From NCBI GenBank assembly GCA_013298945.1, contig JAAFJR010000002.1, positions 310,001 through 374,000 on the forward strand: 64,000 bases of DNA, read 5' to 3'. Position numbers and translations under genes: made by a program. Below, in pieces: positions 1 to 64,000 of this stretch. The notes beneath the pieces were generated by a model. That model was not told the origin of the DNA, searched no databases, and was given only the letters and a program-made list of their open reading frames with translations. The stretch's first letter is position 1. Each line of letters starts with the position of its first letter. This stretch comes from Polaromonas sp. GTDB taxonomy: Bacteria > Pseudomonadota > Gammaproteobacteria > Burkholderiales > Burkholderiaceae_C.

Positions 1-149
1 GCAATCACCACATCTTCAGCGCCCAGGCTGTTGGCTTGGGTGATTTTGCCAGCGTGTGAAGTGGCGGCTTGTTGCAATAAAGCCTTTGTTTCCGCCAACT
101 TAGCCGCAAAAGTCGCGGAGGCTCTGGCGTTTAAGTCAATCGCACTCAT
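1..149 (-). CDS. cysH: Phosphoadenylyl/adenylyl-sulfate reductase, N-terminal part (partial)
   Basis: Only the first 49 codons are in the window; the gene runs off the left edge. The peptide opens MSAIDLNARASATFAAK and reaches SLGAEDVVI, the conserved start of the nucleotide-binding fold of the PAPS/APS reductase family, which reduces activated sulfate to sulfite in cysteine synthesis. The start ATG at 147-149 overlaps the stop of the upstream DUF934 gene as ATGA, so the two are probably translationally coupled. Order cysI-DUF934-cysH is the usual one in Burkholderiales. Whether it uses APS or PAPS cannot be told, because the C-terminal cysteines are outside the window. Confidence 0.85.
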   Translation of the reverse strand, partial: MSAIDLNARASATFAAKLAETKALLQQAATSHAGKITQANSLGAEDVVI

Positions 150-589
150 GCATGTTCCTTTGCTGCAGCTTTCGCCACAGTATTGGCAAAATGCGGCGCT
201 TTTTGCACCACGTCGGCTTGGTAAAACTCGGCGTAACGGTCGAGTTGGCGCTGCCCAGCGGCCAAATCTTGATCAGCCCGCAGTTCAGCCACGTCAAACC
301 CGCTGCGTGCCATTTGTTGCAGTTGGTCGATCAACACGTCACCTGTGGCGCGGATTTCGCCTTTAAAACCCGCCCGTTTACGCAGCATCACGGCTTGGGT
401 GAAGGCGCGGCCATCGGTGAATTTTGGGAAGTGCAGGATGATGCGGGTCACGCCTGTGAGGTCAGATTCCAGCGGATTCACGTCGTTTGGAAGGGTCAAA
501 TCACCGTTTTTAACAGCTAAAGTGCCGTTTTCAGTGCTATTTTCGCCTGTAGCCAGCGTATTTGTTGCCTGAGCAGCTATTAATTTCAT
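146..589 (-). CDS. DUF934 family protein, sulfur assimilation accessory
   Basis: A 147-residue protein of the DUF934 family, regularly found between cysI and cysH in proteobacteria and thought to help sulfite reduction; its exact role is not established. The family core is visible as SDLTGVTRIILHFPKFTDGRAFTQ and LRKRAGFKGEIRATGDVLIDQL, then DVAELR. The stop overlaps the cysH start (ATGA). The first 17 or so residues (MKLIAAQATNTLATG) are encoded by a copy of the dispersed element (R1, forward relative to this gene), so the start codon and N-terminus appear to be element-derived. A gap of 44 bases separates it from cysI, so the three genes are likely one operon. Confidence 0.85.
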   Translation of the reverse strand: MKLIAAQATNTLATGENSTENGTLAVKNGDLTLPNDVNPLESDLTGVTRIILHFPKFTDGRAFTQAVMLRKRAGFKGEIRATGDVLIDQLQQMARSGFDVAELRADQDLAAGQRQLDRYAEFYQADVVQKAPHFANTVAKAAAKEHA

Positions 590-598
590 AGTAAATTT
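545..598 (-). repeat. Dispersed element copy R1, forms the start of the DUF934 gene
   Basis: Reverse-oriented copy on the + strand (GTAGCCAGCGTATTTGTTGCC then TGAGCAGCTATTAATTTCAT). Read on the minus strand it supplies ATG and about 16 codons of the DUF934 protein. The consensus stop TAG in this frame is CAG here. Confidence 0.85.
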
Positions 599-633
599 AC
601 CTAACTTTTATTCTTAATTATTGTTTTATAAAT

Positions 634-2445
634 TCAAGCCTCTTGCCCATCTTTGGCAAAACCGCCAATTTTAGGCATCTGGTGCAGCTCTTCGTGCTTA
701 TCAGCCAATCGCGCAGCATTTGCCGCCGTTTTGAAGGGCTCCATGCCGATGCGTTTGAAAGCGTCGATGAAGGTTTCACGACCTTGACGGTTCAGGCGGA
801 AGGTGTCCAGCAGCGCCTCGATCACGCCCGGCACTTCAAGCGCGCCAAACGACGGGCCGACGACCTTGCCGGCCACCGCGTCGCCACTTAAAGCCGAGCC
901 GTCCGAGCCGCCCAATGACACTTGGTACCACTCTTTGCCGTCCTTATCCACCCCCAAAATGCCGATATGGCCACTGTGGTGGTGGCCGCAGGAGTTGATG
1001 CAGCCGCTGATGTGAAGGTCGATCTCGCCCAAGTCGTGCAGCTCGTCCATGTCTTGGTAACGCTCGGTGATTTGTGCCGCAATCGGGATAGAGCGGGCGT
1101 TCGCCAGCGCACAAAAGTCGCCGCCCGGGCAGGCAATCATGTCAGTTAGTAAACGAATATTGCTGCGTGCCAAACCGGCGTGGCTGGCCGCTACCCACAA
1201 AGCAGGTAGATCTTCAACGCGCACCCACGGCAACAACAGGTTTTGGTCATGCGTGACGCGGGCTTCACCGGCGGAGAACTGGTCGGCAAAGGCGGCAGCG
1301 GTGTCCAACTGGTCCGCATCCGCATCGCCAGGCGCTTGGCCTAGGCGTTTGAATGACAGCGTGACGGCGCGCAGTTTAGGGTTTTTGTGCGCAGCCACGT
1401 TTTGCTGCAACCAGCGGTCGTAGTCTTTTTGGCGCTCTGGCGGTACGGTAGCAGCCTTGGTTTCAGAGGCTTCAGCCAATTTGGGCGGCACGAAACAGGC
1501 GGTCACTCGGTCCAACTCGGCTTGCGTGATGGTGTGCGGCGCACCGTCTTGCGTCAAGATGTTTTGGTACTCGGCTTCCACCTCGTCGATGTAGCGTTGG
1601 CCTTCGGCTTTGACCAAAATTTTGATACGCGCCTTGTAAATGTTGTCGCGGCGGCCCCAGCGGTTGTACACACGCACCACGGCTTCCAAGAAGTTCATGA
1701 TCTGGTTCCACGGCAAAAAGGCGCGGATTTCGGTGCCGATCACCGGTGTACGACCCATGCCACCACCGACCAGAACGCGGAAACCGAGTTCCCCTTTGTC
1801 GTTCTTAATGAGATACAAGCCCACATCGTGCCAACGCACTGCAGCGCGGTCGTCGGTCGCGCCAGTGATGGCGATTTTGAACTTGCGCGGCAAAAATGCG
1901 AACTCGGGGTGAAGCGTGCTCCATTGGCGCAAAATTTCAGCAAACGGGCGCGGGTCGGCAATCTCGTCTGCGGCCACACCGGCCAGCTCGTCGGTGGTGA
2001 TGTTGCGAATGCAGTTACCGCTGGTCTGGATGCCGTGCATATTGACGGTGGCCAGCAAATCCATCACATCTGCGCTGTCGGTCAGCGGAATCCAGTTGAA
2101 CTGCACGTTTTGGCGGGTGGTGAAGTGGCCGTAGCCGACTGGTAAATGCGTTGTACCCCAAGTAGCTTGCGTGCCAATGGCTTTGTCAAACACAGCTTTG
2201 CTCGGTTGGTCAAACTCGCGGGCGATGCGGCCCATCACGCGCAGTTGGTCGGCAGAGATCTCGCCATACGGCACAGCCACGCGCAGCATAGGCGCGTAAC
2301 GCTGCACATACCAGCCGTTTTGCAGCCGCAGCGGGCGAAACTCTTCGTCGCTCAGCGTGCCAGCAAGGTTGCGCTCCAACTGGTCGCGGTGCTGTGCGGC
2401 GCGGAGTTTGACGAACTGTTTGTCGAAATCTGTGTATTGGTACAT
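634..2445 (-). CDS. cysI: Sulfite reductase hemoprotein (nitrite/sulfite reductase family)
   Basis: A 603-residue siroheme and 4Fe-4S enzyme that reduces sulfite to sulfide with six electrons. The two ferredoxin-like half-domains are seen around TSGNCIRNITTDELAG (near residue 142), and the cluster-binding cysteines as CPGGDFC (C-x5-C, near 440) and GCINSCGHHHSGH (C-x3-C, near 477). Length fits CysI-type single-subunit enzymes. It lies first in the cysI-DUF934-cysH run on the minus strand. A nitrite-reducing role is possible from sequence alone, but the cysH neighbourhood points to sulfite. No regulator gene such as cysB is within view, so control is not visible here. Confidence 0.93.
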   Translation of the reverse strand: MYQYTDFDKQFVKLRAAQHRDQLERNLAGTLSDEEFRPLRLQNGWYVQRYAPMLRVAVPYGEISADQLRVMGRIAREFDQPSKAVFDKAIGTQATWGTTHLPVGYGHFTTRQNVQFNWIPLTDSADVMDLLATVNMHGIQTSGNCIRNITTDELAGVAADEIADPRPFAEILRQWSTLHPEFAFLPRKFKIAITGATDDRAAVRWHDVGLYLIKNDKGELGFRVLVGGGMGRTPVIGTEIRAFLPWNQIMNFLEAVVRVYNRWGRRDNIYKARIKILVKAEGQRYIDEVEAEYQNILTQDGAPHTITQAELDRVTACFVPPKLAEASETKAATVPPERQKDYDRWLQQNVAAHKNPKLRAVTLSFKRLGQAPGDADADQLDTAAAFADQFSAGEARVTHDQNLLLPWVRVEDLPALWVAASHAGLARSNIRLLTDMIACPGGDFCALANARSIPIAAQITERYQDMDELHDLGEIDLHISGCINSCGHHHSGHIGILGVDKDGKEWYQVSLGGSDGSALSGDAVAGKVVGPSFGALEVPGVIEALLDTFRLNRQGRETFIDAFKRIGMEPFKTAANAARLADKHEELHQMPKIGGFAKDGQEA

Positions 2446-2513
2446 TTTTTATTCTAGAAAAACAAAGGAAAAAGGAGAATATCGTTATTTTTCAAGCACT
2501 TGGCTTGAAAAGA

Positions 2514-3323
2514 CTACAAAGCAAGGAGTTTAAACCCCGCATAAGCCAGCAGCAGGGACAAAACACCGCGAATCACGCGATCAGGCGTTTTTAATACCAT
2601 GTGCGAACCCAGCCAAACGCCAGGCAACGAGCCCAGCAGCAGCATACCCAGCAGCGACCAGTCGACTGACCCTAAACCTGCATGCCCCAAGCCCGCTACC
2701 AGCGTCAATGGCACGGCATAAGCAATATCTGCCGCCACAATGCGCGGCAGTGGCAGCAGTGGGTAAAGCAGCATCAGCACCGTCACGCCAATCGCACCCG
2801 CACCCACAGACGTGAGTGTGACCAACGTACCTATGAAAGCGCCAAACAACAGCGGCAAACTCCAGTGCCTAGGCGTGGCAGCCTTGTACAAGTCAGCATC
2901 AGCAATATCGCGCGGCGCGTTTTTGCCGCGAACGGCTTTGTAAAACGTAGCCATTGCCGTCAGCAGCAGCGCAACGCCTAAAGTAGAAGTCATGACTTTT
3001 TGCACCGCAGGGTCAGCAGGGCCAACTTGGTGCAGCATCCACAGCGTAGCCAACGAAGCCGGTACGCTGCCAGCGCACAGCGTAGCCACAATCCGCCAAT
3101 TAACCAAGCCTGAACGCGCCATCTTGACCGTGCCCCCCATTTTGGTGAAGCAAGCAAACAGCAAGTCCGTGCCAATAGCCAAGTGCGGCTTGATCCCAAA
3201 AAAGAAAATCAAAATAGGCGTCATCAACGACCCCCCGCCCACACCCGTCAACCCGACGACGAAGCCCACAAAGAAACCAGCGAGTACAAAAGCTAAATCA
3301 TGCATGAGGGTGACTGTAAGCAT
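2514..3323 (-). CDS. TSUP-family anion exporter (TauE/SafE-like)
   Basis: A 269-residue inner-membrane protein with about eight hydrophobic segments. The two family signatures are present: FFVGFVVGLTGVGGGSLMTP near the N-terminus and the matching second-half LVTLTSVGAGAIGVTVL. TSUP proteins move sulfite, sulfonates or related organic anions. It lies 68 bases upstream of cysI on the same strand, so a role in sulfite efflux or sulfur-compound transport is a reasonable inference, but the substrate is not shown by sequence. Start chosen at the ATG giving the short N-terminal tail before the first membrane segment. Confidence 0.85.
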   Translation of the reverse strand: MLTVTLMHDLAFVLAGFFVGFVVGLTGVGGGSLMTPILIFFFGIKPHLAIGTDLLFACFTKMGGTVKMARSGLVNWRIVATLCAGSVPASLATLWMLHQVGPADPAVQKVMTSTLGVALLLTAMATFYKAVRGKNAPRDIADADLYKAATPRHWSLPLLFGAFIGTLVTLTSVGAGAIGVTVLMLLYPLLPLPRIVAADIAYAVPLTLVAGLGHAGLGSVDWSLLGMLLLGSLPGVWLGSHMVLKTPDRVIRGVLSLLLAYAGFKLLAL

Positions 3324-3422
3324 GATTCTATATATCTCAAAATACTTTGTTATTGGTTTGATATGTGATTTGGTTATATGAGGAGGTGGTTTAAGGTAAA
3401 AACAAGTGTTTAGAATGATTGG

Positions 3423-5216
3423 ATGGATACAAATCTAGTTCATCAATTTAACGAAATTGCTCGAATCAATGACTTTAATAAAAGCACGCGATTCAACAAT
3501 GCATATGGGTATGGGCCTAAAGGTCAACATTCTCGCTTGCAATGGCAGCGGGAATGTTTGAGTTATTTACTAAATAAAAACAAAGACGAATTTAAAGAAT
3601 GGCAGCAGTCTTGGTTAGGCGTTGAGTATGGAGGAATCTGTGAAGATTACGATTGCAGGGCGACATCGCATGATGAAATGCGGGACGGCTTACCCCAACC
3701 AATGCATGATCTATATCCTTGCTCACTTGATTTTTCTGAATGTGATTTTACGAATTTACAAGTAAATAAATATGAATTTTTAGTACCTGTGAATTTTCAA
3801 AATTCAAAATTTAAAGCAATTTCTAGTTTTCATAAATCCAAATTTAATTCAAATGTTAGTTTTAATAATGCAGTATTTGAATTCAATGTTCTTTTTACTG
3901 AAGTAGATATAAATGGAGTATCGAACTTTAAAGTAGTTCAATTTAATGGGGCAGCAAATTTCGCAAATGCTAAATTCAGGTCCGCTGCATATTTTGAGGG
4001 CGCTAAATTTTTAAGCCTAACTGATTTCAATACTGCAATATTCAGCCGTAACTCAGAGTTTACTAATGTGCTTTTCCAAGGAGATTCAAATTTTAGAAAT
4101 GTAGTTTTTCATGGTGACGCTAGATTTAATAAATCGAGTTTTAAGCAAAATTCATTTTTTTCTAATATAGCTTTTCTTGATGTCGCTGATTTCAAAGAAG
4201 CCACATTTTCAGGTTTTACAGATTTTTCAGACGCTAATTTTAAGACCACGGCTATATTTTCGGATGTAAATTTTTATAATGATGTAAATTATGGTGGCTC
4301 TCAATTTCAAAACGAAACTGAATTTAGCCACGCAATTTTTCACAAACAATGTAGATTTGATATTGAATTTGGTTCTCGAATTTTAATTCCAAGTAAAAAA
4401 AGAATTAAAACAAGTTTTGCATCAAGTGCTAACTTCGAAAACACTGTTTTTAAAAAGGGAGGGCATTTTGAGGATGCTAGCTTTAAAACTACTCCACCTA
4501 GTTTTCGAGGCGTAGATATTGGAAAAACAAGGCTTGAATTTTCTGAAGAAGAATTCTTTCCTAAAAGCTATGCTGGTAAGTTCAATTTAGAAGGCGTAAT
4601 TAGAGACATTAGCTTTTTAAAAAGGTTGTCGGACGAGCATGGGCAGGTCGATCAATCGCTGACGTTCAATGCGCTGGAGCTAAGAGCAAAAAGACTGCAA
4701 TTGCTAATTCAGTCAAAACGGAAAAGAGAGAGATGGTGGTCTGCGAAGCGCTGGCAGGCTCGTGTAACGTATTTGTATGACCTACTTTCTGACTTTGGGC
4801 GGTCATTTTTGAAGCCGTTAGAAGCATATTTCTGTTTATTGACAGTCACTTACGTTTTGGCACTTAGTAACGCTGCATACAATTCACCAAAGGAGTGCAA
4901 CGGAGACAAATATTGGCTTTTTAGTGATCTAGAACGAAATGTGAAACCATGCAATCAAGCCGAAATAGATAAATTAAAGGATAAATTGCAGCTTAGCGGC
5001 TACCGTGCTGCAGCGGAATACTCCCTGTACCGCGCAGCTGGGGTGTTAGATTTTGCTGACAATGACAAGCAAACCGCCTCTGTAGCCAGCCGCTTATTCG
5101 GGCAAGAGATTGAGCCTTGGTACATGCGAATTTGGGGTGTTATCAAAGCAATCGCCTGCACCGCGCTGCTTTTCCTCGCCGCACTGGGTTTGCGCAATAA
5201 ATACCGCATAAAATAG
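3423..5216 (+). CDS. Pentapeptide-repeat-like membrane protein
   Basis: A 597-residue protein. Residues about 100-350 are a long run of degenerate repeats with Phe every five residues (for example NFANAKFRSAAYFEGAKF), as expected for a right-handed quadrilateral beta-helix of the pentapeptide-repeat class. A basic stretch (KRKRERWWSAKRWQARV) near residue 435 is followed by two hydrophobic segments, LEAYFCLLTVTYVLAL and VIKAIACTALLFLAALGL at the C-terminus, so the helix is probably tethered to the inner membrane. The first 1.2 kb is clearly richer in A+T than neighbouring genes and then shifts to local composition, a sign of transfer or mosaic origin. No close functional family is recognised; some transferred proteins of this kind have roles in defence or stress, which is not shown here. 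Confidence 0.75.
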   Translation: MDTNLVHQFNEIARINDFNKSTRFNNAYGYGPKGQHSRLQWQRECLSYLLNKNKDEFKEWQQSWLGVEYGGICEDYDCRATSHDEMRDGLPQPMHDLYPCSLDFSECDFTNLQVNKYEFLVPVNFQNSKFKAISSFHKSKFNSNVSFNNAVFEFNVLFTEVDINGVSNFKVVQFNGAANFANAKFRSAAYFEGAKFLSLTDFNTAIFSRNSEFTNVLFQGDSNFRNVVFHGDARFNKSSFKQNSFFSNIAFLDVADFKEATFSGFTDFSDANFKTTAIFSDVNFYNDVNYGGSQFQNETEFSHAIFHKQCRFDIEFGSRILIPSKKRIKTSFASSANFENTVFKKGGHFEDASFKTTPPSFRGVDIGKTRLEFSEEEFFPKSYAGKFNLEGVIRDISFLKRLSDEHGQVDQSLTFNALELRAKRLQLLIQSKRKRERWWSAKRWQARVTYLYDLLSDFGRSFLKPLEAYFCLLTVTYVLALSNAAYNSPKECNGDKYWLFSDLERNVKPCNQAEIDKLKDKLQLSGYRAAAEYSLYRAAGVLDFADNDKQTASVASRLFGQEIEPWYMRIWGVIKAIACTALLFLAALGLRNKYRIK

Positions 5217-5226
5217 AGGTAAAAAT

Positions 5227-5275
5227 GGCTGTAGACAGCGTATTTATTGCCTAAGAAGCTATGAAAATTATAGTG
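5227..5275 (-). repeat. Dispersed element copy R2
   Basis: Reverse copy just after the pentapeptide-like gene: GGCTGTAGACAGCG, then TATTTATTGCCTAAGAAGCT, then ATGAAAATTATAG. Its tail carries the same ATGAAAATTATAG seen at the start of the lipoprotein gene at 6542. Confidence 0.85.
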
Positions 5276-5289
5276 AAACTAAAGCGCTG

Positions 5290-5374
5290 TCATTCCCGCG
5301 AAGGCGGGAATCCATCTGGGTCTACGACGTTGCTTTTTCCATTGGGGGATGGATTCCCGCCTGCGCGGGAATGA
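5290..5374. repeat. Inverted pair of REP-like palindromes
   Basis: Two arms, 5290-5316 and 5348-5374, form a long inverted repeat. Each arm is itself a palindrome: CATTCCCGCGAAGGCGGG and CCCGCCTGCGCGGGAATG. This is the widespread CCCGC-n-GCGGG REP-type motif. A single copy recurs at 58221-58250. No transposase is near, so these are miniature dispersed repeats rather than an insertion sequence. Confidence 0.85.
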
Positions 5375-5468
5375 CGGGTTTGAGACAGGGAAGTCACTGG
5401 TTAAGGTTCTAAATTTGACTTAAATTCGTTAAAAAACGAAAATTGTGGACTGAATGGGAGAATTTACG

Positions 5469-5762
5469 ATGAAAAATAGCGTACCGCACGATGAAGTAAT
5501 GGCGGAAATGTACCGCAATGACCCTGAATTAGCTCGCGACATGCTCAATTCCATCCTAGAAGACGGCGATCAAGGTGAATTACTCATCGTTTTGCGCCAA
5601 ATGACCAAAGCTTTTGGCGGGGTGCAAGCGGTGGCTGAGAAGGCGAATTTGAATCCTACGCAGCTGTATCGCACGCTGTCATCAGACGGCAACCCTGCAC
5701 TCAGTAGTTTTACCGCGATTGTGAAGGCTATGGGGATGAAAATATGCCTGCAGCCGGCGTGA
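5469..5762 (+). CDS. Orphan HigA-type antitoxin / XRE-like regulator
   Basis: A 97-residue protein from ATG 5469; an ATG at 5454 is in frame, but GGAG at 5457-5460 sits at ribosome-binding distance from 5469. The pattern is that of the short addiction-module antidote family: RDMLNSILEDGDQGELLIVLRQ followed by a helix-turn-helix, TKAFGGVQAVAEKANLNPTQLYRTL, and SSFTAIVKAMGMKICL. No RelE/HigB-type toxin gene is adjacent on either side (the 250 bases upstream hold only repeats), so it appears to be an orphan antitoxin or a free-standing regulator. Its last codons and stop (QPA-stop) are supplied by dispersed element R3. Confidence 0.75.
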   Translation: MKNSVPHDEVMAEMYRNDPELARDMLNSILEDGDQGELLIVLRQMTKAFGGVQAVAEKANLNPTQLYRTLSSDGNPALSSFTAIVKAMGMKICLQPA

Positions 5763-5800
5763 TTATTGCCTAAACAGCTATAGAATAAATAGCAGCTATA
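5749..5800 (-). repeat. Dispersed element copy R3, supplies a stop codon
   Basis: Reverse copy: GCAGCCGGCGTGATTATTGCC then TAAACAGCTATAG. TGA at 5760-5762 inside the element ends the antitoxin-like gene. Confidence 0.8.
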
Positions 5801-5848
5801 AGTGGTAATTTAGTTTAGAATGCGTCATCAAATCATCTGGAGCGTCAT

Positions 5849-6430
5849 GTGAGCATATTAATCATTGGGTTGGTTATTTTCTTGGGTCTGCACTCTGTGC
5901 GCATAGTTGCTGAGGGCTGGCGGACGGATAAGCGGGCGCAATTGGGTGAGGGCGCTTGGAAGGGGCTGTATTCTGTGGCGTCCCTCATCGGATTTGCGCT
6001 GATAGTTTGGGGCTACTCGCTGGCTAGGCAGCAGCCAGTGGTGCTGTGGGTGCCGCCTGTGGCTATGCGGCATATCGCGGCGACGTTGATGCTGATTGCC
6101 TTCATCATGCTGGTGGCTGCTTATGTGCCAGGCAACGCGATCAAATCTAAACTTCGCCACCCCATGACTTTGAGCGTAAAAACATGGGCATTTGCACATT
6201 TGCTGGCGAACGGCAACTTGGCTGATGTGGTGCTATTTGGATCATTTTTGGCTTGGGCGGTGGCCTGTTTCATAGCCGCACGCAAGCGTGACCGCGCGGC
6301 TGGCACGGTTTATCCAGCTGGCAAAACCGTGCCAACTGTGATGACCATGGTCATCGGATTGGTGGCTTATGGCGTTTTTGCGATGGCTTTGCACAAATTA
6401 ATAATTGGCGTGCCGGTTTTTGGGGGGTAA
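5849..6430 (+). CDS. NnrU-family membrane protein
   Basis: A 193-residue protein with about five or six membrane segments and the NnrU family features: an N-terminal LVIFLGLHSVRIVAEGWR, WVPPVAMRHIAATLM, and LRHPMTLSVKTWAFAHLLANG. NnrU proteins are found with denitrification and nitric-oxide response genes in some bacteria and resemble the membrane part of 15-cis-zeta-carotene isomerase; the reaction is unknown in most bacteria. Translation starts at GTG 5849, with GGAG about seven bases before it. No denitrification gene is near, so the local context gives no support for a nitrogen-oxide role. Confidence 0.85.
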   Translation: MSILIIGLVIFLGLHSVRIVAEGWRTDKRAQLGEGAWKGLYSVASLIGFALIVWGYSLARQQPVVLWVPPVAMRHIAATLMLIAFIMLVAAYVPGNAIKSKLRHPMTLSVKTWAFAHLLANGNLADVVLFGSFLAWAVACFIAARKRDRAAGTVYPAGKTVPTVMTMVIGLVAYGVFAMALHKLIIGVPVFGG

Positions 6431-6511
6431 GAAGTTAAGAAGGTTTAAAGGTTTAAAAGGCTAAAAGATTTGAAAGGCGAATTTATAGTGCTGTATTCAT
6501 CATTTATGCTT

Positions 6512-6562
6512 CTAGCCGGCGTATTTATTGCCTGAGGTGCTATGAAAATTATAGTAATATTC
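6512..6562 (-). repeat. Dispersed element copy R4, overlaps a gene start
   Basis: Reverse copy: TAGCCGGCGTATTTATTGCC, TGAGGTGCT, then ATGAAAATTATAGTAATAT. The ATG at 6542 is the start of the lipoprotein gene, so the first seven codons are element sequence. Confidence 0.85.
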
Positions 6563-6988
6563 ATCGCAATTTTAGCTTTTAATCTGACTGCCTGCGCACA
6601 AAAGCCAGCTGAATCTGGTAAGGCAGAGAATATCTCCGCCAAACTAGATACTACTTTGCCATGGCTGCAAGCCAAGATTTGGGAGTATCAAAGCCGGCCA
6701 GTATCTAACCCTGCACGTAGCGTTGTTAAAACCACGTTTGAAGGTAAGCCCGTTTATTATGTGCCGCCGGTTTGCTGTGATATTCCCAGTGAACTTTATG
6801 CAGAGGATGGCAAATTGATGTGTTACCCGAGCGGTGGGTTCACGGGGTCGGGGGATTTGAAGTGTCCGAAGTTTAAGTTGGAATATCCTGATTATGTCAA
6901 AGATAATAAAACCAATATTATTTGGCAAGACAAAAGAAAACCCGCTGTTGAAAATAAATCAACGCTGGTAGTTCCTGATTTGAAGTAA
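6542..6988 (+). CDS. DUF6970-like lipoprotein
   Basis: A 148-residue protein with a lipoprotein signal: MKIIVIFIAILAFNLTAC, cysteine 18 being the predicted lipidation site. The mature part has W-x-K-I, SRPVSNPARSVVKTTFEGK, VYYVPPVCCDIPSELY and CYPSGGFTGSGDLKCP, the pattern of a small family of cysteine-containing outer-envelope lipoproteins (DUF6970-type, recalled). Four conserved Cys may form two disulfides. Function unknown. Its start codon and the first residues of the signal peptide come from dispersed element R4. Monocistronic by spacing. Confidence 0.75.
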   Translation: MKIIVIFIAILAFNLTACAQKPAESGKAENISAKLDTTLPWLQAKIWEYQSRPVSNPARSVVKTTFEGKPVYYVPPVCCDIPSELYAEDGKLMCYPSGGFTGSGDLKCPKFKLEYPDYVKDNKTNIIWQDKRKPAVENKSTLVVPDLK

Positions 6989-7103
6989 TTAATTGGTAAT
7001 CAGTCATACTTTATTTGCAATTTTCATCTGCAATTTCCTATATTTCAACGTCTATTGGCATGAAATATGCCTGAAGCTTACAAGATTAGATGAATAATGG
7101 ACT

Positions 7104-9035
7104 ATGAAATTTTTATCAGATGCGTGGGCGATTTTTAAGACTGAGTTAACGCTGTTTCAGCGTTTCCCCAAGCTGCGGTTGTCGGCCATTGGGGTGGTGG
7201 TTATTCCAGCCATTTATGCCTTGGTTTACCTGTCAAGCGTGCGTGACCCGGCTGCGCACACGGGGGAGCTGAAGGTGGCTGTGGTTAATTTAGACCAAGG
7301 GCTGGTGTACCGTGGGCAGGACGTCAACGTTGGCAAAGACGTCGTCAAAGCTGTCAAAGAAAAGAAGACGTTCAATTTTGTGGATTTTCAGGATGCAGAG
7401 GCAGCTCGGCTGGCTGTGCGTCAAGGCAATCTTAGCTTTGCGTTGATTATTCCCTACGATTTCAGCGCCAATGCTGTACCAGGGATGGAGGCAGCTGGTG
7501 GCCGGCTGGTGATGTATGCTTCAGAAGGCAACAACTACAACGCTGCAAATTTGGCCAAACGTTTTGCAGCTGAACTGGGGCACCAAGTCAACATCAATTT
7601 GAATGAAAAACGCTGGTCTTTGGTGTTGACGACGGCGACAGGCTCTGTTGACAAATTGACGCAGTTGCGCAATGGAGCGCTCGAGCTTAATGAGGGCGCC
7701 AAAAAGCTAACTTTAGGGATAGTAATGGCAGGCGCGGGGTCTGAGACCTTGGCAAAGGGTGCAGATGGCTTGAGCGGTGGTGTGCAGCAACTCGCAGACG
7801 GTGTGAAACAACTGGGTAGCGGATTGCGCAGCATGGACGCACAGCGACCACCAGCGCAAGAGTTGGCTGCTTTAAAAAGCGGCGCAGCCGAATTGGTGTC
7901 TGGCCAAGCTGCTCTAGGCCATGGCCTGCAAGAGTTGCAAACGAATGCTGGCAAGCTGGCTGCTGGCAGCGCTAAGCTTTCGGAGGAAACCAAAGATATT
8001 TTGCTGGTAGGTGGTCGAATTGCTGAAGGTATTGACCCATTGACCGAAGGTGCCAAGCAGTTGGGTGATGGGTTGCAAAGTGCTAAAAATGGCCAATCGC
8101 AGCTGGCTGAGGGCACGCAAAGACTTCAGGTTGGCGTGGGCAAACTGGCAGACGGCGTGGCCGCATTCGGCGGCGGCGTGCACACCGCGGTGGCCAAACT
8201 GCCGCCAGACGCCAAATTGGACGAGCTGACCGCTGGTAGCCGTAGCCTGGCTGGTGGTGCGCAAGAGATGAAAAAGGGGCTGGCGCAACTGCAAACGGGT
8301 GCGAAAGAACTGGCTTCAGGCCTGAATTTGCTCTACACCAGCTTGCCCGCCAACGTTGACACGCCTGACGGCAGTGCGCGGGGCTTGGCTGATTCTGTGG
8401 AGCCAGCGCTTGAAATGGTGGCACTTGTGCCCAACAACGGTGCTGGTTTTGCGCCTAACTTTTTGGCCACCTCGCTGTGGTTAGGCGCTGTGATGACTGC
8501 ATATATCTTCCACCTGCGGCGCTTGCCGCTGATGGCCGCACCAGCGTCTAACCCAGCGAAATTCTTGGGCAAACTAGGTATTTTGGGCGCAATAGTCGTG
8601 TTACAAGCGCTGGTGATTTTGCTGATGTCGCAGTTTTTGTTGGATTTACATGTGGTTAATCTGTTGCCTTACATGCTGACCTTGGTGACCACATCACTCA
8701 CGTTTTTGTGCATTATCTTGGCTTTGACCCGTGCTTTTGGCGATACAGGTAAAGCGGCAGCGCTGCTATTGATGGTGTTGCAGTTGTCGTCAGCGGGAGG
8801 CGTGTTGCCGGTGGAGCTCTCAGGCGGTATTTACCAAGCGGTCAGCCCGTATTTGCCGTTCACATGGGTGATCAAAACGCTGCGCGCTTGCTTGTTTGGC
8901 GCTTTTGACGGTGATTGGTTTCACCCTTGGCTCATCATTGCGATGATAGGGGGCATCGCTGGTTTGTCAGCGATGTTCATTGGTAAGTGGAATTATGTGA
9001 CGCAAGATGAACACCGGCCAGCCATGGATATTTAG
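7104..9035 (+). CDS. YhgE/Pip-domain membrane protein
   Basis: A 643-residue protein of the YhgE/Pip (phage infection protein) class. The N-terminus has a membrane segment (RLSAIGVVVIPAIYALVYL) and the typical VAVVNLDQGLVYRGQDVNVGK extracytoplasmic start. Residues about 190-430 hold the heptad-like Ala/Gly/Leu repeats of the family (LADGVKQLGSGLR, LAEGTQRLQVGVGKLADGV). The C-terminus has five or six membrane segments of the ABC-2 type. Gram-positive relatives serve as phage receptors or in type VII-linked export; in proteobacteria the role is uncertain. ATG 7104 fits the family start. No partner ABC ATPase is adjacent. Confidence 0.85.
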   Translation: MKFLSDAWAIFKTELTLFQRFPKLRLSAIGVVVIPAIYALVYLSSVRDPAAHTGELKVAVVNLDQGLVYRGQDVNVGKDVVKAVKEKKTFNFVDFQDAEAARLAVRQGNLSFALIIPYDFSANAVPGMEAAGGRLVMYASEGNNYNAANLAKRFAAELGHQVNINLNEKRWSLVLTTATGSVDKLTQLRNGALELNEGAKKLTLGIVMAGAGSETLAKGADGLSGGVQQLADGVKQLGSGLRSMDAQRPPAQELAALKSGAAELVSGQAALGHGLQELQTNAGKLAAGSAKLSEETKDILLVGGRIAEGIDPLTEGAKQLGDGLQSAKNGQSQLAEGTQRLQVGVGKLADGVAAFGGGVHTAVAKLPPDAKLDELTAGSRSLAGGAQEMKKGLAQLQTGAKELASGLNLLYTSLPANVDTPDGSARGLADSVEPALEMVALVPNNGAGFAPNFLATSLWLGAVMTAYIFHLRRLPLMAAPASNPAKFLGKLGILGAIVVLQALVILLMSQFLLDLHVVNLLPYMLTLVTTSLTFLCIILALTRAFGDTGKAAALLLMVLQLSSAGGVLPVELSGGIYQAVSPYLPFTWVIKTLRACLFGAFDGDWFHPWLIIAMIGGIAGLSAMFIGKWNYVTQDEHRPAMDI

Positions 9036-9051
9036 TTAAATTTAGTCTGAA

Positions 9052-9098
9052 GCGCGCATATTTTATGCCTAAGAAGCTATCGTATTAATAGCAACTTA
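9052..9098 (-). repeat. Dispersed element copy R5
   Basis: Diverged reverse copy between the convergent Pip and YHS genes: AGCGCGCATATTTTATGCC, TAAGAAGCTATCG, ATTAATAGCAACTTA. It could form a hairpin at the shared 3' end. Confidence 0.7.
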
Positions 9099-9111
9099 GG
9101 CTTGAATAATA

Positions 9112-9747
9112 TTACTTAGCAGCCTTCTTTGCAGCCACCAAAGCCGCCAGCTCACTGCCAGAGTTGTAATATGGCACTTTGAAGACCATGCGTTTTAGGC
9201 GCTGGTAGAAGCTGTTGCTGCCTTTGATCTCGGTGTTCCACATTTTGTCGGAAGTGGCGTAGTTGTCATGCAGATTCAACTCCCACGCGTCTTTGGAACT
9301 TTGGCCGCCAAAGATGTAGAGTTTGCCGTCTTTCAAGGTCCAGGTGTCCGCATCGCCACCCCATGGGATACCGTACAAAATGCCGTCAGCACAGTAGCCG
9401 CCGTATTGGGGAAGGTATTTGGTGGGCTCTTTGTCGAACAGGGCTTTGTGTTCTGCCGTGGCGAACTGGAAGGTGACGCCTTCATGCACACTGCGAAATT
9501 CTGGTTTGCCCATGGCGTGCTTGTTTTGGGTGAAATAGCTCACCACGTCGTGGCCTTTGAGCATCAGGCGACTTTGGCCGTCTTGCTCGTGCGCGTTGAC
9601 GGGGCTGTATGCGCCGCCTGGGTTTTGTGCGGTGTTGGCGCTGATGGTGGAGCAGCCGGCCACACAAACTAGGGCTAGGGTGGCTAGCCATGAGGCTAAG
9701 CCTTTGAGGATATTGAGGTTTTTGGGGTTGATATTTTTAAGGGTCAT
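9112..9747 (-). CDS. YHS-domain lipoprotein
   Basis: A 211-residue protein with a lipoprotein signal (LATLALVCVAGCS, lipidation at the Cys of AGC) after a short basic start. The mature part holds a YHS-type domain: LMLKGHDVVSYFTQNKHAMGKPEFRSVHEGVTFQFATAEHKALFDKEPTKYLPQYGGYCADG. YHS domains bind metal or sit in redox enzymes. It is the last gene of a five-gene minus-strand operon, its ATG overlapping the stop of the ATP-grasp gene (ATGA). A role in the same unknown pathway is inferred from that coupling. Confidence 0.85.
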   Translation of the reverse strand: MTLKNINPKNLNILKGLASWLATLALVCVAGCSTISANTAQNPGGAYSPVNAHEQDGQSRLMLKGHDVVSYFTQNKHAMGKPEFRSVHEGVTFQFATAEHKALFDKEPTKYLPQYGGYCADGILYGIPWGGDADTWTLKDGKLYIFGGQSSKDAWELNLHDNYATSDKMWNTEIKGSNSFYQRLKRMVFKVPYYNSGSELAALVAAKKAAK

Positions 9748-11138
9748 GCAGTTAATCTCCGGTTAGATAGCAGGGTTGAGTCGGTTTGAGTAGCTTGGAT
9801 ATGAAAAGTTGCAGTTGGGTAGCTTTCGGCCAGAGGCGCTGGCCAGCCCAGCAGTTGGCTGGCTTGGTCTAAACGAGATTTTAAGTCGGTATCGCTTTGC
9901 CCACCCAAGTGCAAAATGCCGTAGCGGTAGCTGCCCAGCCATTTGAAATCGCGTGCGGTGGAGCCACCGGTTTTGGGGAAGGTTAGCAGCAGGTGGTCGG
10001 GAAAATGTTTTTTCAAATCAAACAGTTGCGCGTCATCTGGCATGGCTGGAATGGTTTGCTGCAGCAGTGGCTGGGCGCTGTCAAACACGCGGTAGACGGC
10101 GCTGGTGGAGGCTTGGGCTGTGGGCACGGTGCGTGGGAGCAACCACGGGTCGCGTCCGTGGGCGAGTTCTAAGGCCATGGCGTAGAGGTCTACGCCGTCC
10201 ACCCGCAGGTACAAATCAGCAAATTGCGAGGCCATGCGTGGGTTGAACTCGATCACGGTGAGCTTGTCGGTCACGGTATCGTAAAAGAACTCCATGTTGA
10301 ACAAACCATGACTGTAGCCAATCGCTGTCAAAAACCGCGTTGCCACATCTAAGGCACGGTTTTGGATATGAACTGACAATTTGCTGGGGTAATCAAACCG
10401 CATGAAAGACTGCGTGCCGGGGTACATGACGGAATCAACCACGCCCAGCGGCTTGATGTTGCCTTGAAAAGCCACGCCATCTAAGCTGTATTGCAGCGCG
10501 GTTTCGGAATTTGCAGGCTCTTCCAAAATCATGCTGTGCGCTGTGCCAGCTTGTGGAAGCAACTTTTTGGCGATGCGCTCAAAGGGTTCGACCAAGCGTT
10601 TGATGACCCACAGCTCATACGCGCCAAAGCGGGTGAACTGGTGCAGCTCGTCCTGCGACTGAACGGTTTTGGCCAATACCGAGAAAGCGGCTTTGACGGG
10701 TTTGACAAAAAAGGGGTAGTTCAACCCATCGGGCACAGGCTCGCCATAGGCTGCCGGCATTCGCTGGAATTCAACATTGGCTTCGGGGCAAACCTGCTGC
10801 AGCACTTGCCGTGCGTACAGCTTGTGTTGGCATGCGACAACCGCCGCAGCCGGCGTGCCTGGCCAGCCCATTTTTTCAGCCAGCATGGCGGCGGCGAGTG
10901 TGCCGAATTGTTCATGTTGTGACGAAACCGCCGTCCAACCTGCACTTTTGGCTTGTTTGGCTAGCTTGTTGACGAAGCGGTCTAAATCGAAAAAAACCAA
11001 ATTTGCGTTGCTGGGGAAGGAAAACAAATCAAACCCACGACTGGCAAATTGCTTCTCCCAAGGTTTCTCATGTGCTGCAGCTAAGCGAGCGAAGCCTTTG
11101 GCATCCCAGTCGTAGTTGAACAAAAGCAGTGTTTTCAT
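9744..11138 (-). CDS. ATP-grasp family ligase
   Basis: A 464-residue cytoplasmic protein. The ATP-grasp fold is shown by the phosphate-loop region NYPFFVKPVKAAFSVLAKTV, by the lysine-containing strand ELWVIKRLVEPFERIAKKLL, and by the metal-binding end FNMEFFYDTVTDKLTVIEFNPRMASQ, with E and N as Mg ligands. Such enzymes join a carboxylate to an amine or thiol through an acyl-phosphate; the substrates are unknown. Coupled by ATGA overlap to the YHS lipoprotein gene, and 42 bases after the DUF3047 gene. An uncharacterised member of a recurring gene set. Confidence 0.8.
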   Translation of the reverse strand: MKTLLLFNYDWDAKGFARLAAAHEKPWEKQFASRGFDLFSFPSNANLVFFDLDRFVNKLAKQAKSAGWTAVSSQHEQFGTLAAAMLAEKMGWPGTPAAAVVACQHKLYARQVLQQVCPEANVEFQRMPAAYGEPVPDGLNYPFFVKPVKAAFSVLAKTVQSQDELHQFTRFGAYELWVIKRLVEPFERIAKKLLPQAGTAHSMILEEPANSETALQYSLDGVAFQGNIKPLGVVDSVMYPGTQSFMRFDYPSKLSVHIQNRALDVATRFLTAIGYSHGLFNMEFFYDTVTDKLTVIEFNPRMASQFADLYLRVDGVDLYAMALELAHGRDPWLLPRTVPTAQASTSAVYRVFDSAQPLLQQTIPAMPDDAQLFDLKKHFPDHLLLTFPKTGGSTARDFKWLGSYRYGILHLGGQSDTDLKSRLDQASQLLGWPAPLAESYPTATFHIQATQTDSTLLSNRRLTA

Positions 11139-11180
11139 ATCAGGCTATACGTTGGCTGCAGGTGATTAGATTCAATAAAT

Positions 11181-11894
11181 TCAGGGTTGAACAACAATAT
11201 CACTTACATAGCCCAGGCTGGTGTCTTGCGTGTTGTCAGCATCTGCTCCCACAATGATAGCGGTCACGGCAGGGACGGATGAGGATTCAGCGCCAAATGC
11301 TTTTAAGAAGTCGTCAGATAAATTGCGTTTGTGTGACTTCCACGATTTCAGGGGCGAAGACGCGTTATCGAGCGACATGTAGCGGACGCGCGCTGTTGTT
11401 GGGCTGTGGTGGATACTGCCTAGTTCTTCAGCGTTCGCCCACACGTAGCACAACGTCGCGGTGGGGAGCTTTTCACGGCTGAAAAATTGAGCGAGTTTGA
11501 ACAAAGTGCGCTCAGTCGCTGGCATGCGATCTGCAGGCATGTCAAAACTGGCACACACTTTCAGCGCAGTGTCTTCCGTTGCCTTGGTTTTGAAGCTGGC
11601 TTGCGATAGCGGTTTGTCTAGCCGCCACTGAAAATCAATCGTTTTTGCCGCTCCCGTCCACGGGTGAGCTACTGTTCCCCACGATTTATCTGCCCGCAAT
11701 CGCAGGGTCTTTTTGCCATCCAGCGATTGAATATCTATAGCAGTCAATGGTTTGGCGTAGCGCTCTGGCAGGGCGATGTACTGCCATGGGGCGGGTGCGG
11801 TTGTTCCTGTTGCTGACGAAAACGGAGTTACCTCAGCCGCATGGACTGAGTGAACCATCAGACTCGCGAACAGTAGTTTAGCGACCTTGGTCAT
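11181..11894 (-). CDS. DUF3047 secreted protein
   Basis: A 237-residue exported protein with a short signal peptide (LLFASLMVHSVHAAEV). The body matches the DUF3047 family: W-x-Y-x-LPERYAKPLTAIDIQ, IDFQWRLDKPLSQASFKTKATEDTALKVCASFD, CYVWAN, HSPTTARVRYMSLDN and the C-terminal DADNTQDTSLGYVSDIVV. The family looks like a carbohydrate-binding-type beta sandwich (inference). The gene start overlaps the DUF547 stop by 17 bases, so it is in the same operon. Function unknown. Confidence 0.85.
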   Translation of the reverse strand: MTKVAKLLFASLMVHSVHAAEVTPFSSATGTTAPAPWQYIALPERYAKPLTAIDIQSLDGKKTLRLRADKSWGTVAHPWTGAAKTIDFQWRLDKPLSQASFKTKATEDTALKVCASFDMPADRMPATERTLFKLAQFFSREKLPTATLCYVWANAEELGSIHHSPTTARVRYMSLDNASSPLKSWKSHKRNLSDDFLKAFGAESSSVPAVTAIIVGADADNTQDTSLGYVSDIVVQP

Positions 11895-12711
11895 TCAATG
11901 ACCAGTCGTAATCGAGGTGGCTGATAGACACCGTTTTGGCACGAATTTGTGCTATGGCAGCAGCATCATTGGTCAAAACGTCAGCGTATTTGGCAAAAAC
12001 GTCTTCAACTTTGCTAAATCCTTTGTAACCTTTTTCAAAATCGTCTTTGAACCATTTGAAGATGCTGGAAACTTGCAGTTTGCCATCGGCAAAACGGTTG
12101 CGGGTTTTGTCGCCTACGAAACGCGCCATGCCAGCGTCGAGTTGCGCATCAAGCTTGGTAGCGGTGAAAGCCTCAGGCGGCAGGGCAGGACAGCCAATGC
12201 TGGCGCAGACGATAGCAACGTGGATGCGCGGGTCTTGGTAGCCGCCATTCACAATGTTTTTACCGGTGGGGCGTAGTTTGTCGTGCTCAATCCAGTCCAA
12301 ATTGCGCTCTTCGCCCAAGAGTTTGAAAAAGCTTTTTTTCCATGGGCTAGAAAAAGTTGCCCCTAAGTCTTTGATGGATTTGACATCGGGGTACTTGGTC
12401 AAAATCAGCTCAATGGTGAAAGCGTTGTAAGCGTTGATTAAAAACGCCATTTGCTGCTCTTTGTTGAATGCGTTGAATTGGGTGGGTGTGACGGCGATGA
12501 AGGCGTCTAGGGTTTTGGTCAATTCGGCACGTTCTGCTGCCAAGCCTTTGTAGTTGACGCGGCTTTGTTTGCCGTCTGGCAGCCATTTAACGTGTTTTTT
12601 CAGTTGTGCGTCGTAAGCGGAGTAATTGTGGTCAAAATTTTGTGCAAATACGTCTTTAGCCGGCGTGATTACTGCCGATAAAGCTATTAAAAGTGTAGCT
12701 AAAAATTTCAT
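11878..12711 (-). CDS. DUF547 secreted protein
   Basis: A 277-residue exported protein of the DUF547 family. The signal peptide is MKFLATLLIALSAVITPAKD. The domain, about residues 60-240, shows KEQQMAFLINAYNAFTIELIL, SPWKKSFFKLLGEERNLDWIEHDKLRP, DPRIHVAIVCASIGCPALPPEAF and NRFADGKLQVSSIFKWF. The conserved Cys and His pattern recalls papain-like folds (recalled inference). It is translated with DUF3047, overlapping by 17 bases, and follows the VTT-oxidoreductase gene by 37 bases. The signal-peptide coding stretch resembles a forward copy of the dispersed element (R6). Confidence 0.87.
   Translation of the reverse strand: MKFLATLLIALSAVITPAKDVFAQNFDHNYSAYDAQLKKHVKWLPDGKQSRVNYKGLAAERAELTKTLDAFIAVTPTQFNAFNKEQQMAFLINAYNAFTIELILTKYPDVKSIKDLGATFSSPWKKSFFKLLGEERNLDWIEHDKLRPTGKNIVNGGYQDPRIHVAIVCASIGCPALPPEAFTATKLDAQLDAGMARFVGDKTRNRFADGKLQVSSIFKWFKDDFEKGYKGFSKVEDVFAKYADVLTNDAAAIAQIRAKTVSISHLDYDWSLNDQGR
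12656..12711 (-). repeat. Dispersed element copy R6 (diverged), encodes a signal peptide
   Basis: The + strand reads TAGCCGGCGTGATTACTGCC then GATAAAGCTATTAAAAGTG and AGCTAAAAATTTCAT. Read on the minus strand it lines up with the consensus with roughly one base in four changed in the core, and it is in the same frame as R1 in the DUF934 gene (ATA GCT x x GCA x x ACG x GCT). Confidence 0.6.
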
Positions 12712-12748
12712 AATAGTCTTTCTAATAATTTCTAAAGCGCAGCCTTTT

Positions 12749-14911
12749 TTAGCCTCTGCGCCAATCGTGGTATTTCTTCACCCATTCCAGCAGCTTCACA
12801 GGCTGGTGCGCCCGTTTCCACTCGCCCGCCACGTATTTGTTGGTCTCAGCTAGCGTGGGGTAGGCATGGATAGTTCCCAAAATCTTGTTCAAACCCAAGC
12901 CATGTTTCATGGCCAGCACATACTCGGCCAGCAAATCTCCCGCGTGCACACCCACGATGGTGACGCCCAAGATTTTGTCTTTACCTGGCACGGTCAGCAC
13001 CTTGATAAAGCCATGCGCTTCGCTATCAGCAATGGCTCGGTCTAGGTCGTCAATGCCATATTTGGTGACTTCGTAAGCGATGTTTTGGGCTTTGGCTTCC
13101 AGCTCATTCAAACCGACACGTGCCACTTCGGGGTCAATAAACGTTGCAGCGGGGATGATGCGGTAGTCAGCCTTGAACTTTTTAAATGTGCCAAACAGTG
13201 CATTCACAGCGGCATACCAAGCTTGGTGCGCGGCGGTGTGGGTGAATTGGTAAGGGCCAGCCACGTCGCCAGCCGCGTAAATGTTGGGGTAAATGGTTTC
13301 TAAATACTCGTTGGTATCCACCGTGCGCTGGGTAGGAATGCCCAAGTCTTCCAAGCCGTAGCCTTTGAGGCGAGCTATGCGACCGACGGCGCAAATGACC
13401 TCGTCGTACTCAATGCGTTTTTCTGCCCCTGCATATTCAACTACCAGAGTTTTAATGCCATTGACATTCTCAAACCGCAGCGCTTTGTGCGATGTCAGCA
13501 CTTGCACGCCATCGGCTGTAAGTGATTTTTGGGCAAAGGCGGACACTTCTTCGTCTTCCCGAATCAAAATGCGCGGTGCCATTTCCACTTGTGACACCAC
13601 AGAGCCAAGCCGTGCAAAGCTTTGCGCTAGCTCACAGCCAATAGGACCGCCGCCCAGCACTACCAAGCGTTTGGGCAGCACATCTAGCTTCGCAAAAGCG
13701 TCCCACAAAGTGTCGCTGGTGACGTAGTCAGATTGTTCGATACCTGGCAGTGGCGGTACAACGGGGCTAGCGCCTGCGGCGATGACGATGCTGCGCGTGG
13801 TCAGCGTTTGTTTACTGCCATCGTTCAGAGCGATTTCAACTGTCCACGGGTTCACGATTTTGGCGTAGCCTTGCACCACATCAACTCCCAAACCGGTGAA
13901 GCGCTCTACGCTGTCATGCGGGGCGATGGCGGCAATAATGTCGTGCACGCGCTGCATCACGGCTTTGAAATCAAAAGCAGGGAAGGCCGTTTTTAAGCCA
14001 TATTTGTCCGCATGGCGCATTTGGTGCGCTAGTTTGGCTGATTTGATGATGGCTTTGCTCGGCACGCAGCCAAAGTTCAAGCAGTCACCACCCATTTTGT
14101 GGGCCTCCACCAAAGTCACCTTGGCTTTCACGGCAGCTCCAATCAAGGCTGTCACCAAACCGCCAGCACCAGCACCGATGACTATAAGGTTGCGGTCAAA
14201 AGTTTTGGGTTTTACGCTGTTCCAGCGGGCGTAGACTTTGCGTTTTTTAAAGAAATCCAATACCTTTTTCATCAAAAGTGGAAACAAACCTAGCAAAACG
14301 AAAGAGCCAATCAATCCGGGCGACAAAATGGAACGTAGAGAGTCAATTTTGGCAATTTCAGTACCCGCGTTGACATAAGCCACTGTGCCTGCCAACATGC
14401 CCAATTGGCTGACCCAAAAGAAAGTCCAAGTTTTCATCTTGGTCAAACCCATCAGCACATTCAGCACGAAAAATGGAATCAACGGCAGCAAGCGCAACGT
14501 GAATAAGTAAAACGCACCTTCTTTTTCCATGCCTTTGTTTAAGTCAGCTAGCTTTGCACCAAAACGCTTTTCAATACTGTCGCGCAGCACGTATCGGGAA
14601 ATCAGCATCGCCAAAGTTGCGCCCAACGTGGAAGCAAACGAGACCACCACCGTGCCCCAAACCAAGCCAAAGCTCGCACCTGCGGCCAAAGTCATGATGG
14701 CTGCACCAGGCAATGACAAAGCCGTGATGGCCACATAAATAGCGAAAAATACGGCGGTAATGAAAGCGGGGCGTTCTTTATACAGCGCAGAAAACGATTG
14801 CTGGCTTTCTTTGATGTAGGCGAGGCTGAAGAACCGCCCCAAGTCGAACACGTAAAAAGCAACAGCAGTGGCTATGACGGCCAATAAGATGGATAGTTTT
14901 TTAATGTTCAT
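12749..14911 (-). CDS. VTT-domain / pyridine-nucleotide disulfide oxidoreductase fusion
   Basis: A 720-residue two-domain protein. Residues 1-225 are a TVP38/TMEM64 (VTT, SNARE-associated) membrane domain with the signature LPGAAIMTLAAGASFGLVWGT and LRLLPLIPFFVLNVLMGLT. Residues 235-720 are a flavin disulfide reductase close to the mercuric reductase/lipoamide dehydrogenase group: FAD loop VIGAGAGGLVTAL near 240, redox-active GGDCLNFGCVPSK near 275, NAD loop VVLGGGPIGCELAQ, and the C-terminal base motif IHAYPTLAE near 680. There is no C-terminal CC pair as in true MerA, so mercury is unlikely to be the substrate. First gene of the five-gene operon. Confidence 0.9.
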   Translation of the reverse strand: MNIKKLSILLAVIATAVAFYVFDLGRFFSLAYIKESQQSFSALYKERPAFITAVFFAIYVAITALSLPGAAIMTLAAGASFGLVWGTVVVSFASTLGATLAMLISRYVLRDSIEKRFGAKLADLNKGMEKEGAFYLFTLRLLPLIPFFVLNVLMGLTKMKTWTFFWVSQLGMLAGTVAYVNAGTEIAKIDSLRSILSPGLIGSFVLLGLFPLLMKKVLDFFKKRKVYARWNSVKPKTFDRNLIVIGAGAGGLVTALIGAAVKAKVTLVEAHKMGGDCLNFGCVPSKAIIKSAKLAHQMRHADKYGLKTAFPAFDFKAVMQRVHDIIAAIAPHDSVERFTGLGVDVVQGYAKIVNPWTVEIALNDGSKQTLTTRSIVIAAGASPVVPPLPGIEQSDYVTSDTLWDAFAKLDVLPKRLVVLGGGPIGCELAQSFARLGSVVSQVEMAPRILIREDEEVSAFAQKSLTADGVQVLTSHKALRFENVNGIKTLVVEYAGAEKRIEYDEVICAVGRIARLKGYGLEDLGIPTQRTVDTNEYLETIYPNIYAAGDVAGPYQFTHTAAHQAWYAAVNALFGTFKKFKADYRIIPAATFIDPEVARVGLNELEAKAQNIAYEVTKYGIDDLDRAIADSEAHGFIKVLTVPGKDKILGVTIVGVHAGDLLAEYVLAMKHGLGLNKILGTIHAYPTLAETNKYVAGEWKRAHQPVKLLEWVKKYHDWRRG

Positions 14912-14965
14912 ATGGTTTATGTCTGAATAGGTGCTTGATTCTTACACTTATACAGCTTTTTGGGG

Positions 14966-15994
14966 TTATTTCTTACTAAACCGCAGTGGGCTTAGCGCTT
15001 TGACCAGACGCGGGTTTAGTGGCAGTTCCTCGCCATGCAGCTGGGCGGCTACTAGCTCGGCGCACAGCGGCGCAAACGTCAAACCGCGCGACGCCATGGC
15101 TGTGCATAACCACAGTCCTGGCGAGATTTCCCCCACGATGGGTAATCTGTCTGTTGTCGCACAGCGTATGCCCACCCAGTTTTTCACCAAACCGCGTTCA
15201 AACTCGGTTTTAAGCCGCGTGGCAATGTCGGGTACCAAGTTTTCTAAACGTTCGAAATTGTCGACTTGATCGCGAATACTGGGCTCTAAACTCAGGTTGT
15301 GTCTGTCATACGTTGCACCAATCAGCCACGCAGTATTCGTTTCAAGGTAACTACCGCCACCGTTTATGGGGTGGGATGGGGTTTTGGCATCTTTTAAATC
15401 ACCGTATGTCACTTGCCCGCGAACGGCTTGGAAGTTGAGTTTGGGTGCATTGGGGATGTCTTGCAGTAACCCAGCACTTTGGTTAGACGCTGCTACGACG
15501 ACCATGTCTGTACGCAGCAAAACTTGGTTGTCACTGTCAAAATCGTCTTTGCCAAGCAGCGTCCATTGCCCATCTTCACGAACAAGACGTTTTACATTGC
15601 AATTGCCTCGCCAAGAGATGTTTGGTTGAGCTAAACAAGCTTTTACCAAGGCTGTCGGTTTGATCCAACCAGCATCAGCGTGCCACTGCTCAGTTTCACC
15701 ATATTTGCGAGTTAGGACACCGCTGGGCTGCCAATCAACGCCTTCAACTAACAGCTTACTGGCGAGTTTCTGCGTAAATTGCACCCCGACAGCGGAAATC
15801 TGCGACGTAAAGTTGTTGTCTGCAGAGATATAGGGTGCGTACAAGCCGACCGGTAAGCCTGATGCGCCACTCGCTGGTTCAGCCGCAGCATCTAAAACGG
15901 TGACTTGCCAGCCACGTCGCGCCAAGCTGGCAGCAGAACACGCGCCAGCTATTCCTGCACCGATAACAACACAGTGAGCGATTTCGGTTCTCAG
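14966..15994 (-). CDS. mnmC: MnmC C-terminal-type FAD oxidoreductase without a canonical start
   Basis: The product matches the C-terminal half of MnmC, the FAD enzyme that oxidises cmnm5U34 to nm5U34 in tRNA: SGLPVGLYAPYISADNN, GIRCATTDRLPIVG, and the end MASRGLTFAPLCAELVAAQL. The first usual start is TTG 15925, but that would remove the FAD-binding motif. The frame stays open upstream to a stop at about 16000 and encodes IAHCVVIGAGIAGACSAASLARRGW, a perfect GxGxxG Rossmann start. The only plausible codon is CTG at 15992-15994 (or ATC just after). The methyltransferase half of bifunctional MnmC is absent. Either a rare start codon is used or this is the remnant of a gene that lost its 5' part. 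Confidence 0.75.
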   Translation of the reverse strand: MRTEIAHCVVIGAGIAGACSAASLARRGWQVTVLDAAAEPASGASGLPVGLYAPYISADNNFTSQISAVGVQFTQKLASKLLVEGVDWQPSGVLTRKYGETEQWHADAGWIKPTALVKACLAQPNISWRGNCNVKRLVREDGQWTLLGKDDFDSDNQVLLRTDMVVVAASNQSAGLLQDIPNAPKLNFQAVRGQVTYGDLKDAKTPSHPINGGGSYLETNTAWLIGATYDRHNLSLEPSIRDQVDNFERLENLVPDIATRLKTEFERGLVKNWVGIRCATTDRLPIVGEISPGLWLCTAMASRGLTFAPLCAELVAAQLHGEELPLNPRLVKALSPLRFSKK

Positions 15995-16022
15995 AGTTCA
16001 GCTTAATTCAGCTTATTCCGGA

Positions 16023-16295
16023 TTAAGCGCTAGGTGGCACATAGCCCTGCGCAGCATCTGCGCCATTGCCAAAAAAGTGAGCTTCCATTTGGCGTGCCAA
16101 GTACTGGCGTGCACGTAAATCGCCCAAATTGAGGCGGTTTTCATTGACTAGCATGGTTTGGTGTTTCATCCAGTCGGCCCAAGCTTGCTTGCTCACGCCT
16201 TCCCACAACTTTTTACCCAGCTCGCCCGGATAAGGCGGAAAATCTAAACCCTCAGCTTCTTTACCTAACTTGATACAGTTGACCATGCGTGCCAT
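16023..16295 (-). CDS. yggX: Fe(2+)-trafficking / oxidative damage protection protein
   Basis: A 90-residue cytosolic protein that matches YggX over its whole length: [52 protein letters not shown] and the end [12 protein letters not shown]. The conserved Cys 7 is present. The family protects iron-sulfur clusters from oxidants and helps move ferrous iron. It lies 28 bases upstream of the MnmC-type gene on the same strand, so both may share a transcript. Divergent from dsbB. Confidence 0.95.
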
Positions 16296-16405
16296 ATGAT
16301 TGCCTATCTTTCTATTTTTCTATCTATTAAATATTAGAACTTTTTATAATTTTCGAAATCTAGTTGTTTTCGATATACGTTTGATTTTACCGTGGAGTCG
16401 TTATT

Positions 16406-16933
16406 TTGATTGTTTTGAAATTTTTAGCCGGTTTTAGTTTTAGGCAAACCATGGCGTATATAGCTCTGGGCTGTATTGCAATGCTGTGTTTCGGGTTTTA
16501 TTTGCAGCATGTTGGCGGTTTAGAGCCGTGTCCGATGTGCATTGTGCAGCGTTATGCTATGATTTTGATAGTAATATGGGCAATCATTGCGTCGGCTACA
16601 GGCATAAAAGGTGTTCAAATCAGTGCTGCTTGGTTGGTTGTTATCACGGCATTGGGGGGCGCGTTTGTGGCTGCACGCCAAAGCTGGTTGCAATGGTATC
16701 CGCCTGAAATCGTCAGCTGTGGGCGCGATGTGTATGGAATGATTGAGATGTTTCCCCTACAAAAGCTTGTTCCTATGATTTTGAAAGGCTCAGGCGATTG
16801 CACAAAAATAGATTGGACTTTTCTAGGCGGCTCAATCGCTAATTGGTCATTTTTATGCTTTTGTGGGCTTGCACTGATAGCCATCTTAAGTATCTTCCGA
16901 ATTAAATCTGCAAGTAGTCAAAAGATTGCTTAA
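16406..16933 (+). CDS. dsbB: Disulfide bond formation protein B
   Basis: A 175-residue inner-membrane protein with four membrane segments that reoxidises DsbA with quinone. The first periplasmic loop has the CPMC pair within LEPCPMCIVQRYAM, the second has CGRDVYGMIEMFPLQKLVPMILKGSGDC with its two Cys, and Arg of VQRYA is in place for quinone contact. The start is TTG 16406, with GTGGAG about ten bases upstream; no ATG comes before the first membrane segment. Alone on its strand; dsbA is not in the window. Confidence 0.93.
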   Translation: MIVLKFLAGFSFRQTMAYIALGCIAMLCFGFYLQHVGGLEPCPMCIVQRYAMILIVIWAIIASATGIKGVQISAAWLVVITALGGAFVAARQSWLQWYPPEIVSCGRDVYGMIEMFPLQKLVPMILKGSGDCTKIDWTFLGGSIANWSFLCFCGLALIAILSIFRIKSASSQKIA

Positions 16934-17166
16934 TGTAGTTTTATGCCGATAGCGTGAAAAAAGTCACGCGCTTTAATCACAGTATTGTTACTCAATGGTG
17001 CAAAAACCGGCTTATTTACGTAACTATCTGTATACTTTTGTTTGTATTCTGTTTCTATTTCAATTAATATAGATATTAATCGAAAGACGGAATTTTAAGC
17101 TTGCTTTTATTTTGCATAAATCGAAGTAAGTATCAACAAATTTAACAATCTTTACGCGAGTGGCTC
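16934..17166. other. Intergenic stretch between dsbB and the LW-repeat gene
   Basis: AT-rich, no ORF of note. A small hairpin (GCGTGA and TCACGC arms, 16952-16969) follows dsbB without a clear T tract. No dispersed element copy is seen. Confidence 0.5.
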
Positions 17167-18282
17167 ATGGCAGTTGCAATATCGAAGAATATGACTTCAG
17201 CGGCAGATTGGAGTATTGCTTATGCAGTCACGATCCGACGTTTGGACAGCCAGTTCATGCTGTGCCTGCTTCGTTTAGATACATGGCCCAACCTGAGCAA
17301 TATGCACGGTGATTTGGTTGATGCCATGAAAATGATTTGCGCTTTGTTAGAAAAGCGTCCCATGGTCGGTTTTTTGGTGGCACGTCGTTTGAAATTGCCG
17401 GTCGACAAAACTTATGCCTTGCTAAGTGTGCTTCAGACAAAAGGACATATTGTCACGGTAGGCGCTGAGCTTGTGGACGATCATTTAGCATTTAAAAATG
17501 CCAATGAAGCAGCTGACGCGGAAGATGAGTTGGCGCTTGCTGTAAAAAATGCAAATTTAGGCGCAACTGGTTCTGACGTAATAGCTAAAGACAGTGGCGA
17601 TGTGCTGAATCAACTTTGGCGAGTGCTTAATACGGATATCGCTTGGACTAAATCTGCGAATGCCAGCAAAGACCCAGATAACACAAGTGATAAAGATGCA
17701 GGCGATGTCTTGGGTCAACTGTGGCGCGTGCTGAATACAGATATTGTTCTTAAAACAGACGAAAACAACCAACCTATACCGGCGACTGAGGCCGAGCTTA
17801 AAGTACATCAAGACAAACTTGATGAAGCTGCTGGTGTGATGGGGCAGCTTTGGTCGGTGCTAAACACGGACATCGCCTTTAAGCGACAAGCTGGAACCAG
17901 CGGCAAAGAGGGTGGTGTTGAGGAGAAAACAAAAGAGGTCTCAACTGTGCTGCGTCAACTGTGGCGCGTTTTGAATACTGAAATTGCGAACAAGCGGCAA
18001 GCTAATGCTGTAAATGGGACAGTTGCCGCTACGGACACTACCATAGAAGCCAACGACAAGTTGAGCAAACTATGGCGTATTTTGGATACTGAGATCACGT
18101 TGAAGAAAAAATCTAAAACTTACGTTATGAAAGATGCTGCAGGGCACTCACCCAAGCCTGCCGGACAAGACACATCGGCAGAGGCGGTCAGCCGCTTGAA
18201 CCAACTGTGGCAAGTTTTGAACTCAGAAATCGCGGTAACTGTGCCGCCAGAGCGACGCGCTACAGCCGTCATCCACCGGTAA
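17167..18282 (+). CDS. LW-x-VLNT repeat protein with a winged-helix-like N-terminus
   Basis: A 371-residue soluble protein that I do not recognise. Residues about 48-100 read like a small winged-helix domain (DAMKMICALLEKRPMVGFLVARRL then TYALLSVLQTKGHIVTV). After an acidic linker come six copies of a 14-16-residue motif, Q-L-W-R-V-L-N-T-D/E-I, at DNA 17602, 17709, 17838, 17950, 18061 and 18196, that is every 107-135 bases. Between copies the linkers are charged, low in hydrophobics and not alike. The repeats look like short amphipathic helices, suited to binding several copies of one partner. No signal peptide or membrane segment. GTGGCTC precedes ATG 17167. Nothing near it suggests a job. 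Confidence 0.75.
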   Translation: MAVAISKNMTSAADWSIAYAVTIRRLDSQFMLCLLRLDTWPNLSNMHGDLVDAMKMICALLEKRPMVGFLVARRLKLPVDKTYALLSVLQTKGHIVTVGAELVDDHLAFKNANEAADAEDELALAVKNANLGATGSDVIAKDSGDVLNQLWRVLNTDIAWTKSANASKDPDNTSDKDAGDVLGQLWRVLNTDIVLKTDENNQPIPATEAELKVHQDKLDEAAGVMGQLWSVLNTDIAFKRQAGTSGKEGGVEEKTKEVSTVLRQLWRVLNTEIANKRQANAVNGTVAATDTTIEANDKLSKLWRILDTEITLKKKSKTYVMKDAAGHSPKPAGQDTSAEAVSRLNQLWQVLNSEIAVTVPPERRATAVIHR

Positions 18283-18291
18283 ATCCATTCA

Positions 18292-18447
18292 GTGCATTTC
18301 AGCTCACCCATAGATGCTAGATGCGCTGGTATTGAAACCGACTATCAAGATTTGGTTGACCCTAAGAATATCAGCATGTCAGACACGGTGGCGATCATGA
18401 CGGGCGCAAAACCCGTTGAAGATATTCCGCGAGAAGCCTTGGCGTAA
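18292..18447 (+). other. Possible short coding remnant after the LW-repeat gene
   Basis: In the same frame as the gene before it, after its stop, an open stretch of 51 codons from GTG 18292 reads with a plausible protein composition, including DYQDLVDPKNISMSDTVA and MTGAKPVEDIPREALA. It ends four bases before argA, which is convergent. It may be the last part of an older, longer gene cut off by the TAA at 18280, or chance. I do not recognise a family. Confidence 0.25.
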
Positions 18448-18451
18448 AAAG

Positions 18452-19801
18452 TTAACTGACTTTTTTAACCAAAACTTGACTCTTCCTGTCCCAGTTGTAC
18501 TTGCGCTTGCGAGCTTCTGGGAGCCAATCAGGGTCAACTAGTTTGAAGCCGCGTTTTAAAAACCAGTGCGTGGTGCGCGTGGTCAGCACAAAAATGCTTT
18601 CTAAGCCGGCTGCCTTGGCGCGGTGTTCAATGCGCTTGAGCACACGTTCACCATCACCATGACCTTGCACTTGTGGTGATACGGTAAGCGCTGCCATCTC
18701 AGCCGTTTTGGATTCAGGGTAGGGGTACAGCGCCGCGCAAGCAAAAATCACGCCGTCGTGCTCAATGATGCTGTAGTTGCTTGCATCGCGTTCAATTTCG
18801 GTGGGGCTGCGTTTCACTAGCGTGCCGTCTTTTTCAAACGGCTCAATGAGTTGCAAAATACCACTCACATCATCGGCGGTTGCTTCGCGCAAGCTCTCCA
18901 ACTTTTCGTCCACAACCATCGTACCAATACCATCGTGCACATAAACTTCCAATAGTAGCGAGCCATCCACATCGAACGGCAAAATATGGCTGCGTTCCAC
19001 GCCTTCTTCGCACGCTTTCACACAGTGCTGCAAGTAAAACGCTGTATCCGAAGGATCGCTTGCTAACGGCAAACCCGCAAGTAAAGCTTTGGCTGCATCA
19101 AGTGGCAGCTCGGTATCAATCGGGTTTTCCGCGCTCGCTGGCTCGTCAGGATTCATTCTTATGCCAGGAATCTCACTCATGAAAATCAGTTTATCCGCCT
19201 GCAAAGCTATCGCAACCGAAGTCGCCACTTCTTCCATCGTCAAGTTAAAAGCTTCACCCGTTGGTGAAAAACCAAATGGCGACAACAGCACCATCGCCCC
19301 AAAATCTAGTGTTTTGATAATGCCCGCCGTGTCTACCTTGCGCACCAAGCCAGAGTGCTGAAAATCTACACCATCCACGATCCCGACGGGACGAGCGGTG
19401 ATGAAGTTGCCCGAAATCACCCGCACGGTTGACCCTGCCATTGGCGTATTGGGCAAGCCTTGGCTAAATGCCGCTTCAATCTCATAGCGCAATTGCCCAG
19501 CCGCCTCTTGGGCGCAATCTAAAGCCACTTCGTCCGTGATACGCATACCGTGCGAATAGCGTGGCGTATGCCCCTTTGCCATTAGCTGCTCGTTCACCTG
19601 CGGTCTGAAGCCGTGCACCAGCACCACTTTGACGCCCATACTTTGAATCAAAGCCAAATCTTGTGCCAAATTCTGCAATTTGCCCGCAGCAATGGCCTCA
19701 CCCGCAATGCCGACTACAAAGGTTTTACCTCGGTGCATGTGGATGTAGGGTGCGACTGAGCGAAACCAGGGTACAAAATGATTATTAATAGTGTTTGGCA
19801 T
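18452..19801 (-). CDS. argA: Amino-acid N-acetyltransferase (N-acetylglutamate synthase)
   Basis: A 449-residue cytosolic enzyme that makes N-acetylglutamate, the first step of arginine synthesis. Residues about 20-290 are an amino-acid-kinase fold (FVVGIAGEAIAAGKLQNLAQDLALIQSMGVKVVLVHGFRPQVNEQL), and residues about 295-449 a GNAT domain (MAALTVSPQVQGHGDGERVLKRIEHRAKAAGLESIFVLTTRTTHWFLKRGF). The domain order and length are those of classical ArgA with arginine feedback through the kinase-like part. Divergent from gnd across 127 bases. Confidence 0.95.
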   Translation of the reverse strand: MPNTINNHFVPWFRSVAPYIHMHRGKTFVVGIAGEAIAAGKLQNLAQDLALIQSMGVKVVLVHGFRPQVNEQLMAKGHTPRYSHGMRITDEVALDCAQEAAGQLRYEIEAAFSQGLPNTPMAGSTVRVISGNFITARPVGIVDGVDFQHSGLVRKVDTAGIIKTLDFGAMVLLSPFGFSPTGEAFNLTMEEVATSVAIALQADKLIFMSEIPGIRMNPDEPASAENPIDTELPLDAAKALLAGLPLASDPSDTAFYLQHCVKACEEGVERSHILPFDVDGSLLLEVYVHDGIGTMVVDEKLESLREATADDVSGILQLIEPFEKDGTLVKRSPTEIERDASNYSIIEHDGVIFACAALYPYPESKTAEMAALTVSPQVQGHGDGERVLKRIEHRAKAAGLESIFVLTTRTTHWFLKRGFKLVDPDWLPEARKRKYNWDRKSQVLVKKVS

Positions 19802-19851
19802 GTGTTTCGGCTAGATTTGATTTCTAAAACGCCTATCATAATGGCACATTC

Positions 19852-19892
19852 AGCGGCTCAATAAGCGACTCAATAAGCGACTTAAAGAGCGG
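19852..19892. repeat. Short imperfect tandem repeat in the argA-gnd gap
   Basis: Repeats of about 12-14 bases, GGCTCAATAAGCGA, CTCAATAAGCGA and CTTAAAGAGCGG, lie between the two divergent starts. They could be regulatory or chance. Confidence 0.4.
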
Positions 19893-19928
19893 CACAACCT
19901 AGCGACAAAATTAACACCTAAACATTCT

Positions 19929-21458
19929 ATGAATACAACATCAGAAATTGGCTCAGATATTGGTTTAGTAGGCTTGGCCGTCATGGGTCAAAACTTAGCA
20001 CTGAATATCGCAGACCATGGTTACAACATCGCCGTTTTTAACCGCAACCCAGAGCGCACGACTGACTTCATCGCCCAGTGCCTAGCCAGCGAGCCCTGCG
20101 CACCACGCGTCGCTGGTTTTACCGACGTGGCAGCATTCGTGCAAAGCATCAAACGCCCGCGCAAAATCATTCTGCTCGTCAAAGCTGGCAAAGCGACGGA
20201 TGACACGATTGCAACATTGTTGCCACATTTAGAAGCGGACGATATCATCATCGACGGCGGTAACGCCTTGTGGGGTGACACCATTCGTCGTGAAAAAGAA
20301 TTAAGCGCCAAAGGCTTTGCTTTCATCGGTTCGGGTGTTTCCGGCGGTGAAACAGGCGCACGCTTTGGCCCTTCGTTGATGCCGGGCGGCTCTGCCAAAG
20401 CTTGGGCATCGTTAGAACCCATTTGGCGCGACATTGCCGCCAAGGTTGACCCTGTAACTGGCGCGCAACTAGAAGGCGCGACACCGGGTCACCCATTGGT
20501 CGGCGGCGTGCCCTGTACGGCACACATTGGACCTGATGGCGCAGGCCATTACGTCAAAATGGTGCACAACGGCATTGAGTACATCGACATGCAGCTCATA
20601 TGCGAAGCCTATGCTTTGATGAAAAACATGCTGGGCATGACGGCGGGCGAGATTGGCAAAATCTTTGAAACGTGGAATAAAGAAACGCTATCGAGCTTCC
20701 TGATCGAAATCACCGCGGACATCTTGCAGCAAAAAGACCCTGAAGACACCAGTGGACAAACCTATTTGGTCGATAAAGTGCTAGACACCGCAGGGCAAAA
20801 AGGAACGGGTATGTGGACGGCTGCGAATGCGCTAGAGCTGGGCGCGCCTGCCAATGCGATTGCCGAAGCCGTGTTTGCCCGTGCTTTGTCCGCCCTCAAA
20901 GCCGAGCGCGTCGCAGCTAGCCAAATCCTGAAAGGCCCTGAACTACCGGCAGAAAAAGACCGTGAAGCCATCATCGCCGCTATCCACGACGCCTTGTATT
21001 GCTCCAAAATCTGTGCCTACGCACAGGGCTTTCAGCTCATGAAGGAGGCGGAGAAAGAATACAAGTGGACGTTAAATTTTGCGACCATTGCCCAAATTTG
21101 GCGCGGCGGCTGCATCATCCGTGCGCGATTCCTGCAAAAAATCACCGATGCCTACAACACACAGCCGGATTTGAAGAACTTGATGCTGGACAACTATTTC
21201 ACCACTGCTCTGCACGACGCGCAAAACAACTGGCGTAAAGTCATTGGCATGGCCGTGCAACACGGAGTTGCAGTGCCCGCTTTCAGCTCAGCTTTGGCGT
21301 ATTTCGACGGCTACCGTAGCGCCAACTTACCGGCAAACTTGCTGCAGGGTCAGCGCGATTACTTTGGCGCTCACACCTATGAGCGTACCGACAAACCGCG
21401 CGGTGAATTCTTCCACCTCGATTGGCCTAAATCACCAAGATTGCAGGCTAAAGTTTAG
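19929..21458 (+). CDS. gnd: 6-phosphogluconate dehydrogenase, decarboxylating
   Basis: A 509-residue enzyme that turns 6-phosphogluconate into ribulose 5-phosphate and CO2 with NADP. The cofactor motif [20 protein letters not shown] is at residues 13-32, NRNPERT follows the second strand, and the substrate site is seen as [29 protein letters not shown] and [16 protein letters not shown] with the catalytic Lys. The C-terminal helix domain includes [15 protein letters not shown]. Slightly longer than the usual 470-residue form. Single gene on its strand, followed by dispersed element R7, whose palindrome could serve as a hairpin end. Confidence 0.96.
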
Positions 21459-21475
21459 TAAGTTTACTATATTTT

Positions 21476-21523
21476 TTATAGCTGCTTAGGCAATAAATAC
21501 GCCGGCTACAGCGTATTTATGCC
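21476..21523 (+). repeat. Dispersed element copy R7, near-consensus and palindromic
   Basis: Forward copy between convergent gnd and the acyl-CoA dehydrogenase: TAGCTGCTTAGGCAATAAA, TACGCCGGCTACAGC, GTATTTATGCC. Arms GGCAATAAATACGC and GCGTATTTATGCC form a stem of about 13 pairs. Confidence 0.9.
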
Positions 21524-21549
21524 TTAAATTGATCATTTTAAGACGATTT

Positions 21550-23304
21550 TTAGTCAATTTCCGGCAAAACCGCCTCACGTGCCATCACGCGCTGCCAGCG
21601 GAAGCTTGCCTCTGGCAACAGCCATTGCACGCCAAAGCGGGCGGTTTTGAGCTTGTCTGCATACCAAACATCAGCCACTTTAGGCAATGCTACCCGCGCA
21701 CTGCGTGCCCAGGCCCAGGCCAGCAGCGTGAAACCTAATCCGCGCAAAAAGTCATCTGCCACGCGCAGTGACCATTCTGCGTCAGCCTCCTGCGCTGCCA
21801 GTAGTGCGCCTACTGCCTCGCGTGTGGCTGCAATCTGGGCGCTTAGCGCTTCTGCGAATTCTTCCAATGCCGGTTCGCCCGAACACGCGTCAATTTCCAG
21901 CTCTAAAACCGCCAGTAAATCAATCAATTTCGCACCACCGTCTGACATGATCTTGCGTTGCAGCAGATCAATGGCTTGGATTTCATTGGTGCCCTCGTAA
22001 ATCATGGCAATACGGCTGTCGCGCACGGTTTGTTCAATGCCGAATTCATGCACATAGCCGTAGCCGCCCCACACCTGCAGCGCTTCGTTTGCACCCCGGT
22101 TACCGTTATCCGTAAAAAACGCTTTGGCAACGGGGGTGAGCAGAGCGACCATGTCTTCCGCTTTGGCGCGTTGCGCTGCGACAGCGTGGCTGTGCGCTTG
22201 GTCTAGCAACTGTGCTGTCCAGTAAGCAAGGACGCGTTCGCCTTCACACAGAGATCGCAAATTCCACAAATTACGGCGCACAGCGGGGTGCTGGTCAATT
22301 GTGCCGGGTTTGCCATCAATCTTAGTTTTGACTTTGCCTTGCACGCGCTCGTTAGCATAGGCATGGGCGTTTTGCTGGGCGATTTCTAAGTGCCCCAGCC
22401 CTTGCATGGCCACATGCAGGCGGGCAGAGTTCATCATCACAAACATGGCGGTCAAGCCCTTGTGCGGCTCGCCCACCAGCCAGCCGGTTGCGCTTTCAAA
22501 GCTCATGGCACAGGTCGCGCTGCCTTTGATACCCATTTTTTTCTCAATGCCATCGCAACGAATCTTGTTGCGCGAGCCATCCGGCAAAAATTTGGGCGCT
22601 AACATCAGCGACAAACCTTTGTTGCCCGCAGGCGCATCGGGCAGGCGGCACAGCACGAGGTGGACGATGTTGTCCGTCATGTCTTGGTCGCCACCTGAAA
22701 TCCATATTTTGCTGCCCGTGATCAGCCAGCTAGCGCCGTCAGCGGTCATGGGGCCTGCTTCGGCCTTGGTACGCACTTGGCTCAGGTCGCTACCGGCTTG
22801 CGGTTCGCTTAAATTCATGGTTGCCAGCCACTCGCCGCTGGTCAGTTTTTCTAAGTAGCGTGCTTTGAGCGCGTCGCTGCCATGCGCTTTGATGCAGTCA
22901 TAAGCGCCGTGCAGCAAGCCAGGGTACATGGTCCAGCCGTGGTTGGCCGCAGCAATCATCTCGTTCAGTGCCGCGTTTAGCAGTTGCGGCAAGCCTTGGC
23001 CACCGTAGGCGGGGTCGCAAGCCAGCGCTGGCCAGCCGCCTTCCACATAGGCTTTGTAGGCAGCGGGGTAGCCTTGTGGGGTGGTGACATTGCCGTCGTG
23101 CCAGCTACAGCCTTGCAGATCGGCGGCGCTGTTGATGGGCGCTAAGACGCCATTGGCAAATTTGCCGGCTTCTTCCAAAATTTGGCGCGATGTGTCGGCA
23201 TCCAAGTCCTCAAAAGCGGGTGTCTGCGCCCAAGCGTCGGGCGCTTGCAAGACTTCTTCAATCACAAAGTGCATGTCCCGCAATGGGGCGTTGTATGTCC
23301 ACAT
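21550..23304 (-). CDS. Acyl-CoA dehydrogenase, DmdC/long-form family
   Basis: A 584-residue flavoprotein that introduces a double bond next to an acyl-CoA thioester. The middle domain shows LATMNLSEPQAGSDLSQVRTKA and ITGSKIWISGGDQDM; the C-terminal four-helix domain has RIAMIYEGTNEIQAIDLLQRKI, whose Glu in YEGTNE is the usual base of this long family, and an extra C-terminal helical part. This layout is that of the methylmercaptopropionyl-CoA dehydrogenase-like branch; the true substrate is not predictable. Start at ATG 23304, which has GGAG six bases upstream, rather than ATG 23316. No other beta-oxidation gene is adjacent. Confidence 0.9.
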   Translation of the reverse strand: MWTYNAPLRDMHFVIEEVLQAPDAWAQTPAFEDLDADTSRQILEEAGKFANGVLAPINSAADLQGCSWHDGNVTTPQGYPAAYKAYVEGGWPALACDPAYGGQGLPQLLNAALNEMIAAANHGWTMYPGLLHGAYDCIKAHGSDALKARYLEKLTSGEWLATMNLSEPQAGSDLSQVRTKAEAGPMTADGASWLITGSKIWISGGDQDMTDNIVHLVLCRLPDAPAGNKGLSLMLAPKFLPDGSRNKIRCDGIEKKMGIKGSATCAMSFESATGWLVGEPHKGLTAMFVMMNSARLHVAMQGLGHLEIAQQNAHAYANERVQGKVKTKIDGKPGTIDQHPAVRRNLWNLRSLCEGERVLAYWTAQLLDQAHSHAVAAQRAKAEDMVALLTPVAKAFFTDNGNRGANEALQVWGGYGYVHEFGIEQTVRDSRIAMIYEGTNEIQAIDLLQRKIMSDGGAKLIDLLAVLELEIDACSGEPALEEFAEALSAQIAATREAVGALLAAQEADAEWSLRVADDFLRGLGFTLLAWAWARSARVALPKVADVWYADKLKTARFGVQWLLPEASFRWQRVMAREAVLPEID

Positions 23305-23327
23305 GGTTGTCTCCATTTGTGCAATAT

Positions 23328-23340
23328 TGATTATTAATCA
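23328..23340. promoter_or_regulatory. Perfect 13-base dyad upstream of the acyl-CoA dehydrogenase gene
   Basis: TGATTATTAATCA lies 24 bases before the start of the acyl-CoA dehydrogenase gene, in the divergent promoter region with the oxidoreductase gene at 23594. It could be an operator; the regulator is unknown. Confidence 0.35.
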
Positions 23341-23593
23341 TAACTATTTTGAATGTTTTTCGCAAGAAATAAGTACACATATTTTTAAATCGTCGAAATT
23401 GGACCGCAAATTTCTCACCACAAACCACCATAAATCCACTATGTGAAACAGTAAAACGCAGCATGAAATTTGCAAGCGTCGCTGCGTGGTTAAGGTTGAC
23501 CAGCATCAATTTTTTGGAAAATACTGAGTCTAATATCTTATGTCTTATATAAGACTTTCGATATTTTTAAGTATTTACCCGTATCATTTACGC

Positions 23594-24706
23594 ATGAGTA
23601 CCAAACTTTCATTCAATATCTTAATTTTGGGTGCCTCTTACGGGTCACTTTTCGCCCTCAAATGCTTGGCGGCGGGGCACAACGTCACGATGACGTGCCG
23701 CACGGCCACTGCAAACATCATCAATGCTGAGGGGATTCGTGTCCGTTTACCCATCAAAGGCCGGCGCGATGTTGGTGTGAATGGCTTGCTGGAAGTCAAA
23801 TCAAGCGCGTTAACGGGGCGCTTGAATGCTTGCACGCCTGAACAAGTTAGCAATTTAGAAAGGTTTGATTTGGTCGTACTGGCCATGCAAGAGCCGCAAT
23901 ATCGGCAAGACGGCATTCGTGATTTGATGCAGCAAATCGCAGCAGCTAAGCTGCCATGCATGCCTATCATGAACATGCCGCCATTGCCGTATTTGGCGCG
24001 ATTGCTGAAGCAAAATAGCCTCAGCAAAATTGACATCGACTTGAATAATTTCCGTAGTGCTTACGTGCAAGCAGACGTTTGGGATGCATTCGCCCCCGCA
24101 TGCATGACCTTGTCCAGTCCAGACCCACAAGCTTTCCGTCCAGTCGATGAGCCAGTTAATGTGTTGCAAGTGGCGCTGCCGACAAACTTCAAAGTAGCAC
24201 GCTTTGAATCTGAAAAGCACACACAAATATTGCAGCAGCTCGAAAATGACATTGAAGCTGTGCGCTATGAGCATAAAGGCGAATCCTTAGAGTTGCCCGT
24301 GAAACTCAAAGTGTTTGACTCTTTATTCGTGCCTTTAGCCAAGTGGAGCATGTTGTTAACGGGCAATTACCGTTGCATTCAAGCGGACGGTATGCGACCT
24401 ATTAAAGAAGCTGTTTTAGGTGATTTGGATCAATCTAAGAATGTTTATGAATGGGTGGCAGAGTTATGCGTAAAAATGGGCGCATCGCCAGAAGACCTCG
24501 TGCCGTTTGACAAATATGCCGCCGCCGCTGATGGTTTGGCCAAGCCTTCCTCAGCCGCGCGTGCTTTGGCCGCCGGTGCTACGCACATTGAACGTGTTGA
24601 TATGATTGTTCAAACCTTTGCAGCGCAGTTGGGCATGCAAAATGTCAGTGTTGACCAAACTGTTAGCGTTGTGAATGGTTGGCTGGCTAAAAACAGAGCA
24701 GCTTAA
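23594..24706 (+). CDS. Ketopantoate reductase-like (ApbA/PanE N-terminal) oxidoreductase
   Basis: A 370-residue protein from ATG 23594; an upstream ATG at 23540 would add a hydrophobic tail that does not fit. The N-terminus is a Rossmann fold, SFNILILGASYGSLFALKCLAAGHNVTMTCR, of the 2-dehydropantoate reductase type, and DLVVLAMQEPQYRQ follows. The C-terminal half keeps the helix pattern, but the usual ketopantoate active-site Lys and Asn motifs are not clear, so the substrate probably differs. It is 63 bases before frc on the same strand, which suggests a shared role in acyl-CoA or oxalate-linked metabolism. Confidence 0.75.
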   Translation: MSTKLSFNILILGASYGSLFALKCLAAGHNVTMTCRTATANIINAEGIRVRLPIKGRRDVGVNGLLEVKSSALTGRLNACTPEQVSNLERFDLVVLAMQEPQYRQDGIRDLMQQIAAAKLPCMPIMNMPPLPYLARLLKQNSLSKIDIDLNNFRSAYVQADVWDAFAPACMTLSSPDPQAFRPVDEPVNVLQVALPTNFKVARFESEKHTQILQQLENDIEAVRYEHKGESLELPVKLKVFDSLFVPLAKWSMLLTGNYRCIQADGMRPIKEAVLGDLDQSKNVYEWVAELCVKMGASPEDLVPFDKYAAAADGLAKPSSAARALAAGATHIERVDMIVQTFAAQLGMQNVSVDQTVSVVNGWLAKNRAA

Positions 24707-24769
24707 AGAATATTTAGAAATATTTCAGATTTTTTTTAGAATTTTTAACTTTGGTATAGGGTAAATTTT

Positions 24770-26017
24770 ATGAGTAAAGCATTAGACGGTGTGCGAATCT
24801 TAGACTTCACGCACGTGCAATCTGGCCCCACTTGCACGCAATTGCTGGCGTGGTTTGGCGCAGACGTCATCAAGGTCGAACGTGCGGGCGAGGGCGACGC
24901 CACACGCGGCCAATTGCGCGATATCCCGGGCGTGGACAGCTTGTATTTCACGATGCTGAACCACAACAAACGCTCCATCACGCTCAATACCAAAAGCGTC
25001 AAAGGCAAAGAGGTGTTGGATACTTTGATTAAAACTTGCGATGTCATGGTTGAAAACTTTGCGCCTGGCGCGCTTGACCGCATGGGCATCACTTGGGCAC
25101 ACATTCAAGAACTGAACCCGCGCATGATTGTGGCGTCGGTCAAAGGCTTTGGCCCAGGCCCGTACGAAGACTGCAAAGTGTACGAAAACGTGGCGCAATG
25201 TGCGGGTGGTGCAGCTTCTACCACTGGTTTTGACGATGGACCACCAGTGGTGACAGGCGCTCAAATTGGCGACAGCGGCACAGGTTTGCATTTGGCATTG
25301 GGCATTGTTGCTGCTTTGTATCAGCGCAATTCCACAGGTCGTGGTCAAAAAGTATTGGCACCTATGCAAGACGCGGTGTTGAACCTTTGCCGCGTCAAGT
25401 TGCGCGACCAGCAGCGCTTGGAGCGCACAGGCACCATGCACGAATACCCACAATACCCAGACGGCAAGTTTGGTGATGCCGTGCCGCGTGCTGGTAACGC
25501 TTCAGGCGGCGGTCAGCCAGGGTCGATTTTGAAATGCAAGGGTTGGGAGACCGATCCGAACGCCTATATTTACTTCATCACCCAGGGCGCAGTGTGGCCT
25601 GCGGTGTGCAAAGTGATTGGTGAAGAGGGCTGGATTGACGACGAAGCATACGCCACGCCAGCCGCACGCTTGCTGCACTTAGGTCCGATTTTCAAACGCA
25701 TCGAACAATGGACGATGACCAAAACCAAATTCGAAGCTATGGATATTTTGAACAAGTTCGATATTCCATGCGGCCCTATCTTGTCCATGAAAGAAATTGC
25801 AGAAGAGCCAGCGTTGCGCGAAACAGGCACGATTGTAGAAGTGGATCACCCAACGCGCGGCAAGTATTTAACCGTGGGTAACCCCATCAAAATGTCCGAT
25901 AGCGAAACTGTGGTGACACGTTCACCGCTGTTGGGTGAGCATACCGATGAGGTGCTACAACAGTTGGGTTACAGCATGGACACGATCAACCAACTCCGAG
26001 CTGAAAAAGTGATTTAA
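24770..26017 (+). CDS. frc: Formyl-CoA transferase (class III CoA transferase)
   Basis: A 415-residue enzyme that moves CoA between formate and oxalate. It matches the Oxalobacter enzyme closely: [67 protein letters not shown] with Asp near 168 as the catalytic nucleophile, [18 protein letters not shown], and the glycine loop SGGGQPG that covers the active site. The C-terminal [15 protein letters not shown] is also typical. The usual partner oxc (oxalyl-CoA decarboxylase) is not adjacent, although a related CoA-transfer function cannot be excluded. Likely cotranscribed with the oxidoreductase gene before it. Confidence 0.92.
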
Positions 26018-26037
26018 ATCGGGGGATTTAAGTCGGT

Positions 26038-26844
26038 TTATACAACGTCTTTCACAGCCTTTTCATAATGGCTGCTTAAGCTGCTGGTGATATCCAGCAG
26101 CCGTTCGCTAGACACCGCCACATCGTCCATCACAAAGGGTCGACTTCGTGGCTTGTCGATAGACGTTTCAAACAAATACCACTGCATAGCGCACAATTCA
26201 ATATCTTGGCGAATGTTGGCTGTTGAAATGGGTGCATCCTTCAACATCGTCAAACCCGCTTTGAATTCAGCGCGGTCGCTGGCCAATTGTTGCCGTACAG
26301 CTGCTGTGTTGAGATTCGCTGCCTGCAGAAAGTAGTTTTTAGCAAGTCGTTGCGACAGCATCCGCTGCTTGTCGGCGATAGCCACAATTTTTGCGTTGCC
26401 AGATTTCGTTTGGTTGGCCAGTAACTCCGTGGTTTTGTTGGCTTGCTCAGTCAATTTATCAGCCTGAACTGACACGGCAACCAGCATATCGCGTTTGGGT
26501 GCAGTCGCTAAAAGCGCGTTTAAAACTGCGGCTTCAACTTTGATCGCTGCAATATTTTGCGATACTTCAGCACTGTAATTGCCCAAAGCCAACTCATCAA
26601 GACTGGACAACATCAAGCGTTGAGAAGTTGCAATGGTGTTTTTTGTCGCATCGGGTAAGATATTTAGAACAAGTTGCACATACCCTTTTGCACTTCTCTG
26701 CGACAAAGCACGGAATCTTGCGGTTCGATTTATTGATGTAGCTAAAGCAACTTCAGCGTGTGTGGCAAAAGCCGCTGGTAAGCACAACCCAGCGACTGAT
26801 ACTTGCACAAATGTACGTCTCGATAAATATAGTTGTTGTGACAT
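26038..26844 (-). CDS. Exported PilJ N-terminal-type sensor domain protein
   Basis: About 268 residues. The N-terminus is a Tat-type signal, SRRTFVQVSVAGLCLPAAFA, with the twin Arg. The mature part has two PilJ/NarX-type segments, INRTARFRALSQRSAKGYVQ and IADKQRMLSQRLAKNYFLQA, each the R-M-L-S-Q-R helix known from nitrate and pilus-chemoreceptor sensor domains. No membrane anchor, HAMP or signalling domain follows, so it is a free periplasmic domain, perhaps a binding protein that presents a ligand to a receptor. Start could be ATG 26850 or 26844. Confidence 0.8.
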   Translation of the reverse strand: MSQQLYLSRRTFVQVSVAGLCLPAAFATHAEVALATSINRTARFRALSQRSAKGYVQLVLNILPDATKNTIATSQRLMLSSLDELALGNYSAEVSQNIAAIKVEAAVLNALLATAPKRDMLVAVSVQADKLTEQANKTTELLANQTKSGNAKIVAIADKQRMLSQRLAKNYFLQAANLNTAAVRQQLASDRAEFKAGLTMLKDAPISTANIRQDIELCAMQWYLFETSIDKPRSRPFVMDDVAVSSERLLDITSSLSSHYEKAVKDVV

Positions 26845-26981
26845 TTGCAATCCTTTAAATTCAAAATTGCTACATTTGTAATAAATATTACATGTACAAG
26901 TTTGATATTAATTACTTTGGACTACATTTGTGCTGTTTTGTTGTAATTTTGGCGTGTGAATATTCACATAATCTCATTTCG

Positions 26982-27842
26982 TTACATATAAGTGCGTTCA
27001 CGTATCCACTTGGTAGCAATCCATTTTTCACCATCGACAACCGGGGATCCTCCATGCAAGGTTGACGGGTCAACTTGCCCTTTTGAGTTGAAGTACGAAA
27101 AGTACAACGCAGAGCCCTTTTTGGGGTAAACGCTGAGATTAATCTCAGGCAACACTGTCGCGCCACCAGCTTTGACATCGTTCAAATACATGATCACGGT
27201 GATGATGCGTTGTCCACTCTTTGCCGTGTGCACGCGGCCACCCGTATTGTCTGGGAAGTAATCAAAATGCGGCCTGTATTCGCCGCCGCTTGCGTAATTC
27301 AAAATTTGAATGCCTTCACCGTTTGGAACGGGTGTGCCAGTAATTTCTGCAATGCGAGCCTCGATTTTTTTCACCAAATCGTTTTGTCCAAGCGTGAAAT
27401 AAGTTCCCATGCTCGTGCGATGCTCGTGCCCTACGTGTGCTCCTGTGGCGTCATCCACCACGGTAGATTTGGTCAATGTGCTTTTTGATAATTCACAAAA
27501 AGCATCGCACTCAGCATGCGTCATGAATTTATCCAGTAACACCACATCGGGGGCAGTTACCCGCATCGCAACTTGAATCTGCTGTCCATCTTGGGTGACT
27601 ATGGTGTTGTCATGCTGAAACAGATAACTTGCTTCTTGCTCGTACGGACCGGTTTGTTGATTAGAAACACCTTGACCCTCAACGCTCGTCGCGTTAGAAC
27701 GATTGTTCAAATTAAACACCGCTACATCTTTGGCGATGCCCGCTTTCAACATATCCGCCAGCATGGCTTCATAGGCACATCCGCGCGCGACATTTTCATT
27801 GATCCAGTTTTGCCACGGTTTGTCTAATATTTGCATTTTCAA
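26982..27842 (-). CDS. 2OG-Fe(II) oxygenase, prolyl 4-hydroxylase-like
   Basis: A 286-residue enzyme. The C-terminal 190 residues are a P4H domain: iron ligands in YRPHFDYFPDN (H-x-D, near 193) and LHGGSPVVDGEKWIATKWIRE (distal His and the 2-oxoglutarate-binding Lys), with RIITVIMYLNDVKAGGATVLPEI between them. The N-terminal 90 residues are less conserved. Bacterial members hydroxylate proline or other residues in proteins or small peptides; the target is not known. Monocistronic by spacing. Confidence 0.87.
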   Translation of the reverse strand: MKMQILDKPWQNWINENVARGCAYEAMLADMLKAGIAKDVAVFNLNNRSNATSVEGQGVSNQQTGPYEQEASYLFQHDNTIVTQDGQQIQVAMRVTAPDVVLLDKFMTHAECDAFCELSKSTLTKSTVVDDATGAHVGHEHRTSMGTYFTLGQNDLVKKIEARIAEITGTPVPNGEGIQILNYASGGEYRPHFDYFPDNTGGRVHTAKSGQRIITVIMYLNDVKAGGATVLPEINLSVYPKKGSALYFSYFNSKGQVDPSTLHGGSPVVDGEKWIATKWIRERTYM

Positions 27843-27942
27843 ATTACCAATTTATTATTCAGTAATATAAATATACATTAACTTTTAAGTGATTATTTAG
27901 TAAAAATTTTACTAAAATTTATACTGAAATATTTTCTTAAAA

Positions 27943-27991
27943 TGCTATAAATATGATAGCTTTTTAGGCAATAAATACGCTAGCTAGGTGC
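27943..27991 (+). repeat. Dispersed element copy R8, supplies the stop of the next gene
   Basis: Forward copy: GATAGCTTTTTAGGCAATAAA, TACGCTAGCTAGGTGCC. The stop of the convergent nemA-like gene (TAG on the minus strand, 27984-27986) is inside it. The end GCTAGGTGCC is shared with R9. Confidence 0.85.
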
Positions 27992-29108
27992 CAATAAGAG
28001 CGGGGTAATCTGTATACCCTTTCGCGCCGCCGCCGTAAAACGTCATGCGATCTGGTGTGTTCATTTCAGCGCCTTCGCGCAAGCGGCGGGTCAAGTCGGG
28101 GTTGGCGATGAAGGGGCGGCCAAAGGCGACCAAGTCGTCTCCTTTTGCCAGCGCGTTATCTGCAAGAGATTTATCAAATCCGTTGTTCACCATCCACGCC
28201 GCATTTCCGCCAGCATCTTTGTAGGCTGCGCGCAGAGAAAAGTAGTCAAAAGGCTTGTCGCCTTGTTCGTAGTCGCGAGCTGCACCAGTCGCGCCTTCGA
28301 TGATATGAACATACGCTAAGTTCAGCGGTGCGAGTTGCTTCACCACATATTCGAACAAGGGTTGCGGATGCGGGTCATGTGCGTCATTGGCGGGTGTGAC
28401 GGGGGACAGGCGCAACCCAACACTGTCGCCGCCAATTTCCTGGCTCACAGCGGTCATCACCTCTACTAGCAAACGGGCTCGGTTTTCAATGCTGCCGCCA
28501 TACGCGTCGGTGCGGGTATTGGAGCCGCTGCGCATGAACTGGTCCAGCAAATAGCCATTCGCTGCGTGCACTTCAACACCGTCAAACCCAGCGGCGATGG
28601 CGTTTTTGGCAGCGTGTCGGTAATCAGCCACAATGCCTGGCAACTCGCTCAGTTCCAAGGCTCGGGGCATGGATGTGTCCACAAACGATGGCACGCCATC
28701 GTGAATCAGCACTGTTTTAGTCTTGGCTTGAATGGCAGATGGCGCAACGGGTGCCTGCTCATTCGGTTGCAACTCGGTGTGCGACACTCGCCCCACATGC
28801 CACAGTTGGATGACAATTTTGCCGCCAGCTGCGTGCACAGAATCTGTCACTTTGCGCCATGCGGCTACTTGCGCATCACTCCAAATGCCAGGAACATCTG
28901 AATAGCCTTGGCCTTGGTGGCTGATAGCGGTGGCTTCTGTGATGATGAGCCCCGCGCCGTTTTTCGGGTCGGCGCGTTGGGTGTAGTAGGCCACCATCAG
29001 GTCGTTGGGCATCGCACTAGGAGCACGATTGCGCGTCAAGGGTGCCATCACCACACGGTTGGCAAGGTGCATGCGGCCGGCTTGGGTGGGTTCAAAAAGG
29101 GAGGTCAT
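27984..29108 (-). CDS. nemA: Alkene reductase, Old Yellow Enzyme family
   Basis: A 374-residue FMN enzyme that reduces activated double bonds (N-ethylmaleimide, nitrate esters and similar) with NAD(P)H. The barrel motifs are present: RVVMAPLTRNRA near the start, IVIQLWHVGRVSH, FDGVEVHAANGYLLDQFMRSGSN with the His-Asn pair, NRARLLVEVMTAV and DLVAFGRPFIANPDL. Length is that of the class. The exact physiological substrate is unknown. Its stop codon lies in dispersed element R8. Confidence 0.92.
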   Translation of the reverse strand: MTSLFEPTQAGRMHLANRVVMAPLTRNRAPSAMPNDLMVAYYTQRADPKNGAGLIITEATAISHQGQGYSDVPGIWSDAQVAAWRKVTDSVHAAGGKIVIQLWHVGRVSHTELQPNEQAPVAPSAIQAKTKTVLIHDGVPSFVDTSMPRALELSELPGIVADYRHAAKNAIAAGFDGVEVHAANGYLLDQFMRSGSNTRTDAYGGSIENRARLLVEVMTAVSQEIGGDSVGLRLSPVTPANDAHDPHPQPLFEYVVKQLAPLNLAYVHIIEGATGAARDYEQGDKPFDYFSLRAAYKDAGGNAAWMVNNGFDKSLADNALAKGDDLVAFGRPFIANPDLTRRLREGAEMNTPDRMTFYGGGAKGYTDYPALIGT

Positions 29109-29214
29109 GGTTATGTCTTAATATTTACAGTGGTGTATGAGGTTTTTACATGAAGGCAGTATTGCTCAATACAATGTCTTTACCGAATCAAAATTTTAAT
29201 CAAGAGACACAAAA

Positions 29215-30069
29215 GTGACACTCAAACAAAACTTAAGCTCATGGCAGCCCCCTTTAATAGGCGCTTTCGACGACCCGAAAAAAAAGGGAGTGAAATCCTT
29301 CAAATTGTCAGATTGTGACCCATCATATAAACCATTTTCAAGTGCCAACAAGCAAAGCGACAAAGCGGCCGTTGAAGCGTTGGCGATAGAACTTGATGAG
29401 CTACAAAACCTGTTTTATGCAGACAAACGCTTCAAACTTCTGATCGTTTTGCAAGGCATGGACGCATCTGGGAAAGACGGCACCTTGCGCGGCGTTTTTA
29501 ACCGCGTCACACCCTTGGGTGTTCACACGATGGCATGGAAAGCCCCGTCCGAAGATGAGCGCGCACATGACTACTTATGGCGTATCCACCAGCACATGCC
29601 CCGTGCTGGTGAATTCATGGTTTTCAACCGCAGCCATTACGAAGACGTCTTGGTGCCATCTGTGAATGGCTGGATTACCCCTGAACAGACCCAGCAGCGC
29701 TTCGCCCAGATCAACGACTTTGAACGCATGCTCAGTGAAAACGGCACCGTCATCCTAAAATTTATGCTGCACATCAGCTATGAAGAGCAAGGCATACGGC
29801 TACAAGAGCGCATTGATGATGTAACCAAGCACTGGAAGTTCAGCATGGGCGACCTAGAGGTACGCAAACAGTGGAAGGAGTATCAGCAAGCCTATGAAAA
29901 CTTACTCAACGCCACCAGCACCCCATGGGCACCGTGGACAGTGGTTCCCGCCGATTCCAAGACCCACCGTAACCTGATGGTTGCCAGCGTGATTAAAGAC
30001 GCGCTTGAAAAGCTAAATTTGCGTTACCCGCCAGCTGACCCTGCATTGAAGGGTTTGAAAGTTAGTTGA
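29215..30069 (+). CDS. ppk2: Polyphosphate kinase 2 family protein
   Basis: A 284-residue enzyme of the PPK2 family, which phosphorylates AMP or ADP with polyphosphate. Walker A GMDASGKDGTLRGV near residue 82, Walker B-like FNRSHYEDVLVPSV near 140, and the lid region with RLQERIDDVTKHWKFS then ADSKTHRNLMVASVI. The single-domain form with this lid resembles the class active on both AMP and ADP, but that needs an assay. The start is GTG 29215; AGAGACAC precedes it. Single gene. Confidence 0.92.
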   Translation: MTLKQNLSSWQPPLIGAFDDPKKKGVKSFKLSDCDPSYKPFSSANKQSDKAAVEALAIELDELQNLFYADKRFKLLIVLQGMDASGKDGTLRGVFNRVTPLGVHTMAWKAPSEDERAHDYLWRIHQHMPRAGEFMVFNRSHYEDVLVPSVNGWITPEQTQQRFAQINDFERMLSENGTVILKFMLHISYEEQGIRLQERIDDVTKHWKFSMGDLEVRKQWKEYQQAYENLLNATSTPWAPWTVVPADSKTHRNLMVASVIKDALEKLNLRYPPADPALKGLKVS

Positions 30070-30087
30070 CCGTTAAATTTATTTGTT

Positions 30088-30142
30088 TTATAGCTATATT
30101 TTCAATAGCTGCTTAGGCAATAAATACGCTGGCTAGGTGCCT
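30088..30142 (+). repeat. Dispersed element copy R9
   Basis: Forward copy between convergent ppk2 and the small membrane gene: CAATAGCTGCTTAGGCAATAA then ATACGCTGGCTAGGTGCC. A second copy of its first part, TTATAGCTATATTTTC, precedes it. Confidence 0.88.
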
Positions 30143-30164
30143 ATTTGAGGGGTGAAAATAGGGT

Positions 30165-30521
30165 TTATTGGTCTTTGCGTAGCGCCAACCACGTCCAAAC
30201 CGCGCCTGCAAGCTCCACAACGCCAAACATAATCAAGGCTTTGTTGACCAAGCCCAGCGCCACAAATGCCGCAAAAGCGATAAACACAAAGCCCCTCGCA
30301 TAAACCGTGGCTTCAAAAAACGCCTTAGCCTCGCACTTGGCGGCGTACCAGTAGTAAACGCCAATGTTGAACGCCAGCACGCCGACAACGCGAATCCACA
30401 CTTCGTTGGTGGCGGGTATGCCAAACATTCCCAGTAGCATATTGGGCGCAAACATCAAGTTCAAGCCTGTAAGCAGGGCGTAAACGCCGAAGAACTTGAC
30501 GCTGAAAGCTGATTTGGACAT
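30165..30521 (-). CDS. Small four-helix membrane protein
   Basis: A 118-residue inner-membrane protein with four hydrophobic segments (FFGVYALLTGLNLMF, IRVVGVLAFNIGVYYWYAA, GFVFIAFAAFVALGLV, IMFGVVELAGAVWTWLAL). No family is recognised with confidence; the fold looks like DoxX-related small proteins. AGGAGTT stands at the right distance before its ATG. Divergent from hrpA, convergent with ppk2. Function unknown. Confidence 0.75.
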   Translation of the reverse strand: MSKSAFSVKFFGVYALLTGLNLMFAPNMLLGMFGIPATNEVWIRVVGVLAFNIGVYYWYAAKCEAKAFFEATVYARGFVFIAFAAFVALGLVNKALIMFGVVELAGAVWTWLALRKDQ

Positions 30522-30605
30522 GTGGAACTCCTAAGTAATGCTTGTCGTGGTTAATCAGGTTGTGTCTGGCGATTATCCCCCCATCATCCCCGATAATCTA
30601 GCCCT

Positions 30606-33600
30606 ATGTCTGTGCCCCAAAACCCTGTCAATCCCGTCAAAAAAACGAATCTAGTCATCGATTTCCCCGAAAACCTCCCCGTATCCGGCAAGCGTGACGA
30701 GATCATGGCGGCGCTGCAGAATCATCAGGTCATCATTGTGTGTGGCGAAACGGGGTCTGGCAAGACGACGCAGCTGCCCAAAATCGCCCTCGCCATGGGA
30801 CGCGGCAAGCTCAATCACGCACCTGGTCAACATGCCAAACTCATCGGTCACACCCAGCCGCGCCGGATCGCCGCCAGCTCGGTTGCCAAGCGGATTGCCG
30901 AGGAACTGAAAACGCCGCTGGGCGAGGTGGTGGGTTTCAAGGTGCGGTTTCAAGATAGGTTGAGCCGCGATGCGTCCGTCAAGCTGATGACCGACGGTAT
31001 TTTGCTGGCCGAAACGCAAACCGATCCGCTCCTGAAAGCCTACGACACCATCATCATCGACGAGGCGCACGAGCGTAGCCTGAACATCGACTTCCTGCTT
31101 GGCTACTTGCGCCAAATCTTGCCGCGCCGTCCTGACCTAAAAATCATCGTCACCTCAGCCACGATTGATGCTGATCGTTTTGCGAATCACTTTGCATCTA
31201 AACACGGTCCTGCGCCCGTCATCATGGTCTCGGGGCGTATGTTCCCGGTCGAACAGCGCTACCGGCCCTATGAAGAATCCCGCGATTACGGGCTCAACAA
31301 CGCGATTGCTGATGCAGTGGATGAGTTGTGGACCAACCCTAGCCATGCTGGTGATATATTGGTTTTTTTACCGGGTGAGCGCGAAATCCGCGAAGCCGCA
31401 GACCACCTGCGCGGGCACCTGAGCCATCAACCGATAATGCGCAATGCCGAGGTGTTGCCGCTGTTTGCACGGCTTAGCCAAGCTGAGCAGGACCGCATTT
31501 TCGACGGTCACACCGGGCGGCGTATTGTCTTGGCGACCAACGTAGCTGAAACTTCGCTCACCGTGCCTGGCATCCGCTACGTCATCGATGCAGGCACGGC
31601 GCGTATGAAGCGCTATAGTTTTAGAAGCAAGGTGGAGCAGTTGCTGGTCGAGCCGATCAGCCAGTCCTCTGCTAACCAACGTGCTGGCCGCTGCGGTCGG
31701 GTTGCGGACGGTATCTGCATTCGGCTGTACGACCAAAATGATTTTGACGGCAGACCGCGCTTTACCGAGCCAGAAATTTTGCGAAGCTCTTTGGCAGGTG
31801 TGATTTTGCGGATGAAGTCTTTGCACTTGGGTGTGGTGGAAGATTTCCCGTTTTTAGAAGCTCCTTCTGGTCGAGCGATCAGCGACGGCTACCAATTGCT
31901 GAATGAACTCGGCGCGATGGACGATGCCAATGAGCTGACTGCGATGGGCGCTGAACTCGCCAAACTGCCGCTAGACCCCCGCGTGGGTCGCATGATTGTG
32001 GAAGCGCGCGAGCGTGGCGCGTTGGATGAAGTGCTGGTGATTGCCAGCGCCCTGAGCGTGCAGGACGTGCGCGATCGCCCCATGGAGGCACAGCAAGCCG
32101 CTGACCAAGCACATGTGAAGTTTGACGACGAGAAGAGTGAGTTTTCAGGGTATTTGAAGCTCTGGACGTGGTTGGAGACGTCGCGGGGCGGGCAAGCAGA
32201 GCACAAACTCAGCAACCGCCAATACGAGCAGCTGCTGCGGCAAAACTTCGTCAACATCCGCCGCGTACGCGAGTGGCGCGACATTCACAGCCAGCTGGTC
32301 ACCGTGGTGGCAGAGCACAAATGGCGTGTTAACAGTAAACCTGCGAGCTATGAAGAGCTGCATATGTCCATGCTGGCTGGATTGTTGGGCAATGTCGGCT
32401 GGAAGATTGAGACAGAGGCGGCGACAGGTGGGCGAGAAGAAAAAGGCCAGCGCGGTGAATACCTAGGCGCACGCGGCATCAAGTTCTTTGCCCACCCAGG
32501 AGCGCACTTGGCCAAAAAGCCCGGGCGCTGGATTGTCGCGGCGGAACTGGTCGAAACCACGCGACTTTTCGGCCGTGGTTTGGCCAATATCGAGCCGCAG
32601 TGGTTGGAAAAAGTGGCGGGGCACTTGCTAAAGAAGCAATTGTTAGACCCACATTGGGAGAAAAAAGCCGCTGAAGTTGTCGCTTTAGAACGTGCCACGC
32701 TGTACGGCTTGGTTGTTTACAGTGGCCGAAAAGTCAACTTTGGCCGTGTCGACATGGTCGCAGCGCGGGAGATTTTCATCCGCGAGGCGCTTGTGGCGAA
32801 CAACTGGCCTTCTGAGTGGGAAAGGAAGCTGCCGTTTCTCGCCGCCAACGAGAAGCTGATCGCCCAAGTCGAAGAGCTAGAGCACAAGTCCCGCCGGCAG
32901 GACGTGCTGGTGGACGACGAGCTGATCTACGCCTTTTACGACCAGCAACTCCCCGCCGATGTGTGCAGTGGCTACAGTTTTGAGAACTGGTATCGGGAGG
33001 AGATTAAGCGTCAACCCAAGCTGCTGATGCTGACCCGCGACGAGCTGATGCGGCACGAAGCCGCCGGCATCACCACCCAGTCCTTCCCCAAAACTATCCG
33101 CCTAGGCGGTGTGGACTGCCAAACCACTTACCTGCACGAGCCGGGTGACGCCAAAGACGGCATGACGGTGACGGTGCCGCTTTTTGTGCTGAACCAGGTC
33201 AATGACGAGCGCTGCGAGTGGCTGGTGCCCGGCATGTTGAAAGACAAAATTCAAGCGCTGCTCAAATCCCTGCATCAACGCCCGCGTTCGCGTCTCGTGC
33301 CGTTGCCTGAGAGTGCGGCGCGTATGGCGGCAGAGCTGAACGTGCCCGAAGCCTATGGCGCGACCGGTCTGGTCGAAGCCTTGCTCAAAAAAGTCCGCGA
33401 CGCCACGCAGGTGGATGTGCAGCGCGCCGATTTCAAGCTCGACATGCTTAGCCCGCACCTGTTCATGAACTTCCGCGTGGTGGACGAGCATGGCCGCCAA
33501 CTAGGCACAGGTCGCAACCTAGGCGCACTCAAAGCCGAGCTTGGCGCGAAGGCGCGGGGGGCGTTTCAGGCCTTAGCAGGATTGAAGCTTTCGGGGTTGA

Positions 33601-34655
33601 ATTCGACTCAAAATGCTCCTCAAAACGCGGTTTTAAGCTCAAATACATCAAAAGATGGGTCAAAAAATGGGTTAAATCAGCCTCTAGCCATCGTATCTAT
33701 TGCCTCACCAGCTACTAAAAATATAGCGAAATCTAGCTCTTCAGATTCTCCAGTTTCCCCTGCAGGCCAGCGCTACACCGCATGGACCTTCGGCGAACTC
33801 CCTGAACTCATGGAAATCAACAAAGGCGGCCAGACGCTGATTGGCTTCCCAGCGCTGATTGACCTGCAAGACGCTGTCGGCATTGAAGTTTTTGACGAGC
33901 CGGACGTCGCAGCAGCCAAACACCAAGCTGGCTTGCGCCGCCTGTTTGCGCTGCATATCAAAGACGCGCTCAAGTATTTAGAGAAAAACATCCCTGACCT
34001 CACCAAAATGGCGGCTGCCTACATGCTGGTAGGCAGAAACTTGGATGCTAAAGCGGCCGACAACACTGGCGGCGGGACGGTTGAAGAGCTGCGCGAGCAA
34101 ATCATCGCCAAAGCGTTGGATCGTGCGTTTTTGCTAGACCCGCTGCCAACCAACGCCGCTGAATTCACCAAACGTTTGGAAGAGGGCAGAGGTCGTTTGA
34201 CCCTGATTTCCAGCGAAATTGCTAGGTTAGTAGCTATCATTTTGCAAGAATACGCCACCGCCGCCCGCAAACTCAAAGACACCAAAAACGCGCCTGAAGC
34301 CACGGCAGATGTCGCGGCCCAGCTGGCGCGGCTCATGCCCAAACGCTTCATCGCGCAAACGCCTTTTACCCAATTGCACCACTTCGCCCGCTACCTCAAA
34401 GCCATCACCGCAAGACTAGACAAGTACCGCGCCGACCCCGCCCGTGACGCCAACAAGTCTGCCGAGCTGCGTCCGTCCGAGCAAAACTACTGGCGCTTGG
34501 TTGCAGAGCGCAAAGGTGCAGTCGATGACCGGATGATGGAATTCCGCTGGCTGCTGGAAGAACTCCGCGTCAGCTTCTTCGCCCAAGAGCTGCGCACCCC
34601 GCAGCCGGTGAGCGTGAAGCGGCTGGACAAGCTGTGGGTGCAGATTAAGAGCTGA
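30606..34655 (+). CDS. hrpA: ATP-dependent RNA helicase HrpA
   Basis: A 1349-residue DEAH-box helicase. Walker A GETGSGKTTQLPK near residue 47, DEAH box IIDEAHERSLNIDF near 150, SAT motif VTSATID near 182, and the motif VI region NQRAGRCGRVADGICIRLY near 360. The winged-helix and OB regions follow, and the long C-terminal DUF3418-type part (near 650-1349) is typical of HrpA rather than other DEAH helicases. E. coli HrpA acts on stalled ribosomes. Residues about 998-1057 are a low-complexity insert rich in Ser and Asn that includes dispersed element R10 in frame (LAIVSIASPATKNIAKS). Confidence 0.95.
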   Translation: MSVPQNPVNPVKKTNLVIDFPENLPVSGKRDEIMAALQNHQVIIVCGETGSGKTTQLPKIALAMGRGKLNHAPGQHAKLIGHTQPRRIAASSVAKRIAEELKTPLGEVVGFKVRFQDRLSRDASVKLMTDGILLAETQTDPLLKAYDTIIIDEAHERSLNIDFLLGYLRQILPRRPDLKIIVTSATIDADRFANHFASKHGPAPVIMVSGRMFPVEQRYRPYEESRDYGLNNAIADAVDELWTNPSHAGDILVFLPGEREIREAADHLRGHLSHQPIMRNAEVLPLFARLSQAEQDRIFDGHTGRRIVLATNVAETSLTVPGIRYVIDAGTARMKRYSFRSKVEQLLVEPISQSSANQRAGRCGRVADGICIRLYDQNDFDGRPRFTEPEILRSSLAGVILRMKSLHLGVVEDFPFLEAPSGRAISDGYQLLNELGAMDDANELTAMGAELAKLPLDPRVGRMIVEARERGALDEVLVIASALSVQDVRDRPMEAQQAADQAHVKFDDEKSEFSGYLKLWTWLETSRGGQAEHKLSNRQYEQLLRQNFVNIRRVREWRDIHSQLVTVVAEHKWRVNSKPASYEELHMSMLAGLLGNVGWKIETEAATGGREEKGQRGEYLGARGIKFFAHPGAHLAKKPGRWIVAAELVETTRLFGRGLANIEPQWLEKVAGHLLKKQLLDPHWEKKAAEVVALERATLYGLVVYSGRKVNFGRVDMVAAREIFIREALVANNWPSEWERKLPFLAANEKLIAQVEELEHKSRRQDVLVDDELIYAFYDQQLPADVCSGYSFENWYREEIKRQPKLLMLTRDELMRHEAAGITTQSFPKTIRLGGVDCQTTYLHEPGDAKDGMTVTVPLFVLNQVNDERCEWLVPGMLKDKIQALLKSLHQRPRSRLVPLPESAARMAAELNVPEAYGATGLVEALLKKVRDATQVDVQRADFKLDMLSPHLFMNFRVVDEHGRQLGTGRNLGALKAELGAKARGAFQALAGLKLSGLNSTQNAPQNAVLSSNTSKDGSKNGLNQPLAIVSIASPATKNIAKSSSSDSPVSPAGQRYTAWTFGELPELMEINKGGQTLIGFPALIDLQDAVGIEVFDEPDVAAAKHQAGLRRLFALHIKDALKYLEKNIPDLTKMAAAYMLVGRNLDAKAADNTGGGTVEELREQIIAKALDRAFLLDPLPTNAAEFTKRLEEGRGRLTLISSEIARLVAIILQEYATAARKLKDTKNAPEATADVAAQLARLMPKRFIAQTPFTQLHHFARYLKAITARLDKYRADPARDANKSAELRPSEQNYWRLVAERKGAVDDRMMEFRWLLEELRVSFFAQELRTPQPVSVKRLDKLWVQIKS
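33683..33728 (-). repeat. Dispersed element copy R10, in frame inside hrpA
   Basis: Reverse copy: TAGCCATCGTATCTATTGCC, TCACCAGCTACTAAAAA, TATAGC. Encodes residues about 1026-1041 of HrpA. The consensus stop TAA is TCA here. Confidence 0.85.
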
Positions 34656-34673
34656 AATTTAGTAGAAAAATGG

Positions 34674-34740
34674 ATGTAGACGTCGTATTTATTGCCTAAA
34701 CAGCTATTAAATTTGTAGTAAATTTATAGCAAATTTATAA
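34674..34740 (-). repeat. Dispersed element copy R11
   Basis: Reverse copy in the hrpA-GNAT gap: GTAGACGTCGTATTTATTGCC, TAAACAGCTATTAAAT, followed by two further AGTAAATTTATAGCAAATTT units. Confidence 0.85.
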
Positions 34741-34761
34741 TAAAACGACTAAATAGATACC

Positions 34762-35226
34762 GTGAAATCTGTCACCAACCCTATATTTACCCGTCTAGCC
34801 ACACTGGCAGACCTTGCCAGCATCGCACCTTTGTTTAACGCTTACAGGCAGTTTTATGAGCAGGCGGATGATTTGAAGGCTGCCACTGCGTTTATCCAAG
34901 AGCGGCTTGCAAATGCCGAATCGGTGATCATTTTGGCACTGGATGATGCGCAAGCTGCAATCGGGTTTTGCCAGCTGTACCCAACTTTTTGCTCGGTAGA
35001 GGTAGCGCCAATCTATACCTTGTACGACCTGTTTGTTTCGTCACAAGCGCGGCGTACTGGCGCTGCCAAGGCGCTTTTACGGGCGGCACACGCCCATGCG
35101 GCGCAAACGGGGCGGGTGCGCATGGATTTGACGACGGCACGAACAAACTTTGCAGCGCAAGCCTTGTACGAATCAGAAGGCTGGGTGCAGGATGCGTTGT
35201 TTTTGACGTACAACAAACGGGTTTGA
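34762..35226 (+). CDS. GNAT-family N-acetyltransferase
   Basis: A 154-residue acetyltransferase. The GNAT core is seen as FTRLATLADLASIAPLFNAYRQFY, AIGFCQLYPTFCSVEVAPIYTLYDLFVSSQARRTGAAKALL (the R-R-T-G-A-A-K acetyl-CoA loop) and LTTARTNFAAQALYESEGW. The start is GTG 34762. The target substrate, whether a small molecule or a protein, is not predictable. A dispersed element (R11) fills the space before it. Confidence 0.88.
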   Translation: MKSVTNPIFTRLATLADLASIAPLFNAYRQFYEQADDLKAATAFIQERLANAESVIILALDDAQAAIGFCQLYPTFCSVEVAPIYTLYDLFVSSQARRTGAAKALLRAAHAHAAQTGRVRMDLTTARTNFAAQALYESEGWVQDALFLTYNKRV

Positions 35227-35340
35227 TGCAAAACGCATCGACCTTAGGCAACTTATTTGCACCCAATGCCCTGTCTTGTCGCTAAACCAGCACACCGCTG
35301 TGCTAAAGTTTGTTTAACGATTACTTAATTTGGGGAATTT

Positions 35341-38300
35341 ATGTTGCTGCAGAAAATGCTGAGTGGGCGGTTTTTATTGTCTTTAGCGTTGTTTTTTGCG
35401 GCCATGACAAGTTCAGTAACTCATGCGGGTATCCAATACGGCTACGCTTGGGGTGGTTTTTACGTGAATCCCAATCCTGATCCTTTTGTTGTTTGCGCTA
35501 ATCTGGGGGGTGAGTTCGGCTATGGTCCAAGTGGTTGCATATTTCCTAGTGGTCACGAAGCCTGTCAAGCTGTTGTTAATGTTTGGCACGCCTTGCCTTA
35601 TGACAGTGACTATAAACAATATGAGTTTGTAAGTTATGGAATTCCGTATTCGGATTATTGGGGCAACGCCGTACATCCAAGTGTTTGTGTATTGCGTTCC
35701 ACTAAACATACGTTTCCATTTACTGTTAATGGTTCAACATATCCTTTGATAAGTGCAGGTGAGTGGGCTAGGTGTGTTCGAAATGGTGTCCCCGATTTAG
35801 TATGGAATAACCCAGCTGCGTTAAATTGCCCAGTTGAAGAACCCAAGCCCCCCTGCAACCCCGCCATGACCTGCTGCACAGGCAAACCACAAGCTGGCAT
35901 GTCAGCAGGCAACCCCATCCTCCCCGCCACAGCCGAAAAGCTCCTCAGCAAAACCGACTTCAGCGACGCCTCACCACACGGCTTAGACTTCAGCCGGCAC
36001 TACCGCACCAAATGGGGCGATGTGCTGCCCAAGGCGGGGATGGGGGATTATTGGAATCATCGGTTTGCGGTGCAACTCACAGGGTCGGGTAACACCAAAA
36101 CCATCCAACACGCTGACGGCAGCCAAAGCCGGTTTACGCGCACGTCCAGCACCGCGCCGTGGGTGAATACTGACGGCAACGACACACTGGTTGAAACCAC
36201 AGTAGGTGCTACTACCACTACTGTCTACACTCGTGTTGCAGACGACAGCAAGCTGACATTCAGCGCCGCAGGCAAGCTCATCACCCAAACCGCGCGTAAC
36301 GGCTGGGTGTACACCTTGAGTTACAGCGCCACTAACAACGCGGCTAACCCGAACCAGCTGACAACGGTGACTAATCAATTTGGCCGCAGCCTCACATTCA
36401 GCTACGACGCAGCGGGCAAGTTAAGCACCGTTAGCACCCCTGATGGACAGCAAATTAGCTATCAATACAATAGCTACTCAGGCATAATATACGCCGGCTA
36501 CAGTGGAAATAATAGCCAAAATAATGCTTCAAACACCACTTCTAGCATTCAATACCTCTACGAAAACGCCGCCTTCCCCAACCACCTGACTGGCATCATT
36601 GACGAAAACGGCAACCGCTTCGCTACCTATGCGTATGACAGTGCAGGCCGCGCCACTAGCTCTGAGCACGCAGGCGGGGCGGACAAGTACCAAGTTAGCT
36701 ACGGCAGTAATGCAACCACCGCTGCGCTCAATACAAGTGCCACCATCACCGACCCGCTGGGCACAGCCCGCAGCTACAACTACAGCAACACCGCAGGCAA
36801 ACTCGCCGTCACGGGCGCGAATCTGCCCTCCAATGGTCAAATGCCGGGTACTGGGTCTGGTTCAGACGCCGCCAGCCGCGTACAAAACAGCACAGGTTTG
36901 ATAGATGCAGAGACCGACTACCTAGGCGTGCAAACCACGACCACTTGGGACTTGAGCCGCCGCCTGCCCCTGTCCACCACCGCAGCCGCCAACACCCCCG
37001 CCGCGCAAACGACAACCACCGCGTGGCACGCTACCCTGCGTTTACCCGTATCAATCACCGAAGCAGGTAGGTTGACAAACTACACCTACGACGCAACAGG
37101 CAACAAACTCAGCGAAAGCGTGACCGACACGGCCACAAACCAAGTCAAAACTACCACGTGGACGTACAACGCTCAAGGCTTGGTCAGTAGTGAGACCGCC
37201 CCGAATGGCGCAGTCACCACTTACACCTACGACAGCGCAGGCAACATCGCCACTGTCAAAAACGCCCTCAACCAAACCACCAGCTACGTCAACGACAGCG
37301 CAGGCAACATCGCCACTGTCAAAAACGCCCTCAACCAAACCACCAGCTACGTCAACGACAACGCAGGCCGCGTCACCCGCGAAACCGCGCCAAATGGTTT
37401 GATTACCACCTACAGCTACGACAGCCGTGGCCGATTATTAAGCATGAACCGTGGCGGCATGGCAAGTTTCTACACCTACACCCCTAGCGGCCAACTCGCC
37501 ACCAGCACCCAGCCCAGCGGTCACCAAGTCAGCTACACGTACGACGCTGCACAGCGTTTATCAGGCTGGGCAGACAACCGTGGCGCATCTGGCAGCTACA
37601 CGCTTGATGCGATGGGTAACCGCGTGGCAGAGACTATCAACAACGCCGGCCAGCTGGCGTGGCAAACCGTGCGCAGCATCAACAGCATCAACCGCGTGGT
37701 TGGCGAAACGGTAGGCACGATGGGAAACAACATCTCCAGCGGCATGGGCTACAACGCCAATGGTGACTTGGTGCAAGAGACCAACGGCTTGGGTCAAAGT
37801 ACTACCTATGGCCTAGACGGCTTAAAGCGATTAAGCACCATCACCAACGCACAAAACGCGACGGCTCAACTGGCCTACAACGCCCTAGACAGCGTGGTTG
37901 CCGCCAGCGACTTCAAAGGCGCCGTCACCAGCTACCAGCGTGACGCCGCAGGCAACGCCCGCCAAACCAGCAGCGCAGACGCAGGCTTGCAAAGCGCGCA
38001 ATATGACCAACTGGGCTTGCCCAGCAGCGTGACCGACGCGCTAGGCCAAGCCACCACCATCCAGCGCGACCTACTGGGTCGCCCCACCAGCATCACCTAC
38101 GCGGATGATGGCAACACTGCCACTTCTAAGACAACGACCATCACTTACGACAACGCAGGCTTCGCACAAACCATCACCGACCCCGCCGCCAAAACCACCT
38201 ACGTGCGCGACGCCCTAGGCCGCGTCACCCGCAAAACCCAGCTCCTCAGCAGCGGTGCAAGCAGCGTCGTCAACACGACCTACGTGCCTGCTGGCACGGC

Positions 38301-40209
38301 TGGGGCAGGGCAAATCAGCAGCCAAAGCTACCCCAATGGCGGTGTTTTGAGCTACGTTTACAGCGCCACAGGCCAACTCAGCGGCCTGAACTGGGCTACC
38401 AGCACCACCGCAGCCGCCTTGCCCCTCATCAGCAACATCACATGGAGCCCACTCGGCCAGCCCTTGACCTGGAACTGGGACTTTGGCGATGCGGCTAGTA
38501 CGACGGGAACACCCACGACAACCCAAACAGCAGCGCGAACCTTCGACACCGCAGGGCGCATGACGGCCAATGAATTCGCCGCCTACCAATACGACCCAGC
38601 CGGCCGCATCACCCAAATCACCCAAAAACTCAGCAAACCCACGTTGACGACGGCAGGCGTTATCGCCACAGGTTCTGCTGTCACACAAGTCCCCGTCACC
38701 TACAACGTCAGCTACGACCCCACAGGCCGCGTCACCGCGTTCACGCAAGCCGGCACGGCTACCGTTTCAACACCGCTGTCCAGCATCACCTTCACCTACG
38801 ACGCCAACGGCAACCGTCAAACCAGCGTACAAACCACCACCACCCTGAGCAAAACAGGCGGCACCACAGCCGCCCCCATCCTCACCCCCAGCACCACAAC
38901 CACCACGCGCAACTACCAAATCGACCCCGCTGGCAACAAACTCCTAGGTTTCAGCCAAACCATGGCACAGACTGGCGGCGCAACATCCACAGCCAACGTC
39001 ACCTACACCTACGACGCCAATGGCGCACTCTTAAGCGACGGCCTGCGCCGCTACGCCTACGACTCAGAAGGCCGCCTAGCCGCAGCCAGCTTAGGCTGGG
39101 GCACCCCAACAGGCGCTACAACTAGCGCCACAGACGACGACAGCATCACCAAATACGCCCACAATCACCTGGGCCAACGCGTCTTCAAAACCGCCCCCCT
39201 GTACGCCATCACCAACCCCGACCCTGCAGAATCCGCCAACCCCTTCCTAGCCTTCTTTGAAAGCCTATGGAGCCCCCTTACTTCCCAAAACACAGCCACC
39301 GCAGAAAAAGCCGGCATGAGCTACGTCTACGACGAAGACGGAACATTGGTCTCGCAAACACTCACAGGCGGCGCGCAAACCAGCTGGGGGCAAAGTGCGA
39401 GATATGTCTATCTGCCCACAGCATCTGGGCCAATGCCAATAGCAGCAATTTATGGGACAAAGCATTACGCGATTCAGTCCGACCATTTGAATACGCCACG
39501 CAGATTGATCCAAAGCGACGGCCAAGTGGCATGGCAATGGGCGTACAGCGCCTTTGGCGAAGAAAAGCCAACGATAGCGAAAAACAGGTTTGCGAATACT
39601 GATTTGAACCAAAGCTTTGGGACAACATCTGTGCCAGCAGTTACTTTCAACCTGCGGTATCCGGGGCAATACTACGACCAAGAGACGGGTTTGCATTACA
39701 ACTGGCATAGGTCGTATGATGCTGGGCGTGGAAGGTATACGCAAGCGGATCCGATTGGGTTGGATGGGGGGTGGAATCGGTTTGGGTACTTAGACGCAGA
39801 TTCGATTAATTTTTTCGATACAGATGGACTAGCTAAGAATGATCCAAAACCAACTCCCACCCCAATAGTTCCATATCCGGGAGGTGGTAAGCCAAATAAT
39901 ACAGGTGGAGCTTTCAAACCGATACCATTCCCGCCTCCATTTGTAGGCGGAGGTACAGGAGGTGGAGCTTCGCGTGTGGGCGGTACGCCTAGTACTGGAC
40001 AACCTGGCTCTTGGTATACAAACCCCGGAAATGGAAAGCCAGGCAATGGACAAGAGAGGCTGTACGGACCTAATGGCAGACCTATGTGCGATATAGATTG
40101 GCATCCTGACCACGGGGCAGGCAAACCGCATGGACATAATTGGGGGGTAGATGGACGTGGTCCAGGTGTACCTCTTTCGCCTTGGCCTCAAGGTCGCACA
40201 ACTAACTAA
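35341..40209 (+). CDS. RHS-repeat polymorphic toxin, full length
   Basis: A 1622-residue exported protein. Signal peptide about residues 1-30 (LLSLALFFAAMTSSVTHA), a variable N-terminal region, a DUF6531-like part near 185 (CNPAMTCCTGKPQAGMSAGNP), then about 1150 residues of YD repeats. The RHS core is AIQSDHLNTPRRLIQSDGQ near 1385 and RYTQADPIGLDGGWNRFGYL near 1470. The last 125 residues are a separate tail with a Gly/Pro linker and ERLYGPNGRPMCDIDWHPDH plus KPHGHNW, a His-rich toxin-like domain resembling a known polymorphic toxin C-terminus. A perfect 63-base tandem duplication lies at 37231-37356 and dispersed element R12 is in frame near residue 380. Confidence 0.9.
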   Translation: MLLQKMLSGRFLLSLALFFAAMTSSVTHAGIQYGYAWGGFYVNPNPDPFVVCANLGGEFGYGPSGCIFPSGHEACQAVVNVWHALPYDSDYKQYEFVSYGIPYSDYWGNAVHPSVCVLRSTKHTFPFTVNGSTYPLISAGEWARCVRNGVPDLVWNNPAALNCPVEEPKPPCNPAMTCCTGKPQAGMSAGNPILPATAEKLLSKTDFSDASPHGLDFSRHYRTKWGDVLPKAGMGDYWNHRFAVQLTGSGNTKTIQHADGSQSRFTRTSSTAPWVNTDGNDTLVETTVGATTTTVYTRVADDSKLTFSAAGKLITQTARNGWVYTLSYSATNNAANPNQLTTVTNQFGRSLTFSYDAAGKLSTVSTPDGQQISYQYNSYSGIIYAGYSGNNSQNNASNTTSSIQYLYENAAFPNHLTGIIDENGNRFATYAYDSAGRATSSEHAGGADKYQVSYGSNATTAALNTSATITDPLGTARSYNYSNTAGKLAVTGANLPSNGQMPGTGSGSDAASRVQNSTGLIDAETDYLGVQTTTTWDLSRRLPLSTTAAANTPAAQTTTTAWHATLRLPVSITEAGRLTNYTYDATGNKLSESVTDTATNQVKTTTWTYNAQGLVSSETAPNGAVTTYTYDSAGNIATVKNALNQTTSYVNDSAGNIATVKNALNQTTSYVNDNAGRVTRETAPNGLITTYSYDSRGRLLSMNRGGMASFYTYTPSGQLATSTQPSGHQVSYTYDAAQRLSGWADNRGASGSYTLDAMGNRVAETINNAGQLAWQTVRSINSINRVVGETVGTMGNNISSGMGYNANGDLVQETNGLGQSTTYGLDGLKRLSTITNAQNATAQLAYNALDSVVAASDFKGAVTSYQRDAAGNARQTSSADAGLQSAQYDQLGLPSSVTDALGQATTIQRDLLGRPTSITYADDGNTATSKTTTITYDNAGFAQTITDPAAKTTYVRDALGRVTRKTQLLSSGASSVVNTTYVPAGTAGAGQISSQSYPNGGVLSYVYSATGQLSGLNWATSTTAAALPLISNITWSPLGQPLTWNWDFGDAASTTGTPTTTQTAARTFDTAGRMTANEFAAYQYDPAGRITQITQKLSKPTLTTAGVIATGSAVTQVPVTYNVSYDPTGRVTAFTQAGTATVSTPLSSITFTYDANGNRQTSVQTTTTLSKTGGTTAAPILTPSTTTTTRNYQIDPAGNKLLGFSQTMAQTGGATSTANVTYTYDANGALLSDGLRRYAYDSEGRLAAASLGWGTPTGATTSATDDDSITKYAHNHLGQRVFKTAPLYAITNPDPAESANPFLAFFESLWSPLTSQNTATAEKAGMSYVYDEDGTLVSQTLTGGAQTSWGQSARYVYLPTASGPMPIAAIYGTKHYAIQSDHLNTPRRLIQSDGQVAWQWAYSAFGEEKPTIAKNRFANTDLNQSFGTTSVPAVTFNLRYPGQYYDQETGLHYNWHRSYDAGRGRYTQADPIGLDGGWNRFGYLDADSINFFDTDGLAKNDPKPTPTPIVPYPGGGKPNNTGGAFKPIPFPPPFVGGGTGGGASRVGGTPSTGQPGSWYTNPGNGKPGNGQERLYGPNGRPMCDIDWHPDHGAGKPHGHNWGVDGRGPGVPLSPWPQGRTTN
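36468..36503 (+). repeat. Dispersed element copy R12, in frame inside the RHS gene
   Basis: Forward copy: ATAGCTACTCAGGCATAATA then TACGCCGGCTACAG. Reads as NSYSGIIYAGYSGNN, in the frame of the consensus that has no stop codon and gives Tyr/Gly-rich peptide like the surrounding YD repeats. Confidence 0.8.
37231..37356 (+). repeat. Perfect tandem duplication of 63 bases in the RHS gene
   Basis: Copies 37231-37293 and 37294-37356 are identical and each encodes one 21-residue YD repeat starting DSAGNIATVKNALNQ. Perfect identity suggests a recent event. Confidence 0.95.
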
Positions 40210-40234
40210 TAGTAAAAGCAGAATAGGATCACAT

Positions 40235-40627
40235 ATGAGTACAGTTATTCCTGAACTTCACGACGCTGAATTGATTGAAATGCGTCACGACTCTAAGTCT
40301 AAAACTATGGAACTGAGATTCCTTGATGCTGGCGAACAGCCCGTTGACCTTACTTTAAGCCAGATTAAACAGTTTCGATGCACCGATTTTGGTTTGCAAA
40401 ATGTGGTTTTCCAATTTGTTGTGCATGGTGTCAATGAGGCACTCACAGAAAGTGAAATTAATTCAAATCTTACTTGGATGTACACAAACGATTCTAGAGA
40501 AATACTTGCAACTACAGAGGAAATTGATTCAATTGTTGAGCTTGTTATGAAACGAGAAGTTTTGATGGTTGTGTTAACTCCGTCTTTTGGGGCGCAGTTC
40601 GTGGCCATAACAAATGATATTTTGTAG
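40235..40627 (+). CDS. Putative immunity protein for the RHS toxin
   Basis: A 130-residue cytosolic protein starting at ATG 40235 (AGGA seven bases before), 25 bases after the RHS stop. The ORF could be extended upstream, but that would overlap the RHS gene. The pattern PELHDAELIEMRHDSKSKTMELRFLD, then FGLQNVVFQFVVHG, recalls small immunity proteins found after polymorphic toxins. Composition is more AT-rich than the RHS core. The role as antidote to the tail domain of the RHS gene is inferred from position. Confidence 0.7.
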   Translation: MSTVIPELHDAELIEMRHDSKSKTMELRFLDAGEQPVDLTLSQIKQFRCTDFGLQNVVFQFVVHGVNEALTESEINSNLTWMYTNDSREILATTEEIDSIVELVMKREVLMVVLTPSFGAQFVAITNDIL

Positions 40628-40665
40628 GTATCTGAATAATGGGTGTCAGATTTTAATGAATCCAA

Positions 40666-42381
40666 ATGCGAGTATCTAATTGCTATTTTTATGATAGCTG
40701 CTCAGGCAATAAAATATGCGGCTACAGCCATTTTTATTCCTTAAAACGAGGTCTAAACCGAGTTTGCAGAAAAATCCACCGTAAACTGGCCAATGAATTT
40801 GCCACCTACCAATACGACGCAGCCGGGCGCATCACCCAAATCACCCAAAAACTCAGCAAACCCACCCTAGCTGCCACAGGGCTAGTTACCACAGGCACTG
40901 CTGCCACGGCCAACCCCGTCACGCAAGTCCCCGTCACCTACAACATCAGCTACGACCCCACAGGCCGCGTCACCGCCTTCACACAAGCTGGCACGGCTAC
41001 CGTCTCAACACCGCTCTCCAGCATCACCTTCACCTACGACGCCAATGGCAACCGCCAAACCAGCATCCAAACCACCACCACCCTGAGCAAAACAGGCGGC
41101 ACCACAGCCGCCCCCATCCTCACCCCCAGCACCACAACCACCACGCGCAACTACCAAATCGACCCCGCTGGCAACAAACTGCTTGGCTTTACGCAAACGA
41201 TGGCTCAGACTGGTGGTGCTACAGGCGGCGCAACATCCACAGCCAACGTCGCTTACAGCTACGACGCCAACGGCGCACTGCTGAACGACGGCCTGCGCCA
41301 ATACGCCTACGACGCAGAAGGCCGCCTAGCCGCAGCCAGCCTAGGCTGGAGTACCCCGACGGGAGCAACCACCACAGCCACCACAGACGACAGCATCACC
41401 AAATACGCCCACAACCACCTGGGCCAACGCGTCTTCAAAACCGCGCCCCTGTACGCCGTCACCAACCCTGCCCCTGCAGAATCCGCCAACCCCTTCCTAG
41501 CCTTCTTTGAAAGCCTGTGGAGCCCAGCCACAACAGCCACAGAAAAAGCCGGCATGAGCTACGTCTACGACGACAGCGAGGCAATGGGCGGAACATTGGT
41601 CTCGCAAACCCTCACAGGCGGCGCGCAAACCAGCTGGGGGCAAAGTGCGAGATATGTCTACCTACCCACAGCATCTGGGCCAATGCCAATAGCAGCAATT
41701 TATGGGACAAAGCATTACGCGATTCAGTCCGACCATTTGAATACGCCACGCAGATTGATTCAAAGTGATGGTCAAGTGGCTTGGCAATGGGCTTACAGCG
41801 CCTTTGGTGAAGAAAAGCCAACGATAGCGAAGAACAGGTTTGCGAATACGGATTTGAATCAGAGCTTTGGGACAACATCTGTGCCAGCAGTCACCTTCAA
41901 CCTGCGCTATCCGGGGCAGTATTTTGACCAAGAGACGGGTTTGCATTACAACTGGCATAGGTCGTATGATGCGGGGAGAGGGCGGTATACGCAGAGTGAT
42001 CCGATTGGACTTGATGGGGGGTGGAATCGATTTGGGTATGCTGAGCAGAATCCACTTGAGTTTACCGATCCTTTAGGGCTAGATGCAAGATGTGGTGGTG
42101 GCAAAATTGCTGTTGCTACAGGCCAGTCAGGTGTCTACAAATGTGTTGACGATGGAAGTAATCCAAATGCAAAGGTCTGCGCTACTGCGGAATGCGCTGC
42201 TGGATTATTGCCACCAATTTGCGACAACAGAACTATTGATGAAATTGATGATTCGTTAGATAAAAGTAACTGCAAACGCGTTTGTAAACCTATAGTTTCA
42301 TCAGTTATGCAGGTTTCGCCAGTTCCTGGATCATCTTACGTGGCTAAAAAAGTTATTTGCAGTAAGGTTTGCTCAAAATGA
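40666..42381 (+). CDS. Orphan RHS C-terminal module with a different tail
   Basis: A 571-residue ORF lacking signal peptide and most YD repeats. Residues 1-40 come from the long form of the dispersed element (R13). From residue 41 (NEFATYQYDAAGRITQI) it repeats the last third of the full-length RHS gene (38565-39812), often base for base. After the core GRYTQSDPIGLDGGWNRFGYA the tail differs: EQNPLEFTDPLGLDARCGGG and then a Cys-rich domain of about 95 residues, ending VICSKVCSK. It is best read as an unexpressed reserve tail module that can be exchanged by recombination into the full-length gene. Weak or no ribosome-binding site. Confidence 0.75.
   Translation: MRVSNCYFYDSCSGNKICGYSHFYSLKRGLNRVCRKIHRKLANEFATYQYDAAGRITQITQKLSKPTLAATGLVTTGTAATANPVTQVPVTYNISYDPTGRVTAFTQAGTATVSTPLSSITFTYDANGNRQTSIQTTTTLSKTGGTTAAPILTPSTTTTTRNYQIDPAGNKLLGFTQTMAQTGGATGGATSTANVAYSYDANGALLNDGLRQYAYDAEGRLAAASLGWSTPTGATTTATTDDSITKYAHNHLGQRVFKTAPLYAVTNPAPAESANPFLAFFESLWSPATTATEKAGMSYVYDDSEAMGGTLVSQTLTGGAQTSWGQSARYVYLPTASGPMPIAAIYGTKHYAIQSDHLNTPRRLIQSDGQVAWQWAYSAFGEEKPTIAKNRFANTDLNQSFGTTSVPAVTFNLRYPGQYFDQETGLHYNWHRSYDAGRGRYTQSDPIGLDGGWNRFGYAEQNPLEFTDPLGLDARCGGGKIAVATGQSGVYKCVDDGSNPNAKVCATAECAAGLLPPICDNRTIDEIDDSLDKSNCKRVCKPIVSSVMQVSPVPGSSYVAKKVICSKVCSK
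40681..40785 (+). repeat. Dispersed element copy R13, long form
   Basis: Forward copy: GATAGCTGCTCAGGCAATAAA, ATATGCGGCTACAGCC, then an extra 50-base part (ATTCCTTAAAACGAGG, CTAAACCGAGTTTGCAG) shared only with R14 and R15. The RHS homology begins directly after it at about 40787. Confidence 0.88.
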
Positions 42382-42788
42382 AATTTCACATTTCAAAATT
42401 ATTTATATTGATAATATTTCTATGTGGTTTAGTCGGATGTGATAAAAAAGTTTCCGATACTCCTACGATTGCGATTCAAACAACTAAACCATCAGGTGAA
42501 GTACTGTTGTTAACGGGCGATGAGATTAATTTTGACGTTACTGTTCTAACTCGACATGCACCAGAAGGTAGCAGCGTTGGTGTAATTATTCAAGCTTCTG
42601 ATGACGCATTACTTGGTATAGCAGAGCCTATTCAAGTAAAAAATGGCCAAGAAATTAAACTTAGCGCTAAAGCAGTGATTCCTGCTACGACTTCAATCAA
42701 TATATACGCTGCATTATATGGGAATGTAAATAAGGACAGTATTGCGGTCGATTCGCGAACATTTCGAGTTATTGGTGTAAAAAAATAA
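42378..42788 (+). CDS. Putative immunity lipoprotein for the orphan RHS tail
   Basis: A 136-residue lipoprotein: signal KFHISKLFILIIFLCGLVGC with lipidation at the Cys, then a beta-rich domain (GDEINFDVTVLTRHAPEGSS, VIPATTSINIYAAL). Its ATG overlaps the TGA of the orphan RHS module (ATGA). The tight coupling and the periplasmic or outer-membrane location fit an immunity protein for a tail that acts in the envelope. No close family recognised. ATG 42369 upstream is in frame but less well placed. Confidence 0.7.
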   Translation: MKFHISKLFILIIFLCGLVGCDKKVSDTPTIAIQTTKPSGEVLLLTGDEINFDVTVLTRHAPEGSSVGVIIQASDDALLGIAEPIQVKNGQEIKLSAKAVIPATTSINIYAALYGNVNKDSIAVDSRTFRVIGVKK

Positions 42789-42804
42789 TCCTGAAAAATA
42801 TAAA

Positions 42805-42895
42805 ATTTGTAGCGCCTTAAGAAAAAAATACGCCGACTACAGCCATTTTCACCTCTCAAAAAGAAGTTTAAACCGCGTTTGCAGCAAACCCCATC
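42805..42895 (+). repeat. Dispersed element copy R14, long form
   Basis: Forward copy, diverged first part (TTGTAGCGCCTTAAG), then AAATACGCCGACTACAGCC and the long-form part ATTTTCACCTCTCAAAAAG, TTTAAACCGCGTTTGCAGC. Followed directly by an RHS remnant. Confidence 0.85.
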
Positions 42896-42897
42896 GC

Positions 42898-42992
42898 GCA
42901 GCCACCAAAAAATCCGGCATGAGCTGCGTCAACGACGAAGACGGCACAAAGCACTACGCCATCCAAAGCAACCACCTGAACACGCCGCGTCT
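42898..42992 (+). pseudogene. RHS remnant 1
   Basis: About 95 bases related to the RHS core: AAAAAATCCGGCATGAGCT matches the KAGMSYVYDEDG part and, after a deletion, AAGCACTACGCCATCCAAAG and CACCTGAACACGCCGCGTC match KHYAIQSDHLNTPR. The two parts are about 120 bases apart in the intact gene, so this piece carries an internal deletion and has no start. Confidence 0.85.
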
Positions 42993-43010
42993 GTTATGAG
43001 TAAGTTTTTA

Positions 43011-43038
43011 TTGTAAAAATTACAAAAACTTGTATAAT
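43011..43038 (+). promoter_or_regulatory. Promoter and operator-like palindrome of the toxin-antitoxin pair
   Basis: -35 TTGTAA (43011-43016), 16-base spacer, extended -10 TGTATAAT (43031-43038). The perfect palindrome TTGTAAAAATTACAA (43011-43025) covers the -35 and would suit autorepression by the antitoxin. The toxin ATG at 43047 is only eight bases after the -10, so the message would be nearly leaderless. Confidence 0.7.
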
Positions 43039-43046
43039 TAAGACAA

Positions 43047-43385
43047 ATGCAAACTACTGTAAAGCCTTTGAATTTCCGTGCAAGTAGCTTGCAAGATTTG
43101 AGAACTTTTCCTGACAGTGCCATCCGCAGAGCGGGTTTTGAGTTGGATAAAGTGCAGCATGGAAAGCAGCCCAGTGACTCCAAGCCCATGCCCAGCATTG
43201 GCAAAGGGGTTGAGGAAATCAGGGTGCGTGACGCGGCGGGTGCATTTCGGGTCGTTTATGTTGCGCGGCTGGTTGAAGCGGTTTATGTTTTGCACTGTTT
43301 TCAAAAGAAAACCCAGAAAACCGCAAAACGAGACTTAGACCTAGCGACCCAAAGGCTCAAAGAATTGTTGATTGAAAGAGGGTAA
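43047..43385 (+). CDS. higB: RelE/HigB-type toxin (Gp49-like)
   Basis: A 112-residue toxin of the phage Gp49-like/HigB family: FPDSAIRRAGFELDKVQHGKQP, PMPSIGKGVEEIRVRDAAGAFR, VVYVARLVEAVYVLHCFQKKTQKT. Relatives cut mRNA on the ribosome. It comes first, as in HigBA operons, with the antitoxin start five bases after its stop. It sits between two RHS remnants, and its promoter begins 19 bases after remnant 1, so the pair could stabilise the RHS array. Confidence 0.88.
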   Translation: MQTTVKPLNFRASSLQDLRTFPDSAIRRAGFELDKVQHGKQPSDSKPMPSIGKGVEEIRVRDAAGAFRVVYVARLVEAVYVLHCFQKKTQKTAKRDLDLATQRLKELLIERG

Positions 43386-43389
43386 GGAT

Positions 43390-43749
43390 ATGATTGCAAA
43401 TACGAAGGCAAGTGGACAAACTTTTACCAGTGTTTGGGACGCTATTGAAGCCACGCCGCAAGCGGCTGCAAATATGCGGGCGAAATCTGCGTTATTGATG
43501 GCTTTGCAGAACTGGCTGGCAAGTTATTCAGGCACACAAAAAGAAGCTGCTAAGGCGCTGAATATGACGCAACCCCGATTGTCAGACCTCAAGCGCGGAC
43601 ATATCGATTTGTTTTCATTGGATATGTTGCTAAACTTAGCCGAAAGTGCAGGGCTAGCACCGACTATTCATGTGCGCAGCAAACCTGTTCGCCGCTTAGT
43701 TAACGTACCGCCTCGCGCTAGTAAACTGCAGGAATTGGCTGCAGTTTGA
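43390..43749 (+). CDS. higA: HigA-type XRE antitoxin
   Basis: A 119-residue antitoxin starting at ATG 43390 (GGTAAGGAT before it). The helix-turn-helix is seen as GTQKEAAKALNMTQPRLSDLKRGHIDLF, followed by SLDMLLNLAESAGL, the pattern of the XRE antitoxins paired with Gp49-like toxins. It would neutralise the toxin before it and bind the palindrome at 43011-43025. Confidence 0.88.
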   Translation: MIANTKASGQTFTSVWDAIEATPQAAANMRAKSALLMALQNWLASYSGTQKEAAKALNMTQPRLSDLKRGHIDLFSLDMLLNLAESAGLAPTIHVRSKPVRRLVNVPPRASKLQELAAV

Positions 43750-43779
43750 GTATTTTTGGGCGAGTATTTGTATGGATTC

Positions 43780-43871
43780 AATAGCAAACAATTGAACAAA
43801 TACGCCGGCTACAGCCATTTTCACCTCTCAAAACGAGGTTTAAATCGAGTTTGTAGCAAACTCCATCGCAG
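43780..43871 (+). repeat. Dispersed element copy R15, long form
   Basis: Forward copy: AATAGCAAACAATTGAACAAA, TACGCCGGCTACAGCC, ATTTTCACCTCTCAAAACG, GTTTAAATCGAGTTTGTAGC. RHS remnant 2 follows directly. Confidence 0.88.
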
Positions 43872-44042
43872 ACGACGGCCAAGTCGCATGGCAATGGCCG
43901 TACAGCGCCTTTGGCGAAGAAAAGCCAACGATAGCGAAGAACAGGTTTGCGAATACTGATTTGAACCAGAGCTTTGGCACGATAAGCGTAGCTGCGGTGA
44001 CGTTTAACCTGCGGTATCCGGGGCAGTATTTTGGCCAAAGTG
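43872..44042 (+). pseudogene. RHS remnant 2
   Basis: About 170 bases that match the RHS core from DDGQVAWQW through YSAFGEEKPTIAKNRF and NTDLNQSFGT to RYPGQYFGQSE, equal to about 39515-39690 of the full gene. It stops within the RYPGQY-DQETG motif and has no tail or start. Confidence 0.9.
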
Positions 44043-44107
44043 AATGTCGGTTGTTTCCTTAAAGCGTTAAACTGGTGCGTTTACATCATTCAACCTAGGA
44101 CTTTTAT

Positions 44108-44470
44108 ATGCTACTTGCCGCCAATATCGTCGTTGCACTGATCGCGCTTTTGCACGTTTACATTTTGGTTTTAGAGATGTTTTTGTGGGATACGCCGAAA
44201 GGTCACAAAGCTTTTAATTTGACGCCTAAATTAGCTGCCGACACCAAAGTGCTTGCAGCTAACCAAGGTTTGTACAACGGGTTTTTGGCGGCTGGTTTAT
44301 TTTGGGGTTTGTATTTGGGGCTGGGTGGTAACCACATCAAATTCTTTTTTCTGCTTTGCGTTTTAGTAGCTGGTATTTATGGTGCTGCTACTTCTAGCAA
44401 GCGGATTTTGTATATTCAAGCTATTCCCGCTTTGATTGGTTTGGCGCTGCTGTATTTGGCAGTAAACTGA
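44108..44470 (+). CDS. DUF1304 membrane protein
   Basis: A 120-residue inner-membrane protein with four helices and the DUF1304 family signature: ALLHVYILVLEMFLWDTPKG, NQGLYNGFLAAGLFWGL, and LLCVLVAGIYGAATSSKRIL with the closing QAIPALIGLALLYL. Function unknown. It follows the RHS array directly and is followed by element R16 and a strong hairpin shared with the convergent gene. Confidence 0.88.
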   Translation: MLLAANIVVALIALLHVYILVLEMFLWDTPKGHKAFNLTPKLAADTKVLAANQGLYNGFLAAGLFWGLYLGLGGNHIKFFFLLCVLVAGIYGAATSSKRILYIQAIPALIGLALLYLAVN

Positions 44471-44490
44471 TGCAATTTCATATAAAATCG

Positions 44491-44546
44491 GGCTGTAGCC
44501 GGCGTATTTATTGCCAGAGCAGCTATAAAATTCATAGTAAATATTG
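44491..44546 (-). repeat. Dispersed element copy R16
   Basis: Reverse copy after the DUF1304 gene: GTAGCCGGCGTATTTATTGCC, AGAGCAGCTATAAAATTC, ATAGTAAATATTGG. Confidence 0.88.
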
Positions 44547-44560
44547 GTAAAAATGCAAAC

Positions 44561-44598
44561 AAAAAAGCGCCATGCAATCTCTTGCATGGCGCTTTTTT
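44561..44598. terminator. Bidirectional intrinsic terminator
   Basis: Perfect 17-pair hairpin: AAAAAAGCGCCATGCAA, loop TCTC, TTGCATGGCGCTTTTTT. A T tract stands on both strands, so it serves the DUF1304 gene and the convergent stress-protein gene. Confidence 0.93.
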
Positions 44599-44617
44599 AA
44601 ATCAGAGAGATTAGAGT

Positions 44618-44866
44618 TTAGCTTTTCTTTTGCACCATACCGTAGATGATGAGCAAAATCACAGCACCAACCACGGATGCGATCCAACCCGCTGCGCTGC
44701 CCGCACCGTATAAGCCGAGTGCTTGACCTGCAAATGTCGCAACAAATGAACCTGCTACGCCGAGCACGGCAGTCATGATCCAGCCTAGCTTTTGCTCACC
44801 CGGCATGACAGCGCGAGCGATCAAGCCGACGACCAAACCAATGAGAAGTGTGTACAAAATACCCAT
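44618..44866 (-). CDS. GlsB/YeaQ/YmgE stress-response membrane protein
   Basis: An 82-residue protein with three hydrophobic segments and the family pattern LLIGLVVGLIARAVMPGEQKLGWIMT, VLGVAGSFVATFAG, and SVVGAVILLIIYGMV. The family is induced by envelope or general stress; its action is not known. It ends at the bidirectional terminator. Confidence 0.9.
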   Translation of the reverse strand: MGILYTLLIGLVVGLIARAVMPGEQKLGWIMTAVLGVAGSFVATFAGQALGLYGAGSAAGWIASVVGAVILLIIYGMVQKKS

Positions 44867-44970
44867 GTGCTTTCCTTTAAAAATTATTTGGCAAGGTTAA
44901 TAAAAACTTTCAGAAGTGAATATAACTCCAAAATGTGACATTACAAGGCAAATCCACTTATGTAGCACGC

Positions 44971-46932
44971 TTATGTTGCACTTTCAATCTCTTGTGATAG
45001 TTCTAGCCAGCGGGCTTCTAAAGTTTCAATTTCTTGCTGCACCGTTTTCAGTCGCTTGCCAGCCTGGGCCAAATCTGCGGGTTGAAGCGGTTTTGAAAGC
45101 CGATTTTCTAAATCTTTACCCTCATGATTCAGCGCTGCTAGCGCGTCGTCCACTTTTTGCAAATCGCGTTTCAAGGGCGTGAGCGACTTGGTTTTTTCAC
45201 CTTTTGGCAATTTTGGAGTCGCTTTCGCAGCTTTGGCCGCAGCAGCAGCTTCGGTTTTGATGGCTTGTTGCTCTTCTTTGACGGCTTCGCGGGCGCGTTT
45301 GGCTTCGTCTAGCAGGTATTTTTGGTAGTCGTCCAAGTCGCCATCAAATGGCTCCACGCCACCGCGTGTGACCATCCAGAATTCGTCGCATACGGCGCGA
45401 AGCAATGCGCGGTCATGGCTGACCAACATGACAGTGCCTTCAAACTCGTTCAGCGCCATCGCCAGCGCTTCGCGTGTGGCCAGGTCCAAATGGTTGGTTG
45501 GTTCGTCAAGCAGCAAGAGGTTAGGACGCTGCCACACAATCATGCACAACACCAAGCGGGCTTTTTCGCCACCGCTCATGCTGCCCACAGCCTGCTTGAC
45601 CATATCGCCGCTGAAGTTGAAGGTGCCTAAAAAGCTGCGCAATGATTGCTCATTGGTCTGCTGGTTGCTCAGTTTACCTGCGGCCTGGGTTTCGCGGGCG
45701 AGACGGATCATGTGCTCCAGCGGTGTGTCCTGCGGGCGCAGCACGTCTAGCTCCTGTTGGGCAAAGTAGCCGATGTTCAGGCCCTTGCCTTCAATAATCT
45801 CACCTTTGATTGGCGCTAAAGCACGTGCAATGGTTTTCACCACGGTCGATTTACCTTGACCATTCGCACCCAAAATGCCGATGCGCTGACCTGCCAGCAC
45901 GGACTTGTTGACGCGTTGCACGATCACCGTGGGCGGTGTGCCGTCGGGCGCGTCGTCAGGCGGCGGGTAGCCAAAAGAGCAATCCGTCATCGACAGCATG
46001 GGGTTGGGCAAATTCGCGGGTTCTTTGAACTCGAAGGTGAACTCCGCCTCGGCCAATAGTGGCGCGAGTTTTTCCATGCGGTCTAGCGCCTTCACACGGC
46101 TTTGCGCTTGCTTGGCTTTGCTGGCCTGCGCTTTGAAGCGGGTGATGAACTTTTGCAGATGGGCGATTTTGTCCTGCTGTTTGGAAAACTGCGCTTGCTG
46201 CTGCTCCAGCTGCTCGGCGCGCATGTCTTCAAACTTGCTGTAGTTGCCGCCAAATCGGTTCAACTTGCCCATTTCGACCTGCACGGTTACGCCTGTCACC
46301 GCATCCAAGAACTCGCGGTCATGGCTGATGACCAGCATGGTGCCTTCGTAGCGTTTCAACCAAGCTTCCAGCCAGACTAGCGCGTCTAAGTCCAAATGGT
46401 TGGTCGGCTCGTCGAGTAAGAGCAGGTCAGACGGGCACATCAGCGCGCGCGCCAGTTGCAAGCGCATGCGCCAGCCGCCTGAGAAGCTGTTGACCGGGTT
46501 GTCCAGCTCGGTGGTTTTGAAGCCCAAGCCCAAAATCAACGCTTGCGCACGGGCAGGTGCGTCGTACGCACCGCAATCTGCCATGGCGGTGTAGGCGTTG
46601 GCCATACGCTCGTAGTCTTCGGTTTGCTCGGCTGCGTCGACTTCTTTTTGTGCTTCTAACAAAGGCGTATCGCCTTCAATCACAAATTGGGTGGCGCTTT
46701 GCTCGGTTTCGGGCATGTCCTGCGCGACCTGGCCCATGCGCCACTGAGCCGGAATGAAGTATTCGCCACCGTCTTCGTGCAGCGTGCCGTTCAAGAGCGC
46801 AAACAGGGTAGATTTACCGGCACCGTTACGCCCCACAATGCCCACGTTTTCACCGGGGTTGATGGTCACATTGGCGCTGTCAAGCAGGACTTTGGCACTG
46901 CGACGCAGCACCACGTTTTTTAGAGTAATCAT
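44971..46932 (-). CDS. ABC-F family ATPase (YheS-like)
   Basis: A 653-residue protein with two ABC ATPase domains and no membrane segment. First domain: GIVGRNGAGKSTLFALL near 33, SFSGGWRMRLQLARAL near 148, LLLDEPTNHLD near 170. Second: GILGANGQGKSTVVKTI near 345, MSGGEKARLVLCMI near 440, LLLDEPTNHLD near 463. The linker between them is charged and the C-terminus ends in a coiled coil. ABC-F proteins act on the ribosome. The C-terminal extension fits the YheS branch rather than EttA. Confidence 0.92.
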   Translation of the reverse strand: MITLKNVVLRRSAKVLLDSANVTINPGENVGIVGRNGAGKSTLFALLNGTLHEDGGEYFIPAQWRMGQVAQDMPETEQSATQFVIEGDTPLLEAQKEVDAAEQTEDYERMANAYTAMADCGAYDAPARAQALILGLGFKTTELDNPVNSFSGGWRMRLQLARALMCPSDLLLLDEPTNHLDLDALVWLEAWLKRYEGTMLVISHDREFLDAVTGVTVQVEMGKLNRFGGNYSKFEDMRAEQLEQQQAQFSKQQDKIAHLQKFITRFKAQASKAKQAQSRVKALDRMEKLAPLLAEAEFTFEFKEPANLPNPMLSMTDCSFGYPPPDDAPDGTPPTVIVQRVNKSVLAGQRIGILGANGQGKSTVVKTIARALAPIKGEIIEGKGLNIGYFAQQELDVLRPQDTPLEHMIRLARETQAAGKLSNQQTNEQSLRSFLGTFNFSGDMVKQAVGSMSGGEKARLVLCMIVWQRPNLLLLDEPTNHLDLATREALAMALNEFEGTVMLVSHDRALLRAVCDEFWMVTRGGVEPFDGDLDDYQKYLLDEAKRAREAVKEEQQAIKTEAAAAAKAAKATPKLPKGEKTKSLTPLKRDLQKVDDALAALNHEGKDLENRLSKPLQPADLAQAGKRLKTVQQEIETLEARWLELSQEIESAT

Positions 46933-47024
46933 GGGAACTAGTAATTGAGGTCGCCAAGCTGTATGGTTTCAAGAGCTTAGGCGTAACTAAGTATTATCCC
47001 TTACTTCTACATTTTTCTTGTTTT

Positions 47025-47993
47025 CTACGGATTTTCACCCATAGCCTCAGCCGTGATCGCTGCTTGTGAAATCAACCATTCGCAAAAAGCTTGCACTTCG
47101 GGGCGCTGCCCACTGCGTGGGCCAACGATCAACCAGTATGCCAAAGGCGTTTCCATTCGCTCGGTTGGGAGTAGTTCTATCAAATCACCCTTAGCCAAAT
47201 GGTCAGAAATCAAGGGCAAACGACACAGCGCGATGCCTTGGCCGGTGAGGGCGGCTTGCACGATTTGGTGCGAGTAATTGAAGTACAGCCAACGCTTGGG
47301 TTCTAAATCGGGCAGTTTTTGTGCAACGAGCCAACGCTCCCATGTCAACCATTCGTTGTGTTTGAAACGGTTGTCGTGGTCAGCTTCAATCAATGAGAAA
47401 TATGCTAGATCAGCCGCTTTCTTGATTGTTCGACTGCTTTTGAGTAACAACGGGTTTGCCACTAGGGCTAGTTGCTCGCCAAACAACCGCGTGGCGTGCT
47501 TGGGTACAGAGCCAGGTTTGGCATAGCGCAGCACCAAATCGACGTCGCTCGTTTCTAAATTAACAGCGTTGTCTGTGGCTTCAATACGCAGGTCAATATC
47601 AGGGTGGTCGTGCTGGAAAGCTTCCATGCGTGGAATCAGCCACTGGGTCGATAATGATGCCCAAGTTGAAATCGACACAATTTTGCGACCCGATGTGCGG
47701 CGAATCTGCCGGACTGCACCGTCAATATTCTCCAGCGACGGCATCACTGCCCGTAACAATTGCTGACCTGCGCCAGTCAGCTCCACCGAGCGCGTGTGGC
47801 GCAAAAACAAGCTAACGCCGACTTCATCTTCCAATCCTTGAATTTGCCGACTGATGGCAGATTGCGTCAACGCCAGTTCTTCGGACGCAATCCGAAAGTT
47901 CAAATGCCGCGCCACCGCCTCAAAAGCACGCAAATGCCCGACAGAAAGAGCGCGGGTGCGTAGCTTGATTTTGGGTTGTGTAGGTGTTTCCAT
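47025..47993 (-). CDS. LysR-family transcriptional regulator
   Basis: A 322-residue regulator. The helix-turn-helix is at residues about 20-80: LRAFEAVARHLNFRIASEELALTQSAISRQIQGLE, then VGVSLFLRHTRSVELTGAGQQLL. The rest is a periplasmic-binding-like effector domain of the GcvA-related kind (DIDLRIEATDNAVNLETSDVDLVLRY). It is divergent from the DUF2917 gene across about 156 bases and likely controls it. The ligand is unknown. Confidence 0.92.
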   Translation of the reverse strand: METPTQPKIKLRTRALSVGHLRAFEAVARHLNFRIASEELALTQSAISRQIQGLEDEVGVSLFLRHTRSVELTGAGQQLLRAVMPSLENIDGAVRQIRRTSGRKIVSISTWASLSTQWLIPRMEAFQHDHPDIDLRIEATDNAVNLETSDVDLVLRYAKPGSVPKHATRLFGEQLALVANPLLLKSSRTIKKAADLAYFSLIEADHDNRFKHNEWLTWERWLVAQKLPDLEPKRWLYFNYSHQIVQAALTGQGIALCRLPLISDHLAKGDLIELLPTERMETPLAYWLIVGPRSGQRPEVQAFCEWLISQAAITAEAMGENP

Positions 47994-48149
47994 GCGAATA
48001 ATTCTAAGCCATCAGCGTCATCGATTCATTCTAATTCTGCATGAATACGTGTCAATCATTTCATTGGACGCAAAGCTTGTATCAACGGATCATTGAGACT
48101 CATTCATTCACACATTCATACAACGGTGAATTTTTTTAAGGAGTTTCAA

Positions 48150-48410
48150 ATGAGCCATTCACAAGCTGTTAGTTTACAAACCGTAAGTCCACAAGTCGTC
48201 AGTTTATTTGCAGAACAAGACAGCGAACTTTGCATCAAACAAGGTCGCGTATGGGCAACGGTAGGAACAGGGGGCGAGAACGAGGAAGATAACTATGGCG
48301 ATCACTTCTTGACTGTTGGCCAAACATTGCGCGTTGCCAAGGGGCGAAACCTTGTTTTTGAGTCTATGAACGCTGATATGCCTGTATTTTTCGATTTTTT
48401 GACCGTTTAG
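48150..48410 (+). CDS. DUF2917 protein
   Basis: An 86-residue cytosolic protein starting at ATG 48150, with AAGGAG at 48138-48143. The family pattern is visible: LCIKQGRVWATVGTGGENEED, GDHFLTVGQTLRVAKGRNLVFES, an all-beta cupin-like fold. A LysR gene divergent from a DUF2917 gene is a known Burkholderiales arrangement; the biochemical role is unknown. Confidence 0.85.
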   Translation: MSHSQAVSLQTVSPQVVSLFAEQDSELCIKQGRVWATVGTGGENEEDNYGDHFLTVGQTLRVAKGRNLVFESMNADMPVFFDFLTV

Positions 48411-48433
48411 GGGCTTTTTTTGGTTATTTTGGT

Positions 48434-48482
48434 ATTTAGCTGGCGTATTTATTGCCTAAGCAGCTATTAAAAATATAGCATA
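48434..48482 (-). repeat. Dispersed element copy R17
   Basis: Reverse copy after DUF2917: TAGCTGGCGTATTTATTGCC, TAAGCAGCTATTAAAAA, TATAGCA. Near-consensus; a good reference for the intragenic reverse copies. Confidence 0.9.
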
Positions 48483-48610
48483 TTAGATTTTTATTAGGAT
48501 GACGGGTTTGTTATTTTCTTTGAAATCATGACGATATGGAATCAATGATGCAGTTTAGGCGTGTTGGCAGAGCTAAATTTTGAAAATGATTTGTTCAAAT
48601 TCATAAATCT

Positions 48611-48636
48611 AATTGAGAATCGTTCTTATTTGCATT
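48611..48636 (+). promoter_or_regulatory. Fur-box-like site before the iron-uptake operon
   Basis: AATTGAGAATCGTTCTTATT then TGCATT has the GAGAAT-C-GTTCTT dyad of Fur sites and lies about 70-95 bases before the receptor gene start. It suggests iron-dependent repression of 48705-54844. Confidence 0.7.
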
Positions 48637-48704
48637 ACAATACAGACATAATTGCTTAACTAAGTTTTATTCGTGTCTTTCTTGTAATTTAAACGGAGGT
48701 TCTC

Positions 48705-51038
48705 TTGGCTCATTCAACACACCGCAACCGTCAAAACACCCGTGAGTGCTTGTACCAGCGCACGGCGCAACAATTCGTCATGTTGCCGATTGCGGCAGTC
48801 GTGCTCACTGCAAGTTCATCAATTTGGGCACAAAGTGCTGCGACGGCTAATGTGACAACTGCAGCACCTGAAAAAACCTTGGCACCGGTGTTGGTCATCG
48901 AAAAAGCCATTGCACCAGAAGGTAAAGATTCTGTGCGTGCCACCGAAACTAGCATTGGCAAAGGCAAACAAGCTTTGCGTGACATTCCGCAGTCCATCAC
49001 GGTGGTGACAGAAAAATTGATCGATGATAGAAATTTAGACACCTTGAAAGAGGCCTTGCACAACACGGCTGGTATTTCTTTCTTGGCGGCTGAGGGTGGG
49101 GAGGAAGACATTCGCTTGCGTGGTTTCTCATTGGCTGCAACGGGTGACATTTTTGTAGATGGCATGCGCGACCCTGCGTTTTATGACCGTGACACGTTTA
49201 ACAATGACCGTATCGAGCTGTTGCGCGGCTCGGCTTCTATGCTGTTTGGACGTGGATCTACAGGCGGTGCGGTGAATCAAGTGAGTAAGCCAGCGCGTGC
49301 AATGGATGAAAGCTCGGTTGATGTGACCCTCAGCAGCCATAATTACAAGCGTGCTGTGGGTGATTTCAACATCCAAACCGGCGAAAACGCAGGCTTGCGC
49401 ATCACCGCCATGGCGACCAAGGCGGACAGCAATGGTGCGGGAAGCAGCATCGATAAAAAAGGCGTGGCAGCCACTTATCGCCTTGGCATTGGTACCAAAG
49501 ACGAGTTTTCAGCCAGCTTGTACTACTTGGACAACAACAACGGCATGAACTACGGATTGCCGTGGATTCGTGCCAATGGTAACGAAACCAGCAATGTCGG
49601 GTTGATGACCAATGTCGATCCGAATGCTTATTACGGTATGGCCAGCGACTACAACCGTGGCGGAGCTAAAGCGGCTACGCTGACGCACACGCACCGTTTT
49701 GACGACGGCGGTGAGTTAAAAACCAGCGCCCGCCAAGGCGCGTATGAGCGCGACCAACGCGCCAGCGCCGTGCGCCGCCAGCCAACGAATGCTGAGAACA
49801 AGACGTCATGTAATGCGGCATTTGTGGCAGGTTCAACAACAACGCGACAAACGGCGGTGTTTGGCGCGTTGACGGACAGTTCGGTGCTGTGCCGTGGCAC
49901 AAACAACAAAATCCAAGACATGGACACCACCTATGTGCAAAGCGACTACAGCAAAAAGTTTGAAGCTGCAGGCTTGAAGCATGAAGTGCTGACTGGTATT
50001 GATTACGCGCACGAAAAATTCCGTAATTACAACGCTACTAACACTTTGGTGAAAGCAACGACAACTGTAGGTACACCAAGCAGCAGCGCTGGTGTTGATG
50101 AAGCCTCACGGGTTTTAAGCGTGGGCCGCACTTTTGATGCCACGGCTTTGGGTTTGTATGCACAAGACATGGTGCAGCTCACACCAGAAGTGAAAGTTCT
50201 TGGTGGCTTGCGTTTGGATAACTTCAAAGGCAAATACACAGCCAGCGGCTCAACGGTAACAGCCGCAGCCGCTGCATACAACGAGCGCTCAGACACCTTG
50301 CTCAGCAAGCGTTTGGGTGTGTTGTACCAGCCATCTGCAACCACATCGTTCCATGCGTCTTACGGCACATCGTTCAACACGTCTGGCGACACTTATCAGT
50401 ACGACAACCAAACCGCCAACACAGGGCCAGAAGGCAGTGTGAACTACGAAATCGGCGCAAAAATTGATTCTGCAGACAAGCGCTTCACCACCCGTTTAGC
50501 CATGTTCTACGCCATCAAAAACAACGAACGTAACCGTGACCCTGATTCTGCTGCGACACAAAACTTGCTCTCAGGCAAGCGCCATGCGGCAGGTTTTGAG
50601 ATTGATGTGACTGGTCAATTGACCAAAGATTTGGAGATTTACGGCTCCTACGCCTTTACACCGATTGCCAAAATCGATGTGGGTGCGCCGGGTTCAACAT
50701 CCATCAACGGTGTGGGTGAAGGTGCTGGTGCGCGTTCATCGTTGACGCCTAAGCACAGTGGCACAGTGTGGGCTACATACCAGCTCACGTCGCAGTTCCG
50801 TTTTGGTGCCGGTCTAAATTTCCGTAGCGAACAAACGCCAAACCGCAACCCAGGTTGGGCCGCACCTAGCTTTGTGACAGCTGATTTAATGGCTGAGTAC
50901 AAGTTCAACGAGAAGTTCACCTTGAAAGCCAACGTGACAAATGTAACGAACAAGCTCTACGCTGACGCGCTTTATACTGGACATTACATTCCAGGTGCAG
51001 GCCGCGTGTATGCGTTGACTGGATCTGTGAAGTTTTAA
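48705..51038 (+). CDS. TonB-dependent siderophore receptor (Fiu-like)
   Basis: A 777-residue outer-membrane receptor. The signal part ends near ASSSIWAQS, then a plug domain with [40 protein letters not shown] and [22 protein letters not shown], followed by [21 protein letters not shown], and a 22-strand barrel ending YALTGSVKF with the terminal Phe. The catecholate type (Fiu/PiuA) is favoured by the piuC gene that follows. Translation begins at TTG 48705, seven bases after GGAGG; no ATG precedes the signal peptide. Behind a Fur-box-like site. Confidence 0.93.
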
Positions 51039-51067
51039 TCACACTCCAGTTCAAGGAAAATTTGCCC

Positions 51068-51763
51068 ATGCTCCAGCACATTAAACAAGTTCTGACACCC
51101 GCAGAAGTGCGTTACGCGCAAGATTTACTGGTTGATGCACCATGGAGCGACGGTCGCGCCAGTGCGGGCACGCAAGCCGCACTGGTTAAAAACAACACGC
51201 AACTTCCGCATGAATGTGAAGTTGCAAGAACACTTCGCGAATTTGTGCTTAAAGCTTTGGATAGACACCCGATGTTTTTTGCAGCATCTTTACCCAAAAA
51301 ACTCTTCACACCGCGCTTTAACCGCTATGGACAGTCCGTCAATGCAGAGCCCATGTTTTACGGTCCGCACATAGACAATGCCATCCGCTTTGCGCCGGAT
51401 ACCGGGCTACGTGTGCGTACTGACATATCGGCCACTTTGTTTTTGTCAGACCCTGACAGCTACGAGGGTGGCGAGCTGGTGGTGCATGACAGCACAGGCG
51501 TGCAACGCATCAAACTGGCTGCGGGTGACTTGGTTTTGTACCCCAGTACCAGCGTGCACCAGGTTACGCCAGTGACAGGTGGCACGCGTTTGGCATGTTT
51601 TTTTTGGATAGAAAGTATGGTTCGCAGCGACGAAAAGCGCAGCTTACTCATCGATTTAGACAATACCATACAAGCGTTGCGTACCAAACACGGCGAAACT
51701 GCAGAAGCGGTGGCGCTGACTGGCACCTACCATAACTTATTGCGGCAGTGGGCAGACTCGTGA
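51068..51763 (+). CDS. piuC: PKHD-type Fe(II)/2OG hydroxylase
   Basis: A 231-residue dioxygenase of the PiuC/YbiX family, which goes with catecholate siderophore receptors. The iron ligands are in [10 protein letters not shown] (H-x-D, near residue 100) and [15 protein letters not shown] (distal His near 163, Arg for 2-oxoglutarate). [19 protein letters not shown] is the conserved middle strand. Start ATG 51068 with AAGGAA upstream. It follows the receptor by 29 bases. Confidence 0.93.
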
Positions 51764-52941
51764 TACCTACAAGTATGAATACAACATTGCGTTCTGTTGG
51801 TGCTGGTTCCGCTGTGCCTAAAGTCGCGGCTATTCCTGCTGGCGTGGTGACTTTGGCAGACCACGAAAATCACGCCCGCAAAGTATTGGACGAAAACGCA
51901 CAAGCTTATTTTTGCGGTGGTGCTGGTGATGAGTTGACCATGCACACCAACAGCTATGCATGGTCAACCCTCAGGCTACAGCCTCGCGTGCTACAGCCAA
52001 TGGCTGGTGGCCATACACGTATTCAATTGCTAGGCAAAACACTGGCGCATCCTATTCTGTTAGCACCCGTTGCCTACCAGCGCATGGCGCACCCTGATGG
52101 TGAACTGGCCACGGCGCACGCAGCAGCAGCGTTAGGCGCAGGCATGGTGTTGAGCACGCAATCTAGTACGTCGTTGGAATCAGTTGCCTCCACCGTTTTG
52201 CATCCTAGCAACAGCGCTACACGCGGTCCGCTGTGGTTTCAGTTGTACATGCTAAATGGCCGTGGTTTTACCAAAGACTTGGTGCAGCGTGCAGAGGCTG
52301 CGGGTTATGAGGCATTGGTTGTTACTGTAGACGCGCCAACGCAAGGCTACCGTGACCGAGAGCGACGCGCGAACTTCAAATTGCCAGTGGGGGTGTCGGC
52401 CGTGAATTTGTCAGGTCTGCCAGTCGCGCAAAATGCAGTCTTAAAACCTGGTCAAAGCGCTTTGTTTGATGGCTTATTAACCACAGCGCCAACGTGGGAT
52501 GACATTGCTTGGCTGCAAAGCATCACCCGCTTGCCCATTATTCTCAAAGGCATCTTGCACGAAGACGATGCGCGACAAGCCGCAAACATGGGGCTGGCTG
52601 GTATTGTGGTTTCCAACCACGGCGGTCGTACTTTGGACACTGCGGTTGCGACTGCCGATGTGTTGCCACGTATTGCGCAAAAGCTGGCTGGCGATTTGCC
52701 TATTTTGGTCGATGGCGGCATTCGCCGTGGCACAGATGTGCTCAAAGCGATTGCTTTGGGCGCTACTGCCGTGATGGTGGGGCGACCCTATGTTTACGGC
52801 TTGGCCAACGCCGGCGCGGTGGGCGTGGCGCATGTGCTGCGTTTGCTGCGAGATGAGCTTGAGGTGGCGATGGCTTTGTGCGGCTGCGCAATCCTGTCGC
52901 AAGTCACCGCCAAAGTTGTTTATCAATCTACAAAACTATAA
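51760..52941 (+). CDS. FMN-dependent alpha-hydroxy-acid dehydrogenase
   Basis: About 393 residues from GTG 51760, which overlaps the piuC stop (GTGA), or 388 from ATG 51775. The barrel motifs of the lactate/glycolate oxidase family are all there: [13 protein letters not shown]-like start [74 protein letters not shown] with the catalytic His, [19 protein letters not shown] and [10 protein letters not shown]. Its place inside a TonB/siderophore operon is unusual; it may act on the organic-acid part of a siderophore, which is an inference from position only. Confidence 0.9.
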
Positions 52942-52955
52942 CTGCTCTTTCTTTG

Positions 52956-53663
52956 ATGTCTGCTTCAATGCCATTACAGCTATCTAAGTCTTCCCTTTTC
53001 GCTGCAAACCGCAATGTCGTTATTGCTGGCTCGGTGCTGCTGTTCCATGCTTTGGCTATTTGGGCTCTGCAGACGGGTTTGCTGATGCGGGCTGTGGAGA
53101 TGATTGTGCCTATTGAAATACAGGCACAAATGGTCGAATTACCGACACCTAAAAGTGATCCTGCACCACAAAAACCACCTGAGCCCGTCAAACAGGTGGT
53201 GAGTAAGCCTAAGCAGGTCACGCAAGTTGCTCCCACCCTATTAGCGGTGGCGGATGCGACGCCTGCACCCAATGCGCCGTCTGTGCAGCCCGTGTCACCG
53301 CCAGCACCCTATGTGCCGACTGTCGTTGTGGCAGCAGTAGCCGCCCCCGCACCACCTGCGCCGCCCGCAGCACCAAAAATTGTGTTGCCATCTAGCGATG
53401 CTGATTATTTGAGCAACCCGAAACCGCCGTATCCACCGATAAGCAAGCGATTAAGTGAGCAAGGTAAAGTAATTGTGCGAGTTTTGATCAGTGCAGAAGG
53501 GCAAGCTTTGAAAGCCGAACTGCGCCAAAGCAGTGGCTTTGAGCGATTGGATCAGTCTGCGCTTGCAACGGTGATGAAATGGCGATATGTGCCTGGAAAA
53601 CGTGATGGCGTTGCTGAAGCAATGTCATTTAATGTGCCGATCACGTTTCAGCTGGAACAATGA
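52956..53663 (+). CDS. tonB: TonB energy-transducing protein
   Basis: A 235-residue protein from ATG 52956. One N-terminal membrane segment (VVIAGSVLLFHALAIWAL), a Pro-rich periplasmic spacer (PAPQKPPEPVKQVV, AAPAPPAPPAAP), and the C-terminal TonB fold: YLSNPKPPYPPISKRLSEQG, KVIVRVLISAEGQALKAELRQSSGF, LATVMKWRYVPGKRDG. It passes proton-motive energy to the receptor. Fourteen bases after the FMN enzyme gene and 48 before exbB. Confidence 0.95.
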   Translation: MSASMPLQLSKSSLFAANRNVVIAGSVLLFHALAIWALQTGLLMRAVEMIVPIEIQAQMVELPTPKSDPAPQKPPEPVKQVVSKPKQVTQVAPTLLAVADATPAPNAPSVQPVSPPAPYVPTVVVAAVAAPAPPAPPAAPKIVLPSSDADYLSNPKPPYPPISKRLSEQGKVIVRVLISAEGQALKAELRQSSGFERLDQSALATVMKWRYVPGKRDGVAEAMSFNVPITFQLEQ

Positions 53664-53711
53664 AACTATTTTTTTTGATTTTTTGATAATTTGTACTTTG
53701 GAGTTAGTTAA

Positions 53712-54410
53712 ATGAATTCGCAATTTGGTTTGATGAACGTGTGGTCTCAGGGTGATTTGGTCACCAAAACGGTGGCTTTGTTGCTTTTGTTGATGTCATT
53801 GGCGTCGTGGATGGTCATCATCATCAAGACTTTGGACATCATGAAATTTAAGCGTTTGGCTACTGAGGCCGAAGGCTTTTGGCACAGTGAAGACTTCTCC
53901 AAGGGTGTTTCACAATTGGGCGGTGGGGCTGAAAACCCGCTGCGCCAGTTGGCGCTGGAAGGCCGCGAAGCAACAGCGCATATTTTGAACACGGATGGAA
54001 CACCCGCAAAGGCGCAGCTGCACGACAGCTTGGACAAAAGTGACTGGATTACCCGTAGCCTGCGCAACACGCTGGACGAAATCACCGCGAAGCTGCAATC
54101 TGGCTTGGCGATTTTGGCCTCCGTCGGCTCTACCGCGCCATTTGTCGGCTTGTTTGGCACAGTTTGGGGCATTTACCATGCACTCTTGAGCATTGGTGCA
54201 GCCGGTCAAGCCACCATCGATAAAGTGGCTGGCCCGATTGGCGAGTCCCTCATCATGACAGCATTGGGCTTGGCTGTCGCCATTCCTGCCGTTTTGGGTT
54301 ACAACGCTTTGGTTCGCGGTAACAAAGGGATTTTGATGAAGTTGAACCGCTTTGCACATGACTTGCATGCTTACTTCGTCACTGGCGCTCGCGTCGGTAA
54401 AACGCAATGA
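53712..54410 (+). CDS. exbB: ExbB proton channel subunit
   Basis: A 232-residue inner-membrane protein of the MotA/TolQ/ExbB family with three membrane helices. ASVGSTAPFVGLFGTVWGIYHAL near residue 140 and LIMTALGLAVAIPAVLGYNAL near 185 are the family signatures. It powers TonB with ExbD. Confidence 0.96.
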   Translation: MNSQFGLMNVWSQGDLVTKTVALLLLLMSLASWMVIIIKTLDIMKFKRLATEAEGFWHSEDFSKGVSQLGGGAENPLRQLALEGREATAHILNTDGTPAKAQLHDSLDKSDWITRSLRNTLDEITAKLQSGLAILASVGSTAPFVGLFGTVWGIYHALLSIGAAGQATIDKVAGPIGESLIMTALGLAVAIPAVLGYNALVRGNKGILMKLNRFAHDLHAYFVTGARVGKTQ

Positions 54411-54433
54411 ACCACGGGATTGGAGCTTAAACC

Positions 54434-54844
54434 ATGGCCTTTGGAACCCAAGACGACCAAGACGAAGTGATGAACGAAATCAACATGACGCCCATGGTGG
54501 ACGTGATGTTGGTGCTCTTGATCATCTTCATCATCACCGTACCCGTGATGAAACACGCGGTCAATATTGACCTGCCTCGCGCCAGCAACGTGCCGCAAGA
54601 CGCGAAGCCAGAGACGATTCGGCTGTCTGTGGACGCAGCGGGCGACTACTATTGGAATGAAAACAAGGTGACAGAAGAGGCCATGCTGCTGCAACTCAAA
54701 GCTGCTGCGACCCAAAACCCGCAACCCGAGCTGCATATTCGCGGCGACAAAGCCGTCCGCTACGAGCGGGTCGCCACGGCGATGGCGGCTGCGCAGCAGG
54801 CGGGTGTTCGGAAAATTGGGTTTGTGACTGAGCCTAAGTTATAG
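54434..54844 (+). CDS. exbD: ExbD subunit
   Basis: A 136-residue protein with one membrane helix (MTPMVDVMLVLLIIFIITVPV, its Asp being the proton-path residue) and a periplasmic domain ending ELHIRGDKAVRYERVATAMAAAQQAGVRKIGFV. Last gene of the iron-uptake operon. Confidence 0.96.
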   Translation: MAFGTQDDQDEVMNEINMTPMVDVMLVLLIIFIITVPVMKHAVNIDLPRASNVPQDAKPETIRLSVDAAGDYYWNENKVTEEAMLLQLKAAATQNPQPELHIRGDKAVRYERVATAMAAAQQAGVRKIGFVTEPKL

Positions 54845-54879
54845 ACCTCTTCATTTTAAGCGCATTTGTGACTGTTAAC

Positions 54880-54922
54880 TATGCATTTGCTGCCTATGTT
54901 GCTATTGAATATATAGCAAAAT
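54880..54922 (-). repeat. Dispersed element copy R18, diverged
   Basis: ACTATGCATTTGCTGCC, TATGTTGCTATTGAA, TATATAGCAAAA; a weak reverse copy after exbD. A short AAGCTTCAAAAA tandem follows to 54965. Confidence 0.6.
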
Positions 54923-54983
54923 AAGCTTCAAAAATAGGCTGCAAAAGTAAGCTTCAAAAACAAGCCTCAATTAAATTAAAAAA

Positions 54984-55649
54984 TTACGGTTGAACATTAA
55001 GCCAAATCTCGTTTTTCCGTAAAAACCACGGTGTCATCGGCCCGTTGTAACGTGAATACATCGGCTCGCCCTGGGTTTTGACGCCGGCTTTGGTCAGCGC
55101 GGCTTTGAGGATATTCAGGTGTTCATCGTAATTACTTTGCGACCAGCCGCCTGAATATTGGAGCGCCGCCACGGTTTTTCCGGCGACCTGACGTAACTTG
55201 ACTTTGGCGTCTGTTGGCTCAGGTAAGGTTGCCAAGGTAAACGCAGTTGGCATCATGAATTGCACCAAAAAGCCGTTTTGGGTCGGCGTTTGCACGACTG
55301 GAGCGGTCATTTCTATTTTGGTCGAGCTTGCTGGCGCAGCAACTGGTGTTTGAACCACGGGCGCGGTCATTTCTAACTTACGCTCACCCTTGTTTTTGCC
55401 AAAAATATAGCCACCCAACAAGCTAAAAGCTTGTCCGCCCGCTTCAGATTCAGGCCCTGGCACGACCACTTCAGCCACGATGTAAGGCTCGTATTTGCGA
55501 ATTTCATACAACTCGCTCTTTTGAATAACGGTGTATTGGGGCTGTTCAAGCGCTTGGGCAGCAGGAGAAGTCATCAAAAAGCCTCCTATTGCAGTGGCGA
55601 GAGTAGCTGACATTAAAGCCGTCGATTTGAAAATTTGAAGTGATTTCAT
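54984..55649 (-). CDS. SOUL-family heme-binding protein, exported
   Basis: A 221-residue protein with a signal peptide (STALMSATLATAIGGFLMTSPAAQA). The SOUL fold is seen from YTVIQKSELYEIRKYEPYIVAEV through GGYIFGKNKGERKLEMTAPVVQTP, TAFTLATLPEPTD, and the end PMTPWFLRKNEIWLNV. The phrase EMTAPVVQTP occurs twice, 20 residues apart, a small internal duplication. SOUL proteins bind heme or related tetrapyrroles; an exported one next to iron uptake could take part in heme handling. Confidence 0.88.
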   Translation of the reverse strand: MKSLQIFKSTALMSATLATAIGGFLMTSPAAQALEQPQYTVIQKSELYEIRKYEPYIVAEVVVPGPESEAGGQAFSLLGGYIFGKNKGERKLEMTAPVVQTPVAAPASSTKIEMTAPVVQTPTQNGFLVQFMMPTAFTLATLPEPTDAKVKLRQVAGKTVAALQYSGGWSQSNYDEHLNILKAALTKAGVKTQGEPMYSRYNGPMTPWFLRKNEIWLNVQP

Positions 55650-55735
55650 AAAATAATTACCTTTCAGTCATTATTTGATTCTATTCGTCTATTTTGCAAG
55701 CCAAATCGGGTTTTTAAATCAATACAGAATGTAAT

Positions 55736-56152
55736 TCAAGTTTTAGCCGGCTTAGGTTTAGGTTTAGGTTTAGGTTTAAACATGGGCTTAGTCTTCGCTT
55801 TGGCATCCAGCGCCACGTTCAACGCCAGCCGCGCCCACGGCAGCATGGCATCGGGCGACTCCATCGTTTCATCGGGCGTGGTGTAGTAGTTCATGCCCAA
55901 ATGTTTACCGTCTTTGGATAGCATTTCAAAGCGCTTACCGCCCGCCGCTTCAAATTGTGTCTTCGTCATCTCGTCTACTTTGAGATACAACTTCTGATTG
56001 CTGCCGCCCAGCTTACCCAAGTCCGCAATCACAGCTATCGTCACCCCATCCACACTGATGCCCCAACCACCAAACATCCGTTTAGGCACAGGCTTACCCA
56101 CACCGCTGAGGAGTTCGCAGCAGTAGTCAGCGAAGTCTTTTGAGATAGCCAT
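55736..56152 (-). CDS. TfoX/Sxy N-terminal domain protein with a KP-repeat tail
   Basis: A 138-residue protein. The TfoX-N domain is seen from FADYCCELLSGVGKPVPKRMFGGWGISVDGVTIAVIADLG through YLKVDEMTKTQFEAAGGKRF to MNYYTTPDE, residues about 10-95. The C-terminus is KPKPKPKPKPAKT, coded by a hexanucleotide tandem of GGTTTA type at 55744-55776, so tail length may vary by whole KP units. TfoX-like proteins are linked to competence control; the N-domain alone is of unknown function. Confidence 0.85.
   Translation of the reverse strand: MAISKDFADYCCELLSGVGKPVPKRMFGGWGISVDGVTIAVIADLGKLGGSNQKLYLKVDEMTKTQFEAAGGKRFEMLSKDGKHLGMNYYTTPDETMESPDAMLPWARLALNVALDAKAKTKPMFKPKPKPKPKPAKT
55744..55776. repeat. 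Hexanucleotide tandem repeat in the TfoX-like gene
   Basis: GGTTTA repeated about four to five times. Because the unit is six bases, changes in number keep the frame and add or remove Lys-Pro pairs. Confidence 0.9.
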
Positions 56153-56187
56153 ACGTTTAAAAGTTAGTTGATTTCATATCAAATTCA

Positions 56188-56236
56188 CTATCAAAATAAT
56201 AGCTGCTCAGGCAATAAATAAGCCGGCTGGAGGCAT
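56188..56236 (+). repeat. Dispersed element copy R19
   Basis: Forward copy: AATAGCTGCTCAGGCAATAAA, TAAGCCGGCTGGAGGC, ATAAATT, between two minus-strand genes. Confidence 0.88.
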
Positions 56237-56290
56237 AAATTGGCACTGAAAATTAATGATGCTAAATAAGCTTTTTAAATAAGCGGTTGT

Positions 56291-56641
56291 TCACTCGCTC
56301 CAAACCGCAAATTCATTCCCGCTAGGCTCAATAAAGTGAAAACGCCGCCCGCCGGGGAAGGTGAAAATGGGCAAGTTCACCTTGCCACCCGCTTTTTCAA
56401 CCTTGGCTAAGGTGGCTTCAAGCTTCTCGCTGTAAAAAACCAGCAAAGCGCCCCCGGCTGACGAACTAGAGTGAAGCGGCGCAGCGTAAAAGCCACCGTC
56501 TAAACCCTCGTTGTTAAAGGCCGCATAGTCAGGGCCATAGTCGGTAAACGCCCAATTGAAGGCCGCTTTGAAAAACGCCTTGGTCGCGCTTAAGTCTTTG
56601 GCTGCGTATTCAACATAATTGAGCTTTTCATGTTGGTTCAT
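56291..56641 (-). CDS. VOC-family (glyoxalase-like) protein
   Basis: A 116-residue protein of the vicinal oxygen chelate fold: KLNYVEYAAKDLSATKAFFKAAFNWAFTDYG, GGALLVFYSEKLEATLAKVEKAGGKV and the end FTFPGGRRFHFIEPSGNEFAVW. One-domain form; likely a dimer. Substrate unknown. Confidence 0.9.
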   Translation of the reverse strand: MNQHEKLNYVEYAAKDLSATKAFFKAAFNWAFTDYGPDYAAFNNEGLDGGFYAAPLHSSSSAGGALLVFYSEKLEATLAKVEKAGGKVNLPIFTFPGGRRFHFIEPSGNEFAVWSE

Positions 56642-56693
56642 GTCTTCTCCAAATTAAGCCAATTCAATATAAGCTATTGAAAAAATAGCAATT

Positions 56694-57005
56694 TCAATTT
56701 TTTATACTAAGTCCAACTAAGCCAAGCAGAACTATGATTCCAGCAATAATGCTTGCCGTCGTGAGGAGCATACTATCTTTATTCGTGAAGTTATATATCA
56801 CAGCAATCAGGATAATTGAAATCAAATAGCTTGGAATCAGTGCCATCACAAATGAGTAACCGCCACCAGGTGATATGTATTCATATGCAAAAGCTAAAAG
56901 TAGAGTGATAAAAGGAGATGCAAAAAAAGCTATTACCCAGAACAAAATGCGTTGACTAAGCGTTGGTGACACAGAAGATTCATTGATGGTAGTCAGGGAG
57001 TTCAC
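56694..57005 (-). CDS. Small three-helix membrane protein
   Basis: A 103-residue protein with three hydrophobic stretches (ILFWVIAFFASPFITLLLAF, LIPSYLISIILIAVIY, ASIIAGIIVLLGLVGL). AT-rich compared with neighbours. No family recognised; nothing near it suggests a role. Confidence 0.6.
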   Translation of the reverse strand: MNSLTTINESSVSPTLSQRILFWVIAFFASPFITLLLAFAYEYISPGGGYSFVMALIPSYLISIILIAVIYNFTNKDSMLLTTASIIAGIIVLLGLVGLSIKN

Positions 57006-57289
57006 TATTTGCCTTTCAGTAATATCGCCTTAACGAATAGCTCAGTGCGCAATTTTGTGTAGTCTAATTTGTTTTATCTTCTTATCGTCAATAAAACAGT
57101 CCTACGAAAGTATTATCCTGAAAACTAGCCTTCTCGACTCAGACTCGAAGGATTCATCTCAGCCAACTGCACTTCATGTAGCGTCTTCAACCACAGCATC
57201 GCCGATTGTCCCTAAAGTTTTAGTTTTAAGGTCAATTTTGCTATTTATTCATAGCTTCTTAGGCAATAAATACGCCAGCTACAGAAGAT
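57006..57289. other. Intergenic stretch before prmB's 3' end
   Basis: AT-rich. Apart from the dispersed element at 57239-57284 I see nothing; a short ORF here has no coding character. Confidence 0.5.
57239..57284 (+). repeat. Dispersed element copy R20
   Basis: Forward copy: TTCATAGCTTCTTAGGCAATA, AATACGCCAGCTACAG, ending six bases before the prmB stop codon. Confidence 0.88.
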
Positions 57290-58210
57290 TTAGTCTCCAA
57301 AAACGACTTCTAATGCCGTTTTCGTGATCAACAGCACTGAATCCGCCCCAGCACTCGTTTCCATCCAAAAAATCTCCAAATCTGGGAAGGCGGCTTCGAA
57401 GAAGGCGCGTTCGTTGCCGATTTCTAGGATCATCACGGCGTGTTCGCTCATGTGGGCGGGGGCGGCTTGCAGGAGGTGGCGGATGAAGTCCATGCCATCG
57501 TAGCCGCCAGCTAGGGCGAGTTCAGGTTCAGCCAAATACTCAGCGGGCAAGGCGGCCATGCTGGTGCTGTTGACGTAGGGTGGGTTGCATAGGATGAGGT
57601 CGAACACAAGTGCTTGGTTTTGCTCATCTTTTAAGCCTGCCCAGCAGTCAGACTCAATCAGTTGGATGCGGTCTTGCAAGCCGTGTTTAGCCACATTGAT
57701 TTTGGCGACTTCTAAAGCATCAGCAGAAATGTCTGCGCCAGCCACGGTGGTTTCAGGGTAAGTCATCGCCGCCAGTACGGCCAAGCTGCCGTTGCCGGTG
57801 CATAAATCTAGCACTTTTTGGGTGTGGCTGCCTAGCCAGTCGTCAAAGCTGCCGTCTGCCAAAAGCTCAGCAATGAAGCTGCGCGGCACGATGGCGCGTT
57901 CGTCGACGTAGAAGGGGATGCCCTGCAACCAGGCTTCTTGGGTGAGGTAGGCGGCGGGTTTTCGGGATTCAATTCTTGCTATGAATAAAGTAGCTATTGA
58001 GGCAACTAAATCTCTGGCTAGAGGTCTGTTTGCTACTGAATTTTCATCAATTTTAGGATCTTCTAGCGATGAGTCTAAGGGCAAACCCATTTTCCAAAGC
58101 ACCAGCCAAGCCGCTTCGTCAAAGGCATTTGTCGTGCCGTGGCCGAAGGCTACGTTTGCATCGGTCAGCTGTTTTGCACCCGCTTGGATGGCTTCTAGAA
58201 CGGTTGTCAT
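57290..58210 (-). CDS. prmB: Ribosomal protein L3 glutamine methyltransferase
   Basis: A 306-residue SAM-dependent enzyme that methylates a Gln of ribosomal protein L3. The N-terminal helical domain (FDEAAWLVLWKMGLPLDSSL, then RKPAAYLTQEAWLQGIPFYV) leads to the methyltransferase fold: VLDLCTGNGSLAVLAAMTYPE near 135 and LILCNPPYVNS near 200. Between the two N-terminal halves an insert of about 20 residues relative to the family (LARDLVASIATLFIARIES) is dispersed element R21, in frame. Downstream of dapE with a REP-like palindrome between. Confidence 0.9.
   Translation of the reverse strand: MTTVLEAIQAGAKQLTDANVAFGHGTTNAFDEAAWLVLWKMGLPLDSSLEDPKIDENSVANRPLARDLVASIATLFIARIESRKPAAYLTQEAWLQGIPFYVDERAIVPRSFIAELLADGSFDDWLGSHTQKVLDLCTGNGSLAVLAAMTYPETTVAGADISADALEVAKINVAKHGLQDRIQLIESDCWAGLKDEQNQALVFDLILCNPPYVNSTSMAALPAEYLAEPELALAGGYDGMDFIRHLLQAAPAHMSEHAVMILEIGNERAFFEAAFPDLEIFWMETSAGADSVLLITKTALEVVFGD
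57970..58020 (+). repeat. Dispersed element copy R21, in frame inside prmB
   Basis: + strand: TTGCTATGAATAAAGTAGC, TATTGAGGCAACTAAATCTC, TGGCTAGAG. Diverged, reverse relative to the gene. The consensus stop TAA is TCA on the coding strand. Encodes residues about 62-82. Confidence 0.7.
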
Positions 58211-58220
58211 ATTATCGTGG

Positions 58221-58250
58221 CATGGATTCCCGCCTTCGCGGGAATGACGG
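58221..58250. repeat. REP-like palindrome, single copy
   Basis: ATGGATTCCCGCCTTCGCGG then GAATGACGG, the same unit as in the pair at 5290-5374, in the prmB-dapE gap. Confidence 0.85.
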
Positions 58251-58277
58251 GAAGTGATCGCATGGATTTTTTCGGCT

Positions 58278-59513
58278 TCATCGAGATTTCAACCCAGCTT
58301 CCAAGTTCTCAATCGTCCTGCGGTAAATGTTTTTCAGCGGCTCAATATCGGCAACCACGATGTGCTCGTCGATTTTGTGAATGGTCGCGTTCGGAGGGCC
58401 GCATTCTATGACTTGTTCGCAGATTTTGGCGATGAAGCGGCCATCGCTTGTGCCGCCCGTCGTTGACAGTTGGGTTTCTAGGCCGGTTTCAGCCCGAATT
58501 GCGGCTTGCACTGCATGAACCAGCTCACCGGGACGGGTCAAGAACGGCAAACCGCCAACCGTCCATTGCAAGTCAAAGTCCTTTTCGGGTTGTAAACCAG
58601 ATGAAATCAGCACATCAACGAGACGCTTTTGCAGCGATTCTGGGGTAGATTCAGTGGAAAAGCGGAAGTTGAAATCGACGACTGCGTGACCTGGAATCAC
58701 ATTGCTCGCGCCCGTGCCACCATGGATATTACTGATTTGCCAAGTCGTGGCTGGGAAAAACTCGTTGCCTTTGTCCCACTCCGTGTTAACCAAAGCCGCC
58801 ATCGCTGGGGCGAATTTGTGAATCGGGTTTTCAGCCAAATGCGGGTAGGCAATGTGGCCTTGAATACCTTTGACGGTCAACTTGCCGCTCATAGTGCCTC
58901 GGCGACCGTTTTTGATCATGTCACCGGTTTTTTCGACGGAAGTTGGCTCGCCCACGATGCAGTAATCCAGCTTTTCGCCACGCTTGGTGAGCCAGTCGCA
59001 CATGATGACCGTGCCATCAACAGACGGACCTTCTTCGTCGCTGGTGAGTAAAAAAGCCAATGACAACGCGGGGTTAGGATTCGCAGCCAAGAATTCTTCC
59101 ACAGCGACGACAAAGGCCGCAATAGAGGTTTTCATGTCACTTGCGCCACGGCCGTAAAGTTTGCCGTCGCGGTGGCTGGGCACGAAGGGGTTGCTTGTCC
59201 ACTGCTCCAGCGGGCCTGTGGGGACGACATCTGTGTGGCCTGCAAATACCAGTAATTTGGATGTTGTAGAATTTGATTCTGCTATATTTTTAGTAGCTGT
59301 TGAGGCAGATAATACGCCGGCTACATGTAAATTCGAGGGCCTTTTTGCCCATAAATTGACGACCCTGAAGTCTGCTGGACCGCTTTCTACCGTTTCGCAC
59401 ACAAAACCCAACGGTGTGAGCCGTTCGGCAATCAGTTTCTGGCAATCGCCATCTAGCGGGGTGACAGAGGGGCGGGCGATGAGTTGTTCGGCCAGAATCA
59501 GGGTGCGGTGCAT
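58278..59513 (-). CDS. dapE: Succinyl-diaminopimelate desuccinylase
   Basis: A 411-residue zinc enzyme of the lysine and peptidoglycan pathway. Metal and active-site motifs: [63 protein letters not shown] and [23 protein letters not shown] 59513 is the start; an upstream extension would overlap pilU. Relative to the family there is an insert of about 28 residues before LLVFAGHTD, which is dispersed element R22 in frame ([17 protein letters not shown]). Confidence 0.95.
59268..59326 (+). repeat. Dispersed element copy R22, in frame inside dapE
   Basis: + strand: TTCTGCTATATTTTTAGTAGC, TGTTGAGGCAGATAATACG, CCGGCTACATG. Reverse relative to the gene; residues about 62-82 of DapE. TAA of the consensus is TCA on the coding strand. 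Confidence 0.85.
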
Positions 59514-59527
59514 GGGGGAGTTTGGGG

Positions 59528-60658
59528 TCAGTGAATTGCAATGTCTTCGAAAGAAGCGGGTTCGTAAACCGGCTCCACCGGTGCGGCGGGCATGATGTCT
59601 TTGCCTCTGGCGGTGTTGTCCAAACGCCAAATCAGGTTGGTAGGCGAGTCGGCGTAGGACAAGCCTTCTTCGCGGGTGATGATTTCTTCACGAATCATGC
59701 GCGCCAAGTCGTCCTCAAAGGTTTGCGAGCCAGGTGCCATGGACTTTTCCATCGCGTCTTTCACGCCTGCAAAGTCACCTTTGGCGACCATTTCGGCCAC
59801 GTACTGGGTGTTGAGCATGATTTCAACGGCAGGGCGGCGCTCGTTTCGCGTGGTTTTGACCAAACGTTGGGAAATCACGGCTTTCAGCGTGGTGGACAAA
59901 TCGCCTAAGAGTGTGGGGCGTACTTCCACGGGGTAGAAACTCAAAATGCGGTTCAGTGCGTGGTAGCTGTTGTTGGCATGCAGTGTGGCGATGCACAAGT
60001 GACCTGTTTGAGCGTAGGCGATGGCGGCAGTCATGGTTTCGCGGTCGCGAATCTCGCCAATGAAAAACACGTCAGGCGCTTGGCGCAAGCCGTTTTTAAG
60101 CGCTGTTTGCAGCGTCATCGTATCGGTGCCAACTTCACGCTGGTTAACGACGCTGCGTTTGGATGTGAACAGGTATTCAACGGGGTCTTCCACCGTCAAA
60201 ATATGGCCGGTGATGCGCTCGTTGCGGTATTCCAGCATAGATGCCAGCGTGGTGCTTTTGCCCGAGCCTGTGGAGCCCACCATCAGCACCAGTCCCAGTT
60301 TGGCCATCACCAAATGGGTGAGCTGCGATGGCAAGTGCAAGGTGTCAAATGGGGGAATGACCAGTGGAATGTAACGTATCACTACCGCATAGCTGCCGCG
60401 CTGGCGCATGGCGCTGATGCGGAAATTGCCCAAATCAGGCATCTGAATCGACATGTTCAGCTCGCCGGTTTCTTTGAGCTCTTCGATTTGTGCGCTGGTG
60501 ACGATTTCAGACAGCAAGTTCAACGGCGTAGTTGCGCCTAGCACTTGGTTGTTAAACGACACGCTGGTGCCGTTGATTTTGATCAGCGCCACCGCATTGG
60601 CTGACAAGTAAACGTCTGAGGCATGTTTTTCAACCATCAGTTCCAAAATTCGTTTCAT
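59528..60658 (-). CDS. pilU: Type IV pilus retraction ATPase PilU
   Basis: A 376-residue GSPII_E-family ATPase that helps pull in type IV pili. Walker [21 protein letters not shown] near 128, Asp-box [14 protein letters not shown], Walker [17 protein letters not shown] near 205, and the His-box [20 protein letters not shown]. The C-terminal tail, past the PilT length, ends in [20 protein letters not shown], as in PilU. Placed between dapD and dapE, a common Burkholderiales order. ATG 60658 or 60667 may start it. Confidence 0.93.
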
Positions 60659-60739
60659 TGCGCTCATGGGTGGCCTTTTTTGAGTTGTCTAAATTTTCAT
60701 AATAAATTTTTATAACAAATTTATAAATAAATTAAAAAA

Positions 60740-61564
60740 TTAGTCACGCAGCAAGTCATTGATGCTGGTTTTAGAGCGCGTTTGCGCATCCACTTTTTTT
60801 ACGATCACCGCGCAATACAAGCTGTATTTACCACCGGCTTTAGGCAAGTTGCCGCTCACCACGACTGAGCCACTTGGCACGCGGCCGTAGCTGATGGTGT
60901 CAGCCTCGCGGTCATAAATCGGGGTGCTTTGGCCGATGTAAACGCCCATACCAAGCACTGAGTTTTCTTCTACCACCACGCCTTCAACCACTTCTGAGCG
61001 TGCGCCAATAAAGCAGTTGTCTTCAATGATGGTCGGGCCCGCTTGCATAGGTTCCAAAACGCCGCCAATGCCAACGCCACCGGATAAATGCACATGCTTA
61101 CCGATCTGCGCGCAAGAGCCTACGGTGGCCCAAGCATCAACCATCGTTCCTTCATCGACATACGCGCCGATGTTGACAAAACTAGGCATCAAAATCGCAC
61201 CTTTGGCAATGTAGCTGCCACGGCGTGCCACAGCGGGTGGCACCACGCGCACGCCAGTGGCTTTGAGTTCTGCCTCAGACAAATGGGCGAACTTGGTCGG
61301 CACTTTGTCGTAAAAAGCCAAGTCGCCAGATTGCATGACGACGTTGTCTTTCAAGCGGAAGCTCAGCAACACTGCTTTTTTGATCCATTGGTGAACTGTC
61401 CACTGACCGACAGCTTGCTTGGTGGCAACGCGCAATTGACCATTGTTCAGGCTGGCAATTACGTGTTCGACGGCGTCTTGAATTTCGGCAGATGCGCTGC
61501 CGATAGAAATGTTGGCGCGGTCGTCCCAAGCGGCGTCGATGATGTTTTGTAGTTGTTGTGTCAT
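60740..61564 (-). CDS. dapD: Tetrahydrodipicolinate N-succinyltransferase
   Basis: A 274-residue enzyme that succinylates tetrahydrodipicolinate in lysine synthesis. A left-handed beta-helix is shown by [64 protein letters not shown] and [25 protein letters not shown]. The N-terminal helical part and the end [10 protein letters not shown] match DapD. Between dapC and pilU on the same strand. Confidence 0.96.
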
Positions 61565-61655
61565 GATAATTTGCTGTAAATAATAAAGAAAAACTATAAA
61601 GAAAAACTAAAAATGAAAAACTTTAAAGAAACTAAAAAAATTGTAAAAAGAAAAT
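61565..61655. repeat. A-rich imperfect tandem between dapC and dapD
   Basis: Repeats of AAAGAAAAACTA type on the + strand (61585-61640). No ORF; may be a spacer only. Confidence 0.5.
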
Positions 61656-62885
61656 TTATAAAGATTTAACGAATTGAACGATACGTTGCGCAGCTTCCAC
61701 GCATTCTTCCGTGCTTGCCACCAAAGCCATACGAATAAAGTTGTCGCCGGGGTTGATGCCATTGGCTTCACGCGCTAAATAGCTGCCAGGCAATACCGTC
61801 ACATTGTATTGGGCAAGCAGCGCTTTGGCGAATGCTGCGTCGTCTAATTTCAGCTTCGCTGGAATTTTGGCCCACAAGTAAAAGCCTGCGTCAGGCAGGG
61901 CGACTTTCAGTACGTCTGCCAAAAGCGGGGTGACTTTCATGAATTTGTCGCGGTAAAGGGCGCGGTTGGCCACCACATGCTCCTCATCGCTCCAAGCGGC
62001 TTTGCTGGCGGCCTGCACCACCAAGCTCATGGCGCTGCCGTGGTAGGTGCGGTACAAGGCAAACTGTTTCATGATAGCCGCGTCACCCGCCACAAAACCA
62101 CTGCGCATGCCCGGCACATTGCTGCGTTTGGACAAGCTGGTGAAGGAAACGATATTTTTGAAGTCAGTTCTGCCTAATTTATGAGCAGCTTCCAAGCCGC
62201 CCAACGGTGGCGGCACGCCGTCCTGGAAGTAAATTTCACTGTAGCACTCGTCACTGGCGATGACAAAACCGTACTGGTCTGACAAGGTAAACAGCTTTTG
62301 CCACTCGTCAAGCGGCATCACCGCACCAGCTGGGTTGCCGGGTGAGCAAACGAAGATCATCTGCGTGCGTTCCCAAATGGCTGCAGGAACTTTGTCCCAA
62401 TCCACGCCAAAGTTGCGTGCGGGGTCGCTGTTGACGTAATACGGCTCCGCTCCCGCTAAAAGCGCTGCGCCTTCGTAGATTTGGTAAAACGGGTTAGGAC
62501 AGACGACGATAGGGAGCTTTGTGACACCTTCTGCAACAGAGGTTTTCGTCGGGTCGACGATGACTTGGGTAAACGCAAACAAGGCCTCGCGTGAGCCGTT
62601 GACGGGTAAAACCTGTGTCGTGGGGTTGGCAGTTAAGTTATAGCGTTTCAGCAACCAAGCAGTAAAAGCCTCGCGTAAAGCGGGTTCTCCGGCTGTTGCT
62701 GGGTAGGCGGCCAAGCCATTTAATGAGTTTGAGAGCGCCGTTTTGATAAATTCAGGGGTTGGGTGCTTGGGTTCACCAATGCCTAAACTGATGGGTTTGA
62801 AGGCTGGATTGGGCGTGACAAACTGAAATAGTTGCTTGAGGCGCTCAAAGGGGTAAGGCTGTAATTTTGTAAGCAATGGATTCAT
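61656..62885 (-). CDS. dapC: N-succinyldiaminopimelate aminotransferase
   Basis: A 409-residue PLP enzyme of fold type I. ISLGIGEPKHPTPEFI at the start, FVCSPGNPAGAVMPLDEW, VIASDECYSEIYF, and SFTSLSKRSNVPGMRSGFVAGD with the PLP Lys. The chain length and the dapD neighbour identify it as DapC rather than a general aspartate aminotransferase. First gene of the dapC-dapD-pilU-dapE-prmB run, divergent from smc. Confidence 0.94.
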   Translation of the reverse strand: MNPLLTKLQPYPFERLKQLFQFVTPNPAFKPISLGIGEPKHPTPEFIKTALSNSLNGLAAYPATAGEPALREAFTAWLLKRYNLTANPTTQVLPVNGSREALFAFTQVIVDPTKTSVAEGVTKLPIVVCPNPFYQIYEGAALLAGAEPYYVNSDPARNFGVDWDKVPAAIWERTQMIFVCSPGNPAGAVMPLDEWQKLFTLSDQYGFVIASDECYSEIYFQDGVPPPLGGLEAAHKLGRTDFKNIVSFTSLSKRSNVPGMRSGFVAGDAAIMKQFALYRTYHGSAMSLVVQAASKAAWSDEEHVVANRALYRDKFMKVTPLLADVLKVALPDAGFYLWAKIPAKLKLDDAAFAKALLAQYNVTVLPGSYLAREANGINPGDNFIRMALVASTEECVEAAQRIVQFVKSL

Positions 62886-63038
62886 AAGTCGCCATTATCC
62901 CGTCTGGGTAAGGTCTTTTTGGTTTATCGGGACTTTTTTGGCTGTTTTTGAGCTTTTTTGAACTTTTGGAAAGAAGTGCCTCAGGTAAAATTCAAAAAAA
63001 TTCAGGGATTAAATACTGGGATTAACTAGGAATTATCA

Positions 63039-64000
63039 GTGCGCCTTTCTTCTATCAAGCTCTCAGGATTCAAATCCTTCGCCGAACCTACTACTTTTCA
63101 TCTACCAGGTCAGCTAGTCGGGGTGGTCGGTCCTAACGGTTGCGGCAAATCCAACATCATGGATGCCGTGCGCTGGGTGCTGGGCGAAAGCAGGGCGTCT
63201 GAGTTGCGTGGCGAGTCCATGCAAGACGTTATTTTCAACGGTACAAACACCCGAAAACCATCTAGCCGCTCCAGCGTTGAGCTGGTGTTTGAAAACAGCG
63301 ACCACCGCGCAGGTGGGCAGTGGAGCCAGTTTCCTGAAATTGCAGTTAAGCGTGTGTTAACGCGAGATGGCAATTCCAGCTACTACATCAACAACCAATC
63401 GGTTCGCCGCCGTGACGTGCAAGACGTGTTCTTGGGAACAGGCTTGGGGCCACGTGCCTACGCCATCATCGGTCAGGGCACGATTGCCAAAATCATTGAA
63501 TCTAAGCCTGAAGAGCTGAGATTGTTTTTAGAAGAAGCCGCTGGCGTTTCTAAATACAAAGAGCGCCGACGCGAGACAGAAAATCGCTTGTCGGACACTC
63601 GCGAAAACTTGACGCGTGTGGATGACATCATGCGCGAGCTGAATACAAATCTCGAAAAGCTTGAAAAGCAAGCCGAAGTCGCCCAAAAATACAACCAGCT
63701 ACAAGCAGATGTGACGCTGAAGCAGCAACAGCTGTGGTTTTTAAAACGCGCTGAGAGCGAAGCCGATCAAGCCAAAGTCAAAGCCGATGCTTTACAGGCT
63801 ACGAATGCGTTGGAGAGCCGGATTGCAGATTTGCGGCATATTGAATCAGATTTGGAAACGATTCGCCAGGCGCACTACAGCGCGGGCGACCAAGTGAACC
63901 AATCGCAAGGCTTGCTGTACGAGGCCAGCGCGGAGGTAGGTCGCTTGGAAGCTGAAATTCGTTTCGTAGTAGAAGGTCGTCAGCGTGTTGAGCAACGTTT
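63039..64000 (+). CDS. smc: Chromosome segregation protein SMC, N-terminal part (partial)
   Basis: The first 320 codons of SMC; the gene runs off the right edge. It begins at GTG 63039 (AGG eight bases before) with RLSSIKLSGFKSFAEPTTFH, Walker A VGVVGPNGCGKSNIMDAVRWVLGES near residue 30, VFLGTGLGPRAYAIIGQGTI near 140, and SKYKERRRETENRL leading into the first coiled coil. SMC holds and orders the chromosome with ScpA and ScpB. Confidence 0.96.
   Translation, partial: MRLSSIKLSGFKSFAEPTTFHLPGQLVGVVGPNGCGKSNIMDAVRWVLGESRASELRGESMQDVIFNGTNTRKPSSRSSVELVFENSDHRAGGQWSQFPEIAVKRVLTRDGNSSYYINNQSVRRRDVQDVFLGTGLGPRAYAIIGQGTIAKIIESKPEELRLFLEEAAGVSKYKERRRETENRLSDTRENLTRVDDIMRELNTNLEKLEKQAEVAQKYNQLQADVTLKQQQLWFLKRAESEADQAKVKADALQATNALESRIADLRHIESDLETIRQAHYSAGDQVNQSQGLLYEASAEVGRLEAEIRFVVEGRQRVEQR

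Follow-up and report, generated by a model that had tools for sequence, protein, structure and literature searches.

A Polaromonas protein with a Group 3 MglA-partner domain and six conserved amphipathic-helix motifs, a candidate multivalent adaptor

The window, the 64-kb stretch of Polaromonas sp. DNA analysed here, contains next to dsbB a gene for a 371-residue protein, the first 105 residues of which look folded and are followed by six motifs of 16 residues each (Table 1). Between this gene and argA lies what remains of the ATPase gene of an ABC transporter (18292–18448, + strand), presumably of the sugar type. Its counterpart in the congener G001 is a whole three-gene operon (L028:3658–6507; the ATPase alone was Pfam-checked), and the window lineage has therefore apparently lost the operon through deletion.

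Table 1. Coordinates and sequences of the features of the 371-residue protein (positions are those of the window).
Feature	Position	Strand	Residues	Sequence	Description or basis
Whole open reading frame	17167..18282	+	371 aa, ATG start		Winged-helix-like N-terminal domain, then six amphipathic-helix motifs on polar linkers
Winged-helix-like domain	17266..17457	+	34–97		Homologous to C-terminal domain of Group 3 MglA-associated proteins
Motif 1	17602..17649	+	146–161	VLNQLWRVLNTDIAWT	Sequence comparison with G001
Motif 2	17707..17754	+	181–196	VLGQLWRVLNTDIVLK	Sequence comparison with G001
Motif 3	17836..17883	+	224–239	VMGQLWSVLNTDIAFK	Sequence comparison with G001
Motif 4	17947..17994	+	261–276	VLRQLWRVLNTEIANK	Sequence comparison with G001
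Motif 5	18058..18105	+	298–313	KLSKLWRILDTEITLK	Sequence comparison with G001
Motif 6	18193..18240	+	343–358	RLNQLWQVLNSEIAVT	Sequence comparison with G001

The 16-residue motifs follow the consensus (V)L-x-Q-LW-R-V-L-N-T-D/E-I, in which none of L, W, L and I varies among the 12 copies from the two species with an intact protein. Their LW pairs stand at residues 150, 185, 228, 265, 302 and 347, with spacings of 35, 43, 37, 37 and 45. The linkers between the 16-mers measure 19–29 residues, are mutually dissimilar and consist to 84% of polar, charged or small residues and to 14% of hydrophobic ones. Repetition of the motif is far above chance: 168 pairs of 14-mers have at least seven residues in common, against a mean of 0.9 and a maximum of 11 in 500 composition shuffles. 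The 16-mers agree pairwise at 6–12 of 16 residues yet share just 25–35 of 48 bases, and recent duplication of DNA is therefore not their origin. AlphaFold2 run on the single sequence gave models with mean pLDDT values of 40 and 54, too low to rely on, though in the first of them every one of the six LW positions lies in a predicted helix.

A full-length copy of the gene was found only in G001 among 60 relatives and 399 genomes sampled from the family. This ortholog is 76% identical, and dsbB adjoins it there too. The search of relatives found the gene absent from the congener G002, while the congener G003 keeps an 81-base fragment, located in the dsbB–argA interval and adjoining the terminal part of a DDE transposase gene. 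At this former site of the gene (L029, 9002–9347) lies the 110-residue end of a DDE_3 transposase, the reading frame of which terminates within the leftover; the leftover reads on the opposite strand. A motif profile run against the 399 sampled family genomes brought up no second protein of the six-motif type beyond the G001 ortholog, and elsewhere in the family three matches to single motifs (E 0.012–0.035) were taken as chance.

Comparison of the two intact sequences of the six-motif protein, that of the window and that of G001, separates motifs and domain from linkers. The first 105 residues are identical at 91 positions (pN 0.075) and the six motifs at 91 of 96 (pN 0.038), whereas the linkers agree at 98 of 170 (pN 0.265); pS is 0.77–0.83 across all three parts and thus near saturation. 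For three neighbouring genes, dsbB, argA and the one at 19929, the corresponding values are 0.56–0.72 for pS and 0.03–0.11 for pN. Conservation of motifs and domain at near-saturated synonymous sites shows an old gene under purifying selection, which has kept both parts. Each motif best matches its own G001 counterpart (over 14 residues, same-position pairs agree at 12–14 and cross pairs at 5–11), and the six-motif state thus predates the split of the two species. A sequence-only reading of this DNA had described an open reading frame with six conserved LW motifs on unlike linkers; the LW positions, the shuffles and the ortholog confirm that description.

The same reading called the protein unfamiliar and the motif unrecognised. 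For the motif this held: profile searches turned up no known repeat family. With the window protein as query, PHROGs returned nothing better than E 0.11 and PADLOC no match; among PDB sequences, neither the protein nor the motif profile had a match better than E 0.68. Plasmid and phage records held no match either (for the repeat-region query, plasmids alone). Pfam hits below the cut-off included DUF4871, HpaA, TrmB, Catalase_C and others. We also rejected a conservon protein of the DUF742 family, which we take to be CvnC: no DUF742 hit was listed for the whole protein or its N-terminal 138 residues, in searches with filters that drop most weak matches.

The N-terminal domain, by comparison, has relatives in a family that is known, though unnamed. 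As a single query, the window protein matches proteins in G112, G287, G233 and G407, with E values from 2.1e-6 to 2.5e-4. An HMM built from 22 relatives, with the window protein excluded, recovers it at E 1.9e-14 (one target sequence); the relatives behind this HMM, which include L078 and leave out L054, L055 (a duplicate) and L076, were originally gathered by a profile containing the window protein. When the short forms described below are excluded, an HMM from 19 relatives recovers it at E 1.2e-9 (again one target sequence), and hhalign aligns 14 relatives to it with a probability of 96.6, E 5e-10 and 40% identity over 62 columns. Among 399 genomes of the order, 47 hold a match to a seven-row domain profile at E ≤ 0.01, and at E ≤ 0.001 the profile matches in 23 of 399 family genomes; other HTH proteins account for part of these matches. 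From the 47 genomes matched order-wide, loci were taken from the best 30 places.

MglA is a Ras-like GTPase that serves as a cell-polarity switch. The homology outlined above places the N-terminal domain with the partner proteins of Group 3 MglA, and to that extent the protein is not unfamiliar. The part of the article by Wuichet and Sogaard-Andersen available to us (PMC4316618) describes the unnamed partner domain as a component of Group 3 MglA systems with a predicted winged-helix fold; its authors suggest a role in transcription control, and the partner is called a "protein of unknown function", with no function assigned. Neisseria is among the bacteria carrying Group 3 MglA, according to the available part of another paper (PMC11112851). 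HTH, TrmB, MarR and ArsR matches of the relatives are weak and below threshold (best E 0.0016 in Pfam and 0.013 in PDB sequences); the domain profile reaches 9sgv (Ap3) at 0.013 and, more weakly, others including MarR/ArsR regulators at 0.23–0.91. A winged helix is not clearly seen in the AlphaFold2 single-sequence model of the N-terminal part, which is too poor to use. The winged-helix-like start proposed from the sequence is nonetheless supported, through homology to the published fold prediction and the weak HTH-type matches of the relatives.

Most relatives are encoded next to the GTPase. An MglA-type gene lies nearby, within the fetched stretch (mostly ~1.5 kb either side), in 44 of 54 loci fetched with the domain, all from the best-scoring matches of the order-wide domain search. 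In total, 56 loci were examined besides the window and the G001 locus, 46 of the 56 having MglA before exclusions; L050 and L051 were left out because they had been fetched via their own roadblock or GTPase genes, and L027 and L055, both within the count, are one gene. The ten loci with no MglA comprise the window gene itself (L054), six (L076, L125, L126, L127, L130 and L131) that lack the WP signature and in our reading are HTH proteins of other kinds, and three orphans with a WPD/WPN signature. These orphans, L078 and L129 (218-residue frames) and L124 (a 124-residue frame), have no MglA match within ~1.5 kb, and the GTPase partner may therefore have been lost more than once.

The switch is likewise missing from our searches of the two genomes with the six-motif protein. 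Neither the 64-kb window nor the 14-kb G001 locus holds an MglA or roadblock match at E ≤ 1e-4, and a genome-wide search with one MglA query protein gave a best E of just 0.54 in the window genome (G000) and 0.47 in G001. Robl_LC7 (MglB/roadblock) has no match at E ≤ 1 in G000, G001 or G003; it exceeds the cut-off in G002, G112, G287, G233, G407 and G055. The congener G002 is positive in both searches (roadblock 3.5e-15, MglA 1.0e-37), and its MglA, roadblock and long-form partner genes stand together in one cluster. The best match to PF03029 in G000, the sole genome so searched, is below cut-off (E 4.5e-4, 21.1 bits against 27) and spans the first 36 profile positions in a 415-residue frame. 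A 133-residue protein from the G112 and G287 loci, itself with no Pfam hit, found no match in G000–G003 when used as query.

Closest in layout to the window protein are short-form winged-helix proteins, frames of 144–182 residues near MglA in related genera (G112, G287, G407, G787, G788, G790 and G324). They show the same order of winged helix, polar linker and a helix of the form hL/V-x-[RK]-LW-x-x-L, but have one basic C-terminal tail and an MglA gene nearby. In MglA-linked relatives in general, the domain is mostly followed by a variable, often Pro/Ala-rich linker, and the chain closes, at its C-terminus or close to it, with a single amphipathic helix, for instance GLLQRLMRKLLGK, NLLSRLLKKVIGL or SFLKRLWKKLLS. 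An amphipathic-helix pattern, written after the tails had been seen, fits 39 of 43 distinct MglA-linked tails and 6 of 326 background C-termini, the background being mechanically predicted reading frames of which some are surely not genes. This count started from 45 MglA-linked loci (L050 and L051 included), two of which were dropped as identical tails, and excluded the nine MglA-less loci other than L054. The four misses (L051, L122, L123 and L128) have helices that look related yet do not fit. As for the orphans, the C-terminus of L078 and L129 reads ...GGWLRRAFTRTPRGR, and the L124 frame stops five residues past the domain, without a tail.

The LW core may link these tails to the six motifs. 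It occurs at the same spacing in seven of eight short-form loci (L005, L006, L008, L110, L112, L113 and L116, not L007), with L005, L006 and L110 encoding near-identical proteins. The pattern hL-x-[RKQ]-LW-x-x-h, which was derived from motifs and tails and which the six motifs fit by construction, occurs once in 116,213 background windows from 380 other predicted proteins. Scored with a profile of all tails, whose alignment is mis-registered in at least one row (L070), five motifs reach the level of the best 0.3–1% of background windows; motif 3 scores far lower, at −11.6, and three non-motif windows of the window protein equal the motif scores. With a profile of short-form tails, four motifs score 6.5 and one 8.6, values matched or beaten by 0.04–0.12% of windows, while motif 3 scores 3.0 and one non-motif window of the same protein 8.2. 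At the 6.5 level, one background protein has four such windows, compared with six in the window protein, of which five are motifs. The tails carry a basic net charge, +1 to +4 in the eight examples selected, the motifs are close to neutral, and the NT-D/E-I end of the motifs has no clear counterpart in the tails. We consider it reasonably probable that the six motifs arose, by multiplication and loss of charge, from a single tail like that of the relatives; the resemblance is suggestive and falls short of proof. Convergence on a common amphipathic pattern, rather than descent from the tail, may also account for it, because background and non-motif windows reach motif-level profile scores. What can be added to the sequence-only reading of the motif is its likeness to the single C-terminal helix of MglA partners.

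The reading that we favour, and regard as somewhat probable, is that the protein works as a multivalent adaptor and descends from a partner protein of the short-form type in a Group 3 MglA system. The tail helix of an MglA-linked ancestor would have been multiplied sixfold and altered. Each motif may fold into a short helix upon meeting its target, with L-LW-VL-I forming the hydrophobic face and N/D-T/S-D/E-I capping the helix or contacting the target. One molecule could then hold up to six copies of one partner, and six equivalent contacts of low affinity would provide avidity or clustering, while the winged helix would bind something else, either another protein or DNA. The sequence-only reading had proposed six sites for one partner: multivalent binding is indeed the most natural reading, and a single common partner is our conjecture as it was there.

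The target of the motifs is probably not MglA, because neither the window genome nor G001 has a convincing MglA or roadblock match. Since these proteins were not found, either the ancestral tail bound a non-MglA target that the cell has kept, or re-targeting has changed what the motifs bind. As targets we think most likely a protein of the cytoplasm or the pole to which the ancestral tail already attached, or else the winged-helix domain of the protein itself. Matches to PF00437, which covers the ATPases of pilus and type II secretion machines, occur in all four congeners (G000–G003) and make such machines possible targets.

Binding to its own winged-helix domain would yield a self-assembling network, and the proposal that the motifs bind one another or that domain, as in a self-assembling scaffold or condensate former, is a serious rival, if an unlikely one. 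Six near-equivalent helices with a hydrophobic face stand within one chain, and a contact between tail and domain is conceivable in the MglA-linked relatives, where the two also share a chain; yet the single-sequence models are too poor to lend structural support, and a hetero-contact would fit the conserved polar residues equally well. We rate as rather unlikely a membrane tether, in which the winged helix would be kept on the inner membrane by six weak peripheral anchors acting jointly. The helical moments of the motifs (0.44–0.58, against a protein mean of 0.28 and a 95th percentile of 0.57) and the basic, amphipathic tails of the relatives, which resemble typical membrane-targeting helices, speak for such a tether, as do the net charges of +1, +3 and +3 that motifs 3, 4 and 5 have with their flanking residues. 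The 14-residue core of the motifs, however, has lost its basic residues (net charge −1 to +1), and the conserved polar N/D-T/S-D/E would be unneeded for anchoring. Because this polar stretch is conserved behind the hydrophobic one, it argues for a specific protein contact over a plain membrane anchor.

It is very unlikely that the gene is a decaying, non-functional leftover of a lost MglA system. The lack of MglA and roadblock matches in G000 and G001 and the mere gene fragment of G003 would suit such a history, but six intact motifs in both species and the strong conservation of motifs and domain at near-saturated synonymous sites largely refute it. The Pfam assignment to the spacer domain of MmeI-type helicases (MmeI_hel, PF20465) was rejected and has next to no probability in our view. 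Its E values are striking, 1.5e-14 with the whole window protein and 7.7e-14 with its G001 ortholog, but the score of the window protein comes from adding up three weak, repeated matches, the best stretch of which covers 34 of 75 profile positions. Taken singly, two motifs reach 17.3 and 14.1 bits (E 0.0083 and 0.086) against a family cut-off of 27, and methyltransferase and helicase families are absent from the Pfam hits of the protein.

Set beside the Group 3 MglA partner (PMC4316618), the window protein has in common a winged-helix-type domain with a WPN/WPD signature and a variable linker behind it, and the core of its amphipathic helices bears a suggestive likeness to that of the relatives' tails. 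The Group 3 partner has, in the relatives examined here, mostly one tail in place of six motifs, and also a receiver-like N-terminal region; the latter is lacking in the window protein, because the homologous domain starts at residue 34 and leaves too little upstream, and likewise in the short forms of other genera. Unlike the Group 3 partners, the window protein is accompanied by neither an MglA nor an MglB gene within the window, and its genome gave no convincing match to either. EPYC1 and CsoS2 are multivalent linker proteins that bind Rubisco or carboxysome parts. Repeated short motifs on putatively disordered linkers, the disorder here being judged from composition, liken the window protein to them in architecture, by analogy and without shown homology.

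A bolder proposal, which we hold to be possible but doubtful, is that a partner protein was freed from its Ras-like switch and rebuilt as a stand-alone multivalent organiser of a cell structure, for instance one at the cell pole or a type IV pilus. We did not find such a route, scaffold making by multiplication of a tail, described in the literature on the MglA-partner family, the available parts of which are silent on the tail, on forms with several tails and on what the domain family does. In the window variant the domain, and probably the tail, have been separated from the GTPase. The tail-like core, kept six times over, suggests which residues matter, namely L, LW, L, N/D-T/S-D/E and I, and a motif peptide is a ready bait for the target of the tail in bacteria with Group 3 MglA.

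The loci of the relatives held two further gene arrangements. In G002, two unassigned proteins of 197 residues (with no Pfam hit at E ≤ 0.001) and 205 residues flank the partner–MglA pair (L050, 2040–2633 and 4624–5241, respectively). A second kind of MglA operon is present in G287 (L024, 4727–8180) and, in similar form, in L023, L025 and L026; it encodes a short winged-helix protein, an MglA-type GTPase, a fusion of an ABC ATPase with a dual-specificity phosphatase (Pfam-checked in L024), the 133-residue protein mentioned above (identified in both L023 and L024) and a roadblock protein. An ABC–phosphatase fusion inside a Ras-like GTPase operon is unfamiliar to us.
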